NCBI RefSeq assembly: GCF_000146345.1
Contig: NZ_GL397071.1
Location: 1,287,720 to 1,351,719 of the forward strand
DNA length: 64,000 nt
Source: Peptoniphilus duerdenii ATCC BAA-1640
GTDB taxonomy: Bacteria > Bacillota > Clostridia > Tissierellales > Peptoniphilaceae
Direction of reading: 5' to 3'
How positions within the stretch are numbered: the stretch's first letter is position 1; each line of letters opens with the position of its first letter. A program made the translations under genes and the position numbers. This document shows positions 1 to 64,000 of this stretch, piece after piece. Below the pieces are notes generated by a model that worked only from the letters and a program-made list of their open reading frames with translations, did not search any database and was not told the DNA's origin.

Positions 1-1082
1 CTAATAAAAAAGCGCCAGAGGTTGATGTTAAGAATAATGGAGACATAACCGTTACTCCACCTACTGGTGCTACTGAAGTAACTATTAGATACACTGATCC
101 TTATGGAAATCCAGTATCAGACGTTATAACTAAAGGTACTGATGGTAGCTGGAATATACCTGCAGGTAGTGTATTGACAAAAGATAGTGATGGAAAGATT
201 GTAATCCCTGCTAACAACGTTCAACCTGGAACTAAAGTAACTGCAACAGCTGTTTACCCAGGTGGAAAAGAATACACTGGTAGCGCAAATGCAAGCACAA
301 ATCCACAATATCCTATCTATCCAGGATATAACGGATACAATGGTCTTCCTCTATGGTACTTCTACGGAAACATTGGCTCTAACAATACAAAGGTAGAACC
401 TAAGAAAGAAGTTAAAGAAGTTAAAGAAAGAGGACACCACGAAGAATATATGTACGGATATCCAGATGGAACATTCCGTCCAAATGCAAACATCACTAGA
501 GCTGAAGCGGCTGCTATGATTTCTAGACTTAAAGGTTATAGCTTAAATGACACAACTGCACCTGAATTCAAAGATTCAAAGGTTGGTTGGTTCAAGGCTG
601 CTATTAATGCAGTATTTAAGAACGGACTTATGAAGGGCTACGAAGATGGCAACTTCAGACCAAATGACAAGATTACTAGAGCAGAATTTGCACAAATGAT
701 CAAGAACATCGACAAACCTAACTCAGCAGTTGCAACATTTAAAGATGTTAAAGGTCACTGGGCAGAAGATGCTATTAACCAAGCTTTTGGAAATGGAAGA
801 ATAAGCGGTTATCCAGATGGAACATTTAGACCAGATGCTCCTATCACTAGAGCTGAAGCAGTTAAGATTGCAAACAGTCTATTTGAAAGATCTGTAGATA
901 ACAGCGGACTTAAAGAAAAATTAGAAAATCCAACCATGATTTCTAAATTCACAGATGTAAATAACACTCACTGGGCATTCTATGAAATTATGGAAGCTAC
1001 TAATAGCCACGAATTCGAAAGAAGAGAAAATGGAAAAGTAGTTGAAGATTGGTTAGAAATCGACAAGGATAAAAAACATTAA
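1..1082 (+). CDS. S-layer-homology (SLH) surface protein, C-terminal part
   Basis: The reading frame is open from base 3 with no start, so the gene begins left of the window; 359 residues are visible. The first ~90 residues look like a bacterial Ig-like repeat (TEVTIRYTDPYG, PGTKVTATAVYPGG), followed by a Pro/Tyr/Gly-rich linker. Three SLH modules follow at about residues 147-175 (YGYPDGTFRPNANITRAE), 194-240 (MKGYEDGNFRPNDKITRAE) and 250-295 (SGYPDGTFRPDAPITRAE), then a tail with FTDVNNTHWAFYEIMEA. SLH modules normally anchor proteins non-covalently to pyruvylated secondary wall polymers, so this is probably an exported surface protein. Its function beyond anchoring cannot be read. An intrinsic terminator follows at once. 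Confidence 0.9.
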   Translation, partial: NKKAPEVDVKNNGDITVTPPTGATEVTIRYTDPYGNPVSDVITKGTDGSWNIPAGSVLTKDSDGKIVIPANNVQPGTKVTATAVYPGGKEYTGSANASTNPQYPIYPGYNGYNGLPLWYFYGNIGSNNTKVEPKKEVKEVKERGHHEEYMYGYPDGTFRPNANITRAEAAAMISRLKGYSLNDTTAPEFKDSKVGWFKAAINAVFKNGLMKGYEDGNFRPNDKITRAEFAQMIKNIDKPNSAVATFKDVKGHWAEDAINQAFGNGRISGYPDGTFRPDAPITRAEAVKIANSLFERSVDNSGLKEKLENPTMISKFTDVNNTHWAFYEIMEATNSHEFERRENGKVVEDWLEIDKDKKH

Positions 1083-1095
1083 AAATTAAATTTTT

Positions 1096-1126
1096 ACCAG
1101 AGGCGTAATCGTCTCTGGTTTTTTAT
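1096..1126 (+). terminator. Intrinsic terminator after the SLH gene
   Basis: Ten-base-pair stem (ACCAGAGGCG / CGTCTCTGGT, one G-T wobble) with a TAAT loop, followed by TTTTTTATTAT. It lies 13 bases after the stop codon. Confidence 0.9.
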
Positions 1127-1177
1127 TATAATTTTTAAAAAATGGGCATATTATATATAATGAAATGGGGTGATATT

Positions 1178-1780
1178 TTGGCTAAGAATTACACAAAAGA
1201 TTTGATTAGAAATGAATTTATAAACCTTTTAAATAAAAAAACTCTTAACAATGTAACTGTGACTGAACTTGCTAGAAATTGCAGTATTGAAAGGAAGACA
1301 TTCTACTATCATTATGAAAATTTAACGGAGCTAGTTAAAGAAATTTTCCAAGAAGAGCTATTAGTGGTGGTGGATGAGTTTAATGAAACTCTCTCTTGGG
1401 AAGATAGTTTTGTACTTGCTGCGAAGTTTATTCTTGAAAATAAAAAAGCTATTAAACATTTGTACCAATCAGATTATAAGGATGATGTTGAAAAATATGT
1501 GTTTTCTATTGCTGGTGAAATCATGAATAAGTATGTTGACCTTGTGTCTGAGGATACAAAGGCAAAGGAAGTAGACAAGAGACTTATTGCATACTTTTAC
1601 CAATGTGCTCTAAGTAGTGCTCTTATTCAGTGGGTAGCTACGGATATGAAGTCTGATCCTGCCATTATGACAGAAAGGATTGGTAAACTTATGGATGGAA
1701 ATATACTCTTATCTTTAAAAAGAAGCGAAAATTTAGAAAATATTACAGATAATTTTACACAATATATTGACCTTGTGTAA
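1178..1780 (+). CDS. TetR/AcrR-family transcriptional regulator
   Basis: A ~200-residue TetR-like repressor. The N-terminal helix-turn-helix is visible (TVTELARNCSIERKTFYYHYENLTELV), followed by a helical ligand/dimer domain of the DhaS/TetR_C_8 kind. I chose the TTG at 1178 because GGGGTG lies 5-6 bases before it and the protein then begins MAKNYTKDLI, as usual in the family; ATGs at 1142 and 1160 are in frame but have poor ribosome sites. It stands 97 bases upstream of oleate hydratase on the same strand. A perfect 12-bp inverted repeat overlaps its stop codon, so it probably controls ohyA, perhaps in response to fatty acids (inference). Confidence 0.85.
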   Translation: MAKNYTKDLIRNEFINLLNKKTLNNVTVTELARNCSIERKTFYYHYENLTELVKEIFQEELLVVVDEFNETLSWEDSFVLAAKFILENKKAIKHLYQSDYKDDVEKYVFSIAGEIMNKYVDLVSEDTKAKEVDKRLIAYFYQCALSSALIQWVATDMKSDPAIMTERIGKLMDGNILLSLKRSENLENITDNFTQYIDLV

Positions 1781-1784
1781 AATT
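1751..1784 (+). promoter_or_regulatory. Perfect 12-bp inverted repeat over a candidate ohyA promoter
   Basis: AATTTTACACAA (1751-1762) and TTGTGTAAAATT (1773-1784) are exact reverse complements separated by 10 bases. The left arm contains TTTACA (1754-1759, a -35 match of 5/6) and the right arm contains TAAAAT (1778-1783, a -10 match of 5/6), spaced by 18 bases. A protein bound to both arms would cover the promoter. No T-run follows, so it is a poor terminator. An operator for the adjacent TetR protein is the simplest reading (inference). Confidence 0.6.
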
Positions 1785-1877
1785 TACTCAAGTCTAGAGT
1801 TTTGGGAAATGAAATCACTCTTTAAAAATGTTTTAATGTATTTAGAAGAAAAAATTAAATTTTTTAAGGAGGATATT

Positions 1878-3671
1878 ATGAAACTTAAAACTTATGATGA
1901 AAGATTAACATTAACTAATGGAGATTTCCAAAGTTTGGTTAAGGCTAGAAAGCCAGAAGGTATTGAAAAGAAACAAGCATACTTAATCGGAACTGGTATT
2001 GCATCATTAACTGCAGCATGTTTTTTAATTAGAGATGCTCATATGGAAGGTAAGAAGATAACATTTTTAGAACAAATGGATATTCCTGGTGGATCTCTTG
2101 ATGGAAACTACATGGAAACTAGAGGTTATGTTGCTCGTGGTGGCAGGGAAACCGGAGCTCACTTTGAATGTTTGTGGGACATATGGAGTTCAATTCCAAG
2201 TCTTGAAGATCCAGAAATGAGCATATTGGATTCATATTTTTATACCAACTACGACGATCCAAACTACAGCAACTGTCGTATAACTCACAAACAAGGGCAA
2301 CGCTACGACGATGGCAAATTTAATCTAACCGATAGTCAAGTACAAGAAATTGCAAAACTTTGTTTGACAAGGGATGAAGATCTACAAGATTTAGCAATCG
2401 ATGAAGTATTTTCAAAAGGACTTTTAAATTCAGATTTCTGGACATATTGGAGAACTATGTTTGCTTTTGAAAATTGGCACTCAGCACTCGAAATGAAACT
2501 TTACTTAAATCGTTTTATCCATCATGTTGGAGGTTTAACAAATCTATCTGCTCTAAGATTTACAAGGTACGACCAATACAATTCAATTGTAAGACCAATG
2601 GTCAAGTATCTTGAAGATCATGGTTGCAATTTTAGATACAACACCAAGGTTACAGATGTGGACTTTGAGATTTCAGAAAACAGAAAGGTAGCAACTAAGA
2701 TCATCGCAGAAGATAAGAACGGAAATGATAAGTCAATCAATCTTACAGAAAATGATCTATTATTTATTACCAACGGTTCCATGACAGAAAATTCAAGTTA
2801 TGGCGATGACAACACTGCTGCTGAACTTAGCAACGAACAAACAGGCTGCTGGGAAATGTGGAAAAACATCGCGAAAAAATCTGATGACTTCGGCAATCCA
2901 GAAGCATTTTGCTCCGACGTTGAAAAAAGCAATTGGGAATCTTGCACAGTAACTTGTCACGACGATTCAGTTCCAAAATATATTGAAAAAATAACTAAGA
3001 GAAGTCCTTATGGTGGTAAGACTGTAACTGGAGGTATTGTAACCTGTGTTGACTCAAGTTGGCTTATGTCTTGGACCATAAATAGACAAGGTCAATATCC
3101 AGAGCAACCAGAAAATGATGTAGTTGTGTGGGTGTATGGACTATTCACCGATGTTGAAGGCGATTATATTAAGAAGAAGATGAGAGACTGCACCGGTAAA
3201 GAAATAACTAATGAATGGCTATACCATATGGGAGTGCCTGTAAATGAAATTGACAGACTCGCAGAAACTTGTACAGCAGTACCAGTAATGATGCCATATA
3301 TAACATCTCAATTCATGCCAAGAAAATTTGGCGATAGACCATATGTTGTTCCAAAGGGTGGAGTGAACTTTGCATTCCTAGGTCAATTTGCAGAAACATT
3401 GGACAATCCTGGTAGAGATACAGTATTTACAACAGAATATTCAGGAAGAACAGCTATGGAAGCAGTATACGTACTATGCGGAGTTGAAAAATCTGTGCCA
3501 GAAGTATACGCATCAAGGTATGATATAAGATACTTATTAAACGCACTGGTTGCACTATCCGATGGCAGAAAACCTGAACTTCCATTAAGTGCTATTGAAA
3601 AGATGAAGCTATCTAAGCATATCAAAGGAACAGAAATAGAAGATATGTTGAAGGAATTTAATATTATTTAA
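1878..3671 (+). CDS. ohyA: Oleate hydratase (myosin-cross-reactive antigen family)
   Basis: FAD-dependent hydratase that adds water to the cis-9 double bond of oleate and related unsaturated fatty acids to give 10-hydroxy fatty acids, often as detoxification of antimicrobial fatty acids. The 597-residue length is normal for the family. An FAD-binding glycine motif GTGIAS lies at residues 38-43, followed by PGGSLDG, and the RGGRE motif with the catalytic Glu is at 87-91; the next residue is Thr where I recall Met in characterised members. FECLWDIW and the C-terminal FLGQFAE segment also match. I chose ATG 1878 because AAGGAGG precedes it; an upstream in-frame start at 1767 would overlap tetR. 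It is monocistronic between the inverted-repeat promoter and a terminator. Confidence 0.95.
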   Translation: MKLKTYDERLTLTNGDFQSLVKARKPEGIEKKQAYLIGTGIASLTAACFLIRDAHMEGKKITFLEQMDIPGGSLDGNYMETRGYVARGGRETGAHFECLWDIWSSIPSLEDPEMSILDSYFYTNYDDPNYSNCRITHKQGQRYDDGKFNLTDSQVQEIAKLCLTRDEDLQDLAIDEVFSKGLLNSDFWTYWRTMFAFENWHSALEMKLYLNRFIHHVGGLTNLSALRFTRYDQYNSIVRPMVKYLEDHGCNFRYNTKVTDVDFEISENRKVATKIIAEDKNGNDKSINLTENDLLFITNGSMTENSSYGDDNTAAELSNEQTGCWEMWKNIAKKSDDFGNPEAFCSDVEKSNWESCTVTCHDDSVPKYIEKITKRSPYGGKTVTGGIVTCVDSSWLMSWTINRQGQYPEQPENDVVVWVYGLFTDVEGDYIKKKMRDCTGKEITNEWLYHMGVPVNEIDRLAETCTAVPVMMPYITSQFMPRKFGDRPYVVPKGGVNFAFLGQFAETLDNPGRDTVFTTEYSGRTAMEAVYVLCGVEKSVPEVYASRYDIRYLLNALVALSDGRKPELPLSAIEKMKLSKHIKGTEIEDMLKEFNII

Positions 3672-3690
3672 AAAAAGATAATTAGATTAA

Positions 3691-3718
3691 AAAAGGGACT
3701 TAGCGTCCCTTATTTTCA
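3691..3718. terminator. Bidirectional terminator between ohyA and the potassium channel gene
   Basis: Stem AAGGGAC / GTCCCTT (3693-3699 with 3705-3711), T-rich to the right and A-rich to the left, so it can serve both convergent genes. Confidence 0.8.
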
Positions 3719-3743
3719 TGTTAATTTATTTAACCGATTTTAT

Positions 3744-4754
3744 TTAATTTCTAACTTCATCTCCTAGGTGGCGGAGTTTTTCTATCTGTTCTTCTCGGCC
3801 TAGGACTATGAGTACATCTCCGATTTGGAATGTGTAATTAACTGGAGGATTGAAGAGTAGCTTTTGGTCTTCTATCTTTTTGATTGCTATAACTATTAGT
3901 CCTGTCTTCTTTGGTATTTCTGCTTCCATTAAATTTTTGTTTTCAAGATATGAATCTTTAAATACGGTTACTTCTTCTAGATCTAGTTCCACATCTCCGA
4001 CTCTTGTGAATACATCGAGGAAGGAAATTATACTTGGTTTTACTAATAGGGCTGCCATTCTCTTGCCACTTATCTCTACTGCTGAGAGGGTTTTGTTTGC
4101 GCCGACTTTCATGAGTTTTTCGCTGCCGGATTTGGACATTGAGTTGGCGATTATATAGATCTTATCGTTAAGATTTCTTGCAGTTAACACAGTTACTATA
4201 TTGTCTACTTCTGAGTCGAGTGCCGCTACTAGACCTTTTGCTTTTAAAATCCCAGCTTTTTCTAATATTTCTTCCTCCGTTGAGCAACCTTCTATTACCA
4301 ATATATTTTCGTGGCTGTATTCGTCAAGATCTTCTCTATTTGAACTTATAACGACGAAATTTAGATTTTCTTCTATTAACTTTTGTATGATTACTTCTGC
4401 AAGCTCACCGGAACCGCAGATTATATAATGATCATTTAATGCTGAAATCTTCTTGTCCATTTTTCTCCCCTTCCATAAATCTGTCATCTTACCTTCTACA
4501 AAGAACACCACCAAGGTCGTAAAGGCATAGCCGACGATGCCTACTCCTAAAAATATTAGTATTACCGAAAATATTTCCGCTTCTGAATTCATTGCTGCTA
4601 CTTCGCCAAAGCCGACGGTGGAAATGGTGATGACCGTCATGTAGAGGGCATCGACAAAGTTAACTTTTAAAAGAATCATATATCCTACGATTCCTACTAC
4701 TAATAAGAATGCAAATATTAAAAAAATATATCTTAGTTTTTTTCTTTCTTCCAT
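3744..4754 (-). CDS. Two-TM potassium channel with RCK (TrkA-N/TrkA-C) domains
   Basis: 336 residues. Two membrane helices (about 8-28 and 60-85) flank a pore loop with the K+ selectivity filter TVGFGE at 46-51. A cytoplasmic RCK/TrkA-N Rossmann domain begins near 108 (HYIICGSGELAEV), and a TrkA-C domain occupies the last ~90 residues (FQIGDVLIVLGREEQ). This is the MthK/GsuK/Kch architecture: a ligand-gated K+ channel of the cytoplasmic membrane. GGAGAG lies 5 bases before the ATG. It is transcribed alone, convergent with ohyA and divergent from the next gene. The gating ligand cannot be told from sequence. Confidence 0.9.
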   Translation of the reverse strand: MEERKKLRYIFLIFAFLLVVGIVGYMILLKVNFVDALYMTVITISTVGFGEVAAMNSEAEIFSVILIFLGVGIVGYAFTTLVVFFVEGKMTDLWKGRKMDKKISALNDHYIICGSGELAEVIIQKLIEENLNFVVISSNREDLDEYSHENILVIEGCSTEEEILEKAGILKAKGLVAALDSEVDNIVTVLTARNLNDKIYIIANSMSKSGSEKLMKVGANKTLSAVEISGKRMAALLVKPSIISFLDVFTRVGDVELDLEEVTVFKDSYLENKNLMEAEIPKKTGLIVIAIKKIEDQKLLFNPPVNYTFQIGDVLIVLGREEQIEKLRHLGDEVRN

Positions 4755-4848
4755 ATTATCTCTCCGTTAATTGAATTATAATATAGTAGATGGGAAAATA
4801 CCACAGTTTAATATATTAAAATGAATTATATTATAAATGAGGAAATTA

Positions 4849-6282
4849 ATGAAAAATTTAGTGGATTATATTTTTATATTTCTGTACTCGGTACTTATGT
4901 TTTTCCTTTGGAAAATTTGTAAGTATGGATCTTGGAGATATTGGATAAACTGGATTATACCTGTTTTATTTTTAATTCTTGTATGTATTATTTATAAGAT
5001 TTTAAATAGAAATATAGAAAGTAGCAGAAAATCTAGAAGAATAAAATTATATATGTTCATCATTGTGACGCTTATCTTTGGCGGTATGATTATCCACACC
5101 GCCATTCCTTACAATGGAAAGCTATCCTGGAAAATTGACGAAATGCTAAATCATAAGAGAGTTAGATATGTGCACAGAAATGTTTTCGATGATGGAATAG
5201 AAGGTCTCTTGGAAGATTTAGAAAAGAAATTTACACTGCCGGACAAATTATACGTAGATAATGAGCTTCTTATAAGATTTGACGGGGACGGAGAGATCAC
5301 CAAGCTTGAAGGGATGATCTATGGTAAGGATGAAAAGGGAAAGGTAAATTCGTACCTTCTATCTTTTAAAAATAAAAAGTTAGAAGTTTGGTTAAATAAA
5401 GACGCTGGATTTGAATTAGATGAAAATAGAGCTCTAGATCCCATGATTAAACTTCTGAAGAAATCAAAATACAAAAAGGAAATTGACACTTGGAAAAAGA
5501 TTTATGGTGATGTAGACTTTGGAATTATTTATTATGGGCTGAAAGAATTTTTCTATTCCGATGGAATCAAGGTCCTAGGTTCTAAGAAAGAAAATGATGA
5601 AGTATTTAAAACCTTGGATCAAGGTGGGGAAGTGAAGGCAAATGCGCTTTCAATTTTCATTCCTGATAAGGAGGTAACTCCTATTAATTTTATAATTGAT
5701 CCAGAGATAATCTCTTCTGAAACTAGAAATGCACAGCTGGAAGAGGAAGTAATCGAGAAGAGCAAGGGTGAAGATTCTTGGACCTTGGATAATAACACAG
5801 GTACCATGTATACATTTTTAAAATCAAATAAAAATATAGGTTTTAGATTAGTAGTTACCGATGCTGCTCTAGGTTCTAGATTTTATAAACTTGAAAAGAC
5901 TTCCGACGGCGGCAAGACCTGGGAAAATATAAATTCCAATCCATTCTTAGATGGGACAGGTGTGGCAGAAGGAATAGAATTTTTAAATGAAAATTTTGGC
6001 TTTGCAGGTCTTCAAGGAGGGTCCGGTGAACATTCTGAGATTTATGTGACTAGAGATGGAGGGACAAACTTTGAGATAATCAATCTTCCTTATGAAAAGG
6101 TTCAGAATCTACCTGAAAAAGGAAAAGAGTACGGGCTTACCATAGAGAATTATAAGTATTTGAAAATGCCTAGAATGGTTGGAAATAAAATATATATTTT
6201 AGCAACACCTGACTCTTTTGAAGAAGAAGGGATAGAGTTTTATTCGGAAGATGAAGGTAAAACTTGGGATGTTTCAAAGTAA
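4849..6282 (+). CDS. Membrane-anchored protein with BNR/Asp-box (sialidase-like beta-propeller) repeats
   Basis: About 477 residues. Three hydrophobic segments lie in the first ~95 residues (YIFIFLYSVLMFFLW, WIIPVLFLILVCIIY, LYMFIIVTLIFGGMII), then a large, probably extracytoplasmic part. The C-terminal third carries Asp-box-like motifs: SDGGKTWENI, TRDGGTNFEII and SEDEGKTWDVS. Such motifs occur in sialidases, photosystem assembly proteins and many non-enzymatic propellers. No sialidase catalytic set (FRIP motif, Arg triad) is seen, so I do not call an enzyme. ATG 4849 has GAGG six bases upstream; an in-frame ATG at 4837 is possible but has no clear site. Confidence 0.75.
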   Translation: MKNLVDYIFIFLYSVLMFFLWKICKYGSWRYWINWIIPVLFLILVCIIYKILNRNIESSRKSRRIKLYMFIIVTLIFGGMIIHTAIPYNGKLSWKIDEMLNHKRVRYVHRNVFDDGIEGLLEDLEKKFTLPDKLYVDNELLIRFDGDGEITKLEGMIYGKDEKGKVNSYLLSFKNKKLEVWLNKDAGFELDENRALDPMIKLLKKSKYKKEIDTWKKIYGDVDFGIIYYGLKEFFYSDGIKVLGSKKENDEVFKTLDQGGEVKANALSIFIPDKEVTPINFIIDPEIISSETRNAQLEEEVIEKSKGEDSWTLDNNTGTMYTFLKSNKNIGFRLVVTDAALGSRFYKLEKTSDGGKTWENINSNPFLDGTGVAEGIEFLNENFGFAGLQGGSGEHSEIYVTRDGGTNFEIINLPYEKVQNLPEKGKEYGLTIENYKYLKMPRMVGNKIYILATPDSFEEEGIEFYSEDEGKTWDVSK

Positions 6283-6342
6283 ATTGTATATAAAATGTAA
6301 CCTTATTGATACTAAGTTTTAAATACTTAAGAGCTTATACTA

Positions 6343-6351
6343 TGTTATAAT
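6343..6351 (+). promoter_or_regulatory. Extended -10 promoter element
   Basis: TGTTATAAT fits the extended -10 pattern TGnTATAAT, 22 bases before the start codon of the next gene. No good -35 lies at the standard distance. Confidence 0.4.
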
Positions 6352-6373
6352 TTCTTTAACAAGGAGGAATAAC

Positions 6374-7222
6374 ATGAAAAGATTATTAGCAATGACACTT
6401 GCCTTTGTACTTACAATCGGTACAATTTCATTTGCAAAAGAGAACAAGGAAGCCGTAGGATACGAAAGAGTATTCGGAAAAGTTACAGAAGTTGTAGAGG
6501 ATAAGGACAACTCACAAATCTTGGTAGAAAGCAAAGATCAAGAAAAATCAATGGAAAAACTCTACCTTTACACCGGAAAAGTTCCTGTACTCGATCTAAA
6601 GACTGGTAAATTTGTAGAAAATTATAAATTTAAAAAGGGAGATATGATTCAGTACTTTTATAAAAAGGATGCTCCAATTATGTTATCTATGCCAGCTAAA
6701 TTAAACCCTGACTTCATAGCAATAAATGCTGAAGATGGAGAATATTCAGTTGACGTGGATCACTTCAATGAAAAGGGCAGAGGAGTTTCAAATAGAGTTG
6801 AAATCAATCTTTCAGATGACTCAAAAGTTATGAATCTAAAAGGAGAAGAAGTAGGCAAATTCCAAGAAGGAGACTATTCAGTTATCTATAAAACTGCAAC
6901 TAGAAGCATGCCACCTATTGTAGACGCTGAAAAGATAGTAGCATTAGAAGCAAAAGCTGAAGACTCTGCAGAAAAAGAAGAAAAAAATATCGCTTTAAGA
7001 AAATACTACGAAGAACTCGGTGCAAAAGTTGAATGGAATAAAGAAACTAGAACAATCAAAATTTCTTCAAAAGATAAATCTGTAGAAATTGACGTTAAAA
7101 GAAAAGAACTAACCATCGAAGAAAAAGTAATGATGATGGAAGGATTTAAAATTGAAAAGGGAACAAGTTTAGTTCCAGAGCAATTTATAAATAAAATAGA
7201 TAAATTTCTTCTAAATAAATAA
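6374..7222 (+). CDS. Secreted protein with C-terminal copper-amine-oxidase-N-like module
   Basis: 282 residues starting with a clear signal peptide (MKRLLAMTLAFVLTIGTISFA, cleavage after about residue 21). The middle is a beta-rich region with no family I recognise. The last ~70 residues (RKYYEELGAKVEWNKETRTIKI ... GTSLVPEQFINKI) match the copper amine oxidase N-terminal-like stalk domain that many Clostridia and Tissierellia attach to exported proteins. No catalytic oxidase domain is present, so no enzymatic activity is implied. AAGGAGG lies 6 bases before the ATG; a terminator follows. Confidence 0.8.
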   Translation: MKRLLAMTLAFVLTIGTISFAKENKEAVGYERVFGKVTEVVEDKDNSQILVESKDQEKSMEKLYLYTGKVPVLDLKTGKFVENYKFKKGDMIQYFYKKDAPIMLSMPAKLNPDFIAINAEDGEYSVDVDHFNEKGRGVSNRVEINLSDDSKVMNLKGEEVGKFQEGDYSVIYKTATRSMPPIVDAEKIVALEAKAEDSAEKEEKNIALRKYYEELGAKVEWNKETRTIKISSKDKSVEIDVKRKELTIEEKVMMMEGFKIEKGTSLVPEQFINKIDKFLLNK

Positions 7223-7226
7223 AAAT

Positions 7227-7254
7227 AATGGTGTACAATGTGCACCATTTTTTA
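7227..7254 (+). terminator. Intrinsic terminator
   Basis: Stem AATGGTGTAC / GTGCACCATT (one G-T pair) with loop AAT, followed by TTTT, just after the stop codon at 7222. Confidence 0.85.
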
Positions 7255-7336
7255 ATTTGAATTATGAAATCGTTTTATAAATATGTTTTTTTGGGTAAAA
7301 TATAAATAGAGATTTTAAAAACATAAAGGAGTTGTC

Positions 7337-7780
7337 ATGGAAATAATTGAAGTAAGAGACGATTCACAAAAGAAAGAACTGCTTGACTATTTGCCAAATG
7401 TTAAATGGGGCGAATCACAGGTGCTCACCAAGGCGATTAAAAACGATGAGATTGATGAAAAACTTGGAAAAGATGCCAAGATTTTCTACGCCAAAGAAGA
7501 TGGAGAAGTGATGGGATTTTTCACATTGGTAAACCAAGATTACATTCCACTTCCACAGTACGATAGATTTATCGCGATGATCTATGTAGATCCTAAATAT
7601 AGAAACAGAGGATACTCAAGAGAGTTTATAAAATTTGCAGAAGAAGCAAGTGGAGTAGATACCATCCATCTATTTACGAAGATCAAGGGACTTTATGAAA
7701 AGATGGGGTACACATTAATTGAAGAGTTGGTAGGCTACATACATGGAATAGACTATCTATATGAAAAAAAATTAAGATAA
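7337..7780 (+). CDS. GNAT-family N-acetyltransferase
   Basis: 147 residues with the GNAT acetyl-CoA-binding core: the beta4-motif A segment IAMIYVDPKYRNRGYSREFIKFA, in which Arg-x-x-Gly (RNRG) forms the pyrophosphate loop, and a late KIKGLYEKMGYTLIEE segment typical of the fold's C-terminus. It probably moves an acetyl group from acetyl-CoA to an amine; the substrate is unknown. AAGGAG lies 7 bases before the ATG. It stands alone, with a repeat element just downstream. Confidence 0.8.
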   Translation: MEIIEVRDDSQKKELLDYLPNVKWGESQVLTKAIKNDEIDEKLGKDAKIFYAKEDGEVMGFFTLVNQDYIPLPQYDRFIAMIYVDPKYRNRGYSREFIKFAEEASGVDTIHLFTKIKGLYEKMGYTLIEELVGYIHGIDYLYEKKLR

Positions 7781-7840
7781 GCGGCATTGGTGTTAATTTT
7801 AATATAAAAAATTTGCAACAGAATTTTATTTTCAGATAGA

Positions 7841-7992
7841 TTCTCTCAACTACGGTCACCCTGAGCGAACGTAGTGAGTAGGCAGTCGAGTTCGCCAAAT
7901 CAGGCTCCATGCAATGTTCCTTCTTTGGAACTCTTTGCACGAGACCTGCTACGAAATCAAAGATTTCGGCTAGGGCTTCGAACGGGTATAAC
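7841..7992 (+). repeat. Structured intergenic repeat, type A, copy 1
   Basis: First of three ~130-150-bp related copies (others at 8341-8480 and 9315-9440). It starts near GGTCACCCTGAGCG (7854-7867) and ends GAACGGGTATAAC (to 7992). Two hairpins are visible: GAGTTC...GAACTC plus CAAA/TTTG (7888-7933), and CGAAATC-AAA-GATTTCG (7952-7968). It fills most of the gap between the GNAT and DUF4177 genes. Confidence 0.8.
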
Positions 7993-8037
7993 TTTATTAT
8001 ATAAAAATCAATACAAATAAAAAATTTGGGAGGAACT

Positions 8038-8241
8038 ATGTTTACATATGAATTTGTGGATGTGGAATTAAAAGGCGGACTAAAGGCTGGTAAAACAGAT
8101 GGTTTTGAACACTGTAAAGAAGTCATAGTCGAAAAAGCAAAAGAAGGCTGGGAACTTGTACAAGTAGTGCCAGTAGGAAATGAAAAAACAGGAGTGTATT
8201 CAATCCAAAAGTACACAGTAATATTTAAAGTAGAAAAATAG
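8038..8241 (+). CDS. Small DUF4177-like protein
   Basis: 67 residues: MFTYEFVDVELK at the start and KEGWELVQVVPVG in the middle, with a C-terminal strand YTVIFKVEK. The YEF...EGWELV pattern is that of DUF4177, a family of small cytoplasmic proteins of unknown function. GGGAGG lies 6 bases before ATG 8038, which decides this start over an upstream in-frame codon. It is flanked on both sides by type A repeats. No function can be assigned. Confidence 0.75.
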   Translation: MFTYEFVDVELKGGLKAGKTDGFEHCKEVIVEKAKEGWELVQVVPVGNEKTGVYSIQKYTVIFKVEK

Positions 8242-8257
8242 ATTGGTATTAAGAATT

Positions 8258-8288
8258 AAGAGGTAGGTCATGGCTTATCTCTTTTTAA
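8258..8288 (+). terminator. Weak intrinsic terminator after the DUF4177 gene
   Basis: AAGAGGTA (8258-8265) pairs with TATCTCTT (8276-8283) around a 10-base loop, followed by TTTAATTT. Confidence 0.6.
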
Positions 8289-8340
8289 TTTAGGGTTAAA
8301 TTATTAGGGACAAATTTTACATAATTAAATTTTTCACAAA

Positions 8341-8480
8341 AATTTTCCAACTACAGTCACCCTGAGAGGCAACCGAGTTCAACAAATCAGCCTTCATTTC
8401 ATTCGGCTTCTTTGGAACTCTTTGCACGAGACCTGCTACGAAATCAAAGATTTAGGCTAGGGCTTCGAACGGGTATAACT
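8341..8480 (+). repeat. Structured intergenic repeat, type A, copy 2
   Basis: It keeps the left GTCACCCTGAG, the GAGTTC...GAACTC hairpin with an inner AGCC/GGCT pairing, GCACGAGACCTGCTACG, and the right end GAACGGGTATAAC. Its second hairpin is damaged (GATTTAGG instead of GATTTCGG). Confidence 0.8.
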
Positions 8481-8534
8481 TCTGAGGACCTAGTATAAGC
8501 AAATAAAATAATTAAAAAATAATATTAATTTAAA

Positions 8535-8552
8535 TGCTATCCGGATAGAATG
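8535..8552. repeat. Palindrome P1
   Basis: The core CTATCCGGATAG is a perfect 12-bp palindrome. P2-P4 have A/T where P1 has C/G at one symmetric pair, so the dyad survives a double change. Confidence 0.6.
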
Positions 8553-8693
8553 AGTTTAAAAAATCATCTGTACACAACCTCACCACAGTTATACCCGTTC
8601 GACTACAATGACTCAGACTGCGTCTTCGTCATTTCCGCTCAGGGTGACTGTCTTCCTTTGGTTACTTTTAGATAAGTCTAAATAATGATATGT

Positions 8694-8734
8694 TTGTAGC
8701 GGAAGCATCTTGCTTCCACAGCCGAAGGCTACAA
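8694..8734 (+). repeat. Branched hairpin sequence, copy 1
   Basis: The outer stem TTGTAGC/GCTACAA encloses GGAAGCA-TCT-TGCTTCC and a short GCC-GAA-GGC-like hairpin, giving a possible three-way junction. Copy 2 is at 9075-9116. Confidence 0.6.
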
Positions 8735-8782
8735 TAAACTTTGCAAATAATTAACACCTATCTAGCATCATCCCTCCCAACT

Positions 8783-8848
8783 GGTAATCCTGAGCGGAGA
8801 AGGCGGTAGCATTTGTAGTCGAAGGATCTTAAGTCGAATGGGTATAAC
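8783..8848 (+). repeat. Structured intergenic repeat, type C, copy 1
   Basis: Runs from GGTAATCCTGAGCGG through GTAGTCGAAGGATCTT to GTCGAATGGGTATAAC. It has the same two ends as type A but a shorter, different interior. A second copy at 9163-9211 is cut short after GAAGGATCT. Confidence 0.65.
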
Positions 8849-8910
8849 CTCTGAAGGTCAAGTCTTTGCAAATGAAATAACTTTATAAAACTATTTAATA
8901 ACTATTATCT

Positions 8911-8934
8911 CTCATGCTATACGTAGAGCATGAG
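8911..8934. repeat. Palindrome P2
   Basis: Arms CTCATGCT and AGCATGAG around the TACGTA centre; 24 bp with one mismatched pair. Confidence 0.65.
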
Positions 8935-9211
8935 TTCAAAAAATCATCTGTACACAACCTCACCACAGTTATACCCGTTCGACTACAATGACTCAGACTG
9001 TGTCTTCGTCATTTTCGCTCAGGGTGACTGTCTTCCTTTGGTCATTTTTAGATAAGTCTAAATAATGATATGTTTTGTAGCGGAAGCAACTTGCTTCCAT
9101 AGCCGAGAGGCTACAATAAACTTTGCAAATAATTAACACCTATCTAGCATCATTTCTCCCAACTGGTCATCCTGAGCGGAGAAGGCGTTAGCCTTTGTAG
9201 TCGAAGGATCT
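8915..9211 (+). repeat. ~300-bp direct repeat, copy 2
   Basis: Second copy of 8535-8830. Differences are scattered substitutions and 1-2-base indels; both large hairpins are kept. The inverted short element is at 8968-9033. Confidence 0.85.
9075..9116 (+). repeat. Branched hairpin sequence, copy 2
   Basis: TTGTAGC/GCTACAA again encloses GGAAGCA-ACT-TGCTTCC. The differences from copy 1 fall in loops rather than stems. Confidence 0.6.
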
Positions 9212-9314
9212 GACCTATATTTAAGCTACTTAAGACAAAAAAGTAAAATAACAAATGTAAATAAATATCCTAGCTTCTTTGAAATCTATTTTTCTCCTTC
9301 AAATTTTCTTTTAC

Positions 9315-9440
9315 GAGGGAGTATGGCAGTCGAGTTCTGCAAATCAGCCTTCACAAAGTTCGGCTTCTTTGGAACTCTTTGCACGAGACCTGCTACGAAA
9401 TCAAAGATTTCGGCTAGGGCTTCGAATGGGTCTAACCTCT
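9315..9440 (+). repeat. Structured intergenic repeat, type A, copy 3
   Basis: It lacks the left CCTGAGCG end but keeps the GAGTTC...GAACTC hairpin with AGCC/GGCT inner pairs, the perfect CGAAATC-AAA-GATTTCG hairpin, and a right end GAATGGGTCTAAC. Confidence 0.8.
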
Positions 9441-9480
9441 ATAGAGCAAGTCCTTTAAAATGAAACCAATAATAATCTTC

Positions 9481-9530
9481 ACGCTATACGTATAGCATCA
9501 AAAATAAACTTCATGCTATACGTATAGCAT
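9481..9530. repeat. Palindromes P3 and P4 (tandem)
   Basis: P4 (9513-9530) is the perfect 18-bp palindrome ATGCTATACGTATAGCAT. P3 (9481-9498) differs from it at one base. They follow the right end of type A copy 3, as P1 follows copy 2 and P2 follows type C copy 1. Confidence 0.75.
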
Positions 9531-9911
9531 TTAAATAAATTATACAAACATTTCCATAATAAAAAGAAATTCATCGACTTTGACAGTATCCGTCTTCGCT
9601 TGATCATAAAGATTAATTCACCAAAGATAAATGAAAGCTGATTTTTCTTAATATAGACCTTTTCAACTGACTATACCTTATTGAAATCCTTCGAATTCGA
9701 TGATATCTGTCTTTGATCATAATGACTGGTTTGAGAATACAGCGGGAGGCTCTACTTCATAAGTTTCGATAATAAATATTAAAAATTAAGCTTAAAAATT
9801 ATTCTTTTCTGTTTTTCTATTTATATTTCGGGTAACTAATAGATAAGAATATGTTTATCTTATTAGATAAATAATATTTAATATTTTAAGATAACAATAT
9901 TAGGAGGATTT
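9531..9911 (+). other. Gene-free leader upstream of the hydroxyacyl-CoA dehydrogenase gene
   Basis: No supportable open frame. Two decayed, related segments occur (around 9585-9610 and 9705-9725, both with a GTCTT...TGATCATAA pattern). The last ~110 bases are very AT-rich and contain an imperfect dyad near 9845-9875 (GATAA...TTATC). A promoter for the downstream gene must lie here, but I cannot place it with confidence. AGGAGG precedes the start codon. Confidence 0.5.
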
Positions 9912-10877
9912 ATGGAATTTAAAAAAGTTGTTGTTCTAGGAGGAGGAGTACTTGGTGTACAAATCGCTCTTATGAATGCATATACTGGTCATGACACTAC
10001 TATTTGGCTAAGAAGTGAAAGCTCTATTGGAAGGGCTGAACCTAGAATAGCTCACTTCAAAGAGGAAATGCTAAAATCTCTCGAAGAATCAAAGGCTTTA
10101 ATAAAAAATCCAATGGGAGGATACCTATATCCACGTGGACTTGTTAAAGTATGGGAAGGAACTACTGAAGAAGATATAAACAAATTAATTAAAGACGCAA
10201 AAATAAATTTTGAAAAAAATCTTCATTTAGAGCTCGATATAAATAAAGCTTTAAAGGACGCAGATATTGTCATCGAATCTATGACTGAAGATCCTGCTGC
10301 AAAGATTGAGTTGTATGAAAAAATTAGAGATATTCTAGATGACAAGACTATACTTGTTACAAATTCATCTACACTTCTACCATCTCAATTTAAAGATCAC
10401 ACTGGTAGACCAGAAAAGTATATGGCTCTTCATTTTGCTAATATTATTTGGAAAAATAATACTGCTGAATGCATGGGCCATGATAAAACATCTAAAGAAG
10501 TTTACGATGCTGTTGTTAGATATGCTTCAGAAATGAATATGATACCTATCAAGCTTCACAAAGAACAACCTGCATATGTTTTAAACTCTCTACTAGTTCC
10601 ACTTTTGTATTCTGCTCAAACTCTTTGGGCTAAGGAAGTGGCTGATCCTGAAACCATCGACCTTACTTGGAGGCTTGCAACTGGTGCACCAGCAGGTCCT
10701 TTCCAAATTATTGACGTGGTTGGACTAGATACTGTGTACAGCATTCAAAATATGAAGCCTTCCTCTAAAGATCCTAACTCAATTGATTACAAGATTTTAA
10801 ACATGATCAAGGAAAAGATTGATAAAGGAGAAAAAGGAGTAGCTGCTGGCAAAGGTTTCTATGACTATAGTAAATAG
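9912..10877 (+). CDS. 3-hydroxyacyl-CoA dehydrogenase (3-hydroxybutyryl-CoA dehydrogenase-like)
   Basis: 321 residues. The N-terminal NAD-binding Rossmann motif is VVVLGGGVLGVQIA, then IESMTED and NSSTLLPSQF, the catalytic-His region LHFANI, and the 3HCDH C-terminal domain with YVLNSLLVPLL, IDVVGLDTVYSI and GKGFYDY. The reaction is NAD(P)-dependent interconversion of 3-hydroxyacyl-CoA and 3-oxoacyl-CoA, as in butyrate formation or beta-oxidation. The usual partners (crotonase, thiolase, acyl-CoA dehydrogenase) are not adjacent. The HFxNP motif reads HFANI, so the substrate may differ from classical Hbd. It is flanked by the repeat region and a terminator, so monocistronic. Confidence 0.88.
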   Translation: MEFKKVVVLGGGVLGVQIALMNAYTGHDTTIWLRSESSIGRAEPRIAHFKEEMLKSLEESKALIKNPMGGYLYPRGLVKVWEGTTEEDINKLIKDAKINFEKNLHLELDINKALKDADIVIESMTEDPAAKIELYEKIRDILDDKTILVTNSSTLLPSQFKDHTGRPEKYMALHFANIIWKNNTAECMGHDKTSKEVYDAVVRYASEMNMIPIKLHKEQPAYVLNSLLVPLLYSAQTLWAKEVADPETIDLTWRLATGAPAGPFQIIDVVGLDTVYSIQNMKPSSKDPNSIDYKILNMIKEKIDKGEKGVAAGKGFYDYSK

Positions 10878-10879
10878 AT

Positions 10880-10916
10880 AATAGTCCCTGTTTATGCAGG
10901 GATTATTATTTTATTT
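10880..10916 (+). terminator. Intrinsic terminator
   Basis: AATAGTCCCTG / CAGGGATTATT with loop TTTATG, followed by TTTATTTATTT. Confidence 0.85.
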
Positions 10917-10936
10917 ATTTAGAAAGATATGATTTT

Positions 10937-12154
10937 ATGAAGGATAAAAAACTATCCAATTCTCTTATTTTTATAATTTTATTTGGAATTGTAAGTCTAT
11001 TTTCTGATATGACCCATGAAGGTGCATCGAGCCTGCGAGGGGTGTACCTCAGTCTACTTGGTGCTTCTGCTGGGACCATTGGTTTTATTTCTGGTCTCGG
11101 GGAACTTGTCGGTTACTCTCTTAGGTATTTCTTTGGGAAGCTCACTGACAAAACTCACAAATATTGGCAGATGACAATCTTCGGATATGTTTTAGATATA
11201 CTCGCTGTGCCTGCTCTTGCTCTCGTTGGCAGTGATGGGTGGATATATGGCTGCGGTCTTTTGGTCATTCAAAGGATGGGCAAGGCGATAAAGAAACCTG
11301 CCAAGGACACCATCATGTCTTTTGCTGCATCTCAAGAAGGTGCTGGCAAGAGTTTTGCAATTCAAGAGATGCTAGATCAAATTGGCGCGTTCTTAGGTCC
11401 ATTTTTTCTTTACGTAGTTATGCTTTTTAAAACTGATGGGACAACTTTTGAAATTTATTCCAGATGTTTTGCATACTTAGCAATCCCAGGAGTTATTACA
11501 TTAATTCTTCTTATATACACCAAGAAAAGATTTCCAAATCCGGAACATTTTGAGCCAGAGCCAAAGGAATACATTCCTTTTAAGATGAAAGATTCATTTA
11601 TCTTCTATATTATAGGGATCAGTCTTTTCTCATTTGGATTTATCGACTATTCGCTAATCATCATGCACGTTTCTAAAAATCTAAATGTCTTAACAAACGG
11701 AGTTGGTCTTATTAACATGGAGACTATTCCATTAATTTATGCAGCAGCTATGCTTGTTGATGCGATTTCAGCTTTAATTTTTGGAATTATGTACGATAGA
11801 AATGGTGTGAAGGCTCTCGTAGTTTCTACTATTATATCTGCGCCATTTTCTCTATTTATATTTGGATTTAATAATATTTATGTGGTTCTACTTGGTATTA
11901 TCCTTTGGGGTGTGGGCATGGGAGCACAAGAATCCATTTTAAAAGCTGCTGTCACTTCAGTCGTTCCCAAGTCAAGCAGGGCAACTGGATATGGAATTTT
12001 TGAAATGTCCTTTGGAGTATTTTGGTTTTTAGGAAGTTGGCTTCTCGGCGTGCTATATGATATAAATATAACTAGTCTTATCATCGTTTCGATGATGACA
12101 CAGCTACTTTCTATACCATTTTATTTCAAGGCATCAAGAGCGAAGAGAGTTTAA
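10937..12154 (+). CDS. Major facilitator superfamily (MFS) transporter
   Basis: 405 residues, about 12 hydrophobic helices. SLFSDMTHEGASSLRGVYLSLLGAS at the start and the loop FGKLTDKTHKYW resemble the MFS loop 2-3 signature; a second half begins near residue 215 (FIFYIIGISLFSFGFIDYS). An integral membrane carrier, substrate unknown, possibly an efflux pump. The ribosome site is weak (AGAAAGA before ATG 10937). The next gene starts 20 bases later and is probably co-transcribed. Confidence 0.85.
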   Translation: MKDKKLSNSLIFIILFGIVSLFSDMTHEGASSLRGVYLSLLGASAGTIGFISGLGELVGYSLRYFFGKLTDKTHKYWQMTIFGYVLDILAVPALALVGSDGWIYGCGLLVIQRMGKAIKKPAKDTIMSFAASQEGAGKSFAIQEMLDQIGAFLGPFFLYVVMLFKTDGTTFEIYSRCFAYLAIPGVITLILLIYTKKRFPNPEHFEPEPKEYIPFKMKDSFIFYIIGISLFSFGFIDYSLIIMHVSKNLNVLTNGVGLINMETIPLIYAAAMLVDAISALIFGIMYDRNGVKALVVSTIISAPFSLFIFGFNNIYVVLLGIILWGVGMGAQESILKAAVTSVVPKSSRATGYGIFEMSFGVFWFLGSWLLGVLYDINITSLIIVSMMTQLLSIPFYFKASRAKRV

Positions 12155-12174
12155 ATTGTTATAAGGAGATTAAT

Positions 12175-12675
12175 TTGAAAGATAAATATTCGAGAATCAT
12201 TCATCCGCTAAAGCCACTTTACGATGAAAACTCAAAGGTACTAATCCTCGGTTCATTTCCATCTGTAAAGACGAGGGAGTACGGATTTTTCTACGGTCAC
12301 AAACAGAATAGATTTTGGAAGATAATGGAAAGTTTATTTGAACAAACTCTTACTCGAGATATTGATGAGAGAAAGTATTTTCTTTTAGGCCACCATATCG
12401 CTTTATATGATTCAATCTACGCCTGTGATATCATCGGATCTAGCGATGCAAGCATAAAGAATGTGGTACCTTCTGATTTAAAAGATGTGGTAGAGGGTTC
12501 GAAGATTTTTAAAGTTTTTTGCAATGGAGGTGCATCCTATAAGTATTATAATATGTACCACAGAGAAAACTTGGGAATAGAAGCTATACAACTTCCTTCG
12601 ACGAGTCCTGCCAATGCAAGGTACAGTCTGGATGATTTAGTTAAAGAGTGGAAAATAATTTTAAAATATATATAA
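12175..12675 (+). CDS. DNA-deoxyinosine (hypoxanthine-DNA) glycosylase, UDG superfamily
   Basis: 166 residues, TTG start with AAGGAG upstream. Motifs LILGSFPSVKTRE, FFYGHKQNRFW, HHIALYDSIYACDIIGSSD and the late LPSTSPANARYS fit the hypoxanthine-DNA glycosylase branch (family 6) of the uracil-DNA glycosylase fold. It removes deaminated adenine (hypoxanthine) from DNA to start base-excision repair. A mug-like G/T(U) glycosylase is the alternative. It is probably co-transcribed with the MFS gene; the shared terminator is bidirectional. Confidence 0.8.
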   Translation: MKDKYSRIIHPLKPLYDENSKVLILGSFPSVKTREYGFFYGHKQNRFWKIMESLFEQTLTRDIDERKYFLLGHHIALYDSIYACDIIGSSDASIKNVVPSDLKDVVEGSKIFKVFCNGGASYKYYNMYHRENLGIEAIQLPSTSPANARYSLDDLVKEWKIILKYI

Positions 12676-12704
12676 ATCCTGTGCCAAATGACACAGGATA
12701 TTAT
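12674..12704. terminator. Bidirectional terminator between the glycosylase and MATE genes
   Basis: ATCCTGTG (12676-12683) pairs with CACAGGAT (12692-12699) around an 8-base loop, between two convergent stop codons. The flanks are AT-rich. Confidence 0.7.
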
Positions 12705-14002
12705 AATTGATATTTAATTGGTTTTATTATAAATCGATTTACAAAGTATACTCCAAGTGGAAATACAAGTCCTTCTGAAAAGGCGAGGACGTACCACAAG
12801 AAGTAATCAGGCATAAATGTTCTGAATACAAACATAACTAGACTCACAAGGATTGGAGTTCGTAGCACTGAAAGTGTAGTAGCCAGTCGACCTCTTCCGA
12901 GACTTGCGAAAAATGTAACCATAAGTCCATTGAGCCCGATAAAAGGATATGCCCAAGAATATCTTGCAAGGGCGATGGAAGTCTCATGGAGAACGCCTGA
13001 GTCTGCACCTAAGAATATATTTACAATAGGTTCTGCAAATTTATGAGCGACAAATATAAATATTATACTTATAAGTATTATTGTAATGACGCCGCGTTCG
13101 ACGAATTTACGAATCTTTTTATAATCTCTCTTACCATAGTCGAATGAAAAAATAGGAGCTAGACCTTGTGCCACTCCCGTCATGGTTACAGTTACAAGGA
13201 CTGAGACGTAGGAGATAACTGTGTAGGCTATAACCGCATCTTCTCCATAGACTTTGAAGAGATTTACATTGAATAGAAAGACAGTAAAACCGATTGCCAC
13301 TTCCGAAATTGCATCACCAACTCCAAGGGGAAGTGTGGATTTTAAAATTGAAAAATCAAAATTTTTAACGAATCTAAGCCTTCCGGTCTTTCTTGAAAAG
13401 TACAGAATAAATGAAAATGAGCTTATTGCCTGCGCAATTCCTGTAGCGAGTGCAGCTCCAAAGATGCCCATGTGTAACTCGACTATGAATAAGTAGTCGA
13501 GAACGATATTTGAAACGGCAGCGATTATAACTGAAAGAGCAGATATATGTGGAGCTCCATCTACTTTAACTAAGACTTCTAATTGATAGCTGAGCATAAA
13601 AAACATTCCAAATGGAACAATTGCTTTTAGGTATTCTCTTACAAATTCTGAAGTTGCATCGCTTGCGCCAAGAATGTAAATTATCCTATCTAGTAAGATA
13701 TAAATAACCCCAGAGAATAACATTCCTATGAAAATAAGGCTTACAATGGAAGTTGAAAATATTTTATTTGCAAGATTAAAATCGCCTTTGCCAAGATTCA
13801 TACCGACCTTCGCTTGGGTTCCGATACTAAAAAGAATTCCAGTGGCAAAGAACAATGTTATAATAGGCATGGAGATATTCACTGCAGAAAACTCAACTTC
13901 GCCTACATAGTTTGAAACGAAAAATCCGTCTACCATGCTGTATAGAGCAAAGACCCACATGGATAGCACAGACGGAATAATAAATTTTAAATATCTTTTC
14001 AT
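12701..14002 (-). CDS. MATE-family multidrug/sodium efflux transporter
   Basis: 433 residues with about 12 transmembrane helices in two six-helix halves. The start MKRYLKFIIPSVLSMWVFALYSMVDGFFVSNYVGEVEFSAVNISMPI shows the typical MATE N-terminal helix with VDGFFV; the second half contains GVAQGLAPIFSFDYGK, a family signature. It exports cationic compounds in exchange for Na+ or H+; the substrate is unknown. AAGGTG lies 6 bases before the start. It is transcribed alone, divergent from the lipoprotein gene. Confidence 0.9.
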   Translation of the reverse strand: MKRYLKFIIPSVLSMWVFALYSMVDGFFVSNYVGEVEFSAVNISMPIITLFFATGILFSIGTQAKVGMNLGKGDFNLANKIFSTSIVSLIFIGMLFSGVIYILLDRIIYILGASDATSEFVREYLKAIVPFGMFFMLSYQLEVLVKVDGAPHISALSVIIAAVSNIVLDYLFIVELHMGIFGAALATGIAQAISSFSFILYFSRKTGRLRFVKNFDFSILKSTLPLGVGDAISEVAIGFTVFLFNVNLFKVYGEDAVIAYTVISYVSVLVTVTMTGVAQGLAPIFSFDYGKRDYKKIRKFVERGVITIILISIIFIFVAHKFAEPIVNIFLGADSGVLHETSIALARYSWAYPFIGLNGLMVTFFASLGRGRLATTLSVLRTPILVSLVMFVFRTFMPDYFLWYVLAFSEGLVFPLGVYFVNRFIIKPIKYQL

Positions 14003-14127
14003 ATTAACACCTTAATATATCTTATCATAGTTTTATTTTATTGAAAATGGGATAAAATGGATATTTTTTACTGTATTAGTTTAAAATAATTTTGCAAGGG
14101 TATTTTATAATCAAAGGAGGTAGTACT

Positions 14128-14538
14128 ATGAAACGTAGTATTAGTATATTTCTTGCTATTTTGATTTTGTTATCACTTACAGCATGTAAAGAAAGTGGTA
14201 ATGATAAAGGCGTAAGCGCTAAACCAACCAAGTTTAACGAAGAAGAAATAGAGTCTGCAATCAAAGTAGTAAAGGATAATTTTTCTTTTCCAGGCTCAGA
14301 GTTAAAAAGAGTTCGCTATGAAGAAAGCAAATCTGAAGAAGAGATAAAAGTATTTATGGAATACGGAGCAGGCAAGGACAAGGGTATTGATCCTAATAAT
14401 GTAATTGTAATATTTACCGACTTTGACATAACTGGAGAAAATCCTGTATTAAGTAAGGGAGAATACAAGGATTATAACTGGATCTTAGTTCGAGCAGATA
14501 AAGATAGCGAATGGAAAATAGAAGATCAAGGATATTAA
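14128..14538 (+). CDS. Small putative lipoprotein
   Basis: 136 residues. A signal peptide ends in the lipobox LTAC (MKRSISIFLAILILLSLTAC), so Cys20 would be lipidated and the protein held on the outer face of the membrane. The mature part resembles small Clostridia/Tissierellia lipoproteins of unknown function. AAAGGAGG six bases before ATG 14128 decides the start. A terminator follows, so it is probably transcribed alone, though the J-domain gene begins soon after it. Confidence 0.8.
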   Translation: MKRSISIFLAILILLSLTACKESGNDKGVSAKPTKFNEEEIESAIKVVKDNFSFPGSELKRVRYEESKSEEEIKVFMEYGAGKDKGIDPNNVIVIFTDFDITGENPVLSKGEYKDYNWILVRADKDSEWKIEDQGY

Positions 14539-14548
14539 ATTGCAATAG

Positions 14549-14573
14549 GTAAGCCGAAAGGCTTACTTTTTAT
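14549..14573 (+). terminator. Intrinsic terminator close to the next ribosome-binding site
   Basis: GTAAGCC-GAAA-GGCTTAC followed by TTTTTATT. Only about 20 bases separate it from the start codon of the J-domain gene. Confidence 0.9.
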
Positions 14574-14595
14574 TAAATTAGGAGAAGGTGAGCAA

Positions 14596-15396
14596 ATGGA
14601 CAGCATCATAGAATTTCCAGAAGCGAAGAAGCTAAGGGAAGATGTAGAAAGACTTAAAGCAGAGCTTTTGGACTTGGTTACCGAAAGGGACGATTTAAAA
14701 TTTAATATCTGTAAAAATATAAAGACGGACTACATGTTTGAGATAGGGTTCATCGAGTATAGAGTCTATGAAAAATACTGCGAGTATGCTCGCCTAAAAA
14801 GGATGAAGGAACTAATTCAAGCTCGAAAGAACAGGGCAGAGAAAGTCGACTTAGATGAGATTGAACGCCAACTGGACAGGGAGTTTGAAGATTATATACA
14901 TAAATTAAATGAGAAGATAAGAGATATTAACGAAGCCATTGAAAGATCCAAATTAAAGACTTTGTCTGAAGAAGATACCAAAGACATAAAGAAGATGTAC
15001 AAAGAACTAGTTAAGAAACTTCATCCGGATTTGAATCCAGACTTGACAGAAGAGCAACTTAAAATGTTTTATAATGTTGTGGATGCATATGAAGCTGGAG
15101 ATATAACTGCTATGAGGATTCTATACAATTTGGTAGATATGAATGGAAGCTTAGAAGACAATGAGTCCACGATGGAGAAACTTGCAAAGCAAAAGGTGAA
15201 CTTGGAAAAACTCGTGGAAAAAATGAAAAGCGAGGTTGAAAAAATAAAAACAACTCCGCCATACATTTTTAAATACTTCTTAGAAGACGAAGAAAAAAAG
15301 AATGAAAGAATCCAGAAATTGGAAGAATTATCCGCCGGATATGACGAAGCCATAATTATTTTAAAAGTACAGATCAAAGAAATGTTGGTGAAATAA
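14596..15396 (+). CDS. Coiled-coil protein with a J-domain
   Basis: 266 residues, highly charged and mostly helical. A J-domain-like segment lies at about 130-175: YKELVKKLHPDLNPDLTEEQ with the HPD tripeptide needed to stimulate Hsp70/DnaK ATPase. It is flanked by long coiled coils (1-120 and 190-266); no Zn-finger or C-terminal DnaJ domains are present. Probably a DnaK co-chaperone dedicated to one client or process. AGGAGAAGGTG precedes the start. Its stop overlaps the start of the HIRAN gene (TAATG), so the two are translationally coupled. Its client is unknown. Confidence 0.8.
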   Translation: MDSIIEFPEAKKLREDVERLKAELLDLVTERDDLKFNICKNIKTDYMFEIGFIEYRVYEKYCEYARLKRMKELIQARKNRAEKVDLDEIERQLDREFEDYIHKLNEKIRDINEAIERSKLKTLSEEDTKDIKKMYKELVKKLHPDLNPDLTEEQLKMFYNVVDAYEAGDITAMRILYNLVDMNGSLEDNESTMEKLAKQKVNLEKLVEKMKSEVEKIKTTPPYIFKYFLEDEEKKNERIQKLEELSAGYDEAIIILKVQIKEMLVK

Positions 15397-15794
15397 TGTC
15401 AGATATTGTTAAAAAAGATGATGGAGGGTTGTTAGAATTTCTCCACTCTGCAAATTTTAAAGATCTACCAAGACCATTTGCCGTAGATATATTTCTATTT
15501 GAAACATATGTGGCAGGCACAAGTTACATAGATGATATGGAGCTTATAGAGCCAATGCTAAATATAGATGACAAACTCGTCTTCTATCGGGAGCCGAACA
15601 ATCCATATGATGAAAATGCGATTCGCATAGAAACTATAAAGGGAGATAAGATTGGTTATGTGCCCAAGAAGGACAATCCGGTCTTTTCGAGACTAATGGA
15701 TGCGGGGAAGAATCTCTATGGAATGATTGATAAAAAAGAAAAGTTGGATAATTGGATAAAGATAGATATAAAAATATATCTTTATGAAGGATAA
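15396..15794 (+). CDS. HIRAN-domain protein
   Basis: 132 residues. The segment VAGTSYIDD ... LVFYREPNNPYDENAIRIE ... GDKIGYVPKKDNPVFSRLMDAG is a clear HIRAN domain, known to bind ssDNA 3' ends in HLTF and found alone or fused to helicases or nucleases in bacteria. The start codon overlaps the J-domain gene's stop codon. This suggests that the two proteins act together, possibly in DNA damage processing (inference). Confidence 0.85.
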   Translation: MSDIVKKDDGGLLEFLHSANFKDLPRPFAVDIFLFETYVAGTSYIDDMELIEPMLNIDDKLVFYREPNNPYDENAIRIETIKGDKIGYVPKKDNPVFSRLMDAGKNLYGMIDKKEKLDNWIKIDIKIYLYEG

Positions 15795-15818
15795 AATAAT
15801 ATTAATTAGGAGGTTAGA

Positions 15819-17018
15819 ATGATTAAAAATTTAAGAAAACATTTGAAGGTTTGTATCTTTCTTTTGTTACTACTTGTACCAGTAAGTGCTAGTGTAGGCG
15901 CACCGAGAATATTTGTAAATAATTACTTCGTAGATTCTGATGCTGCTCCAGTCATTGAAAACGGAAGGACACTGGTTCCAGTTAGAATTATTTCAGAAAA
16001 ATTGGGATACAATGTGAATTGGGACGGAGCGAATAAGACTGTAGAAATCACAGGCGATGCAAAAACTATAAAGCTAACTATCGGAAGCAGTACATATCTA
16101 GATGATGGTACCGAAATGCCACTGGACGTGGGAGCAAAGATTGTAAATAGCAGAACCATGGTGCCTATTAGACTTGTGTCTGAAGCATTTTCACAAAAAG
16201 TAATTTGGGACAATGAAAATAGAGTCGTAGCAGTTGGGGAAGGCTACCAAGATCAAGCAAGTTCTACCTGTACATTTGAAGCTGCAAAGGTAACAAGGGT
16301 AATCGACGGCGACACCATAGAAATCGACAGAGGAAAGGGAATTGAAAAGGTAAGATTTATCCTTGTGGATTCACCAGAAACGAAACATCCTAAGAAACAA
16401 GTAGAATATTATGGAAAAGAAGCCTCTGAATTTACAACAAAATGGTTGGAAGGTAGGAGAATTTATTTAGAAAAAGATGTAAGAGAAACGGATAAGTATG
16501 GTAGACTTCTTAGATATATATGGCTAGTTAAACCAGCTACAGATACTCCTACCAATGAAGAAATAGGAAGTTATATGTTTAATTCCTATCTTGTAAGAGA
16601 TGGATATGCTGTGGTCGCACAGTTTCCACCAGATATCAAATATGTAGAAATACTAAAGACATTTGAAGCTTATGCAAGAGAAAATAATTTAGGTCTATAT
16701 GGAGTACCAATCACAGTTGGCGCCGAAGCAAAAGGAACCACTGAAGCCGTAAAAGATACTACGACACCAGTAAATGCACCTAAAGCTGAAGTAAAAGAAG
16801 ATAAAGAAAATAAAAACATAAATACTCAAACGAATAAAAATAATTCGAAAGAGCCTGCTTATAAGTATGCAAATGGAAGAATAATTGGAAATAAAAAGAG
16901 AAAGATATACCATGTGCCAACTGGAAGGGACTATAAAAAGGTTCACCTTAAAAATGCGGTCTTCTTTGACACTGAAGAAGAAGCAATAAAAGCAGGATAC
17001 AGACGAGCTCAACAATAA
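15819..17018 (+). CDS. Secreted nuclease: copper-amine-oxidase-N stalk + thermonuclease (SNase) + C-terminal sunset-like domain
   Basis: 399 residues. A signal peptide (about 1-27) is followed by a copper-amine-oxidase-N module at about 30-150, with the paired TLVPVRIISEKLG and TMVPIRLVSEAF signatures. The SNase domain covers about 155-290 with catalytic features intact: VIDGDT (Asp), VRFILVDSPET (Arg, Asp, Glu) and DKYGRLLRY (second Arg). A Lys/Asn-rich linker leads to a C-terminal segment (NGRIIGNKKRKIYHVPTG ... FFDTEEEAIKAGYRRA) like the sunset/Ada-like domain. It should cut DNA/RNA outside the cell, perhaps for nutrient scavenging or against extracellular traps. AGGAGG precedes the start, 24 bases after the HIRAN gene. 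Confidence 0.88.
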   Translation: MIKNLRKHLKVCIFLLLLLVPVSASVGAPRIFVNNYFVDSDAAPVIENGRTLVPVRIISEKLGYNVNWDGANKTVEITGDAKTIKLTIGSSTYLDDGTEMPLDVGAKIVNSRTMVPIRLVSEAFSQKVIWDNENRVVAVGEGYQDQASSTCTFEAAKVTRVIDGDTIEIDRGKGIEKVRFILVDSPETKHPKKQVEYYGKEASEFTTKWLEGRRIYLEKDVRETDKYGRLLRYIWLVKPATDTPTNEEIGSYMFNSYLVRDGYAVVAQFPPDIKYVEILKTFEAYARENNLGLYGVPITVGAEAKGTTEAVKDTTTPVNAPKAEVKEDKENKNINTQTNKNNSKEPAYKYANGRIIGNKKRKIYHVPTGRDYKKVHLKNAVFFDTEEEAIKAGYRRAQQ

Positions 17019-17022
17019 ACAT

Positions 17023-17073
17023 AAAAAGACAAAAACCAAAGTTACAATTTAGCTTTGGTTTTTTTGTCTTTTT
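17023..17073. terminator. Strong bidirectional terminator between nuclease and gpx genes
   Basis: A 19-bp near-perfect stem (17023-17041 with 17053-17073) containing ACCAAAG/CTTTGGT, flanked by A- and T-rich runs. Confidence 0.85.
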
Positions 17074-17136
17074 GATATTTTTAGTATGAAAATTTTATTT
17101 TAATTTAAAATTGAAGATTTTATTTTTTAAATTACT

Positions 17137-17607
17137 TTACAACAATTCTTCAATCTTTTCTTCGATCTTCTCAGGTTTTGTAGAAGGTGCAAATCTATCA
17201 GTCACATTCCCATTCCTATCCACTAGAAACTTAGTAAAGTTCCATTTGATAGCACCGCCCAAGATTCCTTTTTGTTGAGATTTTAAATAAGTAAATAGAG
17301 GAGATTCATTCTCTCCATTTACATCCACTTTTTCAAATTGAGGAAAAGTAGTTCCAAAATTCAAACTGCAAAAACTTTTAATCTCATCTGAATTTCCAGG
17401 AGCCTGGCCGCCGAATTGATTGCAAGGGAAATCTAAAATGACAAACCCTCTATCCTTATACTTTTCGTATAGCGCTTCCAAACCTTCGTACTGTGGAGTA
17501 AATCCGCATTTAGTAGCAGTGTTTACTATGAGCAGTACTTTTCCTTCAAAATCTTTTAAGGAAATATCTCTTCCTTCATTATCTTTAACAATATAATCGT
17601 AAATCAT
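17137..17607 (-). CDS. Glutathione peroxidase family (thiol peroxidase)
   Basis: 156 residues. The catalytic centre is [12 protein letters not shown] with Cys (not selenocysteine), followed by [13 protein letters not shown] (Gln of the tetrad) and [12 protein letters not shown] (Trp, Asn). In bacteria these Cys enzymes usually reduce hydroperoxides with thioredoxin rather than glutathione. I chose the ATG at 17607 because GGAGG lies 5 bases upstream; an in-frame start 27 bases further up has no site. Convergent with the nuclease gene, divergent from mraZ. Confidence 0.93.
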
Positions 17608-17756
17608 AAATTCCTCCATTGAAAAGATACCCAATTAATCAAAAAATTATGTAATTTTAGATAAAAATTTAAAAAATCATAAGAAATTTAAAAAAATCGA
17701 AGAAAAATTAAAAAAAATTGAAATTTATCGCATAATCTTGCTAAAAAGACTAGTAT

Positions 17757-17784
17757 TTGGAATGGATGTGTTGTAAAATATAGT
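17757..17784 (+). promoter_or_regulatory. Weak candidate promoter for the dcw cluster
   Basis: TTGGAA (17757-17762), 16 bases, then TATAGT (17779-17784), in a 224-base AT-rich gap between gpx and mraZ. Each hexamer matches 4-5 of 6 consensus bases. MraZ usually binds repeats in this gap; I could not identify a convincing GTGGG-type repeat set. Confidence 0.3.
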
Positions 17785-17831
17785 TAATGGGAGAGGAATG
17801 GAGTGAATTCACACCTAATGGAGGAATATGT

Positions 17832-18263
17832 ATGTTAATTGGGGAATACAATCTAACTCTTGATGATAGAGGCAGAATAATAATTCCATCAAAACTTAGA
17901 AACGACCTTGAAGACTCTTTTGTAATGACAAAAGGTCTCGATGGCTGTATTTTTGTGTACCCAAAAACAGAATGGGAAGAAATCTCAAAAAAGGTTAGAT
18001 CCCTTCCTCTAAGCAGCAAGGAAGCTCGTGCTTTCCAAAGATCTTTCTACTCCAAGGCTGTCCTAACAAATTTAGATAAACAAGGCAGGGTTTTGATTCC
18101 TCAAAGCTTAAGAGATCACTCAGGGCTTGTAAAAGACGGAATAATCGTGGGACTTGATGTGAGGGCAGAAATCTGGTCTCTAGAAAAATGGCAAGAAATG
18201 GATGAGGATTTAGAATCTAGCTACGAAGACAATGTAATGACACTAGGCGGTGAGATGCTATGA
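17832..18263 (+). CDS. mraZ: Transcriptional regulator MraZ
   Basis: 143 residues, start MLIGEYNLTLDDRGRIIIPSKLR, with two AbrB/SpoVT-like MraZ half-domains (the second near LTNLDKQGRVLIPQSLRDH). A DNA-binding protein that represses its own division/cell-wall operon in other bacteria. ATG 17832 was chosen because GGAGG lies 7-8 bases upstream and the family starts at this Met. It overlaps rsmH by four bases (ATGA) and leads the cluster. Confidence 0.95.
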   Translation: MLIGEYNLTLDDRGRIIIPSKLRNDLEDSFVMTKGLDGCIFVYPKTEWEEISKKVRSLPLSSKEARAFQRSFYSKAVLTNLDKQGRVLIPQSLRDHSGLVKDGIIVGLDVRAEIWSLEKWQEMDEDLESSYEDNVMTLGGEML

Positions 18264-19204
18264 CAAACTTTGAGCATATCCCTGTACTTTTCAATGAAAC
18301 TATAGAAGGTTTAAATATTCGAGAAAATCACATATATATGGACTGTACAATTGGCGGTGCAGGCCATAGCAGTGAAATTTTAAAAAGGCTAAATGGTACT
18401 GGTCTTTTAGTTGGGATAGACCAAGATGAGTTTGCACTTTATACATCTGAGAAGAGACTTAGAGAAATTGGAGATAATTTTAAACTATTCAACAATAACT
18501 TTGAGCTTTTCAGAGAAAATCTAGATTCACTTGGAATTTCTAAGGTGGATGGAATTCTCCTCGATTTGGGAGTTAGTTCCCATCAATTCGATGAAGCATC
18601 TCGAGGATTTTCTTATAATTATGACGCACCACTTGATATGAGAATGAATAAATCCACCAGAATCACTGCAAAAGATATTGTGAATACATATTCTAAAGAA
18701 GCACTTATGAAGATATTCTACGAATATGGAGAAGAAAAATGGTCGAAAAGAGTTGCAGAATTTATAGTTAAGGCAAGAAACTCAAAAACCATTGAAACCA
18801 CATTTGAACTAGTAGAAATTATAAAAGCTGCCATTCCAAAAGGAGCTAGAAGTGGGGGACCACACCCAGCTAAGAGAATCTTCCAAGCCCTTAGAATAGA
18901 AACAAATGATGAGCTTGGAGTGCTTAGAAGGAGTCTGGGAGATATGATTGAGTCTTTAAACCCAGGAGGCAGAATCTGTGTAATATCATTCCATTCACTG
19001 GAAGATAGAATCGTAAAGGATACATTTAAGTACTACTACTTGGACTGTATATGTCCACCGGAAGTGCCAGTATGTACTTGTAATAAAAAAAGAGAGATAG
19101 AAATAATAACGAGAAAGCCGATCACAGCATCTAAAGAAGAACTTGCTATTAACAATCGTGCTCACTCTGCAAAACTGAGAATTGCTGAGAAGCTAGAGGT
19201 ATAA
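18260..19204 (+). CDS. rsmH: 16S rRNA (cytosine1402-N4)-methyltransferase RsmH
   Basis: 314 residues. The SAM-binding start HIPVLFNETIEGL and DCTIGGAGHSSEIL, then GILLDLGVSSHQFD and the C-terminal SFHSLEDRIVKD and RAHSAKLRIAEK motifs, define RsmH (MraW). It methylates N4 of C1402 in the ribosomal P-site. Second gene of the dcw cluster, translationally coupled to mraZ. Confidence 0.97.
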   Translation: MTNFEHIPVLFNETIEGLNIRENHIYMDCTIGGAGHSSEILKRLNGTGLLVGIDQDEFALYTSEKRLREIGDNFKLFNNNFELFRENLDSLGISKVDGILLDLGVSSHQFDEASRGFSYNYDAPLDMRMNKSTRITAKDIVNTYSKEALMKIFYEYGEEKWSKRVAEFIVKARNSKTIETTFELVEIIKAAIPKGARSGGPHPAKRIFQALRIETNDELGVLRRSLGDMIESLNPGGRICVISFHSLEDRIVKDTFKYYYLDCICPPEVPVCTCNKKREIEIITRKPITASKEELAINNRAHSAKLRIAEKLEV

Positions 19205-19205
19205 A

Positions 19206-19586
19206 ATGAAGAAGAAAATAAAAAAATCAATAAAAAGAAAAATAAATATCCCTCTTGTGCTAACAGCATCTATTGTTATAATATTAATTGGAACTGTTTC
19301 AGTTTTGAGATCTCAAATAACTAAACTCGACAATGAAATCATCTCTCAAAGTTCTGAGATAAAAGATTTGGAAGAAACCAAGATGTCATTAGAAGGAGAA
19401 CTTCAAGGAATTGTTAGTTCAAACAATTTAAAGGAAGTTGCACAATACAGACTGGGAATGGTTTATCCAGAAGATAATCAAATAGTTTATATAGATGTAA
19501 AAGATGATAAGCAAAAAAGCGATGTAAAGAACAATGTATTTCTAAGTCCTATTGTTTCAGTTTTGAAGTCATTTACTAGAAATTAG
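19206..19586 (+). CDS. ftsL: FtsL-like cell division protein
   Basis: 126 residues: a very basic N-terminus, one membrane helix (VLTASIVIILIGTVSVL), then a coiled coil (ITKLDNEIISQSSEIKDLEETKMSLEGEL) and a tail with YRLGMVYPEDNQIVYI. This is the FtsL/DivIC topology, and the position between rsmH and the PBP gene supports FtsL. It would form the FtsQLB (DivIB-FtsL-DivIC) complex that activates septal synthesis. Sequence similarity in this family is low, so the call rests on topology and place. Confidence 0.85.
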   Translation: MKKKIKKSIKRKINIPLVLTASIVIILIGTVSVLRSQITKLDNEIISQSSEIKDLEETKMSLEGELQGIVSSNNLKEVAQYRLGMVYPEDNQIVYIDVKDDKQKSDVKNNVFLSPIVSVLKSFTRN

Positions 19587-19595
19587 GAGGCACTT

Positions 19596-21929
19596 TTGAA
19601 AAGAAGGAAAAATAAGACGACCAGGGGCAGTTTTAAAGGCGATATACGGACAGTTTTTAACCGTAGAATTTTCTTTTTACTAAGCTTCCTGGTTTTATTT
19701 TTTATATTACTTGTATTTAGATTATTTTATATACAAATATTTAAATCTGAAGATTTAACTAAACAAGCCCTTAATCAGCTTACAAAGAAAGAATCGATTA
19801 ACTCCAATAGAGGGCTTATATACGATGCAAACAAAAAAATTCTTGCTTTAAATGTGTCGAAATCTAAAATTTATTATGATTCAAACAATATAAAACCGGA
19901 TAAAGGTATGCAAAAGGGCAAGAAGGAATCGGAAGAAGCATACAAAAAGAGAATGGATGATTTCGCAGCCATTAGACAGAAGAAATTGGAAGATGATGCG
20001 AGATATTTTTCAAATATTTTAAATCTTGATGAAAGGGAAACTCTAGTTAAAATTAGCCAAAACAAGAGAGTGACCCTTGCAAAAGACGTAGATAGAAAGA
20101 TTGCTCTTGAAATCAGAGAACAAAAGAATAAATGCGTCAGCTTCGATGACTATATTAAGAGATTCTATCCATTTGGAAAGTCGATGAGTCATGTGCTAGG
20201 ATTTCTTGACAATGAAAACTATGGTATCTATGGACTTGAAAGACAATTTGACGATGAACTTGTAGGTATTAAAGGTAAATCTATAAAGATTAAGGACGAA
20301 CAGCTTAAGCAAATTCCTATGACTGACGAGAAACAGTATGCTCCACAGGATGGGCTTGATCTTGTGAGCACGATCGATGTAAATATCCAAGGTTTCGCTG
20401 ACAAAGCTGCTGAAGAATCTAAATTAAAGACGGAAGCGGAAAGGGTAACAGTCATAGTACAAAATACTAAGACTGGAGAAATCCTAGCCATGGTGGATAA
20501 GGATGACTACGATCCAAACTATCCAAGACTTCCAATAAATGAAAAACAAGAAAAAGATTTTAAAAATTTGTCGGAAGAAGAACTGCTAAAGGCTTGGAGT
20601 GACAACTGGAAAAATTCTAGTATCGAAAGTCAATACGAGCCAGGTTCAACATTTAAACTTATAACTGCAGCTTCCGCTCTAGAAGAGGACACTACAAATT
20701 TACAAAAGACATACACATGTCCGGGAGTTTTAACAGACATGAAAGGCGTAAGAATAACCTGTACATCTAGTCGTAGAGGCTCAAAAACTCTGGCAGAAGC
20801 AATGGCAGAATCTTGCAATATTTCATTGGTAAAGATAGGTAGAGAACTTGGAGCAGAAAAATTCCTTAAATTTATAAGATCCTTTGGTTTTGGAGAGAGA
20901 ACAGGTATAGATCTAAGAGGTGAAGTGAAGGGAACTATTCCAGCTTCAGCAAATCAAATTTCTAAGGTTGCAATCTCAACTATTAGTTATGGTCACGGTA
21001 TAGCTGTTACTCCAATTCAACTTATAAATGCGGTGTCTGCCATAGGGAATGGCGGCTATTTAAACAAGCCTTTAATCGTAAAAGAATTGGTGGACAAAGA
21101 AGGAAATGTAATAGAAAAATTCAAAAAGACCACCTATAGAAGAGTTATATCTGAAGAAACTTCTAAAACCATGAGGGAGCTTATGAGGGGTGTTGTAGAA
21201 GAAGGTACCGGTAAGTATGCAGCAGTTCCTGGCTACAAAGTCGGAGGCAAAACTGGTACAGCTTATATAGCTTCATCAAAAGGTGGTTATGAAGATGAAT
21301 ACTATTCATCATTTATAGGACTTGCTCCTATTAAAGATCCAGTGATAACCGTACTAGTAGTAGTTAAAAAGCCGGTAGGAAATTTCTACGGCGCAACAGT
21401 TGCAGCGCCGGTTGCAAAAGAGGTAATGCAAGAAACTTTGGAATACTTAAAGATTCCAAAGACAGAGAAGATAGATAAAGTAGACAATAAAGAACAAGTG
21501 GTGGTCCCAGATGTAACGGGAAGACTTGTGATGGATGCAGGTAAGATAATAGTCAATTCAAACCTTAAATTCTCATCAGACAAATCCAAAGTTACAGAAA
21601 ACTCCGTAGTAGTTTCACAAAGACCAGCAGCAGGAGAAATGGTACCGCAAGGAAGTATAGTTGATATAACTGTAAATGAAAACACTGAAAAGATGGTGCC
21701 TATGCTTATTGGCAAGAGTAAAGAAGATGCAGAAAAAGTGCTTTCTGAACTTGGAATTAAGTATAAAATAGAAGGAGAAGGCTATATTACTAGCCAATCT
21801 ATTAAGGCAAAGACAATTGTTACAGATGAAGTAATAGTCTTGACCACCGACAGAGATTTCGATAAAGTTGAAGAGTCAGTTATAAATAACGACAAAAATA
21901 ATAAAAATGAGGATAAAAATAAAAATTAG
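19596..21929 (+). CDS. Septal class B penicillin-binding protein (FtsI/SpoVD/PBP2X type) with PASTA domains
   Basis: 777 residues, TTG start with AGGAGG upstream. One N-terminal membrane helix, a PBP dimerisation domain, then the transpeptidase: SxxK is GSTFK with Ser351, SxN is SCN near residue 407, and KTGT lies near 551. Two PASTA repeats follow (VVPDVTGRLVMDAGKII and MVPMLIGKSKEDAEKVL) and an Asn/Lys-rich tail. It cross-links septal peptidoglycan with FtsW. An unusual ~80-residue Lys/Glu-rich stretch lies near residues 90-150. The gene could equally be named ftsI, pbp2B or spoVD. Confidence 0.93.
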   Translation: MKRRKNKTTRGSFKGDIRTVFNRRIFFLLSFLVLFFILLVFRLFYIQIFKSEDLTKQALNQLTKKESINSNRGLIYDANKKILALNVSKSKIYYDSNNIKPDKGMQKGKKESEEAYKKRMDDFAAIRQKKLEDDARYFSNILNLDERETLVKISQNKRVTLAKDVDRKIALEIREQKNKCVSFDDYIKRFYPFGKSMSHVLGFLDNENYGIYGLERQFDDELVGIKGKSIKIKDEQLKQIPMTDEKQYAPQDGLDLVSTIDVNIQGFADKAAEESKLKTEAERVTVIVQNTKTGEILAMVDKDDYDPNYPRLPINEKQEKDFKNLSEEELLKAWSDNWKNSSIESQYEPGSTFKLITAASALEEDTTNLQKTYTCPGVLTDMKGVRITCTSSRRGSKTLAEAMAESCNISLVKIGRELGAEKFLKFIRSFGFGERTGIDLRGEVKGTIPASANQISKVAISTISYGHGIAVTPIQLINAVSAIGNGGYLNKPLIVKELVDKEGNVIEKFKKTTYRRVISEETSKTMRELMRGVVEEGTGKYAAVPGYKVGGKTGTAYIASSKGGYEDEYYSSFIGLAPIKDPVITVLVVVKKPVGNFYGATVAAPVAKEVMQETLEYLKIPKTEKIDKVDNKEQVVVPDVTGRLVMDAGKIIVNSNLKFSSDKSKVTENSVVVSQRPAAGEMVPQGSIVDITVNENTEKMVPMLIGKSKEDAEKVLSELGIKYKIEGEGYITSQSIKAKTIVTDEVIVLTTDRDFDKVEESVINNDKNNKNEDKNKN

Positions 21930-21938
21930 GAGTATGAG

Positions 21939-22889
21939 ATGAAGTATTTAATATCATTTGTACTAGGAGCTGTAATCTCACTAATTCTAGGACCGATAAT
22001 AATACCGGTTCTTAAGAGTATGAATGCAGGTCAGAGTATCAGAGAAGATGGACCAGAGAGTCATTTGACAAAAGCGGGTACACCAACCATAGGTGGGCTT
22101 ATTTTTCTATCTTCATTTTTAATATCAAATATAGTTTTGGCTAATTTCTCAGTAGATTTTTTAATAGTTCTATTTGCAACATTTGCATTTGGAGCTGTGG
22201 GATTTATAGACGACTATATAAAGGTAGTTAAGAAGAGAAATCTTGGACTTACTGCGATTCAAAAGTTAGTTCTACAAATTATATTCTGTTTAGTAGTTCT
22301 ATATTTTCAATACAATTCAAAGGAACTATCAACAGAAGTATACGTTCCATTTGTAAAGAAAATGGTTAGCTTTAACTATTTCTATATACCATTTATAATA
22401 TTTGTAATAGTTGGTGTAGTGAACTCTGTAAATTTAACAGACGGGCTTGATGGACTTAGTTCAGGAGTTACAACTATAGTTCTACTATTTTTCGCAGCAG
22501 TAGCACTTAAATTTGAAAGATATTCAATAGCTATAGCATCATTTGTACTTGCTGGCTCACTGGTTGGATTTTTAAAATTTAACAAATTCCCAGCCAAAGT
22601 ATTCATGGGAGATACAGGATCATTGGCTTTAGGAGGAGCAGTAAGCTCCATAGCAGTGCTTCTTAATATTCCGCTTTTACTACCTGTAGCCTGTGGAGTT
22701 TATTTTATAGAAACTTTATCCGTAATACTCCAAGTACTAAGCTATAAAATAAGAGGAAAAAGAATATTTTTGATGTCACCACTTCACCATCACTACGAAC
22801 AAAAAGGATGGAAGGAAACAAAAGTTGTAAAAGCATTCTACATTGCACAGATAATTCTATGTATATTGGGATACTTACTAATAATTTAA
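21939..22889 (+). CDS. mraY: Phospho-N-acetylmuramoyl-pentapeptide transferase MraY
   Basis: 316 residues, about ten membrane helices. Signature acidic motifs GFIDDYIKV, NLTDGLDGLSSG and FMGDTGSLALG, and the loop MSPLHHHYEQKGW, are complete. It moves phospho-MurNAc-pentapeptide from UDP to undecaprenyl phosphate, making lipid I. Ten bases after the PBP gene. Confidence 0.97.
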   Translation: MKYLISFVLGAVISLILGPIIIPVLKSMNAGQSIREDGPESHLTKAGTPTIGGLIFLSSFLISNIVLANFSVDFLIVLFATFAFGAVGFIDDYIKVVKKRNLGLTAIQKLVLQIIFCLVVLYFQYNSKELSTEVYVPFVKKMVSFNYFYIPFIIFVIVGVVNSVNLTDGLDGLSSGVTTIVLLFFAAVALKFERYSIAIASFVLAGSLVGFLKFNKFPAKVFMGDTGSLALGGAVSSIAVLLNIPLLLPVACGVYFIETLSVILQVLSYKIRGKRIFLMSPLHHHYEQKGWKETKVVKAFYIAQIILCILGYLLII

Positions 22890-22899
22890 TGGTAAAGAA

Positions 22900-24195
22900 A
22901 TGAAAATTTTAATAATAGGAACTGGAACAACAGGTAAATCCGTCTATAATTATGCAAAAAAACACGAAATAGATGCGTTTATATTAGATGAAAGAGAAAA
23001 TTATGATGGATTTGAAAGAGAAGATATATTTAACGGTGACTTTAGCGGCATAGATTTTGCTGTTAAAAGCCCGGGAATAAAACCTGAATCCAAAATAATA
23101 AAAACATTAGAAGATAAAAATATAAAGATAATTTCTGATATAGAATTTGCTTCATATTTTTATAAAACAAAGGATATAGTTGCGATAACTGGCACTAATG
23201 GCAAGACTACCATCACTACACTTGTAAATGAAATATTAAATAAGGTTGGAAAATCTTATGCGGTAGGAAACATTGGAGTAGGAGTCATGGATGTGATTGA
23301 CTATGATCCGAAATTTATAGTTTGTGAAGCTAGTTCATTTCAACTAGCTTATATAGACAAGTTTCATCCTCATGTAGCTGTTATAACAAATATAACAAGC
23401 GACCATTTGGATTGGCACAAGACTGTAGAAAATTACAGAAAAGCAAAAGAAAATATATATAAAAACCTAGAAGAAGATGATTTTTTGATTCTAGGCGCAT
23501 CATGTGACTATGTAAAGACCATCAATGCAGGAGTAAAAAACACTTTTTATTATTCCTACGATGATCTAGGAAGACCAGGACTTTTCACCAAGGATGAAGA
23601 AATAATTTTTAGGCATTTTGATGGTACTTTAGAAAATATTATGAAGGTATCAGATGTCTTTATAAAGGGTAGACACAATATTGAAAATGCAATGGCTGCA
23701 ATACTTTCTGCATATTCACTGGGAGTGGATTTAGAAATAATTGTAGATACGATTAAAAACTTCAAGGGTGTTGAACATAGAATTGAGTTTGTAAGGACTT
23801 TTAATGGAATAAGTTACTACAACGATTCTAAAGGAACAAATCCAGATAGTACAGACGTGGCTCTTAAAGCTTTTGAAAAATCGGTATTAATAATAGGCGG
23901 ATACGACAAGGGATCTGACTTTAAAAAACTTTTGGAAGATAACAAAGATAAAATCACATCTCTTGTAGTCATGGGTGCAACCTCAGAGCTTATTATAAAA
24001 GAGGCAACAGAGCTTGGTATAGAAACTACAAGAGTAAAAGATATGGAAGAGGCGGTATCTGTAGCAACTACTATTGCAAGAGAAAACCATTCTGTAGTTC
24101 TACTTTCACCTGCGTGTGCTTCTTGGGATATGTATCCAAACTATGAAGTAAGAGGAAGGCATTTCAAAGAAATAGTAATGGGATTGGAGAGATAA
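22900..24195 (+). CDS. murD: UDP-N-acetylmuramoyl-L-alanine--D-glutamate ligase MurD
   Basis: 431 residues with three Mur-ligase domains: an N-terminal Rossmann-like part (IIGTGTTGKSVYNYAKK), the ATP-binding central domain with GTNGKTT (near residue 97) and ASSFQLAYI, and the C-terminal domain with YNDSKGTNPDST and VLLSPACASWDMY. It adds D-Glu to UDP-MurNAc-L-Ala. It is the only mur ligase in this cluster; murC, murE and murF are elsewhere or replaced. Confidence 0.97.
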   Translation: MKILIIGTGTTGKSVYNYAKKHEIDAFILDERENYDGFEREDIFNGDFSGIDFAVKSPGIKPESKIIKTLEDKNIKIISDIEFASYFYKTKDIVAITGTNGKTTITTLVNEILNKVGKSYAVGNIGVGVMDVIDYDPKFIVCEASSFQLAYIDKFHPHVAVITNITSDHLDWHKTVENYRKAKENIYKNLEEDDFLILGASCDYVKTINAGVKNTFYYSYDDLGRPGLFTKDEEIIFRHFDGTLENIMKVSDVFIKGRHNIENAMAAILSAYSLGVDLEIIVDTIKNFKGVEHRIEFVRTFNGISYYNDSKGTNPDSTDVALKAFEKSVLIIGGYDKGSDFKKLLEDNKDKITSLVVMGATSELIIKEATELGIETTRVKDMEEAVSVATTIARENHSVVLLSPACASWDMYPNYEVRGRHFKEIVMGLER

Positions 24196-24197
24196 TT

Positions 24198-25283
24198 TTG
24201 AAAGATAAACTTTTCAAAAATGTAGATAGAACCCTATTAATAGTAACTATAATATTGGTTTTATTCGGAGTTGTGTTTATAACCTCTGCTGGTATTCCAA
24301 ATGGAGTTAAGAACCACGGAGATGAATACTATCAAATAAAGACACATATTCCACTACTTATGGTGGGAATAGTTGCCATGTTAATAGGTACAAAACTATC
24401 TAGGAGACAACTTCAATTTTTTGGAGTAATAGGATTTTTCCTATCATTAATTGCAGTTGCGCTCTTATTTACGAGCCTAGGTAAGACTGAACATGGTCAA
24501 GTCAGGTCAATATTAATTCCTGGGATTAACAAAGGATTCCAACCTTCAGAATTTATAAAGGTAAGTTCTATTATATTTTTTGCAAGTTTTCTCTCCCAGG
24601 TTAGAAATAGGATTGATGATTCAAAAATATTTATATATGCCTTAGCGGTTATGGGACTATCAGCGGGTCCAATACTATTTAAAGACTTTTCGACCGCTGC
24701 GGTTATAGGAGCTACTCTTTTTATAATGCTCTTTGCAGCAGGAATGAAAAATCATCAGTTCGTAGTAATAGCTGCCCTTGGATGTGTAGTGGCGGTTTTA
24801 TTCGTAACTAAGTATGGATATAGAATGGATAGGTTCAAGGGATTCTTCTCTGATGAGATGAATAAAGAGACTTATCACCAATTTCAATCTCTATACGCAA
24901 TGGCGGTAGGCGGACTATTTGGAGTAGGATTATTTCATTCAAGATTTAAATACAATATATTTGCCGCCCATTCAGATTTTATAATTGCGGTTATAGCTGA
25001 AGAGATAGGACTGTTTGGAGTGCTAATAATAATTATTTTATTTGTAGTATTTATATATAGGGGGTATACTATATCATATAGGGCAGAAAATTACTTTGAT
25101 AAACTGGTGGCACTGGGGATAACTTCCTACATTGGTATCCAAGCCCTATTTAATATTGCCGTTGCCTGCAAATTCATGCCCGCAACAGGGATTACACTTC
25201 CATTTGTATCATACGGAGGTACATCTATTATAGTTGCACTAGGCTCTGTAGGAATATTACTAGGCATTTCAAAACGAGGTTAA
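24198..25283 (+). CDS. FtsW/SpoVE-type SEDS peptidoglycan glycosyltransferase
   Basis: 361 residues, about ten membrane helices, TTG start two bases after murD. SEDS features: QPSEFIKVSSIIFFASFL, DFSTAAVIGATLF, and the C-terminal FNIAVACKFMPATGITLPFVSYGGTS. The catalytic Asp loop lies between. It polymerises glycan strands from lipid II at the septum together with the PASTA PBP upstream. Position argues for FtsW rather than RodA. Confidence 0.92.
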   Translation: MKDKLFKNVDRTLLIVTIILVLFGVVFITSAGIPNGVKNHGDEYYQIKTHIPLLMVGIVAMLIGTKLSRRQLQFFGVIGFFLSLIAVALLFTSLGKTEHGQVRSILIPGINKGFQPSEFIKVSSIIFFASFLSQVRNRIDDSKIFIYALAVMGLSAGPILFKDFSTAAVIGATLFIMLFAAGMKNHQFVVIAALGCVVAVLFVTKYGYRMDRFKGFFSDEMNKETYHQFQSLYAMAVGGLFGVGLFHSRFKYNIFAAHSDFIIAVIAEEIGLFGVLIIIILFVVFIYRGYTISYRAENYFDKLVALGITSYIGIQALFNIAVACKFMPATGITLPFVSYGGTSIIVALGSVGILLGISKRG

Positions 25284-25284
25284 A

Positions 25285-26385
25285 ATGAATATTATAATAT
25301 CCGGCGGTGGAACTGGAGGACATATATATCCAGCCCTTGCCATAGTTGACGAAATAAAAAAGAGATATAAAGACGCAAATATTTTATATGTAGGTACAGA
25401 AAAAGGGCTTGAATCAGAAATAGTGCCTGAACATGGTGTTCCATTTAAAACTATTTCTGCAAAAGGCTTACCCAGAAAGAAGTTAAATGTTAAGACATTT
25501 AAGACTGCCATGTCTCTATACAAAGGACTTAGGCAATGTGACAAGATAATAAAAGAATTTAAACCAGACGTTGTAATAGGTACAGGTGGGTTTGTTTGTG
25601 CGCCGATCGTAATGAAAGCTCAGAGAAAAAAAATAAAGACTGTTATCTCTGAACAAAATGCGTATCCAGGAATAACAAACAAAATTTTAAGCAAAAAGGC
25701 TGACCTAGTAGCTATAAACTTTGATGAAGCAAAAGAATATTTCGACAATGAAAATATTGTCTTCACAGGTAATCCAATTCGATCAGATTTTGAAAAAATA
25801 GATAAAGATGAGGCTTTTAAAAGACTTGGAGTAAAAAATGACATGCCGATTGTACTTTCTTTTGGTGGTTCAGGTGGACAAGAATCAACTAACGATGCCA
25901 TCATAGAAATTATAAAGAGCAGGACTGAGCTGCCTTTTAGACTTATCCACATAACGGGTAAAGTTCATTATAAGAACTTTATGGAAGAGATAAAAGGAAT
26001 TGATTTACCAGAAAATATAAAAATTTTAGATTACTCACATAAGATTCCAGATCTTTTAAAAATTTCAGATTTAGTAGTTGCATCTTCATCAGCTATGACC
26101 CTAGCAGAAATATCTGCAGTAGGGGTAGCTAGCATACTTATACCTAAATCATATACTGCAGGAAACCATCAGTTTTTCAATGCAAAATCCTATGAAAACA
26201 AGGGTGCTTCCATAGTAATAAAAGAGAGCGATCTAAGTGGAGAAGTTCTGCTTGATAGTATCGAGTCTCTACTTATGGATAAAAATAAATTGGAGAAAAT
26301 GGGAAGTTCATCTAAAGAATTGGCTTCAGTAGATGCTGTAAAAAAACTAGTAGATGAAATTCTAAAAGTAATAGATGAGAAATAG
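25285..26385 (+). CDS. murG: UDP-N-acetylglucosamine--MurNAc-pentapeptide-lipid GlcNAc transferase MurG
   Basis: 366 residues, GT-B fold. GGGTGGHIYPALAI near the N-terminus, VIGTGGFVCAPI, SFGGSGGQEST and the C-terminal SSSAMTLAEISAVG and AGNHQFFNAKSY are diagnostic. It converts lipid I to lipid II on the inner face of the membrane. It overlaps the following ftsQ-like gene by 11 bases. Confidence 0.97.
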   Translation: MNIIISGGGTGGHIYPALAIVDEIKKRYKDANILYVGTEKGLESEIVPEHGVPFKTISAKGLPRKKLNVKTFKTAMSLYKGLRQCDKIIKEFKPDVVIGTGGFVCAPIVMKAQRKKIKTVISEQNAYPGITNKILSKKADLVAINFDEAKEYFDNENIVFTGNPIRSDFEKIDKDEAFKRLGVKNDMPIVLSFGGSGGQESTNDAIIEIIKSRTELPFRLIHITGKVHYKNFMEEIKGIDLPENIKILDYSHKIPDLLKISDLVVASSSAMTLAEISAVGVASILIPKSYTAGNHQFFNAKSYENKGASIVIKESDLSGEVLLDSIESLLMDKNKLEKMGSSSKELASVDAVKKLVDEILKVIDEK

Positions 26386-27118
26386 ACGTGTATCACAGAG
26401 ATTAAGAAGAAAAAAACAAATGAGAAAGAGAAGAATAATCTTTATATCTCTTGTTATAATAATAGCTTTTTCTCTGGTACAAATCTCTGGTATATTCAGA
26501 ATAAATAAATTAGATATAAGTGGCAACAATGTAGTTAAAAAATCTGAGATTGAAAAAATTTTAAATGAGTCAATTGGTAAGAATTACTTACTTCTAAATA
26601 AAGGGAAGATTGAAAAGGCTCTTTTAAAAATTCCATATATAAAAGACGTTAAATTTTCTTATAAATTTAAAAATACACTGAGAGTCTCAATAGATGAAAG
26701 GCAGGACTTTCTACTTATAAAAGGTGGAACGGAATATATAGCTGATAGAAATCTAAAGATTCTTGGTGAGAAAAGTAGTTCCAAAAAGGAACTTATAGTG
26801 GTAGAAGGAATAGACACAAACAAGTATGAAATAGGCGCTTATCTTTTTAGAAATGACGAAAATCTAAAAGAACTTTCTCAAAAACTTTTAAATTCAAATA
26901 TCATTTTTGACATTAGCTCAATTAAATTCTATAAAGATAGCTGTGATTTTACACTTAAGGACGGAATACTAGTTAAGTTTGGTCCTGTAAATAATTTTGA
27001 TTATAAGTTGGAAATGCTTGAAAAAATCAGAGAAGATATAAAAAATACAGGAAAAGATGTAGTATCTATTGATCTTTTTTCAAATGAAAATCCAATAGTT
27101 ACTTTAAATGGTGTATAA
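26375..27118 (+). CDS. Cell division protein FtsQ/DivIB (POTRA domain)
   Basis: 247 residues: a short, strongly basic cytoplasmic N-terminus, one membrane helix (IIFISLVIIIAFSLVQI), and a POTRA domain (FRINKLDISGNNVVKKSEIEKIL ... PYIKDVKFSYKF) followed by the FtsQ beta domain. It links FtsL/DivIC to the septal synthases. Last gene of the tight mraZ-to-ftsQ run; overlaps murG. Confidence 0.9.
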   Translation: MRNRRVSQRLRRKKQMRKRRIIFISLVIIIAFSLVQISGIFRINKLDISGNNVVKKSEIEKILNESIGKNYLLLNKGKIEKALLKIPYIKDVKFSYKFKNTLRVSIDERQDFLLIKGGTEYIADRNLKILGEKSSSKKELIVVEGIDTNKYEIGAYLFRNDENLKELSQKLLNSNIIFDISSIKFYKDSCDFTLKDGILVKFGPVNNFDYKLEMLEKIREDIKNTGKDVVSIDLFSNENPIVTLNGV

Positions 27119-27152
27119 TTATAGATAAGTGTTGAAAAACAGTCATTTAGTA

Positions 27153-27181
27153 TTGACTATTTAGTATTTTACTAATAAAAT
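27153..27181 (+). promoter_or_regulatory. Sigma-A-type promoter upstream of ftsZ
   Basis: TTGACT (27153-27158), exactly 17 bases, then TAAAAT (27176-27181). It lies in the 91-base gap between ftsQ and ftsZ, so ftsZ can be expressed apart from the cell-wall genes. Confidence 0.7.
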
Positions 27182-27209
27182 ATAAGTATATAATGATGAG
27201 GAGGAAGTT

Positions 27210-28286
27210 ATGTTAGATTTTGAGTTGGATCACGATGAATTCGCTAAAATAAAAATATTTGGAGTTGGCGGTGGCGGAAATAATGCCGTTAACAGAATGA
27301 TTACAGCAGGAGTTAAGGGTGTAGAGTTCTATGCTTTAAATACAGATAAACAAGCTCTTAAGACTACTCTTGCAGATAATAAAGTACAAATCGGAGAAAA
27401 AATAACTAAAGGATTAGGAGCAGGAGCAAATCCTGATGTAGGAGAAAAATCTGCTGAAGAATCTAGAGATGAAATAAGAGAAGCTCTTGAAGGAGCAGAT
27501 ATGGTATTCATCACAGCTGGAATGGGCGGTGGTACAGGTACCGGAGCAGCTCCAGTAGTTGCTGAAGTAGCTCAAGAATTAGGACTTCTAACTGTAGGTG
27601 TAGTTACAAAACCATTTAGCTTTGAAGGCGTTAGAAGATCTAAATCTGCTGAAAGAGGAATCCAAGCTTTAAAAGAAAAGGTAGACACACTTGTTATTAT
27701 TCCTAACGACAGACTTCTTGATATTTCTGACAAGAAGACTTCATTTGCAAAAGCATTTGAAATGGCTGATGAAATTTTAAAACAAGGTGTTCAAGGTATA
27801 TCTGATTTAATTTCTGTACCAAACCTTATTAATCTTGACTTTGCAGACGTTAAAACCATCATGGAAGATAAAGGTATCGCTCATATGGGTATCGGTATTG
27901 CATCTGGAGATGACAGAGCAACCGAAGCTGCAAAATTAGCAATCAACTCTCCTCTACTAGAAACTTCTATTGAAGGTGCTAAATCTGTACTTATTAATAT
28001 TACTGCAGGAAATGACCTTGGAATATTTGAAGTTAATGAAGCCGCTGACCTTATCCGTGACTATGTATCTGAAGATGCTAACATCATATTTGGAGCAGGT
28101 ATTGACGATACATTAAAAGATAGCGTTAAGATTACAGTAATTGCTACTGAATTTGAAGATGAAGATCATGGAAGAACTTCATTAAGAACAGATTCTATTA
28201 AAGAATCTAGAGCACCAAAGGCTAAGAGAGATAGTGCTAGTGATCTAGATATTCCAGAATTTCTAAAGAGAAGATTCGAAGATTAA
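27210..28286 (+). CDS. ftsZ: Cell division GTPase FtsZ
   Basis: 358 residues. [14 protein letters not shown] at the N-terminus, the tubulin signature [12 protein letters not shown] at 104-115, [11 protein letters not shown] and the conserved C-terminal peptide [14 protein letters not shown] are all present. The linker before the tail is short. It forms the Z-ring. GAGGAGG precedes the ATG. ftsA, usually directly upstream, is absent here. Confidence 0.98.
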
Positions 28287-28302
28287 ATTAATAGATTTTA
28301 AT

Positions 28303-28330
28303 GGGTATCTAAGGATACCCTGTTTTTTTA
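28303..28330 (+). terminator. Intrinsic terminator after ftsZ
   Basis: GGGTATC-TAAG-GATACCC followed by TGTTTTTTTA. It ends the division cluster before nrdR. Confidence 0.9.
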
Positions 28331-28384
28331 TTTTAAAAATATAACTTTAATATTAAATAATTATCTTTATAAAAGGGTGATAAT

Positions 28385-28837
28385 ATGAAATGTCCATTCT
28401 GTGGAAGTCTTGATTCAAAGGTAGTCGACTCAAGGCAAACCGATGAAGGCTCAATAATTAGAAGAAGAAGGGAATGTCCAAACTGTAAGAAAAGATGGAC
28501 TACCTATGAGACAGTTGAAGAAACTCCATTAATAGTAGTTAAAAGAGATGGAAATAGACAGACCTTTGATCCAGAGAAGATACGTATTGGTATTATAAAA
28601 TCTTGTGAAAAGAGACCTGTAAATATAGAAAAAATAGACGAAATTGTAAATGAAGTTGAGCGTAATATTAGAAACACTATGAAAAGAGAAGTACAATCTG
28701 ATGAAATAGGCGAAATTGTCATGGAATATTTAAAAAATCTCGATGAAGTTGCCTATGTAAGATTTGCTTCAGTTTATAGAAATTTCACAGATGTAGATTC
28801 TTTCTACAAAGAGCTAGATAAATTCCAAAAGAGGTAA
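28385..28837 (+). CDS. nrdR: Transcriptional repressor NrdR
   Basis: 150 residues. A zinc ribbon ([13 protein letters not shown] ... [12 protein letters not shown]) is followed by an ATP-cone ([16 protein letters not shown]). It senses ATP/dATP and represses ribonucleotide reductase genes through NrdR boxes. AAGGGTG precedes the start. rarA begins 3 bases after its stop. Confidence 0.96.
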
Positions 28838-28840
28838 GTT

Positions 28841-30145
28841 ATGGATCTGTTTGATCTTGCTGCAGAAAAAAAGAATAAATCTAACGCTCCACTTGCTGAA
28901 AGGATGCGCCCTAAGAATTTAGATGAATTTGTAGGACAGAGTCATATTGTCGGCGAAGGAAAGTACTTAAACAGGCTTTTGAAATCTGGTAGAGTCTTCT
29001 CTATGATTTTTTATGGACCACCTGGAGTAGGTAAGACCACTCTTGCAGAAATATTTGCAGGACTTTCTGGATATAAGTTCGTAAGAATATCAGCGATAAC
29101 ATCCGGAGTAAAAGAGCTTAGAGAATTACTTAAAACTGCGGAGGACGATTTAAAATTTAATAATGTAAAGACCATTCTTTTTATTGATGAGATTCATAGA
29201 TTTAATAAATCACAGCAGGACGCTCTACTTCCATTTGTAGAAAAGGGACTGGTAACACTTATAGGTGCTACTACTGAAAATCCTTATTTTGAAGTAAACT
29301 CAGCCCTGCTTTCTAGATGTCAAATAATAAATCTTGAACCACTTAAGGAAGAAGATTTACTCTTATTAATAGAGAGGGCGCTATCTGAAGAAAATGGACT
29401 TAAATATTTAAATGTTAGACTTTCTGAAGATGCTAAGAAGACCCTGATTCTACTAGCGGGAAATGATGCAAGATCTCTTCTAAACAACTTAGAAATAGCA
29501 GCACTTTCAACTCCTGGTAGAAATGGAGAAATAATTATAGATAAAACTGACGTTGAAAACTCTGTAATGAAAAAGAAAGTTCTCTATGATAAGAATGGAA
29601 ATTCCCATTATGACAACATAAGCGCATTTATAAAATCTATGAGAGGAACTGATCCAGATGCGGCGGTATTCTACCTGGCACAGATGTTAAATTCGGGAGA
29701 AGATCCGAAGTTTATAGCGAGAAGAATGATAATATTTGCATCAGAAGATATTGGTTGTGCAAATCCTATGGCAATACAAGTAGCAGTATCTTGTTTTGAC
29801 GCTGTAAATATTGTCGGACTTCCTGAAGGCAGGATTATCTTGTCCCAATGTGCAATCTATCTTGCAACGAGTCCTAAATCAAATGCATCATACATTGCAA
29901 TAGATGAAGCTTTAAGAGATGCTAGGGAAGGTAAGTCTTATACCATTCCTATGTATTTAAGAGATAAGCATAACCCATCGGTAAATAATGAAGAAACTTA
30001 CAAGTATCCACACAGCTATGGCGGATATGTGAGACAGGATTATCTGCCGATAGAATTTAGGGATAGGAATTATTATAGGCCGAAATCTTCTGGAGAAGAA
30101 GAAAAGATAATTGAATTTTTAAAAAATATAGAAGAAAATTTGTAA
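28841..30145 (+). CDS. rarA: Replication-associated recombination protein A (RarA/MgsA AAA+ ATPase)
   Basis: 434 residues. LAERMRPKNLDEFVGQSHIVG, Walker A GPPGVGKTT, Walker B FIDEIHRFNKSQQDALL, sensor GATTENPYFEVNSALLSR and the C-terminal tetramerisation part (PKSNASYIAIDEAL ... YKYPHSYGGYVRQDYLP) are typical. A clamp-loader-like ATPase acting at stalled forks. Operon with nrdR. Confidence 0.96.
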   Translation: MDLFDLAAEKKNKSNAPLAERMRPKNLDEFVGQSHIVGEGKYLNRLLKSGRVFSMIFYGPPGVGKTTLAEIFAGLSGYKFVRISAITSGVKELRELLKTAEDDLKFNNVKTILFIDEIHRFNKSQQDALLPFVEKGLVTLIGATTENPYFEVNSALLSRCQIINLEPLKEEDLLLLIERALSEENGLKYLNVRLSEDAKKTLILLAGNDARSLLNNLEIAALSTPGRNGEIIIDKTDVENSVMKKKVLYDKNGNSHYDNISAFIKSMRGTDPDAAVFYLAQMLNSGEDPKFIARRMIIFASEDIGCANPMAIQVAVSCFDAVNIVGLPEGRIILSQCAIYLATSPKSNASYIAIDEALRDAREGKSYTIPMYLRDKHNPSVNNEETYKYPHSYGGYVRQDYLPIEFRDRNYYRPKSSGEEEKIIEFLKNIEENL

Positions 30146-30195
30146 TTTTACAAATTTTTATATAAAATAATATAAAAATATAACTAGGAGGAATT

Positions 30196-31578
30196 ATGGT
30201 TATAGATATACAAAAAGTACTAAAAGATAAGAGTTTTATAGATAAAGAAGTAACGGTATGTGGTTGGATTAAGACCTCTAGAAGTTCTAAAAATTTTGGG
30301 TTTATAGAATTAAACGATGGAAGTTCTTTCAAATCACTTCAAATTGTACTAGAAAGCAATCTAGAAAACTTTGATGAAGTTAGCAAGTACACCATTTCTA
30401 GCTCAATAGAAGTAACAGGAAAGGTTGTAGAATCTCCTGGAGCTAAACAATCTGTTGAACTTCATGCAAAGGAAGTAAAGTTAATAGGACTTAGTGACAG
30501 GGATTATCCTCTTCAAAAGAAGAGACATACAATGGAATACCTAAGAACTAAGACACACCTAAGACCAAGGACAAATACATTCAAAGCGGTATTTAAGGTT
30601 AGAAGTTTGATAGCTTTTGCAATTCATAAATATTTCCAAGAAAATGGATTTGTTTACGTACACAGCCCAATCATTACTGCATCAGATGCTGAAGGTGCTG
30701 GAGAAATGTTCCAAGTAACAACACTAGATCTAAAAGATATTCCAATGGTTGATGGAAAAGTTGATTATAACGAAGATTTCTTTGGAAGAGAAACACATTT
30801 AACAGTAAGTGGTCAGTTGGAAGCAGAAGCATTTGCCCATGCATTTAGAGATTGTTACACATTTGGACCTACATTTAGAGCAGAAAACTCAAATACAGCA
30901 AGACATGCTGCAGAATTCTGGATGGTTGAACCTGAACTAAGTTTTTGTAAGCTAGAAGGCATGCTTGAAAATGTAGAAGGCTGCATCAAGTATGTAATTA
31001 ACTATGTCCTTGAAAATGCGCCTGATGAAATGGAATTTTTCAATCAATTTATTGATAAGGGACTTTTAGATAGACTTAAATCAATCGTCGAAAAAGATTT
31101 TGGAAAAGTTACCTACACAGAAGCGGTAGAATTATTAAAAGAATCAAAAGCAGACTTTAAATATCCTGTTGAATGGGGGATAGATTTACAGACTGAACAT
31201 GAAAGATATTTAACAGAAGAAATATTTAAAAAGCCTGTATTTGTTACAGACTATCCAAAGGATATAAAAGCTTTCTACATGACTTTGAATGAGGATAATA
31301 AGACAGTAAGAGCATCTGATTTACTTGTTCCAGGAATTGGAGAACTAGTTGGTGGATCTCAAAGGGAACACAGACCTGAGGTACTTGAAAATAGAATGAG
31401 AGAACTAGGACTTGATGTAGATGCATATGAATGGTATTTAGATCTAAGAAGATATGGTACGGTTATAACTTCAGGATATGGAATTGGATTTGAAAGACTT
31501 GTAATGTACATTACAGGCATGAAGAATATCCGTGACGTAATTCCATTCCCAAGAACAGTTAACTCAGCAGATATATAG
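30196..31578 (+). CDS. asnS: Asparaginyl-tRNA synthetase
   Basis: 460 residues, class IIb. An N-terminal OB-fold anticodon-binding domain ([25 protein letters not shown]), motif 2 [21 protein letters not shown] and motif 3 [15 protein letters not shown]. The ending [14 protein letters not shown] points to AsnRS rather than AspRS. AGGAGG precedes the ATG; leuS follows after 7 bases, so the two are an operon. Confidence 0.97.
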
Positions 31579-31585
31579 GTGAAAT

Positions 31586-33994
31586 ATGAAAAAGTATAAT
31601 CCAAAAGAAATAGAAAAAAAGTGGCAAAATTACTGGGATGAACATAAGACTTTTAAAACAGATGATGATTTAAACAAGAAAAAGTTTTACGCTCTAGTTG
31701 AATTTCCTTATCCATCAGGACAAGGACTTCACGTTGGTCATGCAAGACCATATACAGCTCTAGATGTAGTTTCTAGAAAAAGAAGACTAGAGGGTGAACA
31801 AGTTCTATTCCCAATGGGCTGGGACGCATTTGGACTTCCAACAGAAAACTACGCTATAAAGAATAAGATTCATCCTAAGAAAGTAACTCTAGATAATATA
31901 AAGAATTTCAAAAGACAACTTAAGTCAATAGGATTTTCATTTGATTGGGATAGAGAAATAGATACTACAGATCCAGAATACTATAAATGGACTCAATGGA
32001 TCTTCCTACAATTATTTAAACATGGTCTAGCTTATAAACAAGAAATGCCAATTAACTGGTGTCCATCTTGTAAAGTTGGATTAGCAAATGAAGAAGTTGT
32101 CGGTGGATGTTGTGAAAGATGTGGTACTGAAGTAGTTAGAAAAGTTAAATCTCAATGGATGCTTAAGATAACTGACTATGCAGAAAAACTTCTAGAAGGA
32201 CTTGATGAAGTAGATTTCATCGAAAGAGTAAAGACACAACAAAGAAACTGGATAGGTAAATCAGTAGGAGCAGATGTTAAATTTAAATTAAAAGACTTAG
32301 ATGAAGAATTAGAAATCTTCACAACTAGACCAGATACAATCTTTGGAGCAACCTACATGGTTATATCTCCAGAACATCCACTTATTCAAAAGTATAGAGA
32401 TAGAATCGAAAACATAAACGATGTAGATAAATATATAGAAGAAGTTTCTAAAAAATCTGACTTTGAAAGAACAGAACTTTCTACAAATAAAACTGGAGTT
32501 GAACTTAAAGGAATCCATGCAATAAACCCAGCAAATGGAAAAGAAATACCAGTATGGACATCAGACTATGTTCTAATGACCTATGGTAGTGGTGCAATAA
32601 TGGCGGTTCCAGCTCATGATACAAGGGACTTTGAATTTGCAACTAAATTTGGACTTGAAATAGTACAAGTAATAGATAGCAAAGATAGTAAAGAACTACC
32701 AATGGTAGAAAAAGAAAATTGTACAGTTATTAATTCAGACTTTTTAAATGGACTAAGTGTTAAAGAAGCTAGCGAAAAAATAATTAAATTCTTAGAAGAT
32801 AAACATATAGGAGAAAAGAAGACTAATTATAAATTGAGAGACTGGGTATTCTCAAGACAAAGATACTGGGGAGAACCAATTCCAATAATCCACTGTGACA
32901 AATGTGGTTACGTACCTATGGATGAAAAGGATCTTCCGCTTAGACTTCCAGAAGTTGAAAATTACGAACCATCTCACGATGGAGAAAGTCCACTTTCACA
33001 TATGGATTCATTCGTAAACACAACTTGTCCAGTATGTGGAGGTCCAGCTAAGAGAGAAACAGATACCATGCCTCAATGGGCAGGATCATCATGGTACTTC
33101 TTAAGATATATCGATCCTCACAATCACGAAGCATTAGCAGATCCAAAACTTTTAGACCACTTCTTACAAGTTGACTGGTACAACGGAGGAATGGAACATA
33201 CAACCCTTCACTTATTGTATTCAAGATTCTGGCATAGATTCCTATATGATATTGGAGTAGTGCCAACCAAAGAACCATACAAAAAGAGAACTTCTCATGG
33301 AATGATACTTGGATCAAACTCTGAAAAGATGTCTAAATCCAGAGGGAATGTAATTAATCCAGACGACATAGTAAATGAATATGGAGCAGACACATTAAGA
33401 ACCTATGAAATGTTTATGGGAGATTTTGAAAAGGCTGCACCATGGAGTACAAACGGAGTTAAAGGTGCTAGAAGATTCTTAGATAGAGTTTACGGACTAG
33501 CTGAACTAATTAATGGTGAAAGTGGATATTCAAAGAATTTAGAATCATTAATTCACAAGACTATTAAAAAAGTTACTGACGACTATGAAACTCTTAAATT
33601 CAACACTGCAATAGCAGCACTAATGAGTTTAGTAAATGAATTCTATGGACAAGGAAGTATAACTAAAAAAGATTACGAAACACTTTTAATTCTTCTAAAT
33701 CCAGTAGCACCTCATATCACAGAAGAACAGTTCCATGAAGTGATTGGAGGTTACCTAAACGAAGCTAAGTGGCCTACCTACGAAGAAGATATGTTAGTTG
33801 ATGATGAAGTAGAAATACCAGTTCAATTCAACGGCAAAGTAAGATTTAAAGTAGTGGTTCCAAAAGAAGCTACAGAAGAAGAAGTGTTTGCGAAAGCAGA
33901 AGCGACAGAAGATTTTAAAAACTGGTTAGAAGATAAAAAAATAGTTAAAAAGATCTATGTCAAAGGAAAGATACTAAATATAGTTATAAAATAA
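31586..33994 (+). CDS. leuS: Leucyl-tRNA synthetase
   Basis: 802 residues, class Ia. The HIGH-type motif is [10 protein letters not shown], followed by a zinc-binding insertion ([22 protein letters not shown]), the CP1 editing domain ([21 protein letters not shown] ... [13 protein letters not shown]), [13 protein letters not shown], and the C-terminal domain ending [19 protein letters not shown] precedes the ATG. It ends at a terminator at 34002. Confidence 0.98.
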
Positions 33995-34001
33995 GATTTT
34001 T

Positions 34002-34034
34002 AAAAGCATCCTAATGGGTGCTTTTATTTTTTAG
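34002..34034 (+). terminator. Intrinsic terminator after leuS
   Basis: AAAAGCATCC-TAAT-GGGTGCTTTT with one G-T wobble, followed by ATTTTTTA. Confidence 0.88.
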
Positions 34035-34116
34035 AAATATATTTTCATCTTAAAATTTTAGTTTAGAAAAATAAATTAATATTACTTACAAAATTAAAAA
34101 CGTAAAATAATATAAA

Positions 34117-34158
34117 ACAAAAAGACTTCAGAAGAAATCACTTTTGAAGTCTTTTTTA
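34117..34158 (-). terminator. Terminator of the minus-strand metallopeptidase gene
   Basis: AAAAAGACTTCA (34119-34130) pairs with TGAAGTCTTTTT (34145-34156) around a 14-base loop. On the minus strand it is followed by a T-run; it is also T-rich on the plus strand. Confidence 0.75.
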
Positions 34159-34177
34159 TTAAAAATAAATTTATTTA

Positions 34178-35044
34178 TTACAATTTTCTATATTGAAACT
34201 CCGGCTTATATTTTAATCCTTTGAAAAACTGCATAGCATGTTCTAAATCGTGATGCTTAAAGCCTTGTTCAAATGCATTTTTTCTCTGCTCAGAAGTTCC
34301 GTGGGTAAATGTATCTGCGTTTACCTCTTGACCACTCATCTTTTGAATTCTATCATCCCCGATGGAAGCAGCTGCATTCATAGCTTCTTCAATGTCTCCG
34401 CTTTCCAAGTATCCCTTTTCTTGAATATAGTAAGCAAAAAGTCCACCGAAGTAGTCTGCCTGAAGTTCCATTGCAACAGAATATTTATTATATTCTTCTT
34501 CTGAAAGTTTGTTTCTAAGTGGTTGAACTTGATTAAGTACATTTAATTGATTTTGAACATGGTGTCCAATTTCGTGGGCGAGAACATATGCAAAAGCAAA
34601 GTCGCCGTCAGCACCAAAAGTATTTTTTAAATCATAATAAAATGTAGAATCTATATATACGGTTTGATCAACAGGACAGTAGAATGGACCCATATTTGAC
34701 TGGGCAAGACCACATCCGGATCTGGTAGCTTGACTAAATAGAGTCATCTTAGGTTCTTTGTACTCAATTCCATATTCGTTGAACTTTTCGTGCCAAACAT
34801 CTTCTGTATCTGCCAAAACTACGGACAGAAAGTCTTCTAGCACAGCTTGTTCTTTAGTTGTTTGTACATTATTATTGTTAACGGGTGAAGTATCTCTTGG
34901 AAGATTAGAAATATCTCCTCCTAGCAATACATATGCAAGTATTAAAACCAATCCTACAATTCCACCACCAAAAATTGATGGAGAGCCTCCGCCTCTACTT
35001 CCTCTCTGTACATTAGAACTCTTTCTTCTACCTTGCCATTTCAT
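34178..35044 (-). CDS. YpfJ-type neutral zinc metallopeptidase
   Basis: 288 residues. A short cytoplasmic N-terminus rich in Arg/Gly (MKWQGRRKSSNVQRGSRGGG) and one membrane helix (GGGIVGLVLILAYVLLGG) are followed by an extracellular domain. Zinc motif LAHEIGHHVQNQ, the upstream GCGLAQSNMGPFYCPVDQ signature and LQADYFGGLFAYY (third ligand) define the YpfJ/putative neutral zinc metallopeptidase family. The physiological substrate is unknown. AGGAGG precedes the start. Divergent from rpsB. Confidence 0.92.
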   Translation of the reverse strand: MKWQGRRKSSNVQRGSRGGGSPSIFGGGIVGLVLILAYVLLGGDISNLPRDTSPVNNNNVQTTKEQAVLEDFLSVVLADTEDVWHEKFNEYGIEYKEPKMTLFSQATRSGCGLAQSNMGPFYCPVDQTVYIDSTFYYDLKNTFGADGDFAFAYVLAHEIGHHVQNQLNVLNQVQPLRNKLSEEEYNKYSVAMELQADYFGGLFAYYIQEKGYLESGDIEEAMNAAASIGDDRIQKMSGQEVNADTFTHGTSEQRKNAFEQGFKHHDLEHAMQFFKGLKYKPEFQYRKL

Positions 35045-35157
35045 TATAATTTCCTCCTAAAATTTAAGTTCTATTTATTGTTTACCCTATTATGAATAAA
35101 ATAAAGTAATTTTAAGAATATATTGAGCAAAGATGGCTTATATTTTAAATAATTTAG

Positions 35158-35186
35158 TTGATACTGAAGCTTTTATATGTTAAGAT
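35158..35186 (+). promoter_or_regulatory. Sigma-A-type promoter of the rpsB operon
   Basis: TTGATA (35158-35163), exactly 17 bases, TAAGAT (35181-35186). A start near 35194 would give a ~97-base leader before rpsB. Confidence 0.65.
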
Positions 35187-35193
35187 ATTAGAG

Positions 35194-35290
35194 GTATTAA
35201 ATGACACACATTTTCTGACGGTACTCAAGTTGCCTACATGGTCTGAGATCGGTTGACGAAAATGGAGGAATAAAAAACGGAGGTGTAAAG
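35194..35290 (+). promoter_or_regulatory. Structured rpsB leader (candidate S2 autoregulatory RNA)
   Basis: ATTTTC (35210-35215) pairs with GAAAAT (35258-35263), and CTCA (35224-35227) with TGAG (35244-35247), separated by internal loops containing TGACGGTA and ATCGGTTGAC. The arrangement resembles r-protein leader RNAs; S2 as ligand is inference. Confidence 0.5.
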
Positions 35291-36046
35291 ATGTCAGTTA
35301 TATCAATGAAAGCACTCCTTGAAGCAGGAGTACACTTTGGACACCAAACTAGAAGATGGAATCCAAAGATGTCAAGATTTATCTTTACAGAAAGAAATGG
35401 AATCTATATTATAGATCTTCAAAAAACAGTAAAGAAAATAGAAGAAGCTTACGATTTCGTAAGAGAATTAGCAGAAGAAAACAAGACTATACTATTTGTA
35501 GGAACTAAGAAACAAGCTCAAGATGCTATCGAAAAAGAAGCTAGAAGATGCGAAATGCCATTCATTAACCAAAGATGGTTAGGTGGACTTCTTACAAATT
35601 TCAAAACTATTAAAAAGAGAGTTGAAAGACTTCACAATCTTGAAGAAATGGAAGAAGATGGAACATTCGATGTTCTACCTAAGAAAGAAGTTATTAAACT
35701 TAAACTTGAAAGAGAAAGACTTGAAAAGTTCCTTGGTGGAATTAAACATATGGACAGACTACCAGATTGTATCTTCGTAGTTGACCCTAAGAAAGAATAT
35801 ATCGCTGTTAAAGAAGCTGATATTCTAGGTATTCCAGTAGTAGGAATCATCGACACTAACTGTGATCCAGATGAAATTGACTATCCAATCCCTGGAAACG
35901 ACGATGCAATAAGAGCGGTTAAACTAATCACTGAAACTATTGCAAATGCGGTATTAGAAGGTAAGCAAGGAACTCAATTTACTGACTTTGACGAAGAAGG
36001 TTCTCAAGAAGAACTTGAAAACGAACCAGTAGAAGAGGAAGAATAA
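35291..36046 (+). CDS. rpsB: 30S ribosomal protein S2
   Basis: 251 residues. [50 protein letters not shown] and [27 protein letters not shown] are canonical S2. The C-terminus is acidic (ending EEE). CGGAGG lies 6 bases before the ATG. First gene of the rpsB-tsf-pyrH-frr run. Confidence 0.98.
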
Positions 36047-36054
36047 GATAATTT

Positions 36055-36081
36055 GGGTTCTAAGCTTAGGACCCTTTTTTT
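36055..36081 (+). terminator. Terminator-like hairpin between rpsB and tsf
   Basis: GGGTTCTAAG/CTTAGGACCC (one G-T pair, tight AGCT loop) followed directly by TTTTTTT. The tsf ribosome site AGGAGG begins within three bases, leaving no room for another promoter, so it probably works as a partial terminator. Confidence 0.75.
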
Positions 36082-36095
36082 ATAGGAGGTTTTAA

Positions 36096-36743
36096 ATGAA
36101 CATTACAGCACAAATGATTAAAGAATTAAGAGAAATTACATCAGCAGGTATGATGGATTGTAAAAAAGCTCTTACTGAAACAGATGGAGATTTAGAAAAA
36201 GCAATAGATTTCCTTAGAGAAAAAGGACTTGCATCTGCAGCTAAAAAATCATCTAGAATTGCAGCTGAAGGTCTAGTAGAAAGCTATATTCACGGCGGAA
36301 GAATCGGAGTTCTTATAGAAGTTAACTCTGAAACTGACTTTGTTTCTAAAAACGAAGAATTCAAGGCATTCGTAAAAGATATGGCTATGCAAGTTGCTGC
36401 TGCAAATCCAAAGTATGTAACTCGTGAAGAAGTACCAGCTGAACAAGTTGATCACGAAAGAACTGTATTAAAAGAACAAGCTCTAAACGAAGGTAAACCA
36501 GAAAAAATCGTTGAAAAGATGGTTGAAGGTAGACTTGAAAAATTCTATGAAGAAATTGTTCTACTTGATCAAAAGTTCATCAAAGATGGCGATCTAAAGG
36601 TACAAGATGTTCTTACTAATCTAATTGCAAAGATTGGTGAAAATATTAAGATCAGAAGATTCGTTAGATACGAAGTTGGAGAAGGTCTAGAAAAAAGAGA
36701 AGAAGACTTCGCAGAAGAAGTAGCTAAACAAATGGGTAAATAA
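36096..36743 (+). CDS. tsf: Translation elongation factor EF-Ts
   Basis: 215 residues. The N-terminal UBA-like domain with [22 protein letters not shown], and [19 protein letters not shown] in the core, are diagnostic. It exchanges nucleotide on EF-Tu. AGGAGG at 36083-36088 lies immediately after the T-run of the upstream hairpin. pyrH follows after one base. Confidence 0.98.
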
Positions 36744-36744
36744 A

Positions 36745-37461
36745 ATGGATAAAGCCCATAATAAATACAATAGGGTAGTTTTAAAGTTAAGCGGTGAAGC
36801 TATGGCTGGAGATGCTAAGGTCGGTATCGATCCTGTAACTGTAAAAGCCATTGCCGAAGAAATAAAAAGAGCTTATGAAACTGGAGTAGAAATTGGTATT
36901 GTAGTCGGTGGTGGAAACTTCTGGAGAGGTAGATCTTCAGGAGATATGGACAGAGCAACTTCTGACTATATGGGCATGCTTGGAACTGTAATGAATGCTC
37001 TTGCTCTTCAAGACATGTTAGAGTCATTGGGAGTAGACACAAGAGTTCAAACTGCAATCGAAATGAAAGAAGTTGCCGAACCTTATATAAGACGTAGGGC
37101 AATTAGACATCTAGAAAAGAAAAGGGTAGTTATATTTTCTGCAGGAATTGGAAATCCATACTTTTCTACCGACACAACAGCAGCACTTAGGGCTGCAGAA
37201 ATCGGTGCAGAAGTAATCCTTCTTGCAAAAAAAGGTGTGGATGGAATCTATGATTCTGATCCTAATATAAATCCTGATGCCAAGAAATTTGACACTCTTA
37301 CTTACCAAGAAATTCTTACTAGAAGACTTACGATTATGGATAGTACTGCAACATCTCTTTGTATGGACAATAATATTCCGGTAATAGTATTTGGAATAGA
37401 TATAGAAAACTCAATATATGATGCTGTATCTGGAAAAACAATTGGTACTAGCGTTAATTAG
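36745..37461 (+). CDS. pyrH: UMP kinase
   Basis: 238 residues, amino-acid-kinase fold. [62 protein letters not shown] and [13 protein letters not shown] are typical. It phosphorylates UMP to UDP. Tightly packed between tsf and frr. Confidence 0.98.
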
Positions 37462-37470
37462 GAGGTAATT

Positions 37471-38025
37471 ATGTTTGATTATAAGCGCGAAGCTGAAGAT
37501 AAAATGAAAAAATCCATTGAGGTTTTAAAAGACGATTTACTTTCTATAAGAGCGGGAAGAGCAAATCCAGCACTTTTAGATAAAATTACAGTTGAATACT
37601 ATGGACAAGTGACTCCACTTAACCAAGTTGCAGGGATCTCAGCTCCTGAAGCAAGACTTCTTGTTGTACAACCATGGGATCAATCACTTATATCTGTTAT
37701 TGAAAAAGAAATTTTAAAATCTGACTTAGGTCTTAACCCATCAAATGATGGAAAAGTTGTAAGACTTATAATTCCACAACTTACCGAAGAAAGAAGACGC
37801 GACCTTACTAAAATCGTTAAGAAAAACGGCGAAGACACTAAGGTTGCTATTAGAAACATCAGAAGGGTTGCTATTGACGAAGTGAAGAAACTTGAAAAAG
37901 ATAAAGAAATATCTGAAGACGAAAGAAAAGTAGCTGAAGATAAAGTTCAAGAACTCACAGATAAATATATTAAAGAAGTCGATGTTGTAACTAAAGCTAA
38001 AGAAGATGAGTTAATGGAAATTTAA
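37471..38025 (+). CDS. frr: Ribosome recycling factor
   Basis: 184 residues, standard length. [36 protein letters not shown] and [15 protein letters not shown] are canonical. It releases post-termination ribosomes with EF-G. AGGAGG precedes the ATG. A terminator-like hairpin follows the stop directly. Confidence 0.98.
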
Positions 38026-38026
38026 T

Positions 38027-38053
38027 AAAGGCCCTGAGGGCCTTTTATTTTTT
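38027..38053 (+). terminator. Terminator-like hairpin between frr and uppS
   Basis: AAAGGCCC-TGA-GGGCCTTT followed by TATTTTTT, ending one or two bases before the uppS ribosome site AGGAG. Probably partial termination. Confidence 0.75.
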
Positions 38054-38062
38054 AGGAGAAAT

Positions 38063-38776
38063 ATGGAAATAGATTTAAACAAAGTTCCTGCACATATCGG
38101 CATAATTATGGATGGCAATGGTCGTTGGGCTAAGAATAAAAATAAAATCAGATCCTTCGGTCACAAGGAAGGAGCAGAAAGAGTTATAGATATTGTAGAA
38201 GAAAGTTATCGTTTGGGAGTTAAATACCTTACCCTATATGCTTTTTCTACAGAAAATTGGAAGAGACCCGCAGATGAAGTGGGATATCTCATGACTCTTT
38301 TAAATAGTTTTATAGATAAAAAATTGAAAAGACTTCATGAAAATGGTGTTAAAATTAATGTACTAGGAGATATTGATAGATTGGATGATGGTACATTTAA
38401 ATCTGTAAAAAAAGCAATAGAAACCACAAAAGACAATAAAAAAATGGTATTAAATATCGCCCTTTCCTATGGCGGTAGAGCTGAAATAGTGAGGGCTTCT
38501 AAGTTAATTGCAAGAGATTATAAAGATGGAAAATTAAATCTTCCCGATATAACAGAAGATAGTTTTAACGATTTTTTATACACCAAAGATATTCCTCCAG
38601 TGGATCTTTTGATTCGACCAGGTGGGGAAAAGAGAATTTCAAATTTTTTACTATACCAACTAGCATATGCTGAATTTATCTTTGTAGATACCCTATGGCC
38701 AGACTTTAGAGAAGAAAATCTAAGAGAAGCAATCCTAGAATATCAAAATAGAAATAGAAGGTACGGTGGACTATGA
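38063..38776 (+). CDS. uppS: Isoprenyl transferase (undecaprenyl diphosphate synthase)
   Basis: 237 residues. HIGIIMDGNGRWAKN (catalytic Asp), YAFSTENWKRP, ALSYGGRAEIVRA and LLIRPGGEKRISNFLLYQLAYAEF. The usual TSGE is here GGEKR, a small departure. It makes the C55 lipid carrier for the cell wall. It overlaps cdsA by four bases. Confidence 0.96.
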   Translation: MEIDLNKVPAHIGIIMDGNGRWAKNKNKIRSFGHKEGAERVIDIVEESYRLGVKYLTLYAFSTENWKRPADEVGYLMTLLNSFIDKKLKRLHENGVKINVLGDIDRLDDGTFKSVKKAIETTKDNKKMVLNIALSYGGRAEIVRASKLIARDYKDGKLNLPDITEDSFNDFLYTKDIPPVDLLIRPGGEKRISNFLLYQLAYAEFIFVDTLWPDFREENLREAILEYQNRNRRYGGL

Positions 38777-39561
38777 AAAACTTTGTAACGAGAAGTATAA
38801 CCGCTGTTGTCGGTGTAATCCTACTATATTTTATAATTAAAAATAGCGGTATATATCTATCTACTGCAATTTTATTTATGTCGATTGTAGGAATCTATGA
38901 AATAAAAAATTGTTTTAAAAATATTAATATAAATATTAATGCTTACTTGCTGTATATTTTTACTGTGTTCTTATTTCTAATTAGAAGTGTACCTAAATTT
39001 GAAGTTATGGCAAGTTTTGAGTACGTATTTATACTTATAATTATGCTTATTTCTTTTGTGCTAGATTTAGATATCAATAGAAATATGGATGACAGTGTGT
39101 ATACAGTTTTTAGCTATATCTATATTCCGGTAATATTTGACCTACTTTATAAAATGAACAATATTTACTTGGTGCTTGTGTTTATAATGGCTTTTGCCAC
39201 AGATACATTTGCCTACTTAGTAGGTATAACAATGGGAAGACATAAACTTATACCAAGTATTTCTCCTAAGAAATCGGTGGAGGGAGCTATCGGTGGAGTA
39301 GTAGGAGCGGTTATCCTAGGATGTACTTGGCTTAATTATAATGATTTTAAGCTGGATATTCTTACTGTAATCTTTCTTATTTTCACCTCTATATCTTCAC
39401 AACTAGGTGATTTAATAGCATCAAAGATTAAAAGAGTAGCAGGAATAAAAGATTATGGAAATATTTTTCCAGGACATGGAGGAGTTCTCGATAGATTTGA
39501 CAGTATTTTAGATGTCACTGTAATAATATTTCTATTTTCAAAAGTTATGGAGGTACTATGA
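38773..39561 (+). CDS. cdsA: Phosphatidate cytidylyltransferase
   Basis: 262 residues, about eight membrane helices. The C-terminal signature SSQLGDLIASKIKRVAGIKDYGNIFPGHGGVLDRFDS is complete in its Asp and Gly pattern. It makes CDP-diacylglycerol. It overlaps both uppS and rseP by four bases, so dxr, normally next, is absent. Confidence 0.96.
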   Translation: MKNFVTRSITAVVGVILLYFIIKNSGIYLSTAILFMSIVGIYEIKNCFKNINININAYLLYIFTVFLFLIRSVPKFEVMASFEYVFILIIMLISFVLDLDINRNMDDSVYTVFSYIYIPVIFDLLYKMNNIYLVLVFIMAFATDTFAYLVGITMGRHKLIPSISPKKSVEGAIGGVVGAVILGCTWLNYNDFKLDILTVIFLIFTSISSQLGDLIASKIKRVAGIKDYGNIFPGHGGVLDRFDSILDVTVIIFLFSKVMEVL

Positions 39562-40550
39562 CTACTATAATAAGTGCAATTTTTGTCTTCCTTCTTGTGA
39601 TTTTATTACATGAAGCTGGACATTTAGTGGCTGCAAAAGCCTCTGGAATAAAAGTAAATGAATTTGCTGTTGGAATGGGTCCAAAAATATTTGGAAAACA
39701 AAAAGGAGAAACGCTGTATTCTCTACGCGCTCTTCCGATTGGCGGATATTGCGCTATGGAAGGTGAAGGAGAAGATTCTGAAGATCCAAGGGCGTTTAAC
39801 AATGTAAGTATTGGTAGGAGAATGGTAACTATACTAGCAGGAGCATTTATGAATTTTGTCCTAGCAATAGTTGCTTTTACTATCATTGCGGGATTTAATG
39901 GCGTTCCAAGTACAACTATTGGTGAAATCGTACCAGGTAGTCCCGCTGAACAGATGGGATTTGTGCCTGGTGATAAGGTCGTTGTAATAGATCACACAGA
40001 AATAAAAGAATTTTCAGATATACCTAAGACTATCGCTGCAGCACAAAAAGATACAGTAAGGGTTTATGCTGTTAGAGAAGGTAGACTTTATGCACAAAAT
40101 GTAAAAGTTGAAGAAAAAGATGGTCAAAAAATGATTGGTATAAAGCCAAAAATAAATCGTGGAGCCACATACTCAGTTAGATATGGTTTTAAACAAACTG
40201 CAAATGTGGTTAAAGAAGTTTTCCAAGTTTTAGGAATGCTTTTTACAGGTAAACTTGCTCTTTCTAGACTTTCTGGTCCTGTTGGAGTTATAAAAGTAAT
40301 TGGACAGTCAGCTAAGTTTGGATTTTTAAATGTGCTTGCAATACTTGGACTTATTTCGGCAAATTTAGGTGTGGTAAATCTACTTCCTATACCAGCCCTT
40401 GACGGTGGTAGATTTGTCATGTTATTAATTGAAAAGTTAAGAGGTAAACCACTTAGCGAAAAAGTAGAATACTATATAAATCTTGTTGGATTTATATTTG
40501 TATTCTCTATTATGATATATGTAACTATATTTGGAGATCTTAAAAGATGA
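39558..40550 (+). CDS. rseP: RseP/RasP-type site-2 zinc metalloprotease
   Basis: 330 residues, four membrane helices. The zinc motif LLHEAGHLVAAK is near residue 15, a PDZ domain lies at about 115-190 (TIGEIVPGSPAEQMGFVPGDKVV), and NLLPIPALDGGRFV supplies the third ligand. It cuts membrane-embedded anti-sigma factors and signal-peptide remnants. Overlaps cdsA and ispG. Confidence 0.95.
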   Translation: MTTIISAIFVFLLVILLHEAGHLVAAKASGIKVNEFAVGMGPKIFGKQKGETLYSLRALPIGGYCAMEGEGEDSEDPRAFNNVSIGRRMVTILAGAFMNFVLAIVAFTIIAGFNGVPSTTIGEIVPGSPAEQMGFVPGDKVVVIDHTEIKEFSDIPKTIAAAQKDTVRVYAVREGRLYAQNVKVEEKDGQKMIGIKPKINRGATYSVRYGFKQTANVVKEVFQVLGMLFTGKLALSRLSGPVGVIKVIGQSAKFGFLNVLAILGLISANLGVVNLLPIPALDGGRFVMLLIEKLRGKPLSEKVEYYINLVGFIFVFSIMIYVTIFGDLKR

Positions 40551-41602
40551 TTAATAGAAGGATGACTAGAGTTATAGATGTCGGTGGAATTAAGATAGGA
40601 AATCCACATCCGATTACAATCCAATCCATGACGAACACTATAACTTGTGACATTGAAAATACTGTAGCACAGATAAAGAAATTGGAAGATGCTGGTTGTG
40701 ATATCATAAGATTTGCGGTAAATGATTTTGATGACGCAGAGGCTATTCCAAAAATTAAAGAAAAAATAAATATTCCTACAATTGCAGACATTCAATACGA
40801 TTATAGATTAGCTGTTGAAGCTGCAAAACATGGTGTGGATGGACTTAGAATAAATCCTGGGAACATCGGTGAAAGATGGAAGGTTAAAGAAGTTGTTGAA
40901 GCTGCAAAGGAGAGAGGTATTTCTATAAGAGTCGGAGTAAACTCCGGTTCGATTAGCCAAGAAATTCTAGATAAATTTTCAGGTGTAAATGTAGATAGCC
41001 TTGTTGAATCTGCCCTTAGCGAAGTAAATTATTTAGAATCTCTAGGTTTTAAAGATATTAAGGTATCTTTAAAAGCATCGGATCCACTTTTAAATATCAG
41101 GGCTTATGAAAAATTTGCAAGTTTAACAGATTATCCACTTCACTTGGGAGTTACCGAAGCAGGATCACCAAAAATCGGTGCAATTAAGTCTGCTATTGGA
41201 ATCGGTTCTCTTCTTCAAGAAGGAATAGGTGATACAATAAGAGTATCTCTTACCTCAGATCCTGTTGAAGAGATCTATGTAGCAAAAGAAATTCTAAAAT
41301 CACTTGGTCTTAGACGAGATGGAATCGAGCTAATCAGCTGTCCAACATGTTCTAGAACCAAGATAGATTTAATATCCTTGGTAGATGAAGTTGAAAGTCG
41401 GTTAGACACTAAGGACTTAAATTTAAAGATAGCCTTGATGGGCTGTAGAGTTAACGGACCAGGAGAAGCCAGAGAAGCCGATATAGGAATAGCTGGTGGA
41501 AATGGTCGTGGAGTTATATTTAAACACGGAGAGATCGTAAAATCTGTTGATGAAAAAGATCTCGTAGATGAACTTATTAAAGAAATAGAGAATTTAAGGT
41601 GA
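40547..41602 (+). CDS. ispG: 4-hydroxy-3-methylbut-2-en-1-yl diphosphate synthase (flavodoxin)
   Basis: 351 residues. PHPITIQSMTNT, IADIQYDYRLAVEA, GLRINPGNIG and the [4Fe-4S] cysteines in ELISCPTCSRTKID and LMGCRVNGPGEAREADIG are complete. It catalyses the penultimate MEP-pathway step. Its presence implies a MEP pathway although dxr is not in the cluster. Confidence 0.97.
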   Translation: MINRRMTRVIDVGGIKIGNPHPITIQSMTNTITCDIENTVAQIKKLEDAGCDIIRFAVNDFDDAEAIPKIKEKINIPTIADIQYDYRLAVEAAKHGVDGLRINPGNIGERWKVKEVVEAAKERGISIRVGVNSGSISQEILDKFSGVNVDSLVESALSEVNYLESLGFKDIKVSLKASDPLLNIRAYEKFASLTDYPLHLGVTEAGSPKIGAIKSAIGIGSLLQEGIGDTIRVSLTSDPVEEIYVAKEILKSLGLRRDGIELISCPTCSRTKIDLISLVDEVESRLDTKDLNLKIALMGCRVNGPGEAREADIGIAGGNGRGVIFKHGEIVKSVDEKDLVDELIKEIENLR

Positions 41603-41605
41603 ACT

Positions 41606-44600
41606 ATGTTTGATTTTGAAAAATTTTCAAGTATATTGGGAATTAAAAACGAAGAAGTAAACTTAAATATTGTTGATATAAACTTTGATGAGGACAGCTT
41701 AAAACTGAATGTAGTTATGAGTTCAAACCATCCAATTGAGGATGGTTTTATTAATACTATTAAAGAGAGAATTCTTGAATATATTCCAGAAATATACCTT
41801 GATTTAAAGATTGTATACGAGGATATAGACCCTATCGTTCTTGCAAAAGAGACAATTCTTTTAAATTCACCATCATTTAACTGCTGGCTTAAAGATGAAC
41901 TTATGCGTGTAGATGAAGAGAAGGGTTATCTAATATTAGAGGTTCCAGATAAAACTTGTTACGATTTAATAAATTCTAATAAAATTAAAACTAGCTTGGA
42001 TAAAGCTTTAGATCCTCACAATTTAAAGTTTGTAATTGAAAAAGGTTTTGATGAAGATATAGATTTAGACTATATTGATACATTAAAAGACATGGAGAAA
42101 GAGGTTATGGAGACTACTGTTGTTAAACAGGAGGTTAAAAAAACGCCTCAAGCTCAATCAAGCGGCAATCCAAAATACAGAAAAGGCAAGTTCAAAGGTG
42201 ATGAAATATCTATTGCAGAGGTTTCAACCAACTATCAATACGTAGTCTTAACTGGAGATATTTTCGATATTGAAGTAAAAGAACTTCGTAGTGGCAAAAG
42301 AATAATCCTTATAAAGATAACCGACTACACATCCTCAACGGTTTTGAAAAAATTTATGAACGAAGATGAAGTATCAGAGTTTAAAGATGAATTCAAAGTC
42401 GGAACTAGAATTAAAGTTTCTGGTAGAGTTGAATACGACAACTTTATGTCCATTGTGGTTATTAATTTTAATGCAATAGAAAAAGTTGAGAAGGAAAAGA
42501 TAGTAGAAAAATCTGAAAAACACAGAGTTGAACTTAGACTTCATACAAAGATGTCAACAATGAGCGGAATTACTGACTTTGAAGAATTTGCGAAATTTGC
42601 AAAAGATTTAGGCCATAGTGCTCTTGCAATAACGGATGTCTCTGATGTGCAAGGATTTACGAATGCTATGGATGCTTCTAAATCTACAGGAATAAAAGCA
42701 ATCTATGGACTAGACATGAGACTGGTTGACGATACCATGGGAATTGTAGAAAATTTTGAAGGAAAAAATTACAACCAAAAATTCGTTGTATTTGATATTG
42801 AATCCACAGGTCTTTCTCCGGCATCAGATATGATTACAGAAATCGGTGCTGTTAAGATTGAAGATGGAGTCATTGTGGACAGATTTTCAAGATTTGTAAA
42901 TCCGATGCGACCAATACCAGAAAAAGTTGTAGAGCTTACTCGTATAACTAATGAAATGGTTGCTAATGAACCGCCGATAGAAGTGGTAATAAAAGATTTT
43001 GTAGAATTCATAGGAGATGCTACTCTTGTAGCTCACAATGCGGAGTTTGATACTGCGTTTATAAGAAGAGATATGGATAAGGTGGGGCTTAAGTTTGATT
43101 TTCCTGTTTTAGATACACTTTATTTATCAAGAGCAATCTTAAATGACTTGAAGAGATTTAATCTTTCTGCAATTTGTAAAAAACTCGGAGTTAATTTAGA
43201 AGGAGCCCACAGAGCTGTTAACGATGCTGAAGCTACGGCAGAAGCTTTTATAAAAATGATGAAGCTCGGTGGATCTCCAAAATCATTTGAAGAAATAAAT
43301 AAACTTTTCGATAAAATAGATAAATCTGTTTTATTTTCAAAAGATTCCACAGCAATAGTACAGACTCAAGAAGGATTAAAAAATCTATATAAACTTGTTT
43401 CCGCATCACATATGGAATATTTTAATATAGAAGCCAAAGTACCTAAAACTATCTTTAATAAATATAGAAAAGGAATACTTCTAGGATCAGGAACATCCAA
43501 AGGTGAACTTTGGAATGCAATTTATTTTGGAAAACCTCATGAAAAATTATTAGAGATTGCATCCTACTATGACTATTTAGAAATACAACCAATCGGAAAT
43601 AATCTAAATTATGTGGTTAGTGAAAAATTAAAAGACAAAGAAGATTTAATAAATATCAACAAGAAAATTTTAGCACTTGGAGATGAATTAAATAAACCAG
43701 TAGTTGCAACTGGAGATGTGTACTATTTATATCCTCACCAAGATCTTTCTAGAAGAATAGTTTTAAGTGGAGTTACAGGACCTGTTAATCCAGAGGTTAA
43801 AATACCTAATACTCTCTACTTTAGAACTACTGACCAAATGCTAGACGAGTTTGACTATCTTGGAGACAGATGCGAAGAAGTTGTAATTACAAATTCAAAC
43901 AAAATAGCAGATATGGTAGATGATATTAAACCACTACCAGATGGAACATTTCCACCTTATATCGAAGGCTCTGAAGAAATGTTAAAGAAGATAACTTTTG
44001 ATAGAGCCCATAGCATCTACGGGGAAGATTTACCTGAAATAGTAGAAAAAAGATTGGATAGAGAATTAAATTCAATCATAGGAAATGGATATGCGGTTCT
44101 ATATATCATCGCTGAAAAACTTGTAAAGAAATCAAATAGCGATGGATACCTAGTAGGATCTAGAGGATCTGTAGGAAGCTCTTTTGCAGCGACTATGGCT
44201 GGGATAACAGAAGTAAATCCGCTACCACCACATTATGTCTGTCCAAAATGCAAGTACTCTGAATTTGTAGATGAAAAACTGGTAGGATCTGGGGTAGACT
44301 TGGAAAGAAAGAACTGTCCTGTATGTGGGACAGAGTTAAATCGAGATGGACACAATATTCCATTTGAAGTTTTCCTAGGTTTTGAAGGGGATAAGGAACC
44401 TGATATAGATTTGAACTTTGCGGGAGAATATCAACCTGTAGCTCACAAGTATACTGAAGAACTTTTCGGAGAAGGATATGTCTTTAGAGCTGGAACCATT
44501 GGAACAGTTGCAGAAAATACTGCGTATAGAATAGTAAAAAATTACTATAAAGATGAAATCGTACCTCCTGTTGAAATAGATAGACTCGCTAAGGAAATAA

Positions 44601-45817
44601 CAGGAGTCAAGAGAACATCTGGCCAACATCCAGGTGGAGTAATGATAGTTCCAAAAACTTCTAGTATCTATGATTTCTCACCGATTCAATATCCTGCAGA
44701 TAAAAAATCTTCTGGAGTTATAACTACGCACTTTGATTATAACTTCCTTCATGGGAAAATTTTAAAGCTTGATATACTCGGTCACGATGGACCGACTATC
44801 ATAAAGATGCTTGAAGATTTAACGGGACTTAAATCAGAAGATATTTATTTAGATGACAAGAGAACTATGAGTCTATTCAATAGCTCTGAAGAATTAAAGA
44901 TGAACAAAGAAATCTACGAATGCGAAACAGGGACACTGGGCATACCAGAATTTGGAACAGATTTTGTAAAGAGAATGCTAATAAAAACAAAACCATCTAC
45001 CTTCTCAGAACTCGTACAAATTTCAGGACTTTCTCATGGAACGGATGTATGGACAAACAATGCAGAGGACTTAGTTGATCAAGGTCTTGCGAAGCTCCAA
45101 GATGTTATATCCACAAGAGAAGATATAATGGTTTATTTAATCCAAGCTGGTGCAGAAAATAAAATGGCATTCTTCACCATGGAAAAAGTTAGAAAAGGAA
45201 AAGGATTAACAGATGAGCAAAGGGAAATAATGGAAAAACTTCCACTACCAAGTTGGTATATTGGAGCTTGTGAAAAGATAAAGTACATGTTCCCAAAAGC
45301 CCACGCAGTTGCGTATGTAATGCTTTCCTTTAGAGTTGCTTACTATAAATTAAATTATCCGCTAGAATATTATGCAACATATTTTACGAACAAATTAACA
45401 GACTTTGATATAGAAACAATATCAAAGGGTGTTGGAGCAATGAAGGAAAAACTCAATGAACTTCTTCAAATAAAAAATCCATCACAAAAAGAAAAAGGTC
45501 AGAGAAACACATTGGAAATGGCGCTTGAAATGTATTCTAGAGGAATTGAATTTAAATTTATTGACATCTATAAATCTCAGGCAAAGACATTTGTAATAGA
45601 AGATGGTGCGATCAGAGTGCCGTTTATGGCAGTGCCAGGGCTAGGAGAAGCTATAGCAAATAGCATTGTCGAAAGCTCAAAAGAAAATAAATATATTTCT
45701 GTTGAAGACTTTATAAATAAAACTGGGGCAACAAAGGCAATAGTTGAAATGTTGCGTGAAAATAATTGTTTTGAAGGCATGCAAGAAAATAATCAACTAT
45801 CACTATTTAACTTTTAA
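41606..45817 (+). CDS. polC: DNA polymerase III PolC-type alpha subunit
   Basis: 1403 residues. In order: N-terminal domain, OB fold (about 200-295), PHP part 1 (about 308-375), DEDDh proofreading exonuclease (FVVFDIESTGLSP near 393; LVAHNAEFDTAFI), PHP part 2 to about 720, zinc segment CPKCKYSEF...CPVCGTEL, polymerase core (GFEGDKEPDIDLNFAGEYQ; TSGQHPGGVMIVPK) and HhH (VPGLGEAIANSIV). It is the main replicase of low-GC Gram-positives. The PHP metal site is degenerate: RLH at 311-313 where HLH is usual, TDV at 343-345 for TDH, and VYY around 706 for VHY. Confidence 0.97.
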   Translation: MFDFEKFSSILGIKNEEVNLNIVDINFDEDSLKLNVVMSSNHPIEDGFINTIKERILEYIPEIYLDLKIVYEDIDPIVLAKETILLNSPSFNCWLKDELMRVDEEKGYLILEVPDKTCYDLINSNKIKTSLDKALDPHNLKFVIEKGFDEDIDLDYIDTLKDMEKEVMETTVVKQEVKKTPQAQSSGNPKYRKGKFKGDEISIAEVSTNYQYVVLTGDIFDIEVKELRSGKRIILIKITDYTSSTVLKKFMNEDEVSEFKDEFKVGTRIKVSGRVEYDNFMSIVVINFNAIEKVEKEKIVEKSEKHRVELRLHTKMSTMSGITDFEEFAKFAKDLGHSALAITDVSDVQGFTNAMDASKSTGIKAIYGLDMRLVDDTMGIVENFEGKNYNQKFVVFDIESTGLSPASDMITEIGAVKIEDGVIVDRFSRFVNPMRPIPEKVVELTRITNEMVANEPPIEVVIKDFVEFIGDATLVAHNAEFDTAFIRRDMDKVGLKFDFPVLDTLYLSRAILNDLKRFNLSAICKKLGVNLEGAHRAVNDAEATAEAFIKMMKLGGSPKSFEEINKLFDKIDKSVLFSKDSTAIVQTQEGLKNLYKLVSASHMEYFNIEAKVPKTIFNKYRKGILLGSGTSKGELWNAIYFGKPHEKLLEIASYYDYLEIQPIGNNLNYVVSEKLKDKEDLININKKILALGDELNKPVVATGDVYYLYPHQDLSRRIVLSGVTGPVNPEVKIPNTLYFRTTDQMLDEFDYLGDRCEEVVITNSNKIADMVDDIKPLPDGTFPPYIEGSEEMLKKITFDRAHSIYGEDLPEIVEKRLDRELNSIIGNGYAVLYIIAEKLVKKSNSDGYLVGSRGSVGSSFAATMAGITEVNPLPPHYVCPKCKYSEFVDEKLVGSGVDLERKNCPVCGTELNRDGHNIPFEVFLGFEGDKEPDIDLNFAGEYQPVAHKYTEELFGEGYVFRAGTIGTVAENTAYRIVKNYYKDEIVPPVEIDRLAKEITGVKRTSGQHPGGVMIVPKTSSIYDFSPIQYPADKKSSGVITTHFDYNFLHGKILKLDILGHDGPTIIKMLEDLTGLKSEDIYLDDKRTMSLFNSSEELKMNKEIYECETGTLGIPEFGTDFVKRMLIKTKPSTFSELVQISGLSHGTDVWTNNAEDLVDQGLAKLQDVISTREDIMVYLIQAGAENKMAFFTMEKVRKGKGLTDEQREIMEKLPLPSWYIGACEKIKYMFPKAHAVAYVMLSFRVAYYKLNYPLEYYATYFTNKLTDFDIETISKGVGAMKEKLNELLQIKNPSQKEKGQRNTLEMALEMYSRGIEFKFIDIYKSQAKTFVIEDGAIRVPFMAVPGLGEAIANSIVESSKENKYISVEDFINKTGATKAIVEMLRENNCFEGMQENNQLSLFNF

Positions 45818-45820
45818 ACC

Positions 45821-45848
45821 TTGATATTTACAGAAAATTTGATATAAT
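45821..45848 (+). promoter_or_regulatory. Strong extended -10 promoter of the rimP-nusA-infB operon
   Basis: TTGATA (45821-45826), 16 bases, then TGATATAAT with the -10 at 45843-45848. A start near 45855 would make a ~68-base leader that contains a terminator hairpin. Confidence 0.75.
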
Positions 45849-45873
45849 AGTAATGATGATAGAAAGTAACTAA

Positions 45874-45903
45874 GGAGTGGGGTTTCCCACTCCGTATTTT
45901 TTA
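45874..45903 (+). terminator. Leader terminator/attenuator upstream of rimP
   Basis: GGAGTGGG-GTTT-CCCACTCC, a perfect 8-bp stem, then GTATTTTTTA. It lies between the promoter and rimP and also ends polC transcripts. Confidence 0.8.
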
Positions 45904-45922
45904 CTTAAAAAAGGGGTGTAAA

Positions 45923-46387
45923 ATGACATCATCTAAAGGAATATTAAGTAAATTAAACGAAATATCTACAAAGGTAGCCGAAGAGAGAGGCTATGAAATA
46001 GTAGAAGTTGCATACAAAAAAGCGACTCCTCATTCGTTAGTGTCAGTATTTATTTATAAAGAAGATGGAATCTCACTCGATGACTGTGACACAATGAGTA
46101 GAGCGATAGAAGAAGAGTTAGACAAAGAAGATATAATTGAAGAAAGTTACTATTTAGAAGTTTCTTCACCAGGATTAGATAGACCGATAAAAACTCAAGA
46201 CGACTTAAGGAGAAACAAAGGTAAATTAGTGGAAGCTAAACTATTTGCACCACTCGATGGAAATAAATTATACGAAGGCGTACTAGCTTCCTATACAAAA
46301 GATACCGTAATATTAGATAATGAAGGTAAAGAAGTAGAATTACCTCTTAAATCTATCTCAAAAATGAGTCAAAAGATTGTGTTCTAG
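45923..46387 (+). CDS. rimP: Ribosome maturation factor RimP
   Basis: 154 residues. GYEIVEVAYKK, ISLDDCDTMSRAIEEELD and YYLEVSSPGLDRPIKTQDD are the RimP signature, followed by a C-terminal Sm-like domain. It assists 30S assembly. AAGGGGTG precedes the start. First gene of the nusA-infB operon. Confidence 0.96.
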   Translation: MTSSKGILSKLNEISTKVAEERGYEIVEVAYKKATPHSLVSVFIYKEDGISLDDCDTMSRAIEEELDKEDIIEESYYLEVSSPGLDRPIKTQDDLRRNKGKLVEAKLFAPLDGNKLYEGVLASYTKDTVILDNEGKEVELPLKSISKMSQKIVF

Positions 46388-46395
46388 GGGGACGT

Positions 46396-47634
46396 ATGAA
46401 CGAAGAATTTATATTAGCGCTTAATCAATTAGAGAGCGAAAAAGGAATAAAAAAAGACATTGTCTTTGAAGCATTAGAAGCTGCTCTAATATCAAGCTAT
46501 AAGAAAAATTTTGGAATGTCGAACCAAAATATAGTAGTAGACATCAACAAAGAAAATGGAAATATAAAAATTTTCAAAGAAATGACAGTTGTAGATGAAG
46601 TAGAAGATGAAGATACTGAGATATCTTTAGAAGATGCAGAAGAGATTAGCAGCAAGTACAAAGTTGGAAGTATCGTAAGAATTGAAATAGATCCAATGAA
46701 ATTTGGTAGAATTGCTGCACAAACTGCAAAGCAAGTGGTTATTCAAAAGATCAAAGATGCTGAAAAAGATATAATCTATGATGATTTTATCGATAGAGAA
46801 GGAGAACTTATCACTGGACAAGTTCAAAGATCTTCAAAGGGATATGTATTTATAGACCTTGGTAAATCAGAGGGAATCCTTCCACCGAACGAACAAATAA
46901 AGGGTGAAGATTATTCCCATGGAAATAGGTACAAGATGATAATACTTGAAGTTAAGAAGACTCCTAAAGGACCACAAATTATACTTTCAAGATCTCATCC
47001 AAATCTAATCAAGAGACTTTTTGAACTAGAAGTACCAGAAATTCATGATGGAATAGTAGAAGTATTTAACATCAGTCGTGAAGCTGGATCTAGAACTAAG
47101 ATTGCAGTATTTTCAAAATCTGAAGACGTAGATCCACTTGGAGCATGCGTTGGATTTAAAGGAGCAAGAGTAAAGGCAATTTTAGATAGCATCGGCGAAG
47201 AAAAGATAGACATAATAATCTGGGATAGAGATATCGACCACTTCATAGCAAATGCCTTAAGTCCTTCAAATGTTGAAAAAGTATTTATTGATGACAGCAA
47301 TAAACAAGCTTTGGTAGTTGTTCCAGATTACCAACTTTCACTTGCAATAGGTAAAGAAGGTCAAAACGTTAGACTTGCTGCAAAACTTACAAATTGGAAA
47401 ATAGATATAAAATCTGTATCTCAATTTGAAGAATATCTAGAAGCAGAAAATATGACTGAAGATGAACTATATGCAAAACTCGGATACGAAGATGACGAAG
47501 ATGAAGATGTAGCAGATGAAGAAATTGAATTTCATGCTGAAGCATCCGCAGAAGATATCGATGAAGAAGATGAAATGGATTTAGAAGAAGCTGAAGACAA
47601 TTTAGATACTACAGACACAGATTCAGAAGAATAA
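46396..47634 (+). CDS. nusA: Transcription termination/antitermination factor NusA
   Basis: 412 residues. N-terminal RNA-polymerase-binding domain, S1 domain (about 135-200, LITGQVQRSSKGYVFIDLGKSEGILP), KH1 (DPLGACVGFKGARVKAI) and KH2 (LAIGKEGQNVRLAAKLTNWKIDI). The last ~60 residues are an unusually acidic tail (Asp/Glu-rich, ending TDTDSEE). Binds RNA polymerase and nascent RNA. Confidence 0.97.
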   Translation: MNEEFILALNQLESEKGIKKDIVFEALEAALISSYKKNFGMSNQNIVVDINKENGNIKIFKEMTVVDEVEDEDTEISLEDAEEISSKYKVGSIVRIEIDPMKFGRIAAQTAKQVVIQKIKDAEKDIIYDDFIDREGELITGQVQRSSKGYVFIDLGKSEGILPPNEQIKGEDYSHGNRYKMIILEVKKTPKGPQIILSRSHPNLIKRLFELEVPEIHDGIVEVFNISREAGSRTKIAVFSKSEDVDPLGACVGFKGARVKAILDSIGEEKIDIIIWDRDIDHFIANALSPSNVEKVFIDDSNKQALVVVPDYQLSLAIGKEGQNVRLAAKLTNWKIDIKSVSQFEEYLEAENMTEDELYAKLGYEDDEDEDVADEEIEFHAEASAEDIDEEDEMDLEEAEDNLDTTDTDSEE

Positions 47635-47658
47635 ATCAGGAGAAATACAAAACTTGCA

Positions 47659-47925
47659 ATGAAAAAGACAAGAAAAATTCCGCAGCGTAAATGTGTAGGT
47701 TGTGGAGAACAAAAATCCAAATTTGATTTAATAAGAGTCGTAAAGACTAAAGAAAATCAAATTTTTATAGATAGAACGGGAAAACTAAATGGCAGAGGTG
47801 CTTATTTGTGCGATGATTTAAATTGTCTAGAAAAAGCTATCAAGACGAAAGCTCTTAATAGATCGTTTGAAATGGAGATTGATGAGAAGACCTATGAAAA
47901 TCTAAGAGAAGAAATCCATAAATAA
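47659..47925 (+). CDS. rnpM: RNase P modulator RnpM (YlxR)
   Basis: 88 residues. IPQRKCVGCGEQKSKFDLIRVVK and FIDRTGKLNGRGAYLCDDLNCLEKAIK match the YlxR fold, shown in B. subtilis to bind RNase P RNA. The only AGGAGA lies ~15 bases before the ATG, an unusually long spacing; no nearer start exists in frame. Confidence 0.93.
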   Translation: MKKTRKIPQRKCVGCGEQKSKFDLIRVVKTKENQIFIDRTGKLNGRGAYLCDDLNCLEKAIKTKALNRSFEMEIDEKTYENLREEIHK

Positions 47926-47946
47926 CACCTGAATCGGAGGTGTAAC

Positions 47947-50430
47947 ATGCAAAATAAAAGAGTACACGCATTGGCAAAAGAACTGAATGTAACTAGCAAA
48001 GAATTGATCGAGAGAATTTCTAGTTTAAACATAGAAGTTAAGAACCATATGTCGACACTAAATGCAGAAGAAGAAAAAAGAGTAGTTAATTCTTATAGGA
48101 ATAAATCTACACCAAATAAAGATGATAAAAAGAAAAACTTTAAAAATAATAAAAATCCAAATAAAAAAGAAGGTATTACTATAGAGAACAAAGACATGAA
48201 AGAATCTAAGCCTAACAAGTCAAAAGATGATAATAAGAGATTCGATAACAGAAAACCTAACGCTGAAGGCACAGAAGGCAAGAAGAGATTTAAAAAGAAA
48301 CCATTTGAAAGAAAAGATTCAGATGGACAAAGGGAAAACAATAAATTCCAAGATAAAAACAAAGGAAAATCTCAAAACTTTAGAAAGCCTAAGGATTCAA
48401 ATAGAGAAAGCTTCGATAAAGACAGAGATGAAGAAAGACCACATAATAAAAAGAAGAAATCTAGATCTTTTAACAAGATGAATGAGGTCATTACTGAAAA
48501 AGAAGTAAATCAACAAGAATATAAAAAGAAAAAATCTAAGAACAATCATAATAAAAAGACAAAACAAGATATCTTAGAACTAAGAGAAGAGTATGCAAAG
48601 AGAGATTTAACCAAAAAAGCTCCTAAGAAAAAAGCTAAGAAGACTGTTAAAAAGGAAGAAGTCGAAGAAAACAAAGTAGCTAAAATTTCTCCGCCATTAG
48701 CAGTTAAAGATTTTGCAGAAGCAACAGACATTCCAGTATCCCAAGTAATTACAAAACTTATAGGACTTGGTGTAATGGCAAGTCAAAATGAACCTATAGA
48801 TAAAGATGTTTGTGAAATTCTTGCAGATGAATTAAATGTACAAATCGAATTTGCAAGTCCTGAAGAAGAAGTATCAATCGAAGAAGAATTTGGACTAGAT
48901 TTTGAAGATAAAGAACAAAATCTAAAACCAAGACCACCAGTTGTAACAGTAATGGGTCACGTTGACCACGGTAAGACTTCTATCTTGGACTCAATCAAGA
49001 AATCTCACGTAACTTCAACAGAAGCAGGTGGAATTACCCAACATATTGGTGCGTACACAGTAAATCTAAATGGAAAGAAAATAACATTCCTAGATACGCC
49101 TGGTCACGAAGCTTTTACTTCAATGAGACTAAGAGGAGCTCAAATAACAGATGTTGCAATTCTAGTAGTAGCAGCAGATGATGGAGTAATGCCTCAAACT
49201 ATAGAAGCAATCTCTCATGCGAGAAGTGCAGAAGTTCCAATAATTGTAGCAATAAATAAAATAGATAAAGAAGCTGCAAACGTGGATAGAGTTAAGCAAG
49301 AACTTTCTGAACAAGGACTTATGCCTGAAGATTGGGGTGGGGATACTATTATGGTTCCTGTAAGTGCCCACACAAAACAAGGTATTGATGATCTTTTAGA
49401 GATGATACTACTTGTAGCGGAAATGAGAGAACTAAAAGCAAACCCACAAAGAAGAGCGGTTGGTACAGTTATAGAAGCTAAGCTTGACAAGGGTAAGGGA
49501 CCTATGGCTACAGTCTTAGTACAAAACGGTACATTGAGATCTTCAGACTTCGTAGTAAGTGGAGTTGCTTCAGGTAGAATTAGAGCTATGACAGATGACA
49601 AAGGTAAGAATCTTAAAAAAGCAGGACCATCTATGCCAGCGGTAATCCTTGGACTTTCAGAAGTTCCAAATGCTGGAGATACTATCTATGCTGTTGAAGA
49701 TGAAAAGACTGCCAAGACAATAGCTGATAAGAATAGAGAAATAGTAAGAGAAAATAGATTAAACGCAACTAACAAGGTATCTCTTTCAAACTTATTTGAC
49801 AAGATAAAAGAAGGAGAAAAGAAACAACTTGATTTAATAATAAAAGGCGATGTGAAAGGTTCAGTAGAAGCACTTTCCCAATCATTATTAAAGATAGAAA
49901 ATGAAGAAGTAAATATATCTATAGTTCACTCTGGAGTAGGTGGAATCAGTGAATCTGACGTATCATTAGCATCAGCTTCAAAAGCTATAGTAATAGGATT
50001 TAACGTAAGACCAAATATAAATGCTATCGAACTTGCAAAAGAACTTGAAGTAGATATAAGAACTTACAGAGTAATCTATGATGCAATAGACGATATTGAA
50101 AAAGCGGCTATAGGTATGCTAGATCCAGAATTCGAAGAAGAAGTTCAAGGAAGATGTGAAGTTAGACAGACATTTAAACTTCCAAACAATGCCATCGTAG
50201 CTGGAGTATTTGTAGTTAGCGGAAAGATTCCTAGAAAATCTATGGTTAGAATCCTTAGAAATGATACAGTTATCCATGAAGGAGAAATAGCATCCTTAAA
50301 GAGATTTAAAGACGATGTTAGAGAACTAAACAATGGATATGAAGGTGGAATCACTATAGAAAACTTTAATGATATCAAAGAAGGAGACTTCATCGAATCA
50401 TATATTATGAAGGAAATTAAAAGAGTATGA
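47947..50430 (+). CDS. infB: Translation initiation factor IF-2
   Basis: 827 residues. An IF2 N-terminal subdomain (VHALAKELNVTSKELIERI) is followed by ~190 residues of Lys/Asn/Arg-rich low complexity, a second IF2N domain near 255, and the GTPase with VMGHVDHGKTSILD, DTPGHEAFTSM and NKID, then domains II-IV. CGGAGG precedes the ATG. The rplGA/ylxQ-type gene often found before infB is absent. Confidence 0.98.
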   Translation: MQNKRVHALAKELNVTSKELIERISSLNIEVKNHMSTLNAEEEKRVVNSYRNKSTPNKDDKKKNFKNNKNPNKKEGITIENKDMKESKPNKSKDDNKRFDNRKPNAEGTEGKKRFKKKPFERKDSDGQRENNKFQDKNKGKSQNFRKPKDSNRESFDKDRDEERPHNKKKKSRSFNKMNEVITEKEVNQQEYKKKKSKNNHNKKTKQDILELREEYAKRDLTKKAPKKKAKKTVKKEEVEENKVAKISPPLAVKDFAEATDIPVSQVITKLIGLGVMASQNEPIDKDVCEILADELNVQIEFASPEEEVSIEEEFGLDFEDKEQNLKPRPPVVTVMGHVDHGKTSILDSIKKSHVTSTEAGGITQHIGAYTVNLNGKKITFLDTPGHEAFTSMRLRGAQITDVAILVVAADDGVMPQTIEAISHARSAEVPIIVAINKIDKEAANVDRVKQELSEQGLMPEDWGGDTIMVPVSAHTKQGIDDLLEMILLVAEMRELKANPQRRAVGTVIEAKLDKGKGPMATVLVQNGTLRSSDFVVSGVASGRIRAMTDDKGKNLKKAGPSMPAVILGLSEVPNAGDTIYAVEDEKTAKTIADKNREIVRENRLNATNKVSLSNLFDKIKEGEKKQLDLIIKGDVKGSVEALSQSLLKIENEEVNISIVHSGVGGISESDVSLASASKAIVIGFNVRPNINAIELAKELEVDIRTYRVIYDAIDDIEKAAIGMLDPEFEEEVQGRCEVRQTFKLPNNAIVAGVFVVSGKIPRKSMVRILRNDTVIHEGEIASLKRFKDDVRELNNGYEGGITIENFNDIKEGDFIESYIMKEIKRV

Positions 50431-50789
50431 GAGAAAAAAGAGTGCAAAGGATAGGGGAAGAACTTAGAAGAGTTATCTCTGATATTATAAGATCTAAAAT
50501 AAAAGATCCAAGAATACCAGAGATTATAAGTGTAACCAATGTCTTAGTTACTAATGATCTATCATTTGCAAAAATATTCGTTGAAATAATGGGAACAAAA
50601 GAAGAACAAGAAGCAGCGCTAGAAGGACTTAACTCCGCAAAAGGATTTATAAAAAAAGAAATCTCAAGCGAAGTTAAACTTCGTCAGATGCCAGAGCTAA
50701 TCTTCATACTGGATGAAACCCTAGATATAAACTTAAAGATGGAAAAACTTATTGAAGAGGTTAACCATGGAAATGATAAAATTTCATGA
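50427..50789 (+). CDS. rbfA: Ribosome-binding factor A
   Basis: 120 residues. RVQRIGEELRRVISDIIRSKIKDPRI, ISVTNVLVTNDLSFAKIFVE and LRQMPELIFILDETLD define RbfA. A 30S maturation factor. ATGA overlap with infB. Confidence 0.97.
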   Translation: MREKRVQRIGEELRRVISDIIRSKIKDPRIPEIISVTNVLVTNDLSFAKIFVEIMGTKEEQEAALEGLNSAKGFIKKEISSEVKLRQMPELIFILDETLDINLKMEKLIEEVNHGNDKIS

Positions 50790-51729
50790 GATGATTGAAG
50801 GGGCAAGTAAAATTGCCCTTGCTTCACATCTAAATCCAGATGGTGATAATCTTGGATCTTTAAGTGCTCTTTCTAAATATTTAAAGAAACTAGATAAAGA
50901 TGTCTACACAATATTTGATGATGTAATGATAGACGACTTTAGATTTTTATTCAAAGGAATCAAGACGGTAAAATCTAGCGAAATTGAAGATATTGATCTA
51001 TTTATAACTCTAGATAGTGCAGATCTTGATAGAATAGGAAAAGATGCGGTAGAGTTATATAGAAAGAGCAAAAAAACTATTTGCATAGACCATCATCACA
51101 CCAATGACGGATATGCAGATTTCAATGTTGTAGAAAAAAATTCAAGTAGTACCTGTGAAGTTCTATTTAAACTTTTAAAAAGGGATCTTATAGATGAAGA
51201 GATAGCCACATCTATTCTAACTGGAATAAGTACAGACACAGGAAGCTTTAAATATGAAAACACCAGCAGTGATACTCACAGAATAGCTGCAGAACTTTTA
51301 AATTTTGGGGCAAAAAATTTAGATATAACGGTAAATGTTTATCAGTCAAACCCAAAATCTAAAATAATGCTTTTAAATGAAGCTTTAAATAGGCTTGAGT
51401 TCTATTTAGAAGGCAAGATTGCAATGATTGCTCTGCCTAAAGAAATATCTCTTAGCCCAAATTATAAAAAATCTGACAGTGAAGGAATCGTTGAATATAT
51501 TCGTGACATTGAAGGTGTAGAGATTGCAATATTTTTAAAAGAAAAAGAAAATGAAATAAGAGTTTCATTTAGAGCAAAATCTTATGCAGATGTAAGCAAA
51601 ATTGCATCTAAATTCAATGGTGGAGGACATATAATGGCAGCAGGAGCCACATATTATGGATCACTAGAAAAGGCAAAAGATGAAATACTACAAGAGGCTA
51701 TAAAGGAGATTAAATGCAAGGAATCCTAG
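50767..51729 (+). CDS. nrnA: DHH/DHHA1 phosphoesterase, NrnA type (nanoRNase/pAp phosphatase)
   Basis: 320 residues. ALASHLNPDGDNLGSL (metal ligands), DSADLDRIG, DHHHTNDGYADFN and the DHHA1 C-terminus FNGGGHIMAAGA. It degrades 2-5-nt RNAs and dephosphorylates 3'-phosphoadenosine 5'-phosphate. ATG 50767 was chosen for GAAGAGG six bases upstream. It overlaps rbfA by 23 bases and truB by 16. Confidence 0.93.
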   Translation: MEMIKFHEMIEGASKIALASHLNPDGDNLGSLSALSKYLKKLDKDVYTIFDDVMIDDFRFLFKGIKTVKSSEIEDIDLFITLDSADLDRIGKDAVELYRKSKKTICIDHHHTNDGYADFNVVEKNSSSTCEVLFKLLKRDLIDEEIATSILTGISTDTGSFKYENTSSDTHRIAAELLNFGAKNLDITVNVYQSNPKSKIMLLNEALNRLEFYLEGKIAMIALPKEISLSPNYKKSDSEGIVEYIRDIEGVEIAIFLKEKENEIRVSFRAKSYADVSKIASKFNGGGHIMAAGATYYGSLEKAKDEILQEAIKEIKCKES

Positions 51730-52565
51730 TAGTTAACAAGAGACAAGGAATAACTTCCCACGATTGCATCTATATTTTAAGAGATCTTTTAGGAATTAAA
51801 AAGATCGGTCATTCAGGGACATTAGATCCAATGGCAACTGGAGTTTTACCTATGACTATTGGAAAAGCTACAAGGGTATCATCATTTATTCAAGATTCAG
51901 AGAAAGAATATATAGCAACTATTGAATTTGGAATTGAAACAGATACGGAAGATATAACTGGAAATATAATAAATAGGTCGGATAAAATTCCAACAAAAGA
52001 AGAAATTTTAGAAATACTTCCAAAATTCACAGGTGTTATAGAGCAGATACCTCCTATGTATTCTGCGGTGAGACTAGGTGGAAGAAAACTCTACAAGATT
52101 GCAAGAGAAGGAAAAGTTGTAGATAGACCAAAAAGAAAAGTAAAAATATATGGCTTAGAATTACTTGGAACTAACCCATATAAAGTAAAGATAAATTGTA
52201 GCTCTGGAACCTATGTGAGAACGCTAATCTCTGATATTGGTAAAAGTTTAGGCACATTTGCAACTATGACATCTCTCGTTAGGACAAAAGTAGGACCATT
52301 TATTGTTGAAAAAGCAATAACAATAGATGATTTAGAAAATATGACAAAAGAAGAAATAGAAGAGAAATTCTATCCTACTGAATTCGCTTTAAGAAATATG
52401 CCTAGGTACAATGTACCTAAAAGTTTCTTTGAAAGACTAATAAATGGAGTCAAATTTTTTGATGATAGGATGGAAGATGGAAAGTATTCGGTCTATTGTC
52501 GCGATGAATTTATCGGCATCGGTGAATTTATAGATGGAAGGTTAAGGATAAAGGTGCTTAGATGA
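51714..52565 (+). CDS. truB: tRNA pseudouridine(55) synthase
   Basis: 283 residues. GILVVNKRQGITSHD, KIGHSGTLDPMATGVLP (catalytic Asp in TLDP) and the C-terminal domain ending DGRLRIKVLR. It modifies U55 in the T-loop. It overlaps nrnA and, by four bases, ribF. Confidence 0.97.
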   Translation: MQGILVVNKRQGITSHDCIYILRDLLGIKKIGHSGTLDPMATGVLPMTIGKATRVSSFIQDSEKEYIATIEFGIETDTEDITGNIINRSDKIPTKEEILEILPKFTGVIEQIPPMYSAVRLGGRKLYKIAREGKVVDRPKRKVKIYGLELLGTNPYKVKINCSSGTYVRTLISDIGKSLGTFATMTSLVRTKVGPFIVEKAITIDDLENMTKEEIEEKFYPTEFALRNMPRYNVPKSFFERLINGVKFFDDRMEDGKYSVYCRDEFIGIGEFIDGRLRIKVLR

Positions 52566-53482
52566 AGATAGTAAACATAGATTTAAATTACATTGGAAAA
52601 GATGAAATAGTCATAGCCCTAGGTAATTTTGATGGAGTTCATCTAGGACACAGACTTCTTATGAAAAAAGCTATAGAAACTGCTAGTAAAATAGATGCAC
52701 ATTCTGCAGTTCTTCTATTCAATGAACACACAACGGCTACATTATTTGACCATAAAAAGAAAGAACTTACTTCAAACGAAGCAAAACTTATGTATTTAAA
52801 GGGAATCGGAATAGATATAGTCTACATGATAGACTTCAATGAGGAATTTATGAAGATGTCCCCAGAATACTTTGTAAAAAATTTTTTAGTTAAAAACTTA
52901 AATGCCAAAGGTGTAGTAGTTGGATATGACTATAGATTTGGATTTAAAGCCATGGGAGATGTAGAAAGCTTAAGAGAGCTTTGTAAAGACTATAATCTAA
53001 CTCTTGATGTAATAGATGCCTATAAGATTGACGGAGAAGTAGTAAGCTCTACAAGGATTAGGGAGGCTATCTCAGAAGGAATGATGGAAGAAGCAAATAA
53101 ACTTTTGGGACACAACTACTTCATTACAGGAATAGTCGATCATGGAAAGAAACTCGGAAGTAAAATGGGTTATCCAACAGCAAATATTATTACAAAAGAT
53201 GGAGTGCAACTGCCAGGAGATGGCGTCTATGATACGAGAATTAAAGTTGAAGGAGACGACCTACTTTATAAAGCTGCAACATCTATTGGAAATAATCCTA
53301 CATTCTTAGGAGAAAATTTAAAGATAGAAGCAAATATTTTAGATTTTGATGAAAATATATATGGGAAAAAAGTATATCTATATTTCTTAAAAAAATTAAG
53401 ACCTATGGTAGTATTTAATTCAGTAGAAGAACTATTTGAAAGAATAGCCAAAGATGTGGAAGAAGTTAGAAAAAGTAAATAG
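52562..53482 (+). CDS. ribF: Bifunctional riboflavin kinase/FAD synthetase
   Basis: 306 residues. The N-terminal FAD synthetase domain has ALGNFDGVHLGHRLLM and SSTRIREAI; the C-terminal flavokinase domain has GKKLGSKMGYPTANI and SIGNNPTF. It makes FMN and FAD. The rpsO promoter -35 overlaps its stop codon. Confidence 0.97.
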   Translation: MKIVNIDLNYIGKDEIVIALGNFDGVHLGHRLLMKKAIETASKIDAHSAVLLFNEHTTATLFDHKKKELTSNEAKLMYLKGIGIDIVYMIDFNEEFMKMSPEYFVKNFLVKNLNAKGVVVGYDYRFGFKAMGDVESLRELCKDYNLTLDVIDAYKIDGEVVSSTRIREAISEGMMEEANKLLGHNYFITGIVDHGKKLGSKMGYPTANIITKDGVQLPGDGVYDTRIKVEGDDLLYKAATSIGNNPTFLGENLKIEANILDFDENIYGKKVYLYFLKKLRPMVVFNSVEELFERIAKDVEEVRKSK

Positions 53483-53507
53483 ACAAATATATTTTTATAT
53501 GTTATAA
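53479..53507 (+). promoter_or_regulatory. Sigma-A-type promoter of rpsO-pnp
   Basis: TAGACA (53479-53484), exactly 17 bases, TATAAT (53502-53507). The -35 overlaps the end of ribF. Confidence 0.75.
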
Positions 53508-53513
53508 TAGACC

Positions 53514-53587
53514 AGTACCATTTCAAGGAGTGAAGCGACCTCGGCACATTTCTTTGATATTGGCTAATTAAAATTTTGGAGGTAAAT
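53514..53587 (+). promoter_or_regulatory. Structured rpsO leader (candidate S15 autoregulatory RNA)
   Basis: TCAAGGA (53522-53528) pairs with TCTTTGA (53550-53556, one G-T), then GTG (53529-53531) with CAC (53544-53546) around a loop with GCGACCTCGG; outside, CCA may pair with TGG. S15 leaders in several bacteria bind S15 to repress translation; here that is inference. Confidence 0.55.
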
Positions 53588-53854
53588 ATGATATCTAAAG
53601 ACAAAAAAACAGAAATTATTAATGAATTTAAGATCCACGAAAAAGATACAGGATCAACTGAAGTACAAGTAGCAGTTCTTACAGAAAGAATTAACGAATT
53701 AAACGAACATTTAAAGGTTCATAAGAAGGACCACCATTCAAGAAGAGGACTTCTTAAAATGGTAGGTAGAAGAAGAAACCTTCTAAGATACCTTAAGAAT
53801 AAAGATATTGAAAAATATCGTGAACTAATAGAAAAGCTAGGAATAAGAGGATAA
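53588..53854 (+). CDS. rpsO: 30S ribosomal protein S15
   Basis: 88 residues, the standard length from ATG 53588, which has TGGAGG seven bases upstream. [47 protein letters not shown] is canonical. Followed by a terminator-like hairpin before pnp. Confidence 0.98.
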
Positions 53855-53858
53855 TAAG

Positions 53859-53887
53859 AGCGGGGTATATCCCGCTTTATTTTTTTA
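53859..53887 (+). terminator. Terminator-like hairpin between rpsO and pnp
   Basis: AGCGGG-GTATAT-CCCGCT followed by TTATTTTTTT, three bases before the pnp ribosome site. Likely partial termination. Confidence 0.8.
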
Positions 53888-53899
53888 ATAGGAGGTATG

Positions 53900-55993
53900 A
53901 TGGAGAAAGTATTTAGTAGAGAAATAGCTGGCCGTGAAATGAGAGTAACCATTGGAAAAGTTGCAGAACAAGCCAATGGAGCAGCTTTAGTTGAATACGG
54001 TGATACGGTTGTACTAGTAACAGCTACTGCATCTAAAAAACCAAGAGAAGGTATAGATTTCTTTCCACTAAGCGTTGATTATGAAGAAAAAATGTACGCA
54101 GTTGGTAAGATTCCTGGAGGTTTTATAAAGAGAGAAGGAAGACCTAGCGAAAAGGCAATCTTGACTGCGAGACTTATAGATAGACCACTTAGACCACTTT
54201 TCCCAGAAGGATATAGAAATGATGTGCAAGTTGTAGCTACAGCCTTGGCAGTAGACCAAGACAATCAACCAGACATAGTAGCAATGGTTGGATCATCAAT
54301 AGCACTTACAATTTCAGATATTCCTTTTGATGGACCAACAGGATCAGTATTCGTTGGAATGGTTGATGGAGAATATGTAATAAATCCAACTGAAGAACAA
54401 AGAGCAAAATCTAAGATAGAGCTTAATCTAGCAGGAACAAAATCTGCAATCATGATGGTAGAAGCAGGAGCAAAAATAGTTTCTGAAGAAGAGATGCTAG
54501 GAGCTATCTTAAAAGGTCACGAAGAAATCAAAAAAATCTGTGAATTTATAGAAGAAATTCAAAGAGAAGTTGGCAAAGAAAAAGCTCAGTACGAAGTTTT
54601 CAAACCAGATGAAGAAATAAAAGAAAAAGTTATAGCGTTCGGTAAAGAACTTTTAGTAGAAGCAATTAACCAAGATGACAAAATTATAAGAGAAGAAAAG
54701 ACAGAAGAAGCAAAAGATAAAATCTATGAACACTTCAATGAAGAATTAGAAGAATTTGGCAAAGATATAGATGCTGCTATCGAATCTATTGAAGTTGAAG
54801 AAGTAAGAAGAGGTATTATCGAAGAAGATAGAAGACCAGATGGAAGAGCTCTAGATGAAATCAGACCTCTATCATCAGAAGTGGGATTATTTAGAAGAAC
54901 TCATGGATCAGGGCTATTTAAAAGAGGTCAAACTCAAGTACTTTCAATTACGACTCTAGCTGGACTTTCTGAAGTACAAGTTATAGATGGATTAGGAGAT
55001 GACACTCCAAAGAGATACATCCACCACTATAATTTCCCACCTTACAGTGTAGGAGATACAAAACCTATGAGAGGTCCAGGAAGACGTGAAATTGGACACG
55101 GTGCACTAGCAGAAAGAGCGCTAATACCAGTTCTACCAACAGAAGAAGAATTCCCTTATGCAATAAGAGTCGTATCAGAAGTTCTTAGCTCAAATGGATC
55201 TTCCTCACAAGCTTCAGTATGTGGTTCAACACTTTCACTAATGGATGCAGGCGTTCCTATTAAACAACCGGTAGCAGGAATTGCTATGGGACTTATAGAA
55301 GAACATGGAGTGATCAAAATCTTAACAGATATTCAAGGATTGGAAGACCACTTCGGAGATATGGACTTCAAAGTTGCAGGAACTAGAGAAGGTATAACCG
55401 CTATTCAAATGGATATCAAGGTGGAAGGAATAAAAAAAGAAATTCTAGAAGAAGCCCTTGAAAAAGCAAGAATAGCAAGGTTACAAATCCTTGATAATAT
55501 CGAAGCTACAATAGATGAACCAAGAGAAAAATTATCTCCATTTGCACCAATAATCTACATCATTCTAATCGATCCAGAAAAGATTGGAGAAGTTATCGGA
55601 AGCGGTGGAAAAGTTATTAATAAAATAATCGAACAAACCGGAGTTAAGATTGACATTGATGATGACGGAAAAGTATCAGTAATATCTAACGACCACGAAA
55701 AAGCTCAAGAAGCAATCGACATAATTGAAGGAATAGTAAAAGAAGTTGAAATTGGAGATATCTACAACGGAAAAGTTAAAAAACTTATGAAGTTTGGAGC
55801 ATTTGTAGAAATCAAAAAAGGAACAGAAGGACTACTTCACATCTCAGAAATAGATCACAAGAGAACAGAAAAAGTTGAAGACGAATTAAAAGTTGGAGAC
55901 AGTGTGGTTGTAAAAGTAATAGATGTTGACGAACAAGGCAAAATATCTCTTTCTAGAAAGGCATTGATTCCAAAACCAGAAAAGGATAATTAA
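53900..55993 (+). CDS. pnp: Polyribonucleotide nucleotidyltransferase (PNPase)
   Basis: 697 residues: two RNase PH domains around a helical linker, KH ([17 protein letters not shown]) and S1 ([20 protein letters not shown]). It degrades RNA by phosphorolysis. Two adjacent ATGs exist (53897, 53900); AGGAGG at 53890-53895 gives the second a better, though still short, spacing. Operon with rpsO. Confidence 0.97.
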
Positions 55994-56015
55994 TCTAAAA
56001 CTGTTAAAAAATAAT

Positions 56016-56044
56016 AACATGGACTTAGGTTCATGTTTTTTTTA
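56016..56044 (+). terminator. Terminator-like hairpin between pnp and dut
   Basis: AACATGGAC-TTAG-GTTCATGTT (one G-T) followed by TTTTTT, touching the dut ribosome site AGGAG. Confidence 0.7.
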
Positions 56045-56052
56045 GGAGAAAT

Positions 56053-56484
56053 ATGAAATTAAAAATTATAAACAAAAGTAAAAATGAAAATCCATCCTAC
56101 GCAACCAGTGGCGCTTCAGGAATGGATTTAAGAGCTAACTTAGATGAAGATTTAGTAATTAAATCAGGAGAAATACAACTTGTTCCAACGGGAATATTTA
56201 TGGAAATTCCAGAAGGTTACGAAGGACAAGTAAGAGCTAGATCTGGTCTTGCACTTAAGTACGGAATTTCACTTCCAAACGGAATAGGAACTATCGATTC
56301 AGACTATAGAGGCGAGTTAAAAGTTATCCTAATTAACCATGGTAAAGAAGATTTTGTAATTAAAAATGGAGATAGAATCGCTCAAATAGTATTTATAAAG
56401 TACGAAAAAGCAGAACTTGAAATCGTAGAATCTCTTGAAGATACAGAAAGATCCGAAGGTGGATTTGGTTCAACAGGAGTGTAA
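56053..56484 (+). CDS. dut: dUTP diphosphatase
   Basis: 143 residues with all five dUTPase motifs: [40 protein letters not shown] and the C-terminal SEGGFGSTG. It splits dUTP to dUMP and pyrophosphate. Preceded by a hairpin, followed by a terminator. Confidence 0.97.
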
Positions 56485-56512
56485 ATATCTCAAACTTTAA
56501 AAGATTATTCAT

Positions 56513-56555
56513 TAAAAAAGCACACTAGCAAATTATGTTAGATGTGCTTTTTTAA
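56513..56555 (+). terminator. Strong intrinsic terminator after dut
   Basis: AAAAAGCACA pairs with TGTGCTTTTT, extended by CTAGCA/TGTTAG inside; a T-run follows. Confidence 0.88.
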
Positions 56556-56665
56556 TTACAATTTATAATTTAAATAATCATGAATTATTAGATTTAAAAC
56601 TCAATTATCAATGCAAAATATTTAAAAAATTACAGTAATTTATAAAAAAGAGTGAAAACTTAGAA

Positions 56666-56692
56666 TGCTATAATTAAATTAATTGATATAAT
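56666..56692 (+). promoter_or_regulatory. Two extended -10 elements upstream of the second SLH gene
   Basis: TGCTATAAT (56666-56674) and TGATATAAT (56684-56692) both fit TGnTATAAT, 29-47 bases before the start codon. -35 matches are poor. The rest of the 236-base gap after dut is AT-rich with nothing else recognised. Confidence 0.45.
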
Positions 56693-56720
56693 ATATCAAA
56701 TAAAATTTAGGAGGAATATT

Positions 56721-57989
56721 TTGAAAAAATTTGTTAATTTACTTATTTTAGCTGTGGTTTTCATAGGATTTAGCGTAAATGCTTTTGCTGCCACAGAAAA
56801 GGATGATGACAAGATTAATTTCTTGAAAGAAAAGAAAATCATCGCAGGTTATGAAAATGGTGATCTTGGACTTGATAAGAATATCAAGAGAAGTGAGCTT
56901 ACCAAAATCTTGGTTTACGCTCTTGGACACGAAGATAAGGCAAAAGAACTACAAGGTAAATCTATGCCTTTTAATGATGTTAAAAAAGATGATTGGGCAA
57001 ATGGTGTAATTGCTTATGCAAAGGACAATATGAATCTATTTAGCGGTTATCCAGATGGATCTTTTAAAGGTCAAAAGTATATAACCAATGCTGAAATTTT
57101 AAAGGTTCTTGTTTGCACAAAGAAAAACCTTGATAAAGATGCAATTAATAGTGCAAAATGGCCTACCGATTGGATTAAATGGGCTAAAGAAGAAAATATT
57201 TGTACAAAAGATTTAGACCCAAAGGCTTTTGCTTCTAGAAAAGATAGTTTTATATTCCTATACAATACAATTGCAGACAAATTAATGGAAAACTCAAAAG
57301 ATTCTAAGGCTGAAAGTAAAGAAGTAACTACTGATGCTAATAAAGTTTCAGAACTTAAAAAAAGTTTAAAGGCAATTATTGATTCTAAGAATGACAGTGT
57401 TCTTGAACTAAGTGCTATTAATACTGAATCTAATAAAAAGGCTATCGCTGAAATGAAATCATTGATTGATGAAGCGAAGAAGTTACTAGATAAGAAGGAT
57501 TTATCTCCTGAAGAAATTAAGAGACTCGAAGAGTTTGTTAAATTTGAAGGTAAGAAATACAGAGGAGCATTTAGAAATGCTGCTAAAAATATCTTGGTAG
57601 ATTTTGAAGTTTTAGGGAATAGAGATGTTGTAAATAAAAATAACAACAAAAAATATACAGCTCTTGACAACAACCAAATAAAGGTAAAAACTTCTCTTAA
57701 AGATGTTAAAAAGATTGGAGAATCTAAGGATAGATTTGTAAAACTAAACTATATTTCTAAGAAAAATTATGATGAAATAGATGCCATTTCTACATCTACT
57801 CCAAAATACAAAAAGGAAGAACTAAGCAAAGATCTTTATACCGTTGAAGAAAAAGATGGAATCATTACTTTTACTATAAGTAAAGATCTTCCAGAAGATG
57901 TTGTAATTTTAAAACCAATCATCTATGTAAAATATGCTGACAATATTTTATTTGAAAATGGAGATTTAGTTTACGTTAACGCTAAATAA
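56721..57989 (+). CDS. Exported protein with N-terminal SLH domains
   Basis: 422 residues, TTG start with AGGAGG upstream. A signal peptide (about 1-23, ending NAFA) is followed by three divergent SLH modules: IIAGYENGDLGLDKNIKRSEL, FSGYPDGSFKGQKYITNAEIL, and a weaker third near 150-185. A helical, Lys/Glu-rich middle (about 205-280) leads to a C-terminal beta-rich domain I do not recognise. Here SLH is at the N-terminus, unlike the SLH protein at the left edge. Possibly a cell-surface anchor or envelope-organising protein. Confidence 0.85.
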   Translation: MKKFVNLLILAVVFIGFSVNAFAATEKDDDKINFLKEKKIIAGYENGDLGLDKNIKRSELTKILVYALGHEDKAKELQGKSMPFNDVKKDDWANGVIAYAKDNMNLFSGYPDGSFKGQKYITNAEILKVLVCTKKNLDKDAINSAKWPTDWIKWAKEENICTKDLDPKAFASRKDSFIFLYNTIADKLMENSKDSKAESKEVTTDANKVSELKKSLKAIIDSKNDSVLELSAINTESNKKAIAEMKSLIDEAKKLLDKKDLSPEEIKRLEEFVKFEGKKYRGAFRNAAKNILVDFEVLGNRDVVNKNNNKKYTALDNNQIKVKTSLKDVKKIGESKDRFVKLNYISKKNYDEIDAISTSTPKYKKEELSKDLYTVEEKDGIITFTISKDLPEDVVILKPIIYVKYADNILFENGDLVYVNAK

Positions 57990-58129
57990 TCTTTTAACTT
58001 GGAAATTTAATTAAAAGAATTCTATTTTGAAAACAAAATAAAAAACTAACCCCAAAGCCCTAGGTGAATATTCTATTCAAAGTAAAAAATCTCGATATAA
58101 AAATAAAATAAATAATTTGAGATTATCCC

Positions 58130-58158
58130 TTGACTTAAATTCTAATTTCTGTTAGTAT
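58130..58158 (+). promoter_or_regulatory. Promoter of the T-box/ABC transporter operon
   Basis: TTGACT (58130-58135), exactly 17 bases, TAGTAT (58153-58158). A start near 58165 coincides with the beginning of the T-box leader. Confidence 0.75.
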
Positions 58159-58164
58159 TACTTT

Positions 58165-58437
58165 AATTAGTTGCATTGAGAAGAGGAGTATCTTCTATTA
58201 TTTATTTAAAGAGAGTCTTCGTTTGGTGAGAGAAGATAATAAATGTAGTTGAGAATAAAGACTTTGAGCAGCAATCTGGATTGTAAATGATAGGTTGCCG
58301 GGTAATCCCGTTACAGATGAAGAGTATGTAGTACTTAGTGAGGTTTAAAGTGTGAACTTTAAATAAATATGGGTGGTAACACGGTTTTAACGCTCCGTCC
58401 CAAGTTGATAACAACTGGGGTGGGGCTTTTTTTATTA
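58165..58437 (+). promoter_or_regulatory. T-box leader (tRNA-sensing riboswitch)
   Basis: Stem I elements are visible: AGGAGTA near 58184-58190 and the distal AGAGAG ... GGTGAGAG pair near 58210-58232. The T-box sequence GGGTGGTAACACGG is at 58371-58384. A strong terminator follows (58392-58435: GCTCCGTCCCA with its partner GGGGTGGGGC, then TTTTTTT). Uncharged tRNA would favour the antiterminator and expression of the amino-acid transporter. The specifier lies in about 58251-58264 (GAGAATAAAGACTT), which contains AAT, AAA and AAG, so Lys or Asn are possible; I cannot fix it. Confidence 0.9.
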
Positions 58438-58461
58438 AATTATTTTTCAAGGAGAATCAAG

Positions 58462-60039
58462 ATGAAGAGATTTATGAATGTAGTTTTATTGATTATGGTA
58501 GGCATTATTGGAATATTTTCGTTTCCAATGAGTACATTTGCTGAGGAGAACACTTTGAGGGTAGGACTTGAAGCTGCTTATCCGCCTTTTAACTGGACAC
58601 AACAGACTGGACAGAATGGTGCTGTGCCTATTGAAGGGTCAAATGAATTTGCAAACGGCTATGACGTTCAAATGGCTAAGAAAATTGCAGAAGGTCTAGG
58701 AAAGAGACTTGTCCTAGTTAAGATTGAATGGGATGGCTTAGTTCCTGCTTTAACTTCTGGAAGAATTGACCTTATCATGGCTGGAATGAGTCCAACCGCT
58801 GAGAGAGCAAAGCAAATAGATTTTTCCGATGCTTACTACGAGTCTGACCTTGTAATGGTTGTAAATGCAAAAGGAAAGTATGCTAATGCTTCTAAGTTAG
58901 ATGATTTTACAGGGGCAGGTATCGTTGCTCAGTTAAATACTTTTCACGATACGGTTATAGATCAAATACCTGGTGTTAATCATCTTGAACCAATGTCAGA
59001 TTTCTCAATTATGAGAGTTGCAGTACAAACTGGTAAGGCTGATGGATATGTGGCTGAAAGACCTGAGGCAATGGCTGCTGAAACTGCTGGAGTTGGTATA
59101 AAAATGGTAGACTTAAATCCTGGATTTGACACAGACAAGGCGGATACTTCCATAGCAATTGGAATTAAAAAGGGAAATCCTATTAGAGAAAGACTTAACC
59201 AAATTCTAAGTGATGTGTCAAAAGAAGATAGATTAGAACTTATGGATGAAATGAACATCCTTCAAAACAAAGAAGAAAACGAAGGTGAAGGTTTAGAAAG
59301 ATTTCTAAATAATATGAAGACCATCTTCATAGAAAATAAGAGCAATTTCATAAGAGGAACTGGATATACGGTTTTAATTTCATTTGTAGGAACTGTACTC
59401 GGTCTTGTACTTGGATTAATTGTCGGAATAATAAGAACCATTCCTGAATCTTTGAAAAAAGGTAAAAATTTTGTCTTAAATATATTTAAAGTACTCGCAA
59501 ATATCTACGTTCAAGTTTTAAGAGGTACACCGATGATTGTGCAATCAGTGCTAGTATACTTCGGACTACTCCAATTTGCTGGTATAAACCTATCTCCGAT
59601 GCAAGCAGCATTCTTAGTAGTTTCTGTAAACACTGGAGCATACCTATCAGAAGTTGTAAGAGGAGGTATAAATTCAATCGACAAGGGACAGTTTGAAGCT
59701 GCAAGGTCTCTTGGAATGAACCACTACCAAACTATGGTGCATGTGGTACTTCCACAGGCAATTAAAAATATAATTCCTGCAATTGGAAATGAATTTATCG
59801 TAAATATAAAGGATACATCTGTGTTAAACGTCATAGCTGTAAACGAACTTTTCTTTACAACTAAATCAATAGTTGGTGGCAATCTAATGTACTTTGAAAC
59901 ATACTTAATTACATCAATTATTTATTTAACACTTACATTATCTATAGCTTACTTTTTACATTTCGTAGAAAGGCTGTTGGCAGATCCGAATTCATATGTT
60001 AAGACTGGAAATACTGATGTAATGAAGAGTGCAAATTAG
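58462..60039 (+). CDS. Amino-acid ABC transporter, fused substrate-binding protein and permease
   Basis: 525 residues. Signal peptide (about 1-29), a type-3 periplasmic-binding-protein domain of the HisJ/GlnH kind (LRVGLEAAYPPFNW, GYDVQMAKKIAEGL, WDGLVPALTSGRIDLIMAGMS), and a HisM/GlnP-type permease domain (about 300-510) with EAARSLGMNHYQTMVHVVLPQAIKNIIPAI, the EAA loop. One binding domain is tethered to each permease. Substrate unknown: polar or basic amino acids are likely. AAGGAG precedes ATG 58462; upstream in-frame codons fall inside the T-box leader. Confidence 0.93.
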   Translation: MKRFMNVVLLIMVGIIGIFSFPMSTFAEENTLRVGLEAAYPPFNWTQQTGQNGAVPIEGSNEFANGYDVQMAKKIAEGLGKRLVLVKIEWDGLVPALTSGRIDLIMAGMSPTAERAKQIDFSDAYYESDLVMVVNAKGKYANASKLDDFTGAGIVAQLNTFHDTVIDQIPGVNHLEPMSDFSIMRVAVQTGKADGYVAERPEAMAAETAGVGIKMVDLNPGFDTDKADTSIAIGIKKGNPIRERLNQILSDVSKEDRLELMDEMNILQNKEENEGEGLERFLNNMKTIFIENKSNFIRGTGYTVLISFVGTVLGLVLGLIVGIIRTIPESLKKGKNFVLNIFKVLANIYVQVLRGTPMIVQSVLVYFGLLQFAGINLSPMQAAFLVVSVNTGAYLSEVVRGGINSIDKGQFEAARSLGMNHYQTMVHVVLPQAIKNIIPAIGNEFIVNIKDTSVLNVIAVNELFFTTKSIVGGNLMYFETYLITSIIYLTLTLSIAYFLHFVERLLADPNSYVKTGNTDVMKSAN

Positions 60040-60048
60040 GAGAAGATT

Positions 60049-60777
60049 ATGAAAAAGAATATATTGAAAGTAAATAATTTAAAAAAATCATTCGGTCAAA
60101 ATGAAATCCTAAAGGGAATATCTTTTGAACTTGATGAAGGGCAAGTAACTACGATTATCGGTCCATCTGGATCTGGAAAATCAACTCTTCTAAGATGTTT
60201 AAACCTATTAGAAAGACCAGACGGTGGAGAGATAATCTATGAGGGAAAAAACATTTTAAATAATGATTTTAGAACTTCTGACTTCAAGGGCAAAGTTGCT
60301 ATGGTGTTTCAAAACTTCAATCTTTTTAACAATATGAATGTGCTTGATAATTGTATCAAAGCACCAATAAAGGTTTTAAATATAGATAGAGAAACGGCAA
60401 GGAAAAAGGCGATTCATAATCTTGAACTAGTAGGGATGGGAGATTTTTTAGAAGCTAGACCAAGTCAACTTTCTGGTGGACAGAAACAGAGAGTCGCAAT
60501 TGCAAGGGCTCTTACCATGGATCCAGACCTTATACTATTCGATGAGCCAACATCTGCACTAGATCCTGAAATGGTAGGAGAAGTACTATCAGCGATTAGA
60601 AATTTAAGAGATTTAGGTCTTACTATGATTATAGTGACCCACGAAATGGATTTTGCTAAGAAAGTATCCGATAAAGTAATATTCATGGATGGTGGAAAGA
60701 TCTTGGAAGAAGGATCTCCTGAAGATATATTTGATAATCCAAAATTTGAAAGAACTAGAGATTTTGTAAATTTTTAA
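60049..60777 (+). CDS. Polar amino-acid ABC transporter ATP-binding protein (GlnQ type)
   Basis: 242 residues. Walker [15 protein letters not shown]-loop VFQNFNLF, signature [15 protein letters not shown], Walker [18 protein letters not shown] and H-loop VTHEMDF. It energises the fused transporter 9 bases upstream and shares its T-box control. Confidence 0.95.
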
Positions 60778-60807
60778 AAATACAAAGAAAAAATTTAATC
60801 AAAAACT

Positions 60808-60843
60808 AAAATAAGTGCAAGATATTCTTGCACTTATTTTTTT
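60808..60843. terminator. Bidirectional terminator between the ABC operon and rubredoxin
   Basis: AAATAAGTGCAAGA-TAT-TCTTGCACTTATTT, a 14-bp perfect stem with A- and T-rich flanks for both convergent genes. Confidence 0.92.
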
Positions 60844-60845
60844 AA

Positions 60846-61007
60846 TTATTCAACTGGTTCGAAATCGCTTTTTTCAGCGCCACATAGTGGGCAAACCCAA
60901 TCTTCTGGTAGGTTTTCAAAAGCAGTACCAGGTTCGATTCCTGAATCTTCGTCTCCTAGTTCTGGATCGTAAATATATCCGCATAATTGACATTCATATT
61001 TTTGCAT
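60846..61007 (-). CDS. Rubredoxin
   Basis: 53 residues, starting [19 protein letters not shown] and containing [19 protein letters not shown] at the end. The two Cys-x-x-Cys knuckles (YECQLCGY and VCPLCGA) bind one iron; spacing and length are exactly those of single-domain rubredoxins. It is a small cytoplasmic electron carrier, in anaerobes often serving oxygen or peroxide reductases. AAAGGAG lies about 7 bases before the start. It is too short for common length cut-offs and easily missed. Confidence 0.95.
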
Positions 61008-61112
61008 AAGTTTACTCCTTTCATATGTCCTTTATAATCTAATGATACCCAATAGCATACATTTTGTAAACAATTATTATAATTTTTATAAAATTTGCAA
61101 TCGACTTTTAGT

Positions 61113-61137
61113 GTTTAACTTATGAAAACAAGGGTAT
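61113..61137 (+). promoter_or_regulatory. Sigma-B-like promoter motif
   Basis: GTTTAA (61113-61118), 13 bases, GGGTAT (61132-61137), the B. subtilis sigma-B pattern, 27 bases before an anti-sigma-type gene. A sigma-A alternative in the same place is weak (TTGCAA-17-ACTTAT). It could be a chance match. Confidence 0.4.
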
Positions 61138-61164
61138 TAATACAACATATAGAAGAGGTATATT

Positions 61165-61563
61165 ATGAAGACGATTTATTGTTTTGAGGGGAGTATAAAA
61201 TCAAATCTAAATGAGGTTAAACCTTTGGTAGAAGAAACCCTATTTGATCTTAAAAATTTCATAAAATGTGAAAGCTCATTATTTGATATTAGGCTTATCC
61301 TTGATGAACTGATGATAAATTCTATTCTTCATGGTAATAATAGCAATTTTTTAAAGAATGTGCATCTTAGTATATTTTTGAAAGATAATGAAGTTGAAAT
61401 TAGAGTTAAGGATGAAGGCAAAGGAGTAATCTTTGACTTTAGTAAATATGATGCAGATGATTTAAAGACGACTGGTAGAGGTCTAGTATTGGTTAAAGAA
61501 CTTACTGACAGATTTATTCTACATGGCAATGAGGTCATCGCAATTAAGTACTTAAACAAATAA
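61165..61563 (+). CDS. RsbW/SpoIIAB-like GHKL ATPase (anti-sigma regulatory factor)
   Basis: 132 residues. N-box LILDELMINSILHGN, G1 box VKDEGKGV and G2 box TTGRGLVLVKELTD define a stand-alone GHKL ATPase of the anti-sigma kinase family (HATPase_c_2). Such proteins bind a sigma factor or phosphorylate an STAS antagonist. Neither an antagonist nor a sigma gene is adjacent, so the partner must be elsewhere. GAAGAGG precedes the start. A terminator follows. Confidence 0.85.
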   Translation: MKTIYCFEGSIKSNLNEVKPLVEETLFDLKNFIKCESSLFDIRLILDELMINSILHGNNSNFLKNVHLSIFLKDNEVEIRVKDEGKGVIFDFSKYDADDLKTTGRGLVLVKELTDRFILHGNEVIAIKYLNK

Positions 61564-61582
61564 ATTTATAAGTTATTATAAG

Positions 61583-61607
61583 AAACTTCCACTGGAAGTT
61601 TTTTTAT
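61583..61607 (+). terminator. Intrinsic terminator
   Basis: AAACTTCC-ACT-GGAAGTTT followed by TTTTATT. Confidence 0.85.
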
Positions 61608-61709
61608 TGCGTTTTTGTGTAAATTTGCTAAAATATTTGGATTATTTACTATAAATGTGGACAAATTTAATTTTTAAATGTAAAATAGTTAAGTTAGGAA
61701 AAGGTGAAT

Positions 61710-63530
61710 ATGAAAAGATTAGATGTTAGAAATATAGCTATCATTGCCCATGTCGATCACGGCAAGACCACTCTAGTAGACTCTCTACTAAGACAATCAG
61801 GTATTTTTAGAAAAAATCAAGAAGTAAAAGACCGTGTCATGGACTCAAATGATATCGAAAGAGAAAGAGGAATCACCATCCTCTCAAAAAATACTGCAGT
61901 TATGCATAATGGTGTAAAAATAAATATTATTGACACCCCTGGTCACGCTGACTTTGGCGGTGAGGTTGAACGTGTTTTAAAGATGGTGCAAGGAGTTGTA
62001 CTTCTTGTAGATGCATTTGAAGGTCCTATGCCACAAACTAAGTTTGTGCTTAAGAAATCATTTGAACTTAATCTTCCTGTTATCGTATGTATTAATAAGG
62101 TAGATAGACCTGAAGCGAGACCAAAAGAAGTGGTGGATGAAGTTCTAGATTTATTTATTGAACTTGGTGCAGATGAAGATGTGCTTGAAAGTCCATTTAT
62201 ATTTGCTTCAGCTAAGCAAGGATTTGCATCCCTTGATCCAGAAGATCTAGGAAATAATATGGATCCACTATTTAATACCATCATCGACTATATCGAACCA
62301 CCTGAAAATAGGGATGATGAACCATTCCAAATGCTAGTGTCAACCATTGACTATTCTGACTATGTAGGAAGAATTGGTATTGGTAGGATTGAAAGAGGAA
62401 TCTTAAAAGAAAATGAAACAGCAATCCTTGTAAATGCAAATGATGAAAATAGACATATCAAAGTTAAGATTTCAAATGTCTATGAATTTGAAGGACTTGA
62501 TAGGGTTGAAGTTGAAGAGGCTCATTCAGGTTCCATAGTTGCGATTACAGGTATAGAAGATATAAATATTGGAGATACCATAGCTTCTACTGATGCGCCA
62601 GAACCACTTGATTTTGTAAAGATTTCAGAACCTACAATCTCAATGAACTTCTCTGTAAACGACAGTCCATTTGCAGGTAAAGAAGGAAAATTCCTTACAA
62701 GTAGACAGATAAGAGCAAGACTCTTTAAAGAATTACAAACAGACGTATCACTAAGAGTAGAAGAAACAGACTCAACAGATTCATTTAAAGTAAGCGGCAG
62801 AGGAGAGCTCCATCTTTCAGTTTTAATAGAAAATATGAGACGTGAAGGATTTGAATTCCAAGTTTCTAAACCACAAGTTCTATTCAAAGAAATAGATGGC
62901 AAGAAACATGAACCGATGGAAATTGTTACAGTGGATGTTTCACAAGACTATGTAGGGTCAGTAATAGAAAAACTCGGTAGAAGAAAAGGCGAGCTTTCTG
63001 TAATGGAAGAACCAAAAGGCGGCTACCAAAGACTTATCTTTAAAATCCCTGCAAGAGGATTAATAGGATATAGATCAGAATTTCTAACCGATACAAAAGG
63101 TGAAGGAATCCTAAATTCAAGCTTTGACTCCTACGAACCATTCAAAGGAGAAATACCTAGACGTGCATTTGCATCAATAGTTTCATTCGACACAGGAGTT
63201 GCAACATCTTACGGTCTTGCAAATGCTCAAGATAGAGGAACTCTATTCGTAACTCCAGGTATGGAAGTTTACGAAGGTCAAATAGTAGGAGAAAGTCCAA
63301 AGGGAGTGGAACTAGAAGTATCAGTTACCCGTGCTAAGAAACAATCCAATGTTCGTGCGTCAGGTTCTGATGATGCTATAAAGCTAAGTCCAGTTCACGA
63401 AATGAGTCTTGAAGAAGCTCTAGAGTTTATTGAAGACGATGAACTTATAGAAGTAACTCCTTCTACATTTAGAGTTAGAAAGAGAATTCTAAACAGTCAA
63501 GCAAGATATAAATCAAAAAAGAATAAATAA
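61710..63530 (+). CDS. typA: Ribosome-associated GTPase TypA/BipA
   Basis: 606 residues. G1 AHVDHGKTTLVDSLL, G3 DTPGHADFGGEVERVL, NKVDRP, then beta-barrel, EF-G-like III and V domains (GRGELHLSVLIENMRREGFE) and the TypA-specific C-terminus (SNVRASGSDDAIKLSP; VTPSTFRVRKRIL). It acts on ribosomes under stress. ATG 61710 follows AAGGTG; an upstream in-frame GTG (61704) overlaps that site and is less likely. Confidence 0.97.
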   Translation: MKRLDVRNIAIIAHVDHGKTTLVDSLLRQSGIFRKNQEVKDRVMDSNDIERERGITILSKNTAVMHNGVKINIIDTPGHADFGGEVERVLKMVQGVVLLVDAFEGPMPQTKFVLKKSFELNLPVIVCINKVDRPEARPKEVVDEVLDLFIELGADEDVLESPFIFASAKQGFASLDPEDLGNNMDPLFNTIIDYIEPPENRDDEPFQMLVSTIDYSDYVGRIGIGRIERGILKENETAILVNANDENRHIKVKISNVYEFEGLDRVEVEEAHSGSIVAITGIEDINIGDTIASTDAPEPLDFVKISEPTISMNFSVNDSPFAGKEGKFLTSRQIRARLFKELQTDVSLRVEETDSTDSFKVSGRGELHLSVLIENMRREGFEFQVSKPQVLFKEIDGKKHEPMEIVTVDVSQDYVGSVIEKLGRRKGELSVMEEPKGGYQRLIFKIPARGLIGYRSEFLTDTKGEGILNSSFDSYEPFKGEIPRRAFASIVSFDTGVATSYGLANAQDRGTLFVTPGMEVYEGQIVGESPKGVELEVSVTRAKKQSNVRASGSDDAIKLSPVHEMSLEEALEFIEDDELIEVTPSTFRVRKRILNSQARYKSKKNK

Positions 63531-63579
63531 AATAAATCCCTTAGGGGCTCTTAATTAGGGATTAATTTCCTTAAAATTT

Positions 63580-63618
63580 AATCGGCATGAAGGTATTAAC
63601 CTTTGTGCCGATTTTTAT
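63580..63618. terminator. Terminator between typA and the recombinase gene
   Basis: AATCGGCA (63580-63587) pairs with TGCCGATT (63606-63613), inner AAGGT/ACCTT, followed by TTTAT. Its T-run overlaps the recombinase stop codon. A second, weaker dyad AATCCCT...AGGGATT lies just upstream. Confidence 0.75.
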
Positions 63619-64000
63619 ATGTCAATTTTCCCTATAAAGTTCCAATAAATCCAAATGGTTTGTTTCTTTAAATTTGTACCTGGAACTTTTTCTGATTGTT
63701 CTACATAAATCTTGTCTACAAATGTTCTAATTATTTCTGGATCAAGTTCTTTTATATCCGTGTACTTCCTAACAAGTTTTAGGAATGATTCCACATTAAG
63801 TTCTTCCTCCTGTGATTTTGTAATAGTTTCTTCAAGTTCAGCTATTCTTTTTTGAAGTGAAATTTCTTCTTCATCATAAGCTTTAGCCATTTTCTCAAAT
63901 CGTTGATCAGATATTTTACCTTCCAAGTTGTCTTCATAGATGTTTTGAACGATAGAGTCGAGTTTTACAATTCTATCTTTAGAATCTTCCAGTTCCTTTT
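63615..64000 (-). CDS. Large serine recombinase, C-terminal part (DUF4368 type)
   Basis: 128 codons of an open frame that enters from the right edge. The visible C-terminal part contains a coiled coil followed by KISDQRFEKMAKAYDEEE and FLKLVRKYTDIKELDPEIIRTFVDKIYV, then IWIYWNFIGKIDI. This pattern is the C-terminal region of large serine recombinases found on Clostridia integrative elements. The catalytic N-terminus is outside the window, so I cannot say whether the gene is intact. It may be the edge of an integrated element. Confidence 0.75.
   Translation of the reverse strand, partial: KELEDSKDRIVKLDSIVQNIYEDNLEGKISDQRFEKMAKAYDEEEISLQKRIAELEETITKSQEEELNVESFLKLVRKYTDIKELDPEIIRTFVDKIYVEQSEKVPGTNLKKQTIWIYWNFIGKIDI

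Follow-up and report, generated by a model that had tools for sequence, protein, structure and literature searches.

Positions 7841-9540 of the window, that is, of the whole 64,000-nucleotide stretch of Peptoniphilus duerdenii ATCC BAA-1640 DNA analysed here, are a patchwork built from dispersed palindromic elements of three kinds. These are REP hairpins of the form GTCA(T/C)CC..GGGT/GGAT (type i), which are often paired into REPINs, GTAGCGGAAGC-type hairpins, and R1 (the "type A" unit of the preliminary description), a 98-nt element with two hairpins that lies inside the loops of other hairpins. The cluster is best read as an old build-up in which non-autonomous, CGTC-kind REP/REPIN hairpins, GTAG-type hairpins, and R1 are nested in one another. 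CGTC-type REPs probably have small GIY-YIG nucleases as their autonomous partner, and the window would contain non-autonomous descendants of such elements, moved by cutting and repair.

The three type A copies described previously were all located (7881-8031, 8368-8518, and 9325-9475; the middle copy shares 75 and 81% identity with the first and third, respectively), and a covariance model placed R1 in them, at the coordinates listed below, with scores of 90-96 bits. The two direct repeats of about 300 bp aligned at 92% (8523-8695/8903-9075) and 95% (8726-8829/9108-9211) with a spacing of 380-382 bp, and no additional direct copy of 40 bp or longer was found within the window. Four palindromes of the ATGCTATACGTATAGCAT kind (family D4) were recovered at about 8533, 8914, 9480, and 9512, some of them imperfect. 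The preliminary description names type C elements without defining them; the further shared units seen here are GTAGCGGAAGCA..TGCTTCC hairpins (8696 and 9077) and CCTGAG..CGAA(C/T)GGGT hairpins. The features of the cluster are as follows.

7852..7993, plus strand: type i (CGTC-like) REP whose loop contains R1; its halves are GTCACCCTGAGCGAACGTAGTGAG (left) and CGAACGGGTATAAC (right) (covariance model)
7882..7979, plus strand: R1 copy 1, hairpins H1 and H2 with a CAC/CAT linker (covariance model, 96.4 bits; covariation)
8038..8241, plus strand: gene encoding a DUF4177 protein, flanked by the first REP and the remaining cluster (PF13783, E 2.9e-14)
8353..8480, plus strand: left REPIN arm, a type i REP whose loop contains R1 copy 2 (covariance model)
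8369..8466, plus strand: R1 copy 2 (covariance model, 90 bits)
8481..8587, no strand: REPIN spacer with an inner palindrome at about 8533-8550; 8577-8606 at its right end resembles a GIY-YIG element end
8588..8651, minus strand: type i REP, inverted, with an inner hairpin in its loop (sequence comparison)
8693..8732, no strand: type ii (GTAG-type) hairpin GTAGCGGAAGCA..TGCTTCC..AGCCGAAGGCTAC
8784..8848, plus strand: type i REP CCTGAGCGGAG..GAAGGATCT..GAATGGGTATAAC
8849..8967, no strand: REPIN spacer with an inner palindrome at about 8914-8931
8968..9031, minus strand: type i REP, inverted
9074..9113, no strand: type ii (GTAG-type) hairpin, copy 2
9166..9217, plus strand: type i REP GTCATCCTGAGCGGAG..GTCGAAGGATCTGACC (hairpin detector)
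9326..9423, plus strand: R1 copy 3 (covariance model, 96 bits); left flank unrelated (type iii), right flank a type i REP half (9422-9436)
9479..9530, no strand: 18-bp palindrome ATGCTATACGTATAGCAT in two copies, the first with one change

A simple ORF caller gave a coding fraction of 91% for the window, rising to 95% when 7781-9911 was excluded. The space that had been described as gene-free is truly so at 8242-9911; the DUF4177 gene (67 residues) lies between type A copy 1 and the other elements. The absence of a transposase, which had led to the proposal that the units, if mobile, are non-autonomous, was confirmed among the ORFs seen near the cluster. The units are dispersed, with 61 matches to the type A stretch and at least 161 to the direct repeat across the genome, and their genome-wide recurrence means that they are not chance similarities. 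Because type A also occurs in many related genera and R1 covaries strongly, a one-off local duplication is refuted and the earlier interpretation of a cluster of interrelated structured repeats is supported.

Inverted type i REPs with a short spacer, present in many copies, constitute REPINs at 8353-8651 and 8784-9031. The genome contains 32 full or partial REPIN matches, 12 of them over most of the length, and no match was found in 60 relatives, one congener among them. A GIY-YIG gene is found no more than 700 bp from nine of the 32 and, for 16 of the remaining 23, no more than 10 kb away (P ~0.009). At the 10-kb scale, clustering reached significance in two of the three genomes compared; at 50 kb it was marginal, in this genome only (P 0.049, with 0.11 and 0.07 in the other two). 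REPs of the CGTC-tagged superfamily have an unpaired CGTC (or TGTC/CCTC) tag ahead of an 8-9-bp stem starting with AT; GTCATCC..GGAT at 9166 fits this form but with a perfect stem of only 5 bp, and the other REP copies in the window read GTCACCC..GGGT. The window REPs end in ..GGATCTGACC or ..GGGTATAAC and have no CCA-like tail, and we therefore term them CGTC-like rather than file them as CGTC members.

Two genes for 99-residue GIY-YIG nucleases (PF01541, E 1.8e-16), whose products are 95% identical, are present in the genome. Both lie inside inverted type i REPs, and their spacer ends match those of the window REPINs: 8577-8606 is 93% identical over 30 bp to one GIY-YIG element end, and the right end of that element matches 8832-8871 on the minus strand with 95% identity over 40 bp. 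The gene is duplicated together with its flanking REPs. Alignment of five copies revealed that Y6, Y17, G19, R26, R27, and E64 are invariant, comprising the conserved Tyr, Arg, and Glu, and the nearest solved relatives of the domain are UPF0213 proteins (1zg2, E 6e-4). The autonomous CGTC-type REPIN here is best read as the same hairpin pair with a small GIY-YIG nuclease gene in its spacer, and the nested REP-type hairpins of the window likely have this autonomous partner elsewhere in the genome. The congener searched has only two PF01541 matches, of 88 and 617 residues, lengths at which they are presumably YazA-like and UvrC genes. Two other family genomes, G003 and G092, possess extra GIY-YIG copies flanked by other REPs (on one side only for one G092 copy), which have 42 and 47 genome matches, respectively. 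When the top-scoring PF01541 match was taken from each of 23 family genomes, most of these genes belonged to another subfamily, and a CGTC-type hairpin accompanied 2 of the 23.

The association extends across phyla. Among 80 loci of nuclease relatives from many phyla, 78 were usable, and a detector requiring a 5-bp stem found a CGTC-type REP hairpin within 250 bp of the GIY-YIG gene at 63 of these, compared with 37 of 323 other ORFs there; hairpins on both sides were found at 42/78 and 2/323, respectively. Some of the 15 negative loci visibly carry a hairpin with another stem. When a 6-bp stem was required, 21 of the 78 loci were positive vs 3.0% of control windows. Inverted exact matches of at least 14 bp joined the two flanks at 26/77 loci, compared with 1/330 other ORFs and 5/231 re-paired flanks, and flank 18-mers recurred in the same 12-kb piece weakly more often (11/75 loci vs 18/327 controls). 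Eleven of 14 loci from the plasmid collection passed the 5-bp detector and three were negative; 11 further records were left out, nine of which look like near-duplicates of two of the three negative loci. The accessible part of PMC3733652 names A. lipoferum, S. meliloti, and Neisseria as CGTC REP carriers, and in all three the GIY-YIG gene lies between CGTC REPs, of which the downstream one in S. meliloti has an extra base. The same part of this 2013 survey stated that these REPs "lack a dedicated transposase".

Azospirillum provides one set of occupied and empty sites. The REP-nuclease-REP block splits sufB and sufC in Azospirillum lipoferum, and the 11 other Azospirillum records listed have sufB-sufC without it. 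Inverted ends were seen, and no target-site duplication, which a MITE of a DDE transposon would have at a fixed length, was evident by eye at the A. lipoferum site. A candidate empty site from a Rhizobium plasmid was unusable, its flanks being an IS and a distant gene.

The repeats and their REPIN arrangement, the inverted flanks and the ends in common with the GIY-YIG element, the link between gene and hairpin in many phyla, the empty Azospirillum sites, and the covariation of R1 are direct observations; from them we infer an active, specific nuclease and repair-based copying. The nuclease would cut at or near hairpins or cruciforms formed by REPs of its own family. Repair of the break would then insert a copy of a REP or REPIN there, either alone or together with the nuclease gene, resulting in homing-like spread without a transposase. 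Such spread may be partly local and often directed into hairpin loops, which could give rise to mosaics such as that at 7841-9540.

This arrangement resembles the REPIN-RAYT system that Bertels and Rainey reportedly described in 2011, in which inverted REP pairs with a spacer have a single-gene partner flanked by the same REPs and many non-autonomous copies. The window/GIY-YIG system likewise has inverted REP pairs with a spacer, a partner gene between REPs, and non-autonomous copies, but the partner is a GIY-YIG nuclease of ~95 residues that is unrelated to the HUH/Y1 transposase. BOX and other Gram-positive modular repeats are mosaic, nested intergenic modules, as is the cluster; the comparison was made via Rfam alone, where no family matched. 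GIY-YIG homing endonucleases share a small nuclease gene on an element that it may spread and a site that is empty in relatives, whereas here there is no intron or intein, sites are many per genome, the ends are hairpin repeats, and the minimal GIY-YIG protein lacks the NUMOD domains of homing enzymes (excerpts of PMC1564403). There is also a likeness to the CGTC-tagged REPs (Di Nocera 2013, PMC3733652, in part), which include Neisseria dRS3 and Rickettsia RPE-4/RPE-6: these are short intergenic GTCAT..AT hairpins, mostly in head-to-head pairs, and flank GIY-YIG genes in the three taxa given above. Unlike them, type i REPs of the window also take the GTCACCC..GGGT form and have long variable loops and no CCA tail; in addition, no dedicated enzyme is reported in the accessible part of PMC3733652, which nowhere mentions Firmicutes, Clostridi-, or Finegoldia. 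In the available part of a Moraxella paper (PMC9465073), "GIY-YIG" and "RAYT" are both present, only as separate rows of one gene table.

An alternative that we regard as unlikely is that the GIY-YIG protein is useful to the host or addiction-like and resolves REP cruciforms, with REPs gathering around its gene for protection or regulation rather than being moved by the nuclease. Slx1 acts on branched DNA, and the minimal GIY-YIG domain here has its nearest solved relatives, UPF0213, in the Slx1-like structure-specific group (PMC1564403, in part). However, neither PF01541 match of the congener is such a gene judging by length, the location of the gene differs between genomes, it looks like an insertion, bordered by a REP at either end, that separates sufB from sufC, and it was duplicated with its REPs in P. 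duerdenii; such insertion, varied location, and duplication are traits of a mobile gene.

Still less probable is the movement of REPs and REPINs by a RAYT or another IS200/IS605-type transposase, with the GIY-YIG gene as cargo caught between REPs. GTAG-type hairpins are present (8696 and 9077), the P. duerdenii genome retains a Y1_Tnp remnant (33 aligned positions with two stops, below the cut-off), and a Y1_Tnp match was found in 7 of 12 genomes, six of them over the cut-off, including the R1-bearing G032. In the P. duerdenii genome, however, there is no intact Y1_Tnp and no RAYT gene flanked by the same REPs, only this remnant. The R1-bearing G009, G012 (81% complete), G019, and G036 have no match; with PF01797 degenerate here and unmatched in these four, we rejected a RAYT acting in trans as the main mover, although G032 and some others do carry PF01797. 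Moreover, chance cargo would not recur beside differing REP sequences across phyla, and no transposase gene flanked by CGTC REPs was found according to the accessible part of PMC3733652.

R1 is a structured family, found with the covariance model in 71 of 120 family genomes and 25 of 39 genera. Changes on both sides occurred at all 24 modelled pairs, either strand folded better than its shuffled versions (z -2.6 and -3.2), and a search of 7000-10500 against Rfam gave no match at E up to 1. Its location in hairpin loops was deduced from naming both flanks of 46 copies and from G003, where 8 of 18 R1 copies end directly at a REP half, six of these in one tandem array. The energy of the flank stems (-7.5 vs -8.0 kcal/mol) was uninformative about insertion into loops because the flanks derive from few REP families, and re-paired flanks score alike. 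R1 adjoins 5S rRNA genes in four genomes and lies within the 23S-5S spacer in two of these; a position inside 23S rRNA was accordingly rejected. An integron-like attC array, considered because ACCTAAC/GTTAGGT recalls attC core boxes, was set aside, since copies flank ordinary genes (dnaK, clpB, uvrC, and pilus genes, with names read off translations) in both orientations.

Clustering of ORFs around R1 at 55 loci revealed no widely recurring gene. The clusters with most members, of 3 to 5 loci, consisted of reading frames within the repeats themselves, rRNA, orthologues, and two proteins named by reading, a resolvase-like protein (four loci in four genomes) and an IS3-like transposase (three loci in two genomes). 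These two look like shared mobile elements. G009 is R1-rich yet has only two PF01541 matches; R1 therefore need not depend on a GIY-YIG nuclease, and any enzyme assigned to its movement would be putative. The covariation, folding, and 5S adjacency of R1 would suit structured RNAs or transcription/mRNA-stability signals whose copy number reflects selection rather than mobility, but this is the least probable explanation, as species-specific REPINs absent from the congener searched, nesting within other repeats, and the tandem arrays of 98 and 300 bp that we observed fit mobile DNA, palindromic DNA elements covary too, and Rfam offers no match over 7000-10500.

Taken together, the GIY-YIG nuclease is the preferred mover of the CGTC-type REPs and REPINs. 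A broader proposal, which we consider plausible though short of probable, is a class of mobile DNA in many phyla in which a GIY-YIG protein of ~95 residues alone spreads hairpin repeats by cutting and repair; it would be the missing driver of CGTC REPs, a range that takes in Neisseria dRS3, the repeats of Alphaproteobacteria, and perhaps Rickettsia RPE, with R1 as a further structured parasite, specialised for hairpin loops. CGTC-type REPs are widespread bacterial repeats whose mover was left open by the 2013 survey, and a tiny nuclease gene beside or between the repeats in many organisms makes this question testable. With R1 comes a second, structured family of repeats that covaries strongly and has no Rfam counterpart over the region searched. 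If confirmed, the nuclease-based mechanism would be a transposase-free way of DNA spread, explain intergenic mosaics such as this one, and yield a family of small hairpin-directed nucleases.

All the repeats claimed in the preliminary description were found at 7841–9540 on re-examination. Their surroundings are as follows.

7337–7780: GNAT gene, left border of the repeat cluster
8038–8241: small DUF4177 gene, between the two border genes
9912–10877: 3-hydroxyacyl-CoA dehydrogenase gene, right border of the repeat cluster

The cluster had been regarded as gene-free; the remaining space indeed consists of repeats, but the small DUF4177 gene lies inside it. No additional direct copies of 40 bp or longer were found elsewhere in the window by a window-wide repeat search. 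The elements are recurrent across the source genome (G000, 2.12 Mb, with the window at 1287720–1351719 of contig 1), where searches with the first type A stretch and with the ~300-bp direct repeat gave 61 and 161 matches, respectively. An 18-bp palindrome, ATGCTATACGTATAGCAT, occurs in four perfect or near-perfect copies (9479–9530, 8533–8550, and 8914–8931), two of them within the spacers of REPINs (inverted REP pairs with a spacer). Three 54-bp coding repeats at the window start (455–859) are SLH-like by eye.

The densest repeat cluster of G000, at 67–92 kb, contains two genes for 99-residue GIY-YIG proteins that are 95% identical to each other, and each gene is flanked by inverted type i (CGTC-like REP) hairpins. 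The hairpin-to-gene sequence (..GGGTATAACCCTGGTGAGGT..GATGATT..) and the gene-to-hairpin sequence (TTGCAAAGACTTGACCTTCGGAGGTTATACCC..) together constitute the REPIN spacer when the gene is absent. Comparison of the window's two REPIN spacers (8481–8587 and 8849–8967) with the GIY-YIG element gave 95% identity across 40 bp for one end and 93% across 30 bp for the second. The paired REPIN element (167 bp) is matched, fully or in part, at 32 places in G000, with most of its length covered in 12, and at none in 60 relatives, including one congener. The PF01541 matches of this congener are two, of 88 and 617 residues, the lengths expected of YazA-like and UvrC genes. Nine of the 32 REPIN matches are less than 700 bp from a GIY-YIG gene, and 16 of the remaining 23 are within 10 kb of one (P about 0.009 versus random positions). 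REP matches within 10 kb of a GIY-YIG gene numbered 8/41 in the relative G003 (P 0.006) and 1/44 in G092 (P 0.28), and clustering within 50 kb gave P values of 0.049 (G000), 0.11 (G003), and 0.07 (G092); the queries in these tests were taken from beside the nuclease genes, which biases them toward local matches. A Y1 transposase remnant with two stops is present at 1142882–1142980 of G000 contig 1 (L090) and is possibly a former partner of the GTAG-type hairpins. In genome G017, a small GIY-YIG ORF (L191:2005–2253) lies within a 23S rRNA gene, as judged by an rRNA model match, and is flanked by the inverted repeats GCCGAGCACTTAACTTTAT / ATAAAGTTAAGTGCTCGG; its sequence occurs a second time at L192, and from sequence the element looks like an intervening sequence carrying a nuclease gene.

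The association between GIY-YIG genes and CGTC-type hairpins extends across bacteria. An alignment of five GIY-YIG proteins served to scan 84,980 genomes, and the analysis used the best 80 of at least 470 confirmed loci, which were ranked on protein similarity only and span Clostridia, Rickettsiales, Chloroflexi, Bacteroidota, Patescibacteria, and more; a few are non-independent, coming from the same contig or the same MAG or being near-identical in sequence. Of the 78 usable loci, 63 had a hairpin (GTC followed by a stem of at least 5 bp starting with AT) within 250 bp of the GIY-YIG gene and 42 had one on each side, whereas the values for other ORFs of at least 90 residues in the same loci were 37/323 and 2/323. 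For the best PF01541 match per genome in 23 family genomes, the counts were 2/23 and 0/23; these genomes differ from those of the 80 loci, and the matches mostly belong, by reading, to another GIY-YIG subfamily. Stricter stems of 6, 7, and 8 bp lowered the count to 21/78, 13/78, and 13/78, respectively, but the enrichment remained: hairpins were found in 6.6, 3.0, 1.7, and 1.0% of control windows at 5, 6, 7, and 8 bp. REP sequences vary between organisms and agree within a locus. Inverted exact flank-to-flank matches of at least 14 bp were present in 26/77 GIY-YIG loci, compared with 1/330 other ORFs and 5/231 re-paired flanks. Loci with short flanks were excluded (two of the 80 from the hairpin counts and three from the inverted-match test).

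In a plasmid collection, 14 of 25 records were examined, and the detector found hairpins in 11/14 loci, on both sides in 8/14; of the 11 records left out, 2 resemble two positive loci and 9 resemble the negatives L302 and L306. A. lipoferum, S. meliloti, and Neisseria are among the positives; all three, along with N. aromaticivorans, are named as CGTC REP carriers in the available portion of PMC3733652. N. aromaticivorans was detector-negative, with CGTCGCCCCGTGC..GCACGGGGC palindromes visible by eye on both sides. Among the other negatives, L306 has an upstream TCATTCCTGTG..CACAGGAAT hairpin by eye, and L302 has no flanking hairpin by detector or by eye.

An empty site was recognized at sufB-sufC. 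A. lipoferum 4B has the order sufB, REP pair, GIY-YIG gene, REP pair, sufC (L298:1357–1975), and the middle part is absent from 11 other Azospirillum records among the matches listed, in which sufB and sufC match with 89 to 96% identity. In the four records examined, the sufB-sufC gap is 55 to 129 bp and contains neither the GIY-YIG gene nor the A. lipoferum REPs; a different palindrome occupies the gap in strain B510. Shinella sp. PSBB067 (L310) carries a GIY-YIG gene with REPs at the same junction, and occupancy in these two distant alphaproteobacteria may reflect either shared ancestry or a preferred site.

Type A, or R1, is an element with two hairpins (H1 and H2) joined by a linker. Alignment of 46 copies from the analysed stretches of G000 revealed a sharply delimited core of ~98–101 bp, around which the flanks are of several kinds.

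Flanks of the 46 aligned type A copies
Both type i (GTCACCCTGAG / CGAACGGGTATAAC): 24/46
Both type ii, GTAG-type (GTAGCGGAAGCA..TGCTTCC..AGCCG / CGCTCTAC): 7/46
Both type iv: 2/46
Mixed i/ii: 6/46
Other or masked: 7/46

By a strict pattern, these stretches contain many type i hairpins that lack the core (134, versus 14 with it), and diverse small inner hairpins occupy the position of type A in them. These inserts, together with the flank classes, indicate that type A resides mostly in hairpin loops. The mixed flanks suggest that copies have recombined with one another. In G032, which belongs to another genus, type A lies by eye inside a GGGCGAC..GTCGCCC hairpin, and in G003, 8/18 R1 copies (six of these belonging to a single tandem array) end exactly at the start of the species' own REP half. 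A GTAG-type hairpin was also seen in G032 within the loop of R1's own H1 (L115), and other R1 copies lie by eye in the loop of that GTAG-type hairpin, so that nesting runs in both directions.

A covariance model of the R1 core (H1, linker, and H2) matched 71 of 120 Peptoniphilaceae genomes, including G000, in 25 of 39 genera at E-values up to 1e-3, which are rough owing to a short calibration, and many of these genomes had one or two weak matches. In a class-level draw of 196 genomes, seven had R1 matches at E-values up to 1e-5; four of these genomes lie outside the family and have 1 to 3 copies apiece. Among 103 distinct copies, 93% of cells were paired and all 24 pairs had changed on both sides; one modelled pair (columns 113–181) was unpaired in 61/102 copies. 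R1 covaries, with a score, inflated by the structure-fitted alignment and related sequences, of 0.331 versus 0.104 in shuffles (0/500 as high) and at most 0.095 with partners slid. Replacements such as C-G for A-U are plainly visible over many copies. Folding of one R1 sequence gave z-scores of −2.6 and −3.2, one per strand, and Rfam had no match over window positions 7000–10500. R1 adjoins 5S rRNA genes on the strand opposite to the rRNA in four genomes (L147, L149, L151, and L152), in two of which (G092 and G115; L147 and L149) it lies in the 23S-5S spacer. It also forms tandem arrays of six copies with a 300-bp period (L200:4145–5723, G003) and five copies with a 98-bp period (L154:873–1359, G029). 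A 121-nt variant with near-identical scores (55–56 bits) was found in four genomes (L153, L156, L157, and L158), with a gene named resolvase-like from reading nearby in 4/4 loci, and is possibly cargo of one shared mobile element. G009 carries many R1 copies; its PF01541 matches number only two, and Y1_Tnp gave no match there. In G032, R1 occurs along with an intact Y1 gene.

The GIY-YIG protein is a bare domain (PF01541, E 1.8e-16) with invariant Tyr, Arg, and Glu at the active-site positions of the five aligned copies, presumably the catalytic residues. Standalone prokaryotic GIY-YIG proteins have been grouped with Slx1, a branched-DNA nuclease, in PMC1564403, the available portion of which contains no discussion of a REP-linked subfamily. 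The nuclease may cut hairpins or cruciforms, or sites similar to its own REP, and repair would then copy the element into the cut site. Inverted ends, local clusters, loop preference, and the lack of a transposase would follow from such cutting and copying. The GIY-YIG nuclease is the likely partner and driver of the REPIN system in G000. The preliminary description, which considered the repeats non-autonomous if mobile, is confirmed in its observation and supported and extended in its interpretation.

Among the matches listed in open-licence literature excluding preprints (titles and abstract openings, so that earlier mention elsewhere is possible), no paper linked GIY-YIG with REP, dRS3, RAYT, REPIN, or palindromic repeats, and a search in the same scope that paired homing endonucleases with CGTC-type REPs likewise showed no paper making this link. 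The text of a 2025 REP survey (PMC12306157) does not contain GIY, RAYT, nuclease, or transposase, and the available portion of PMC9465073 has RAYT and GIY-YIG genes only in separate rows of one table. With its wealth of fossil elements, the window exemplifies a REP/REPIN system, itself a system of known kind, whose probable driver, a GIY-YIG nuclease, is a new kind of repeat partner.
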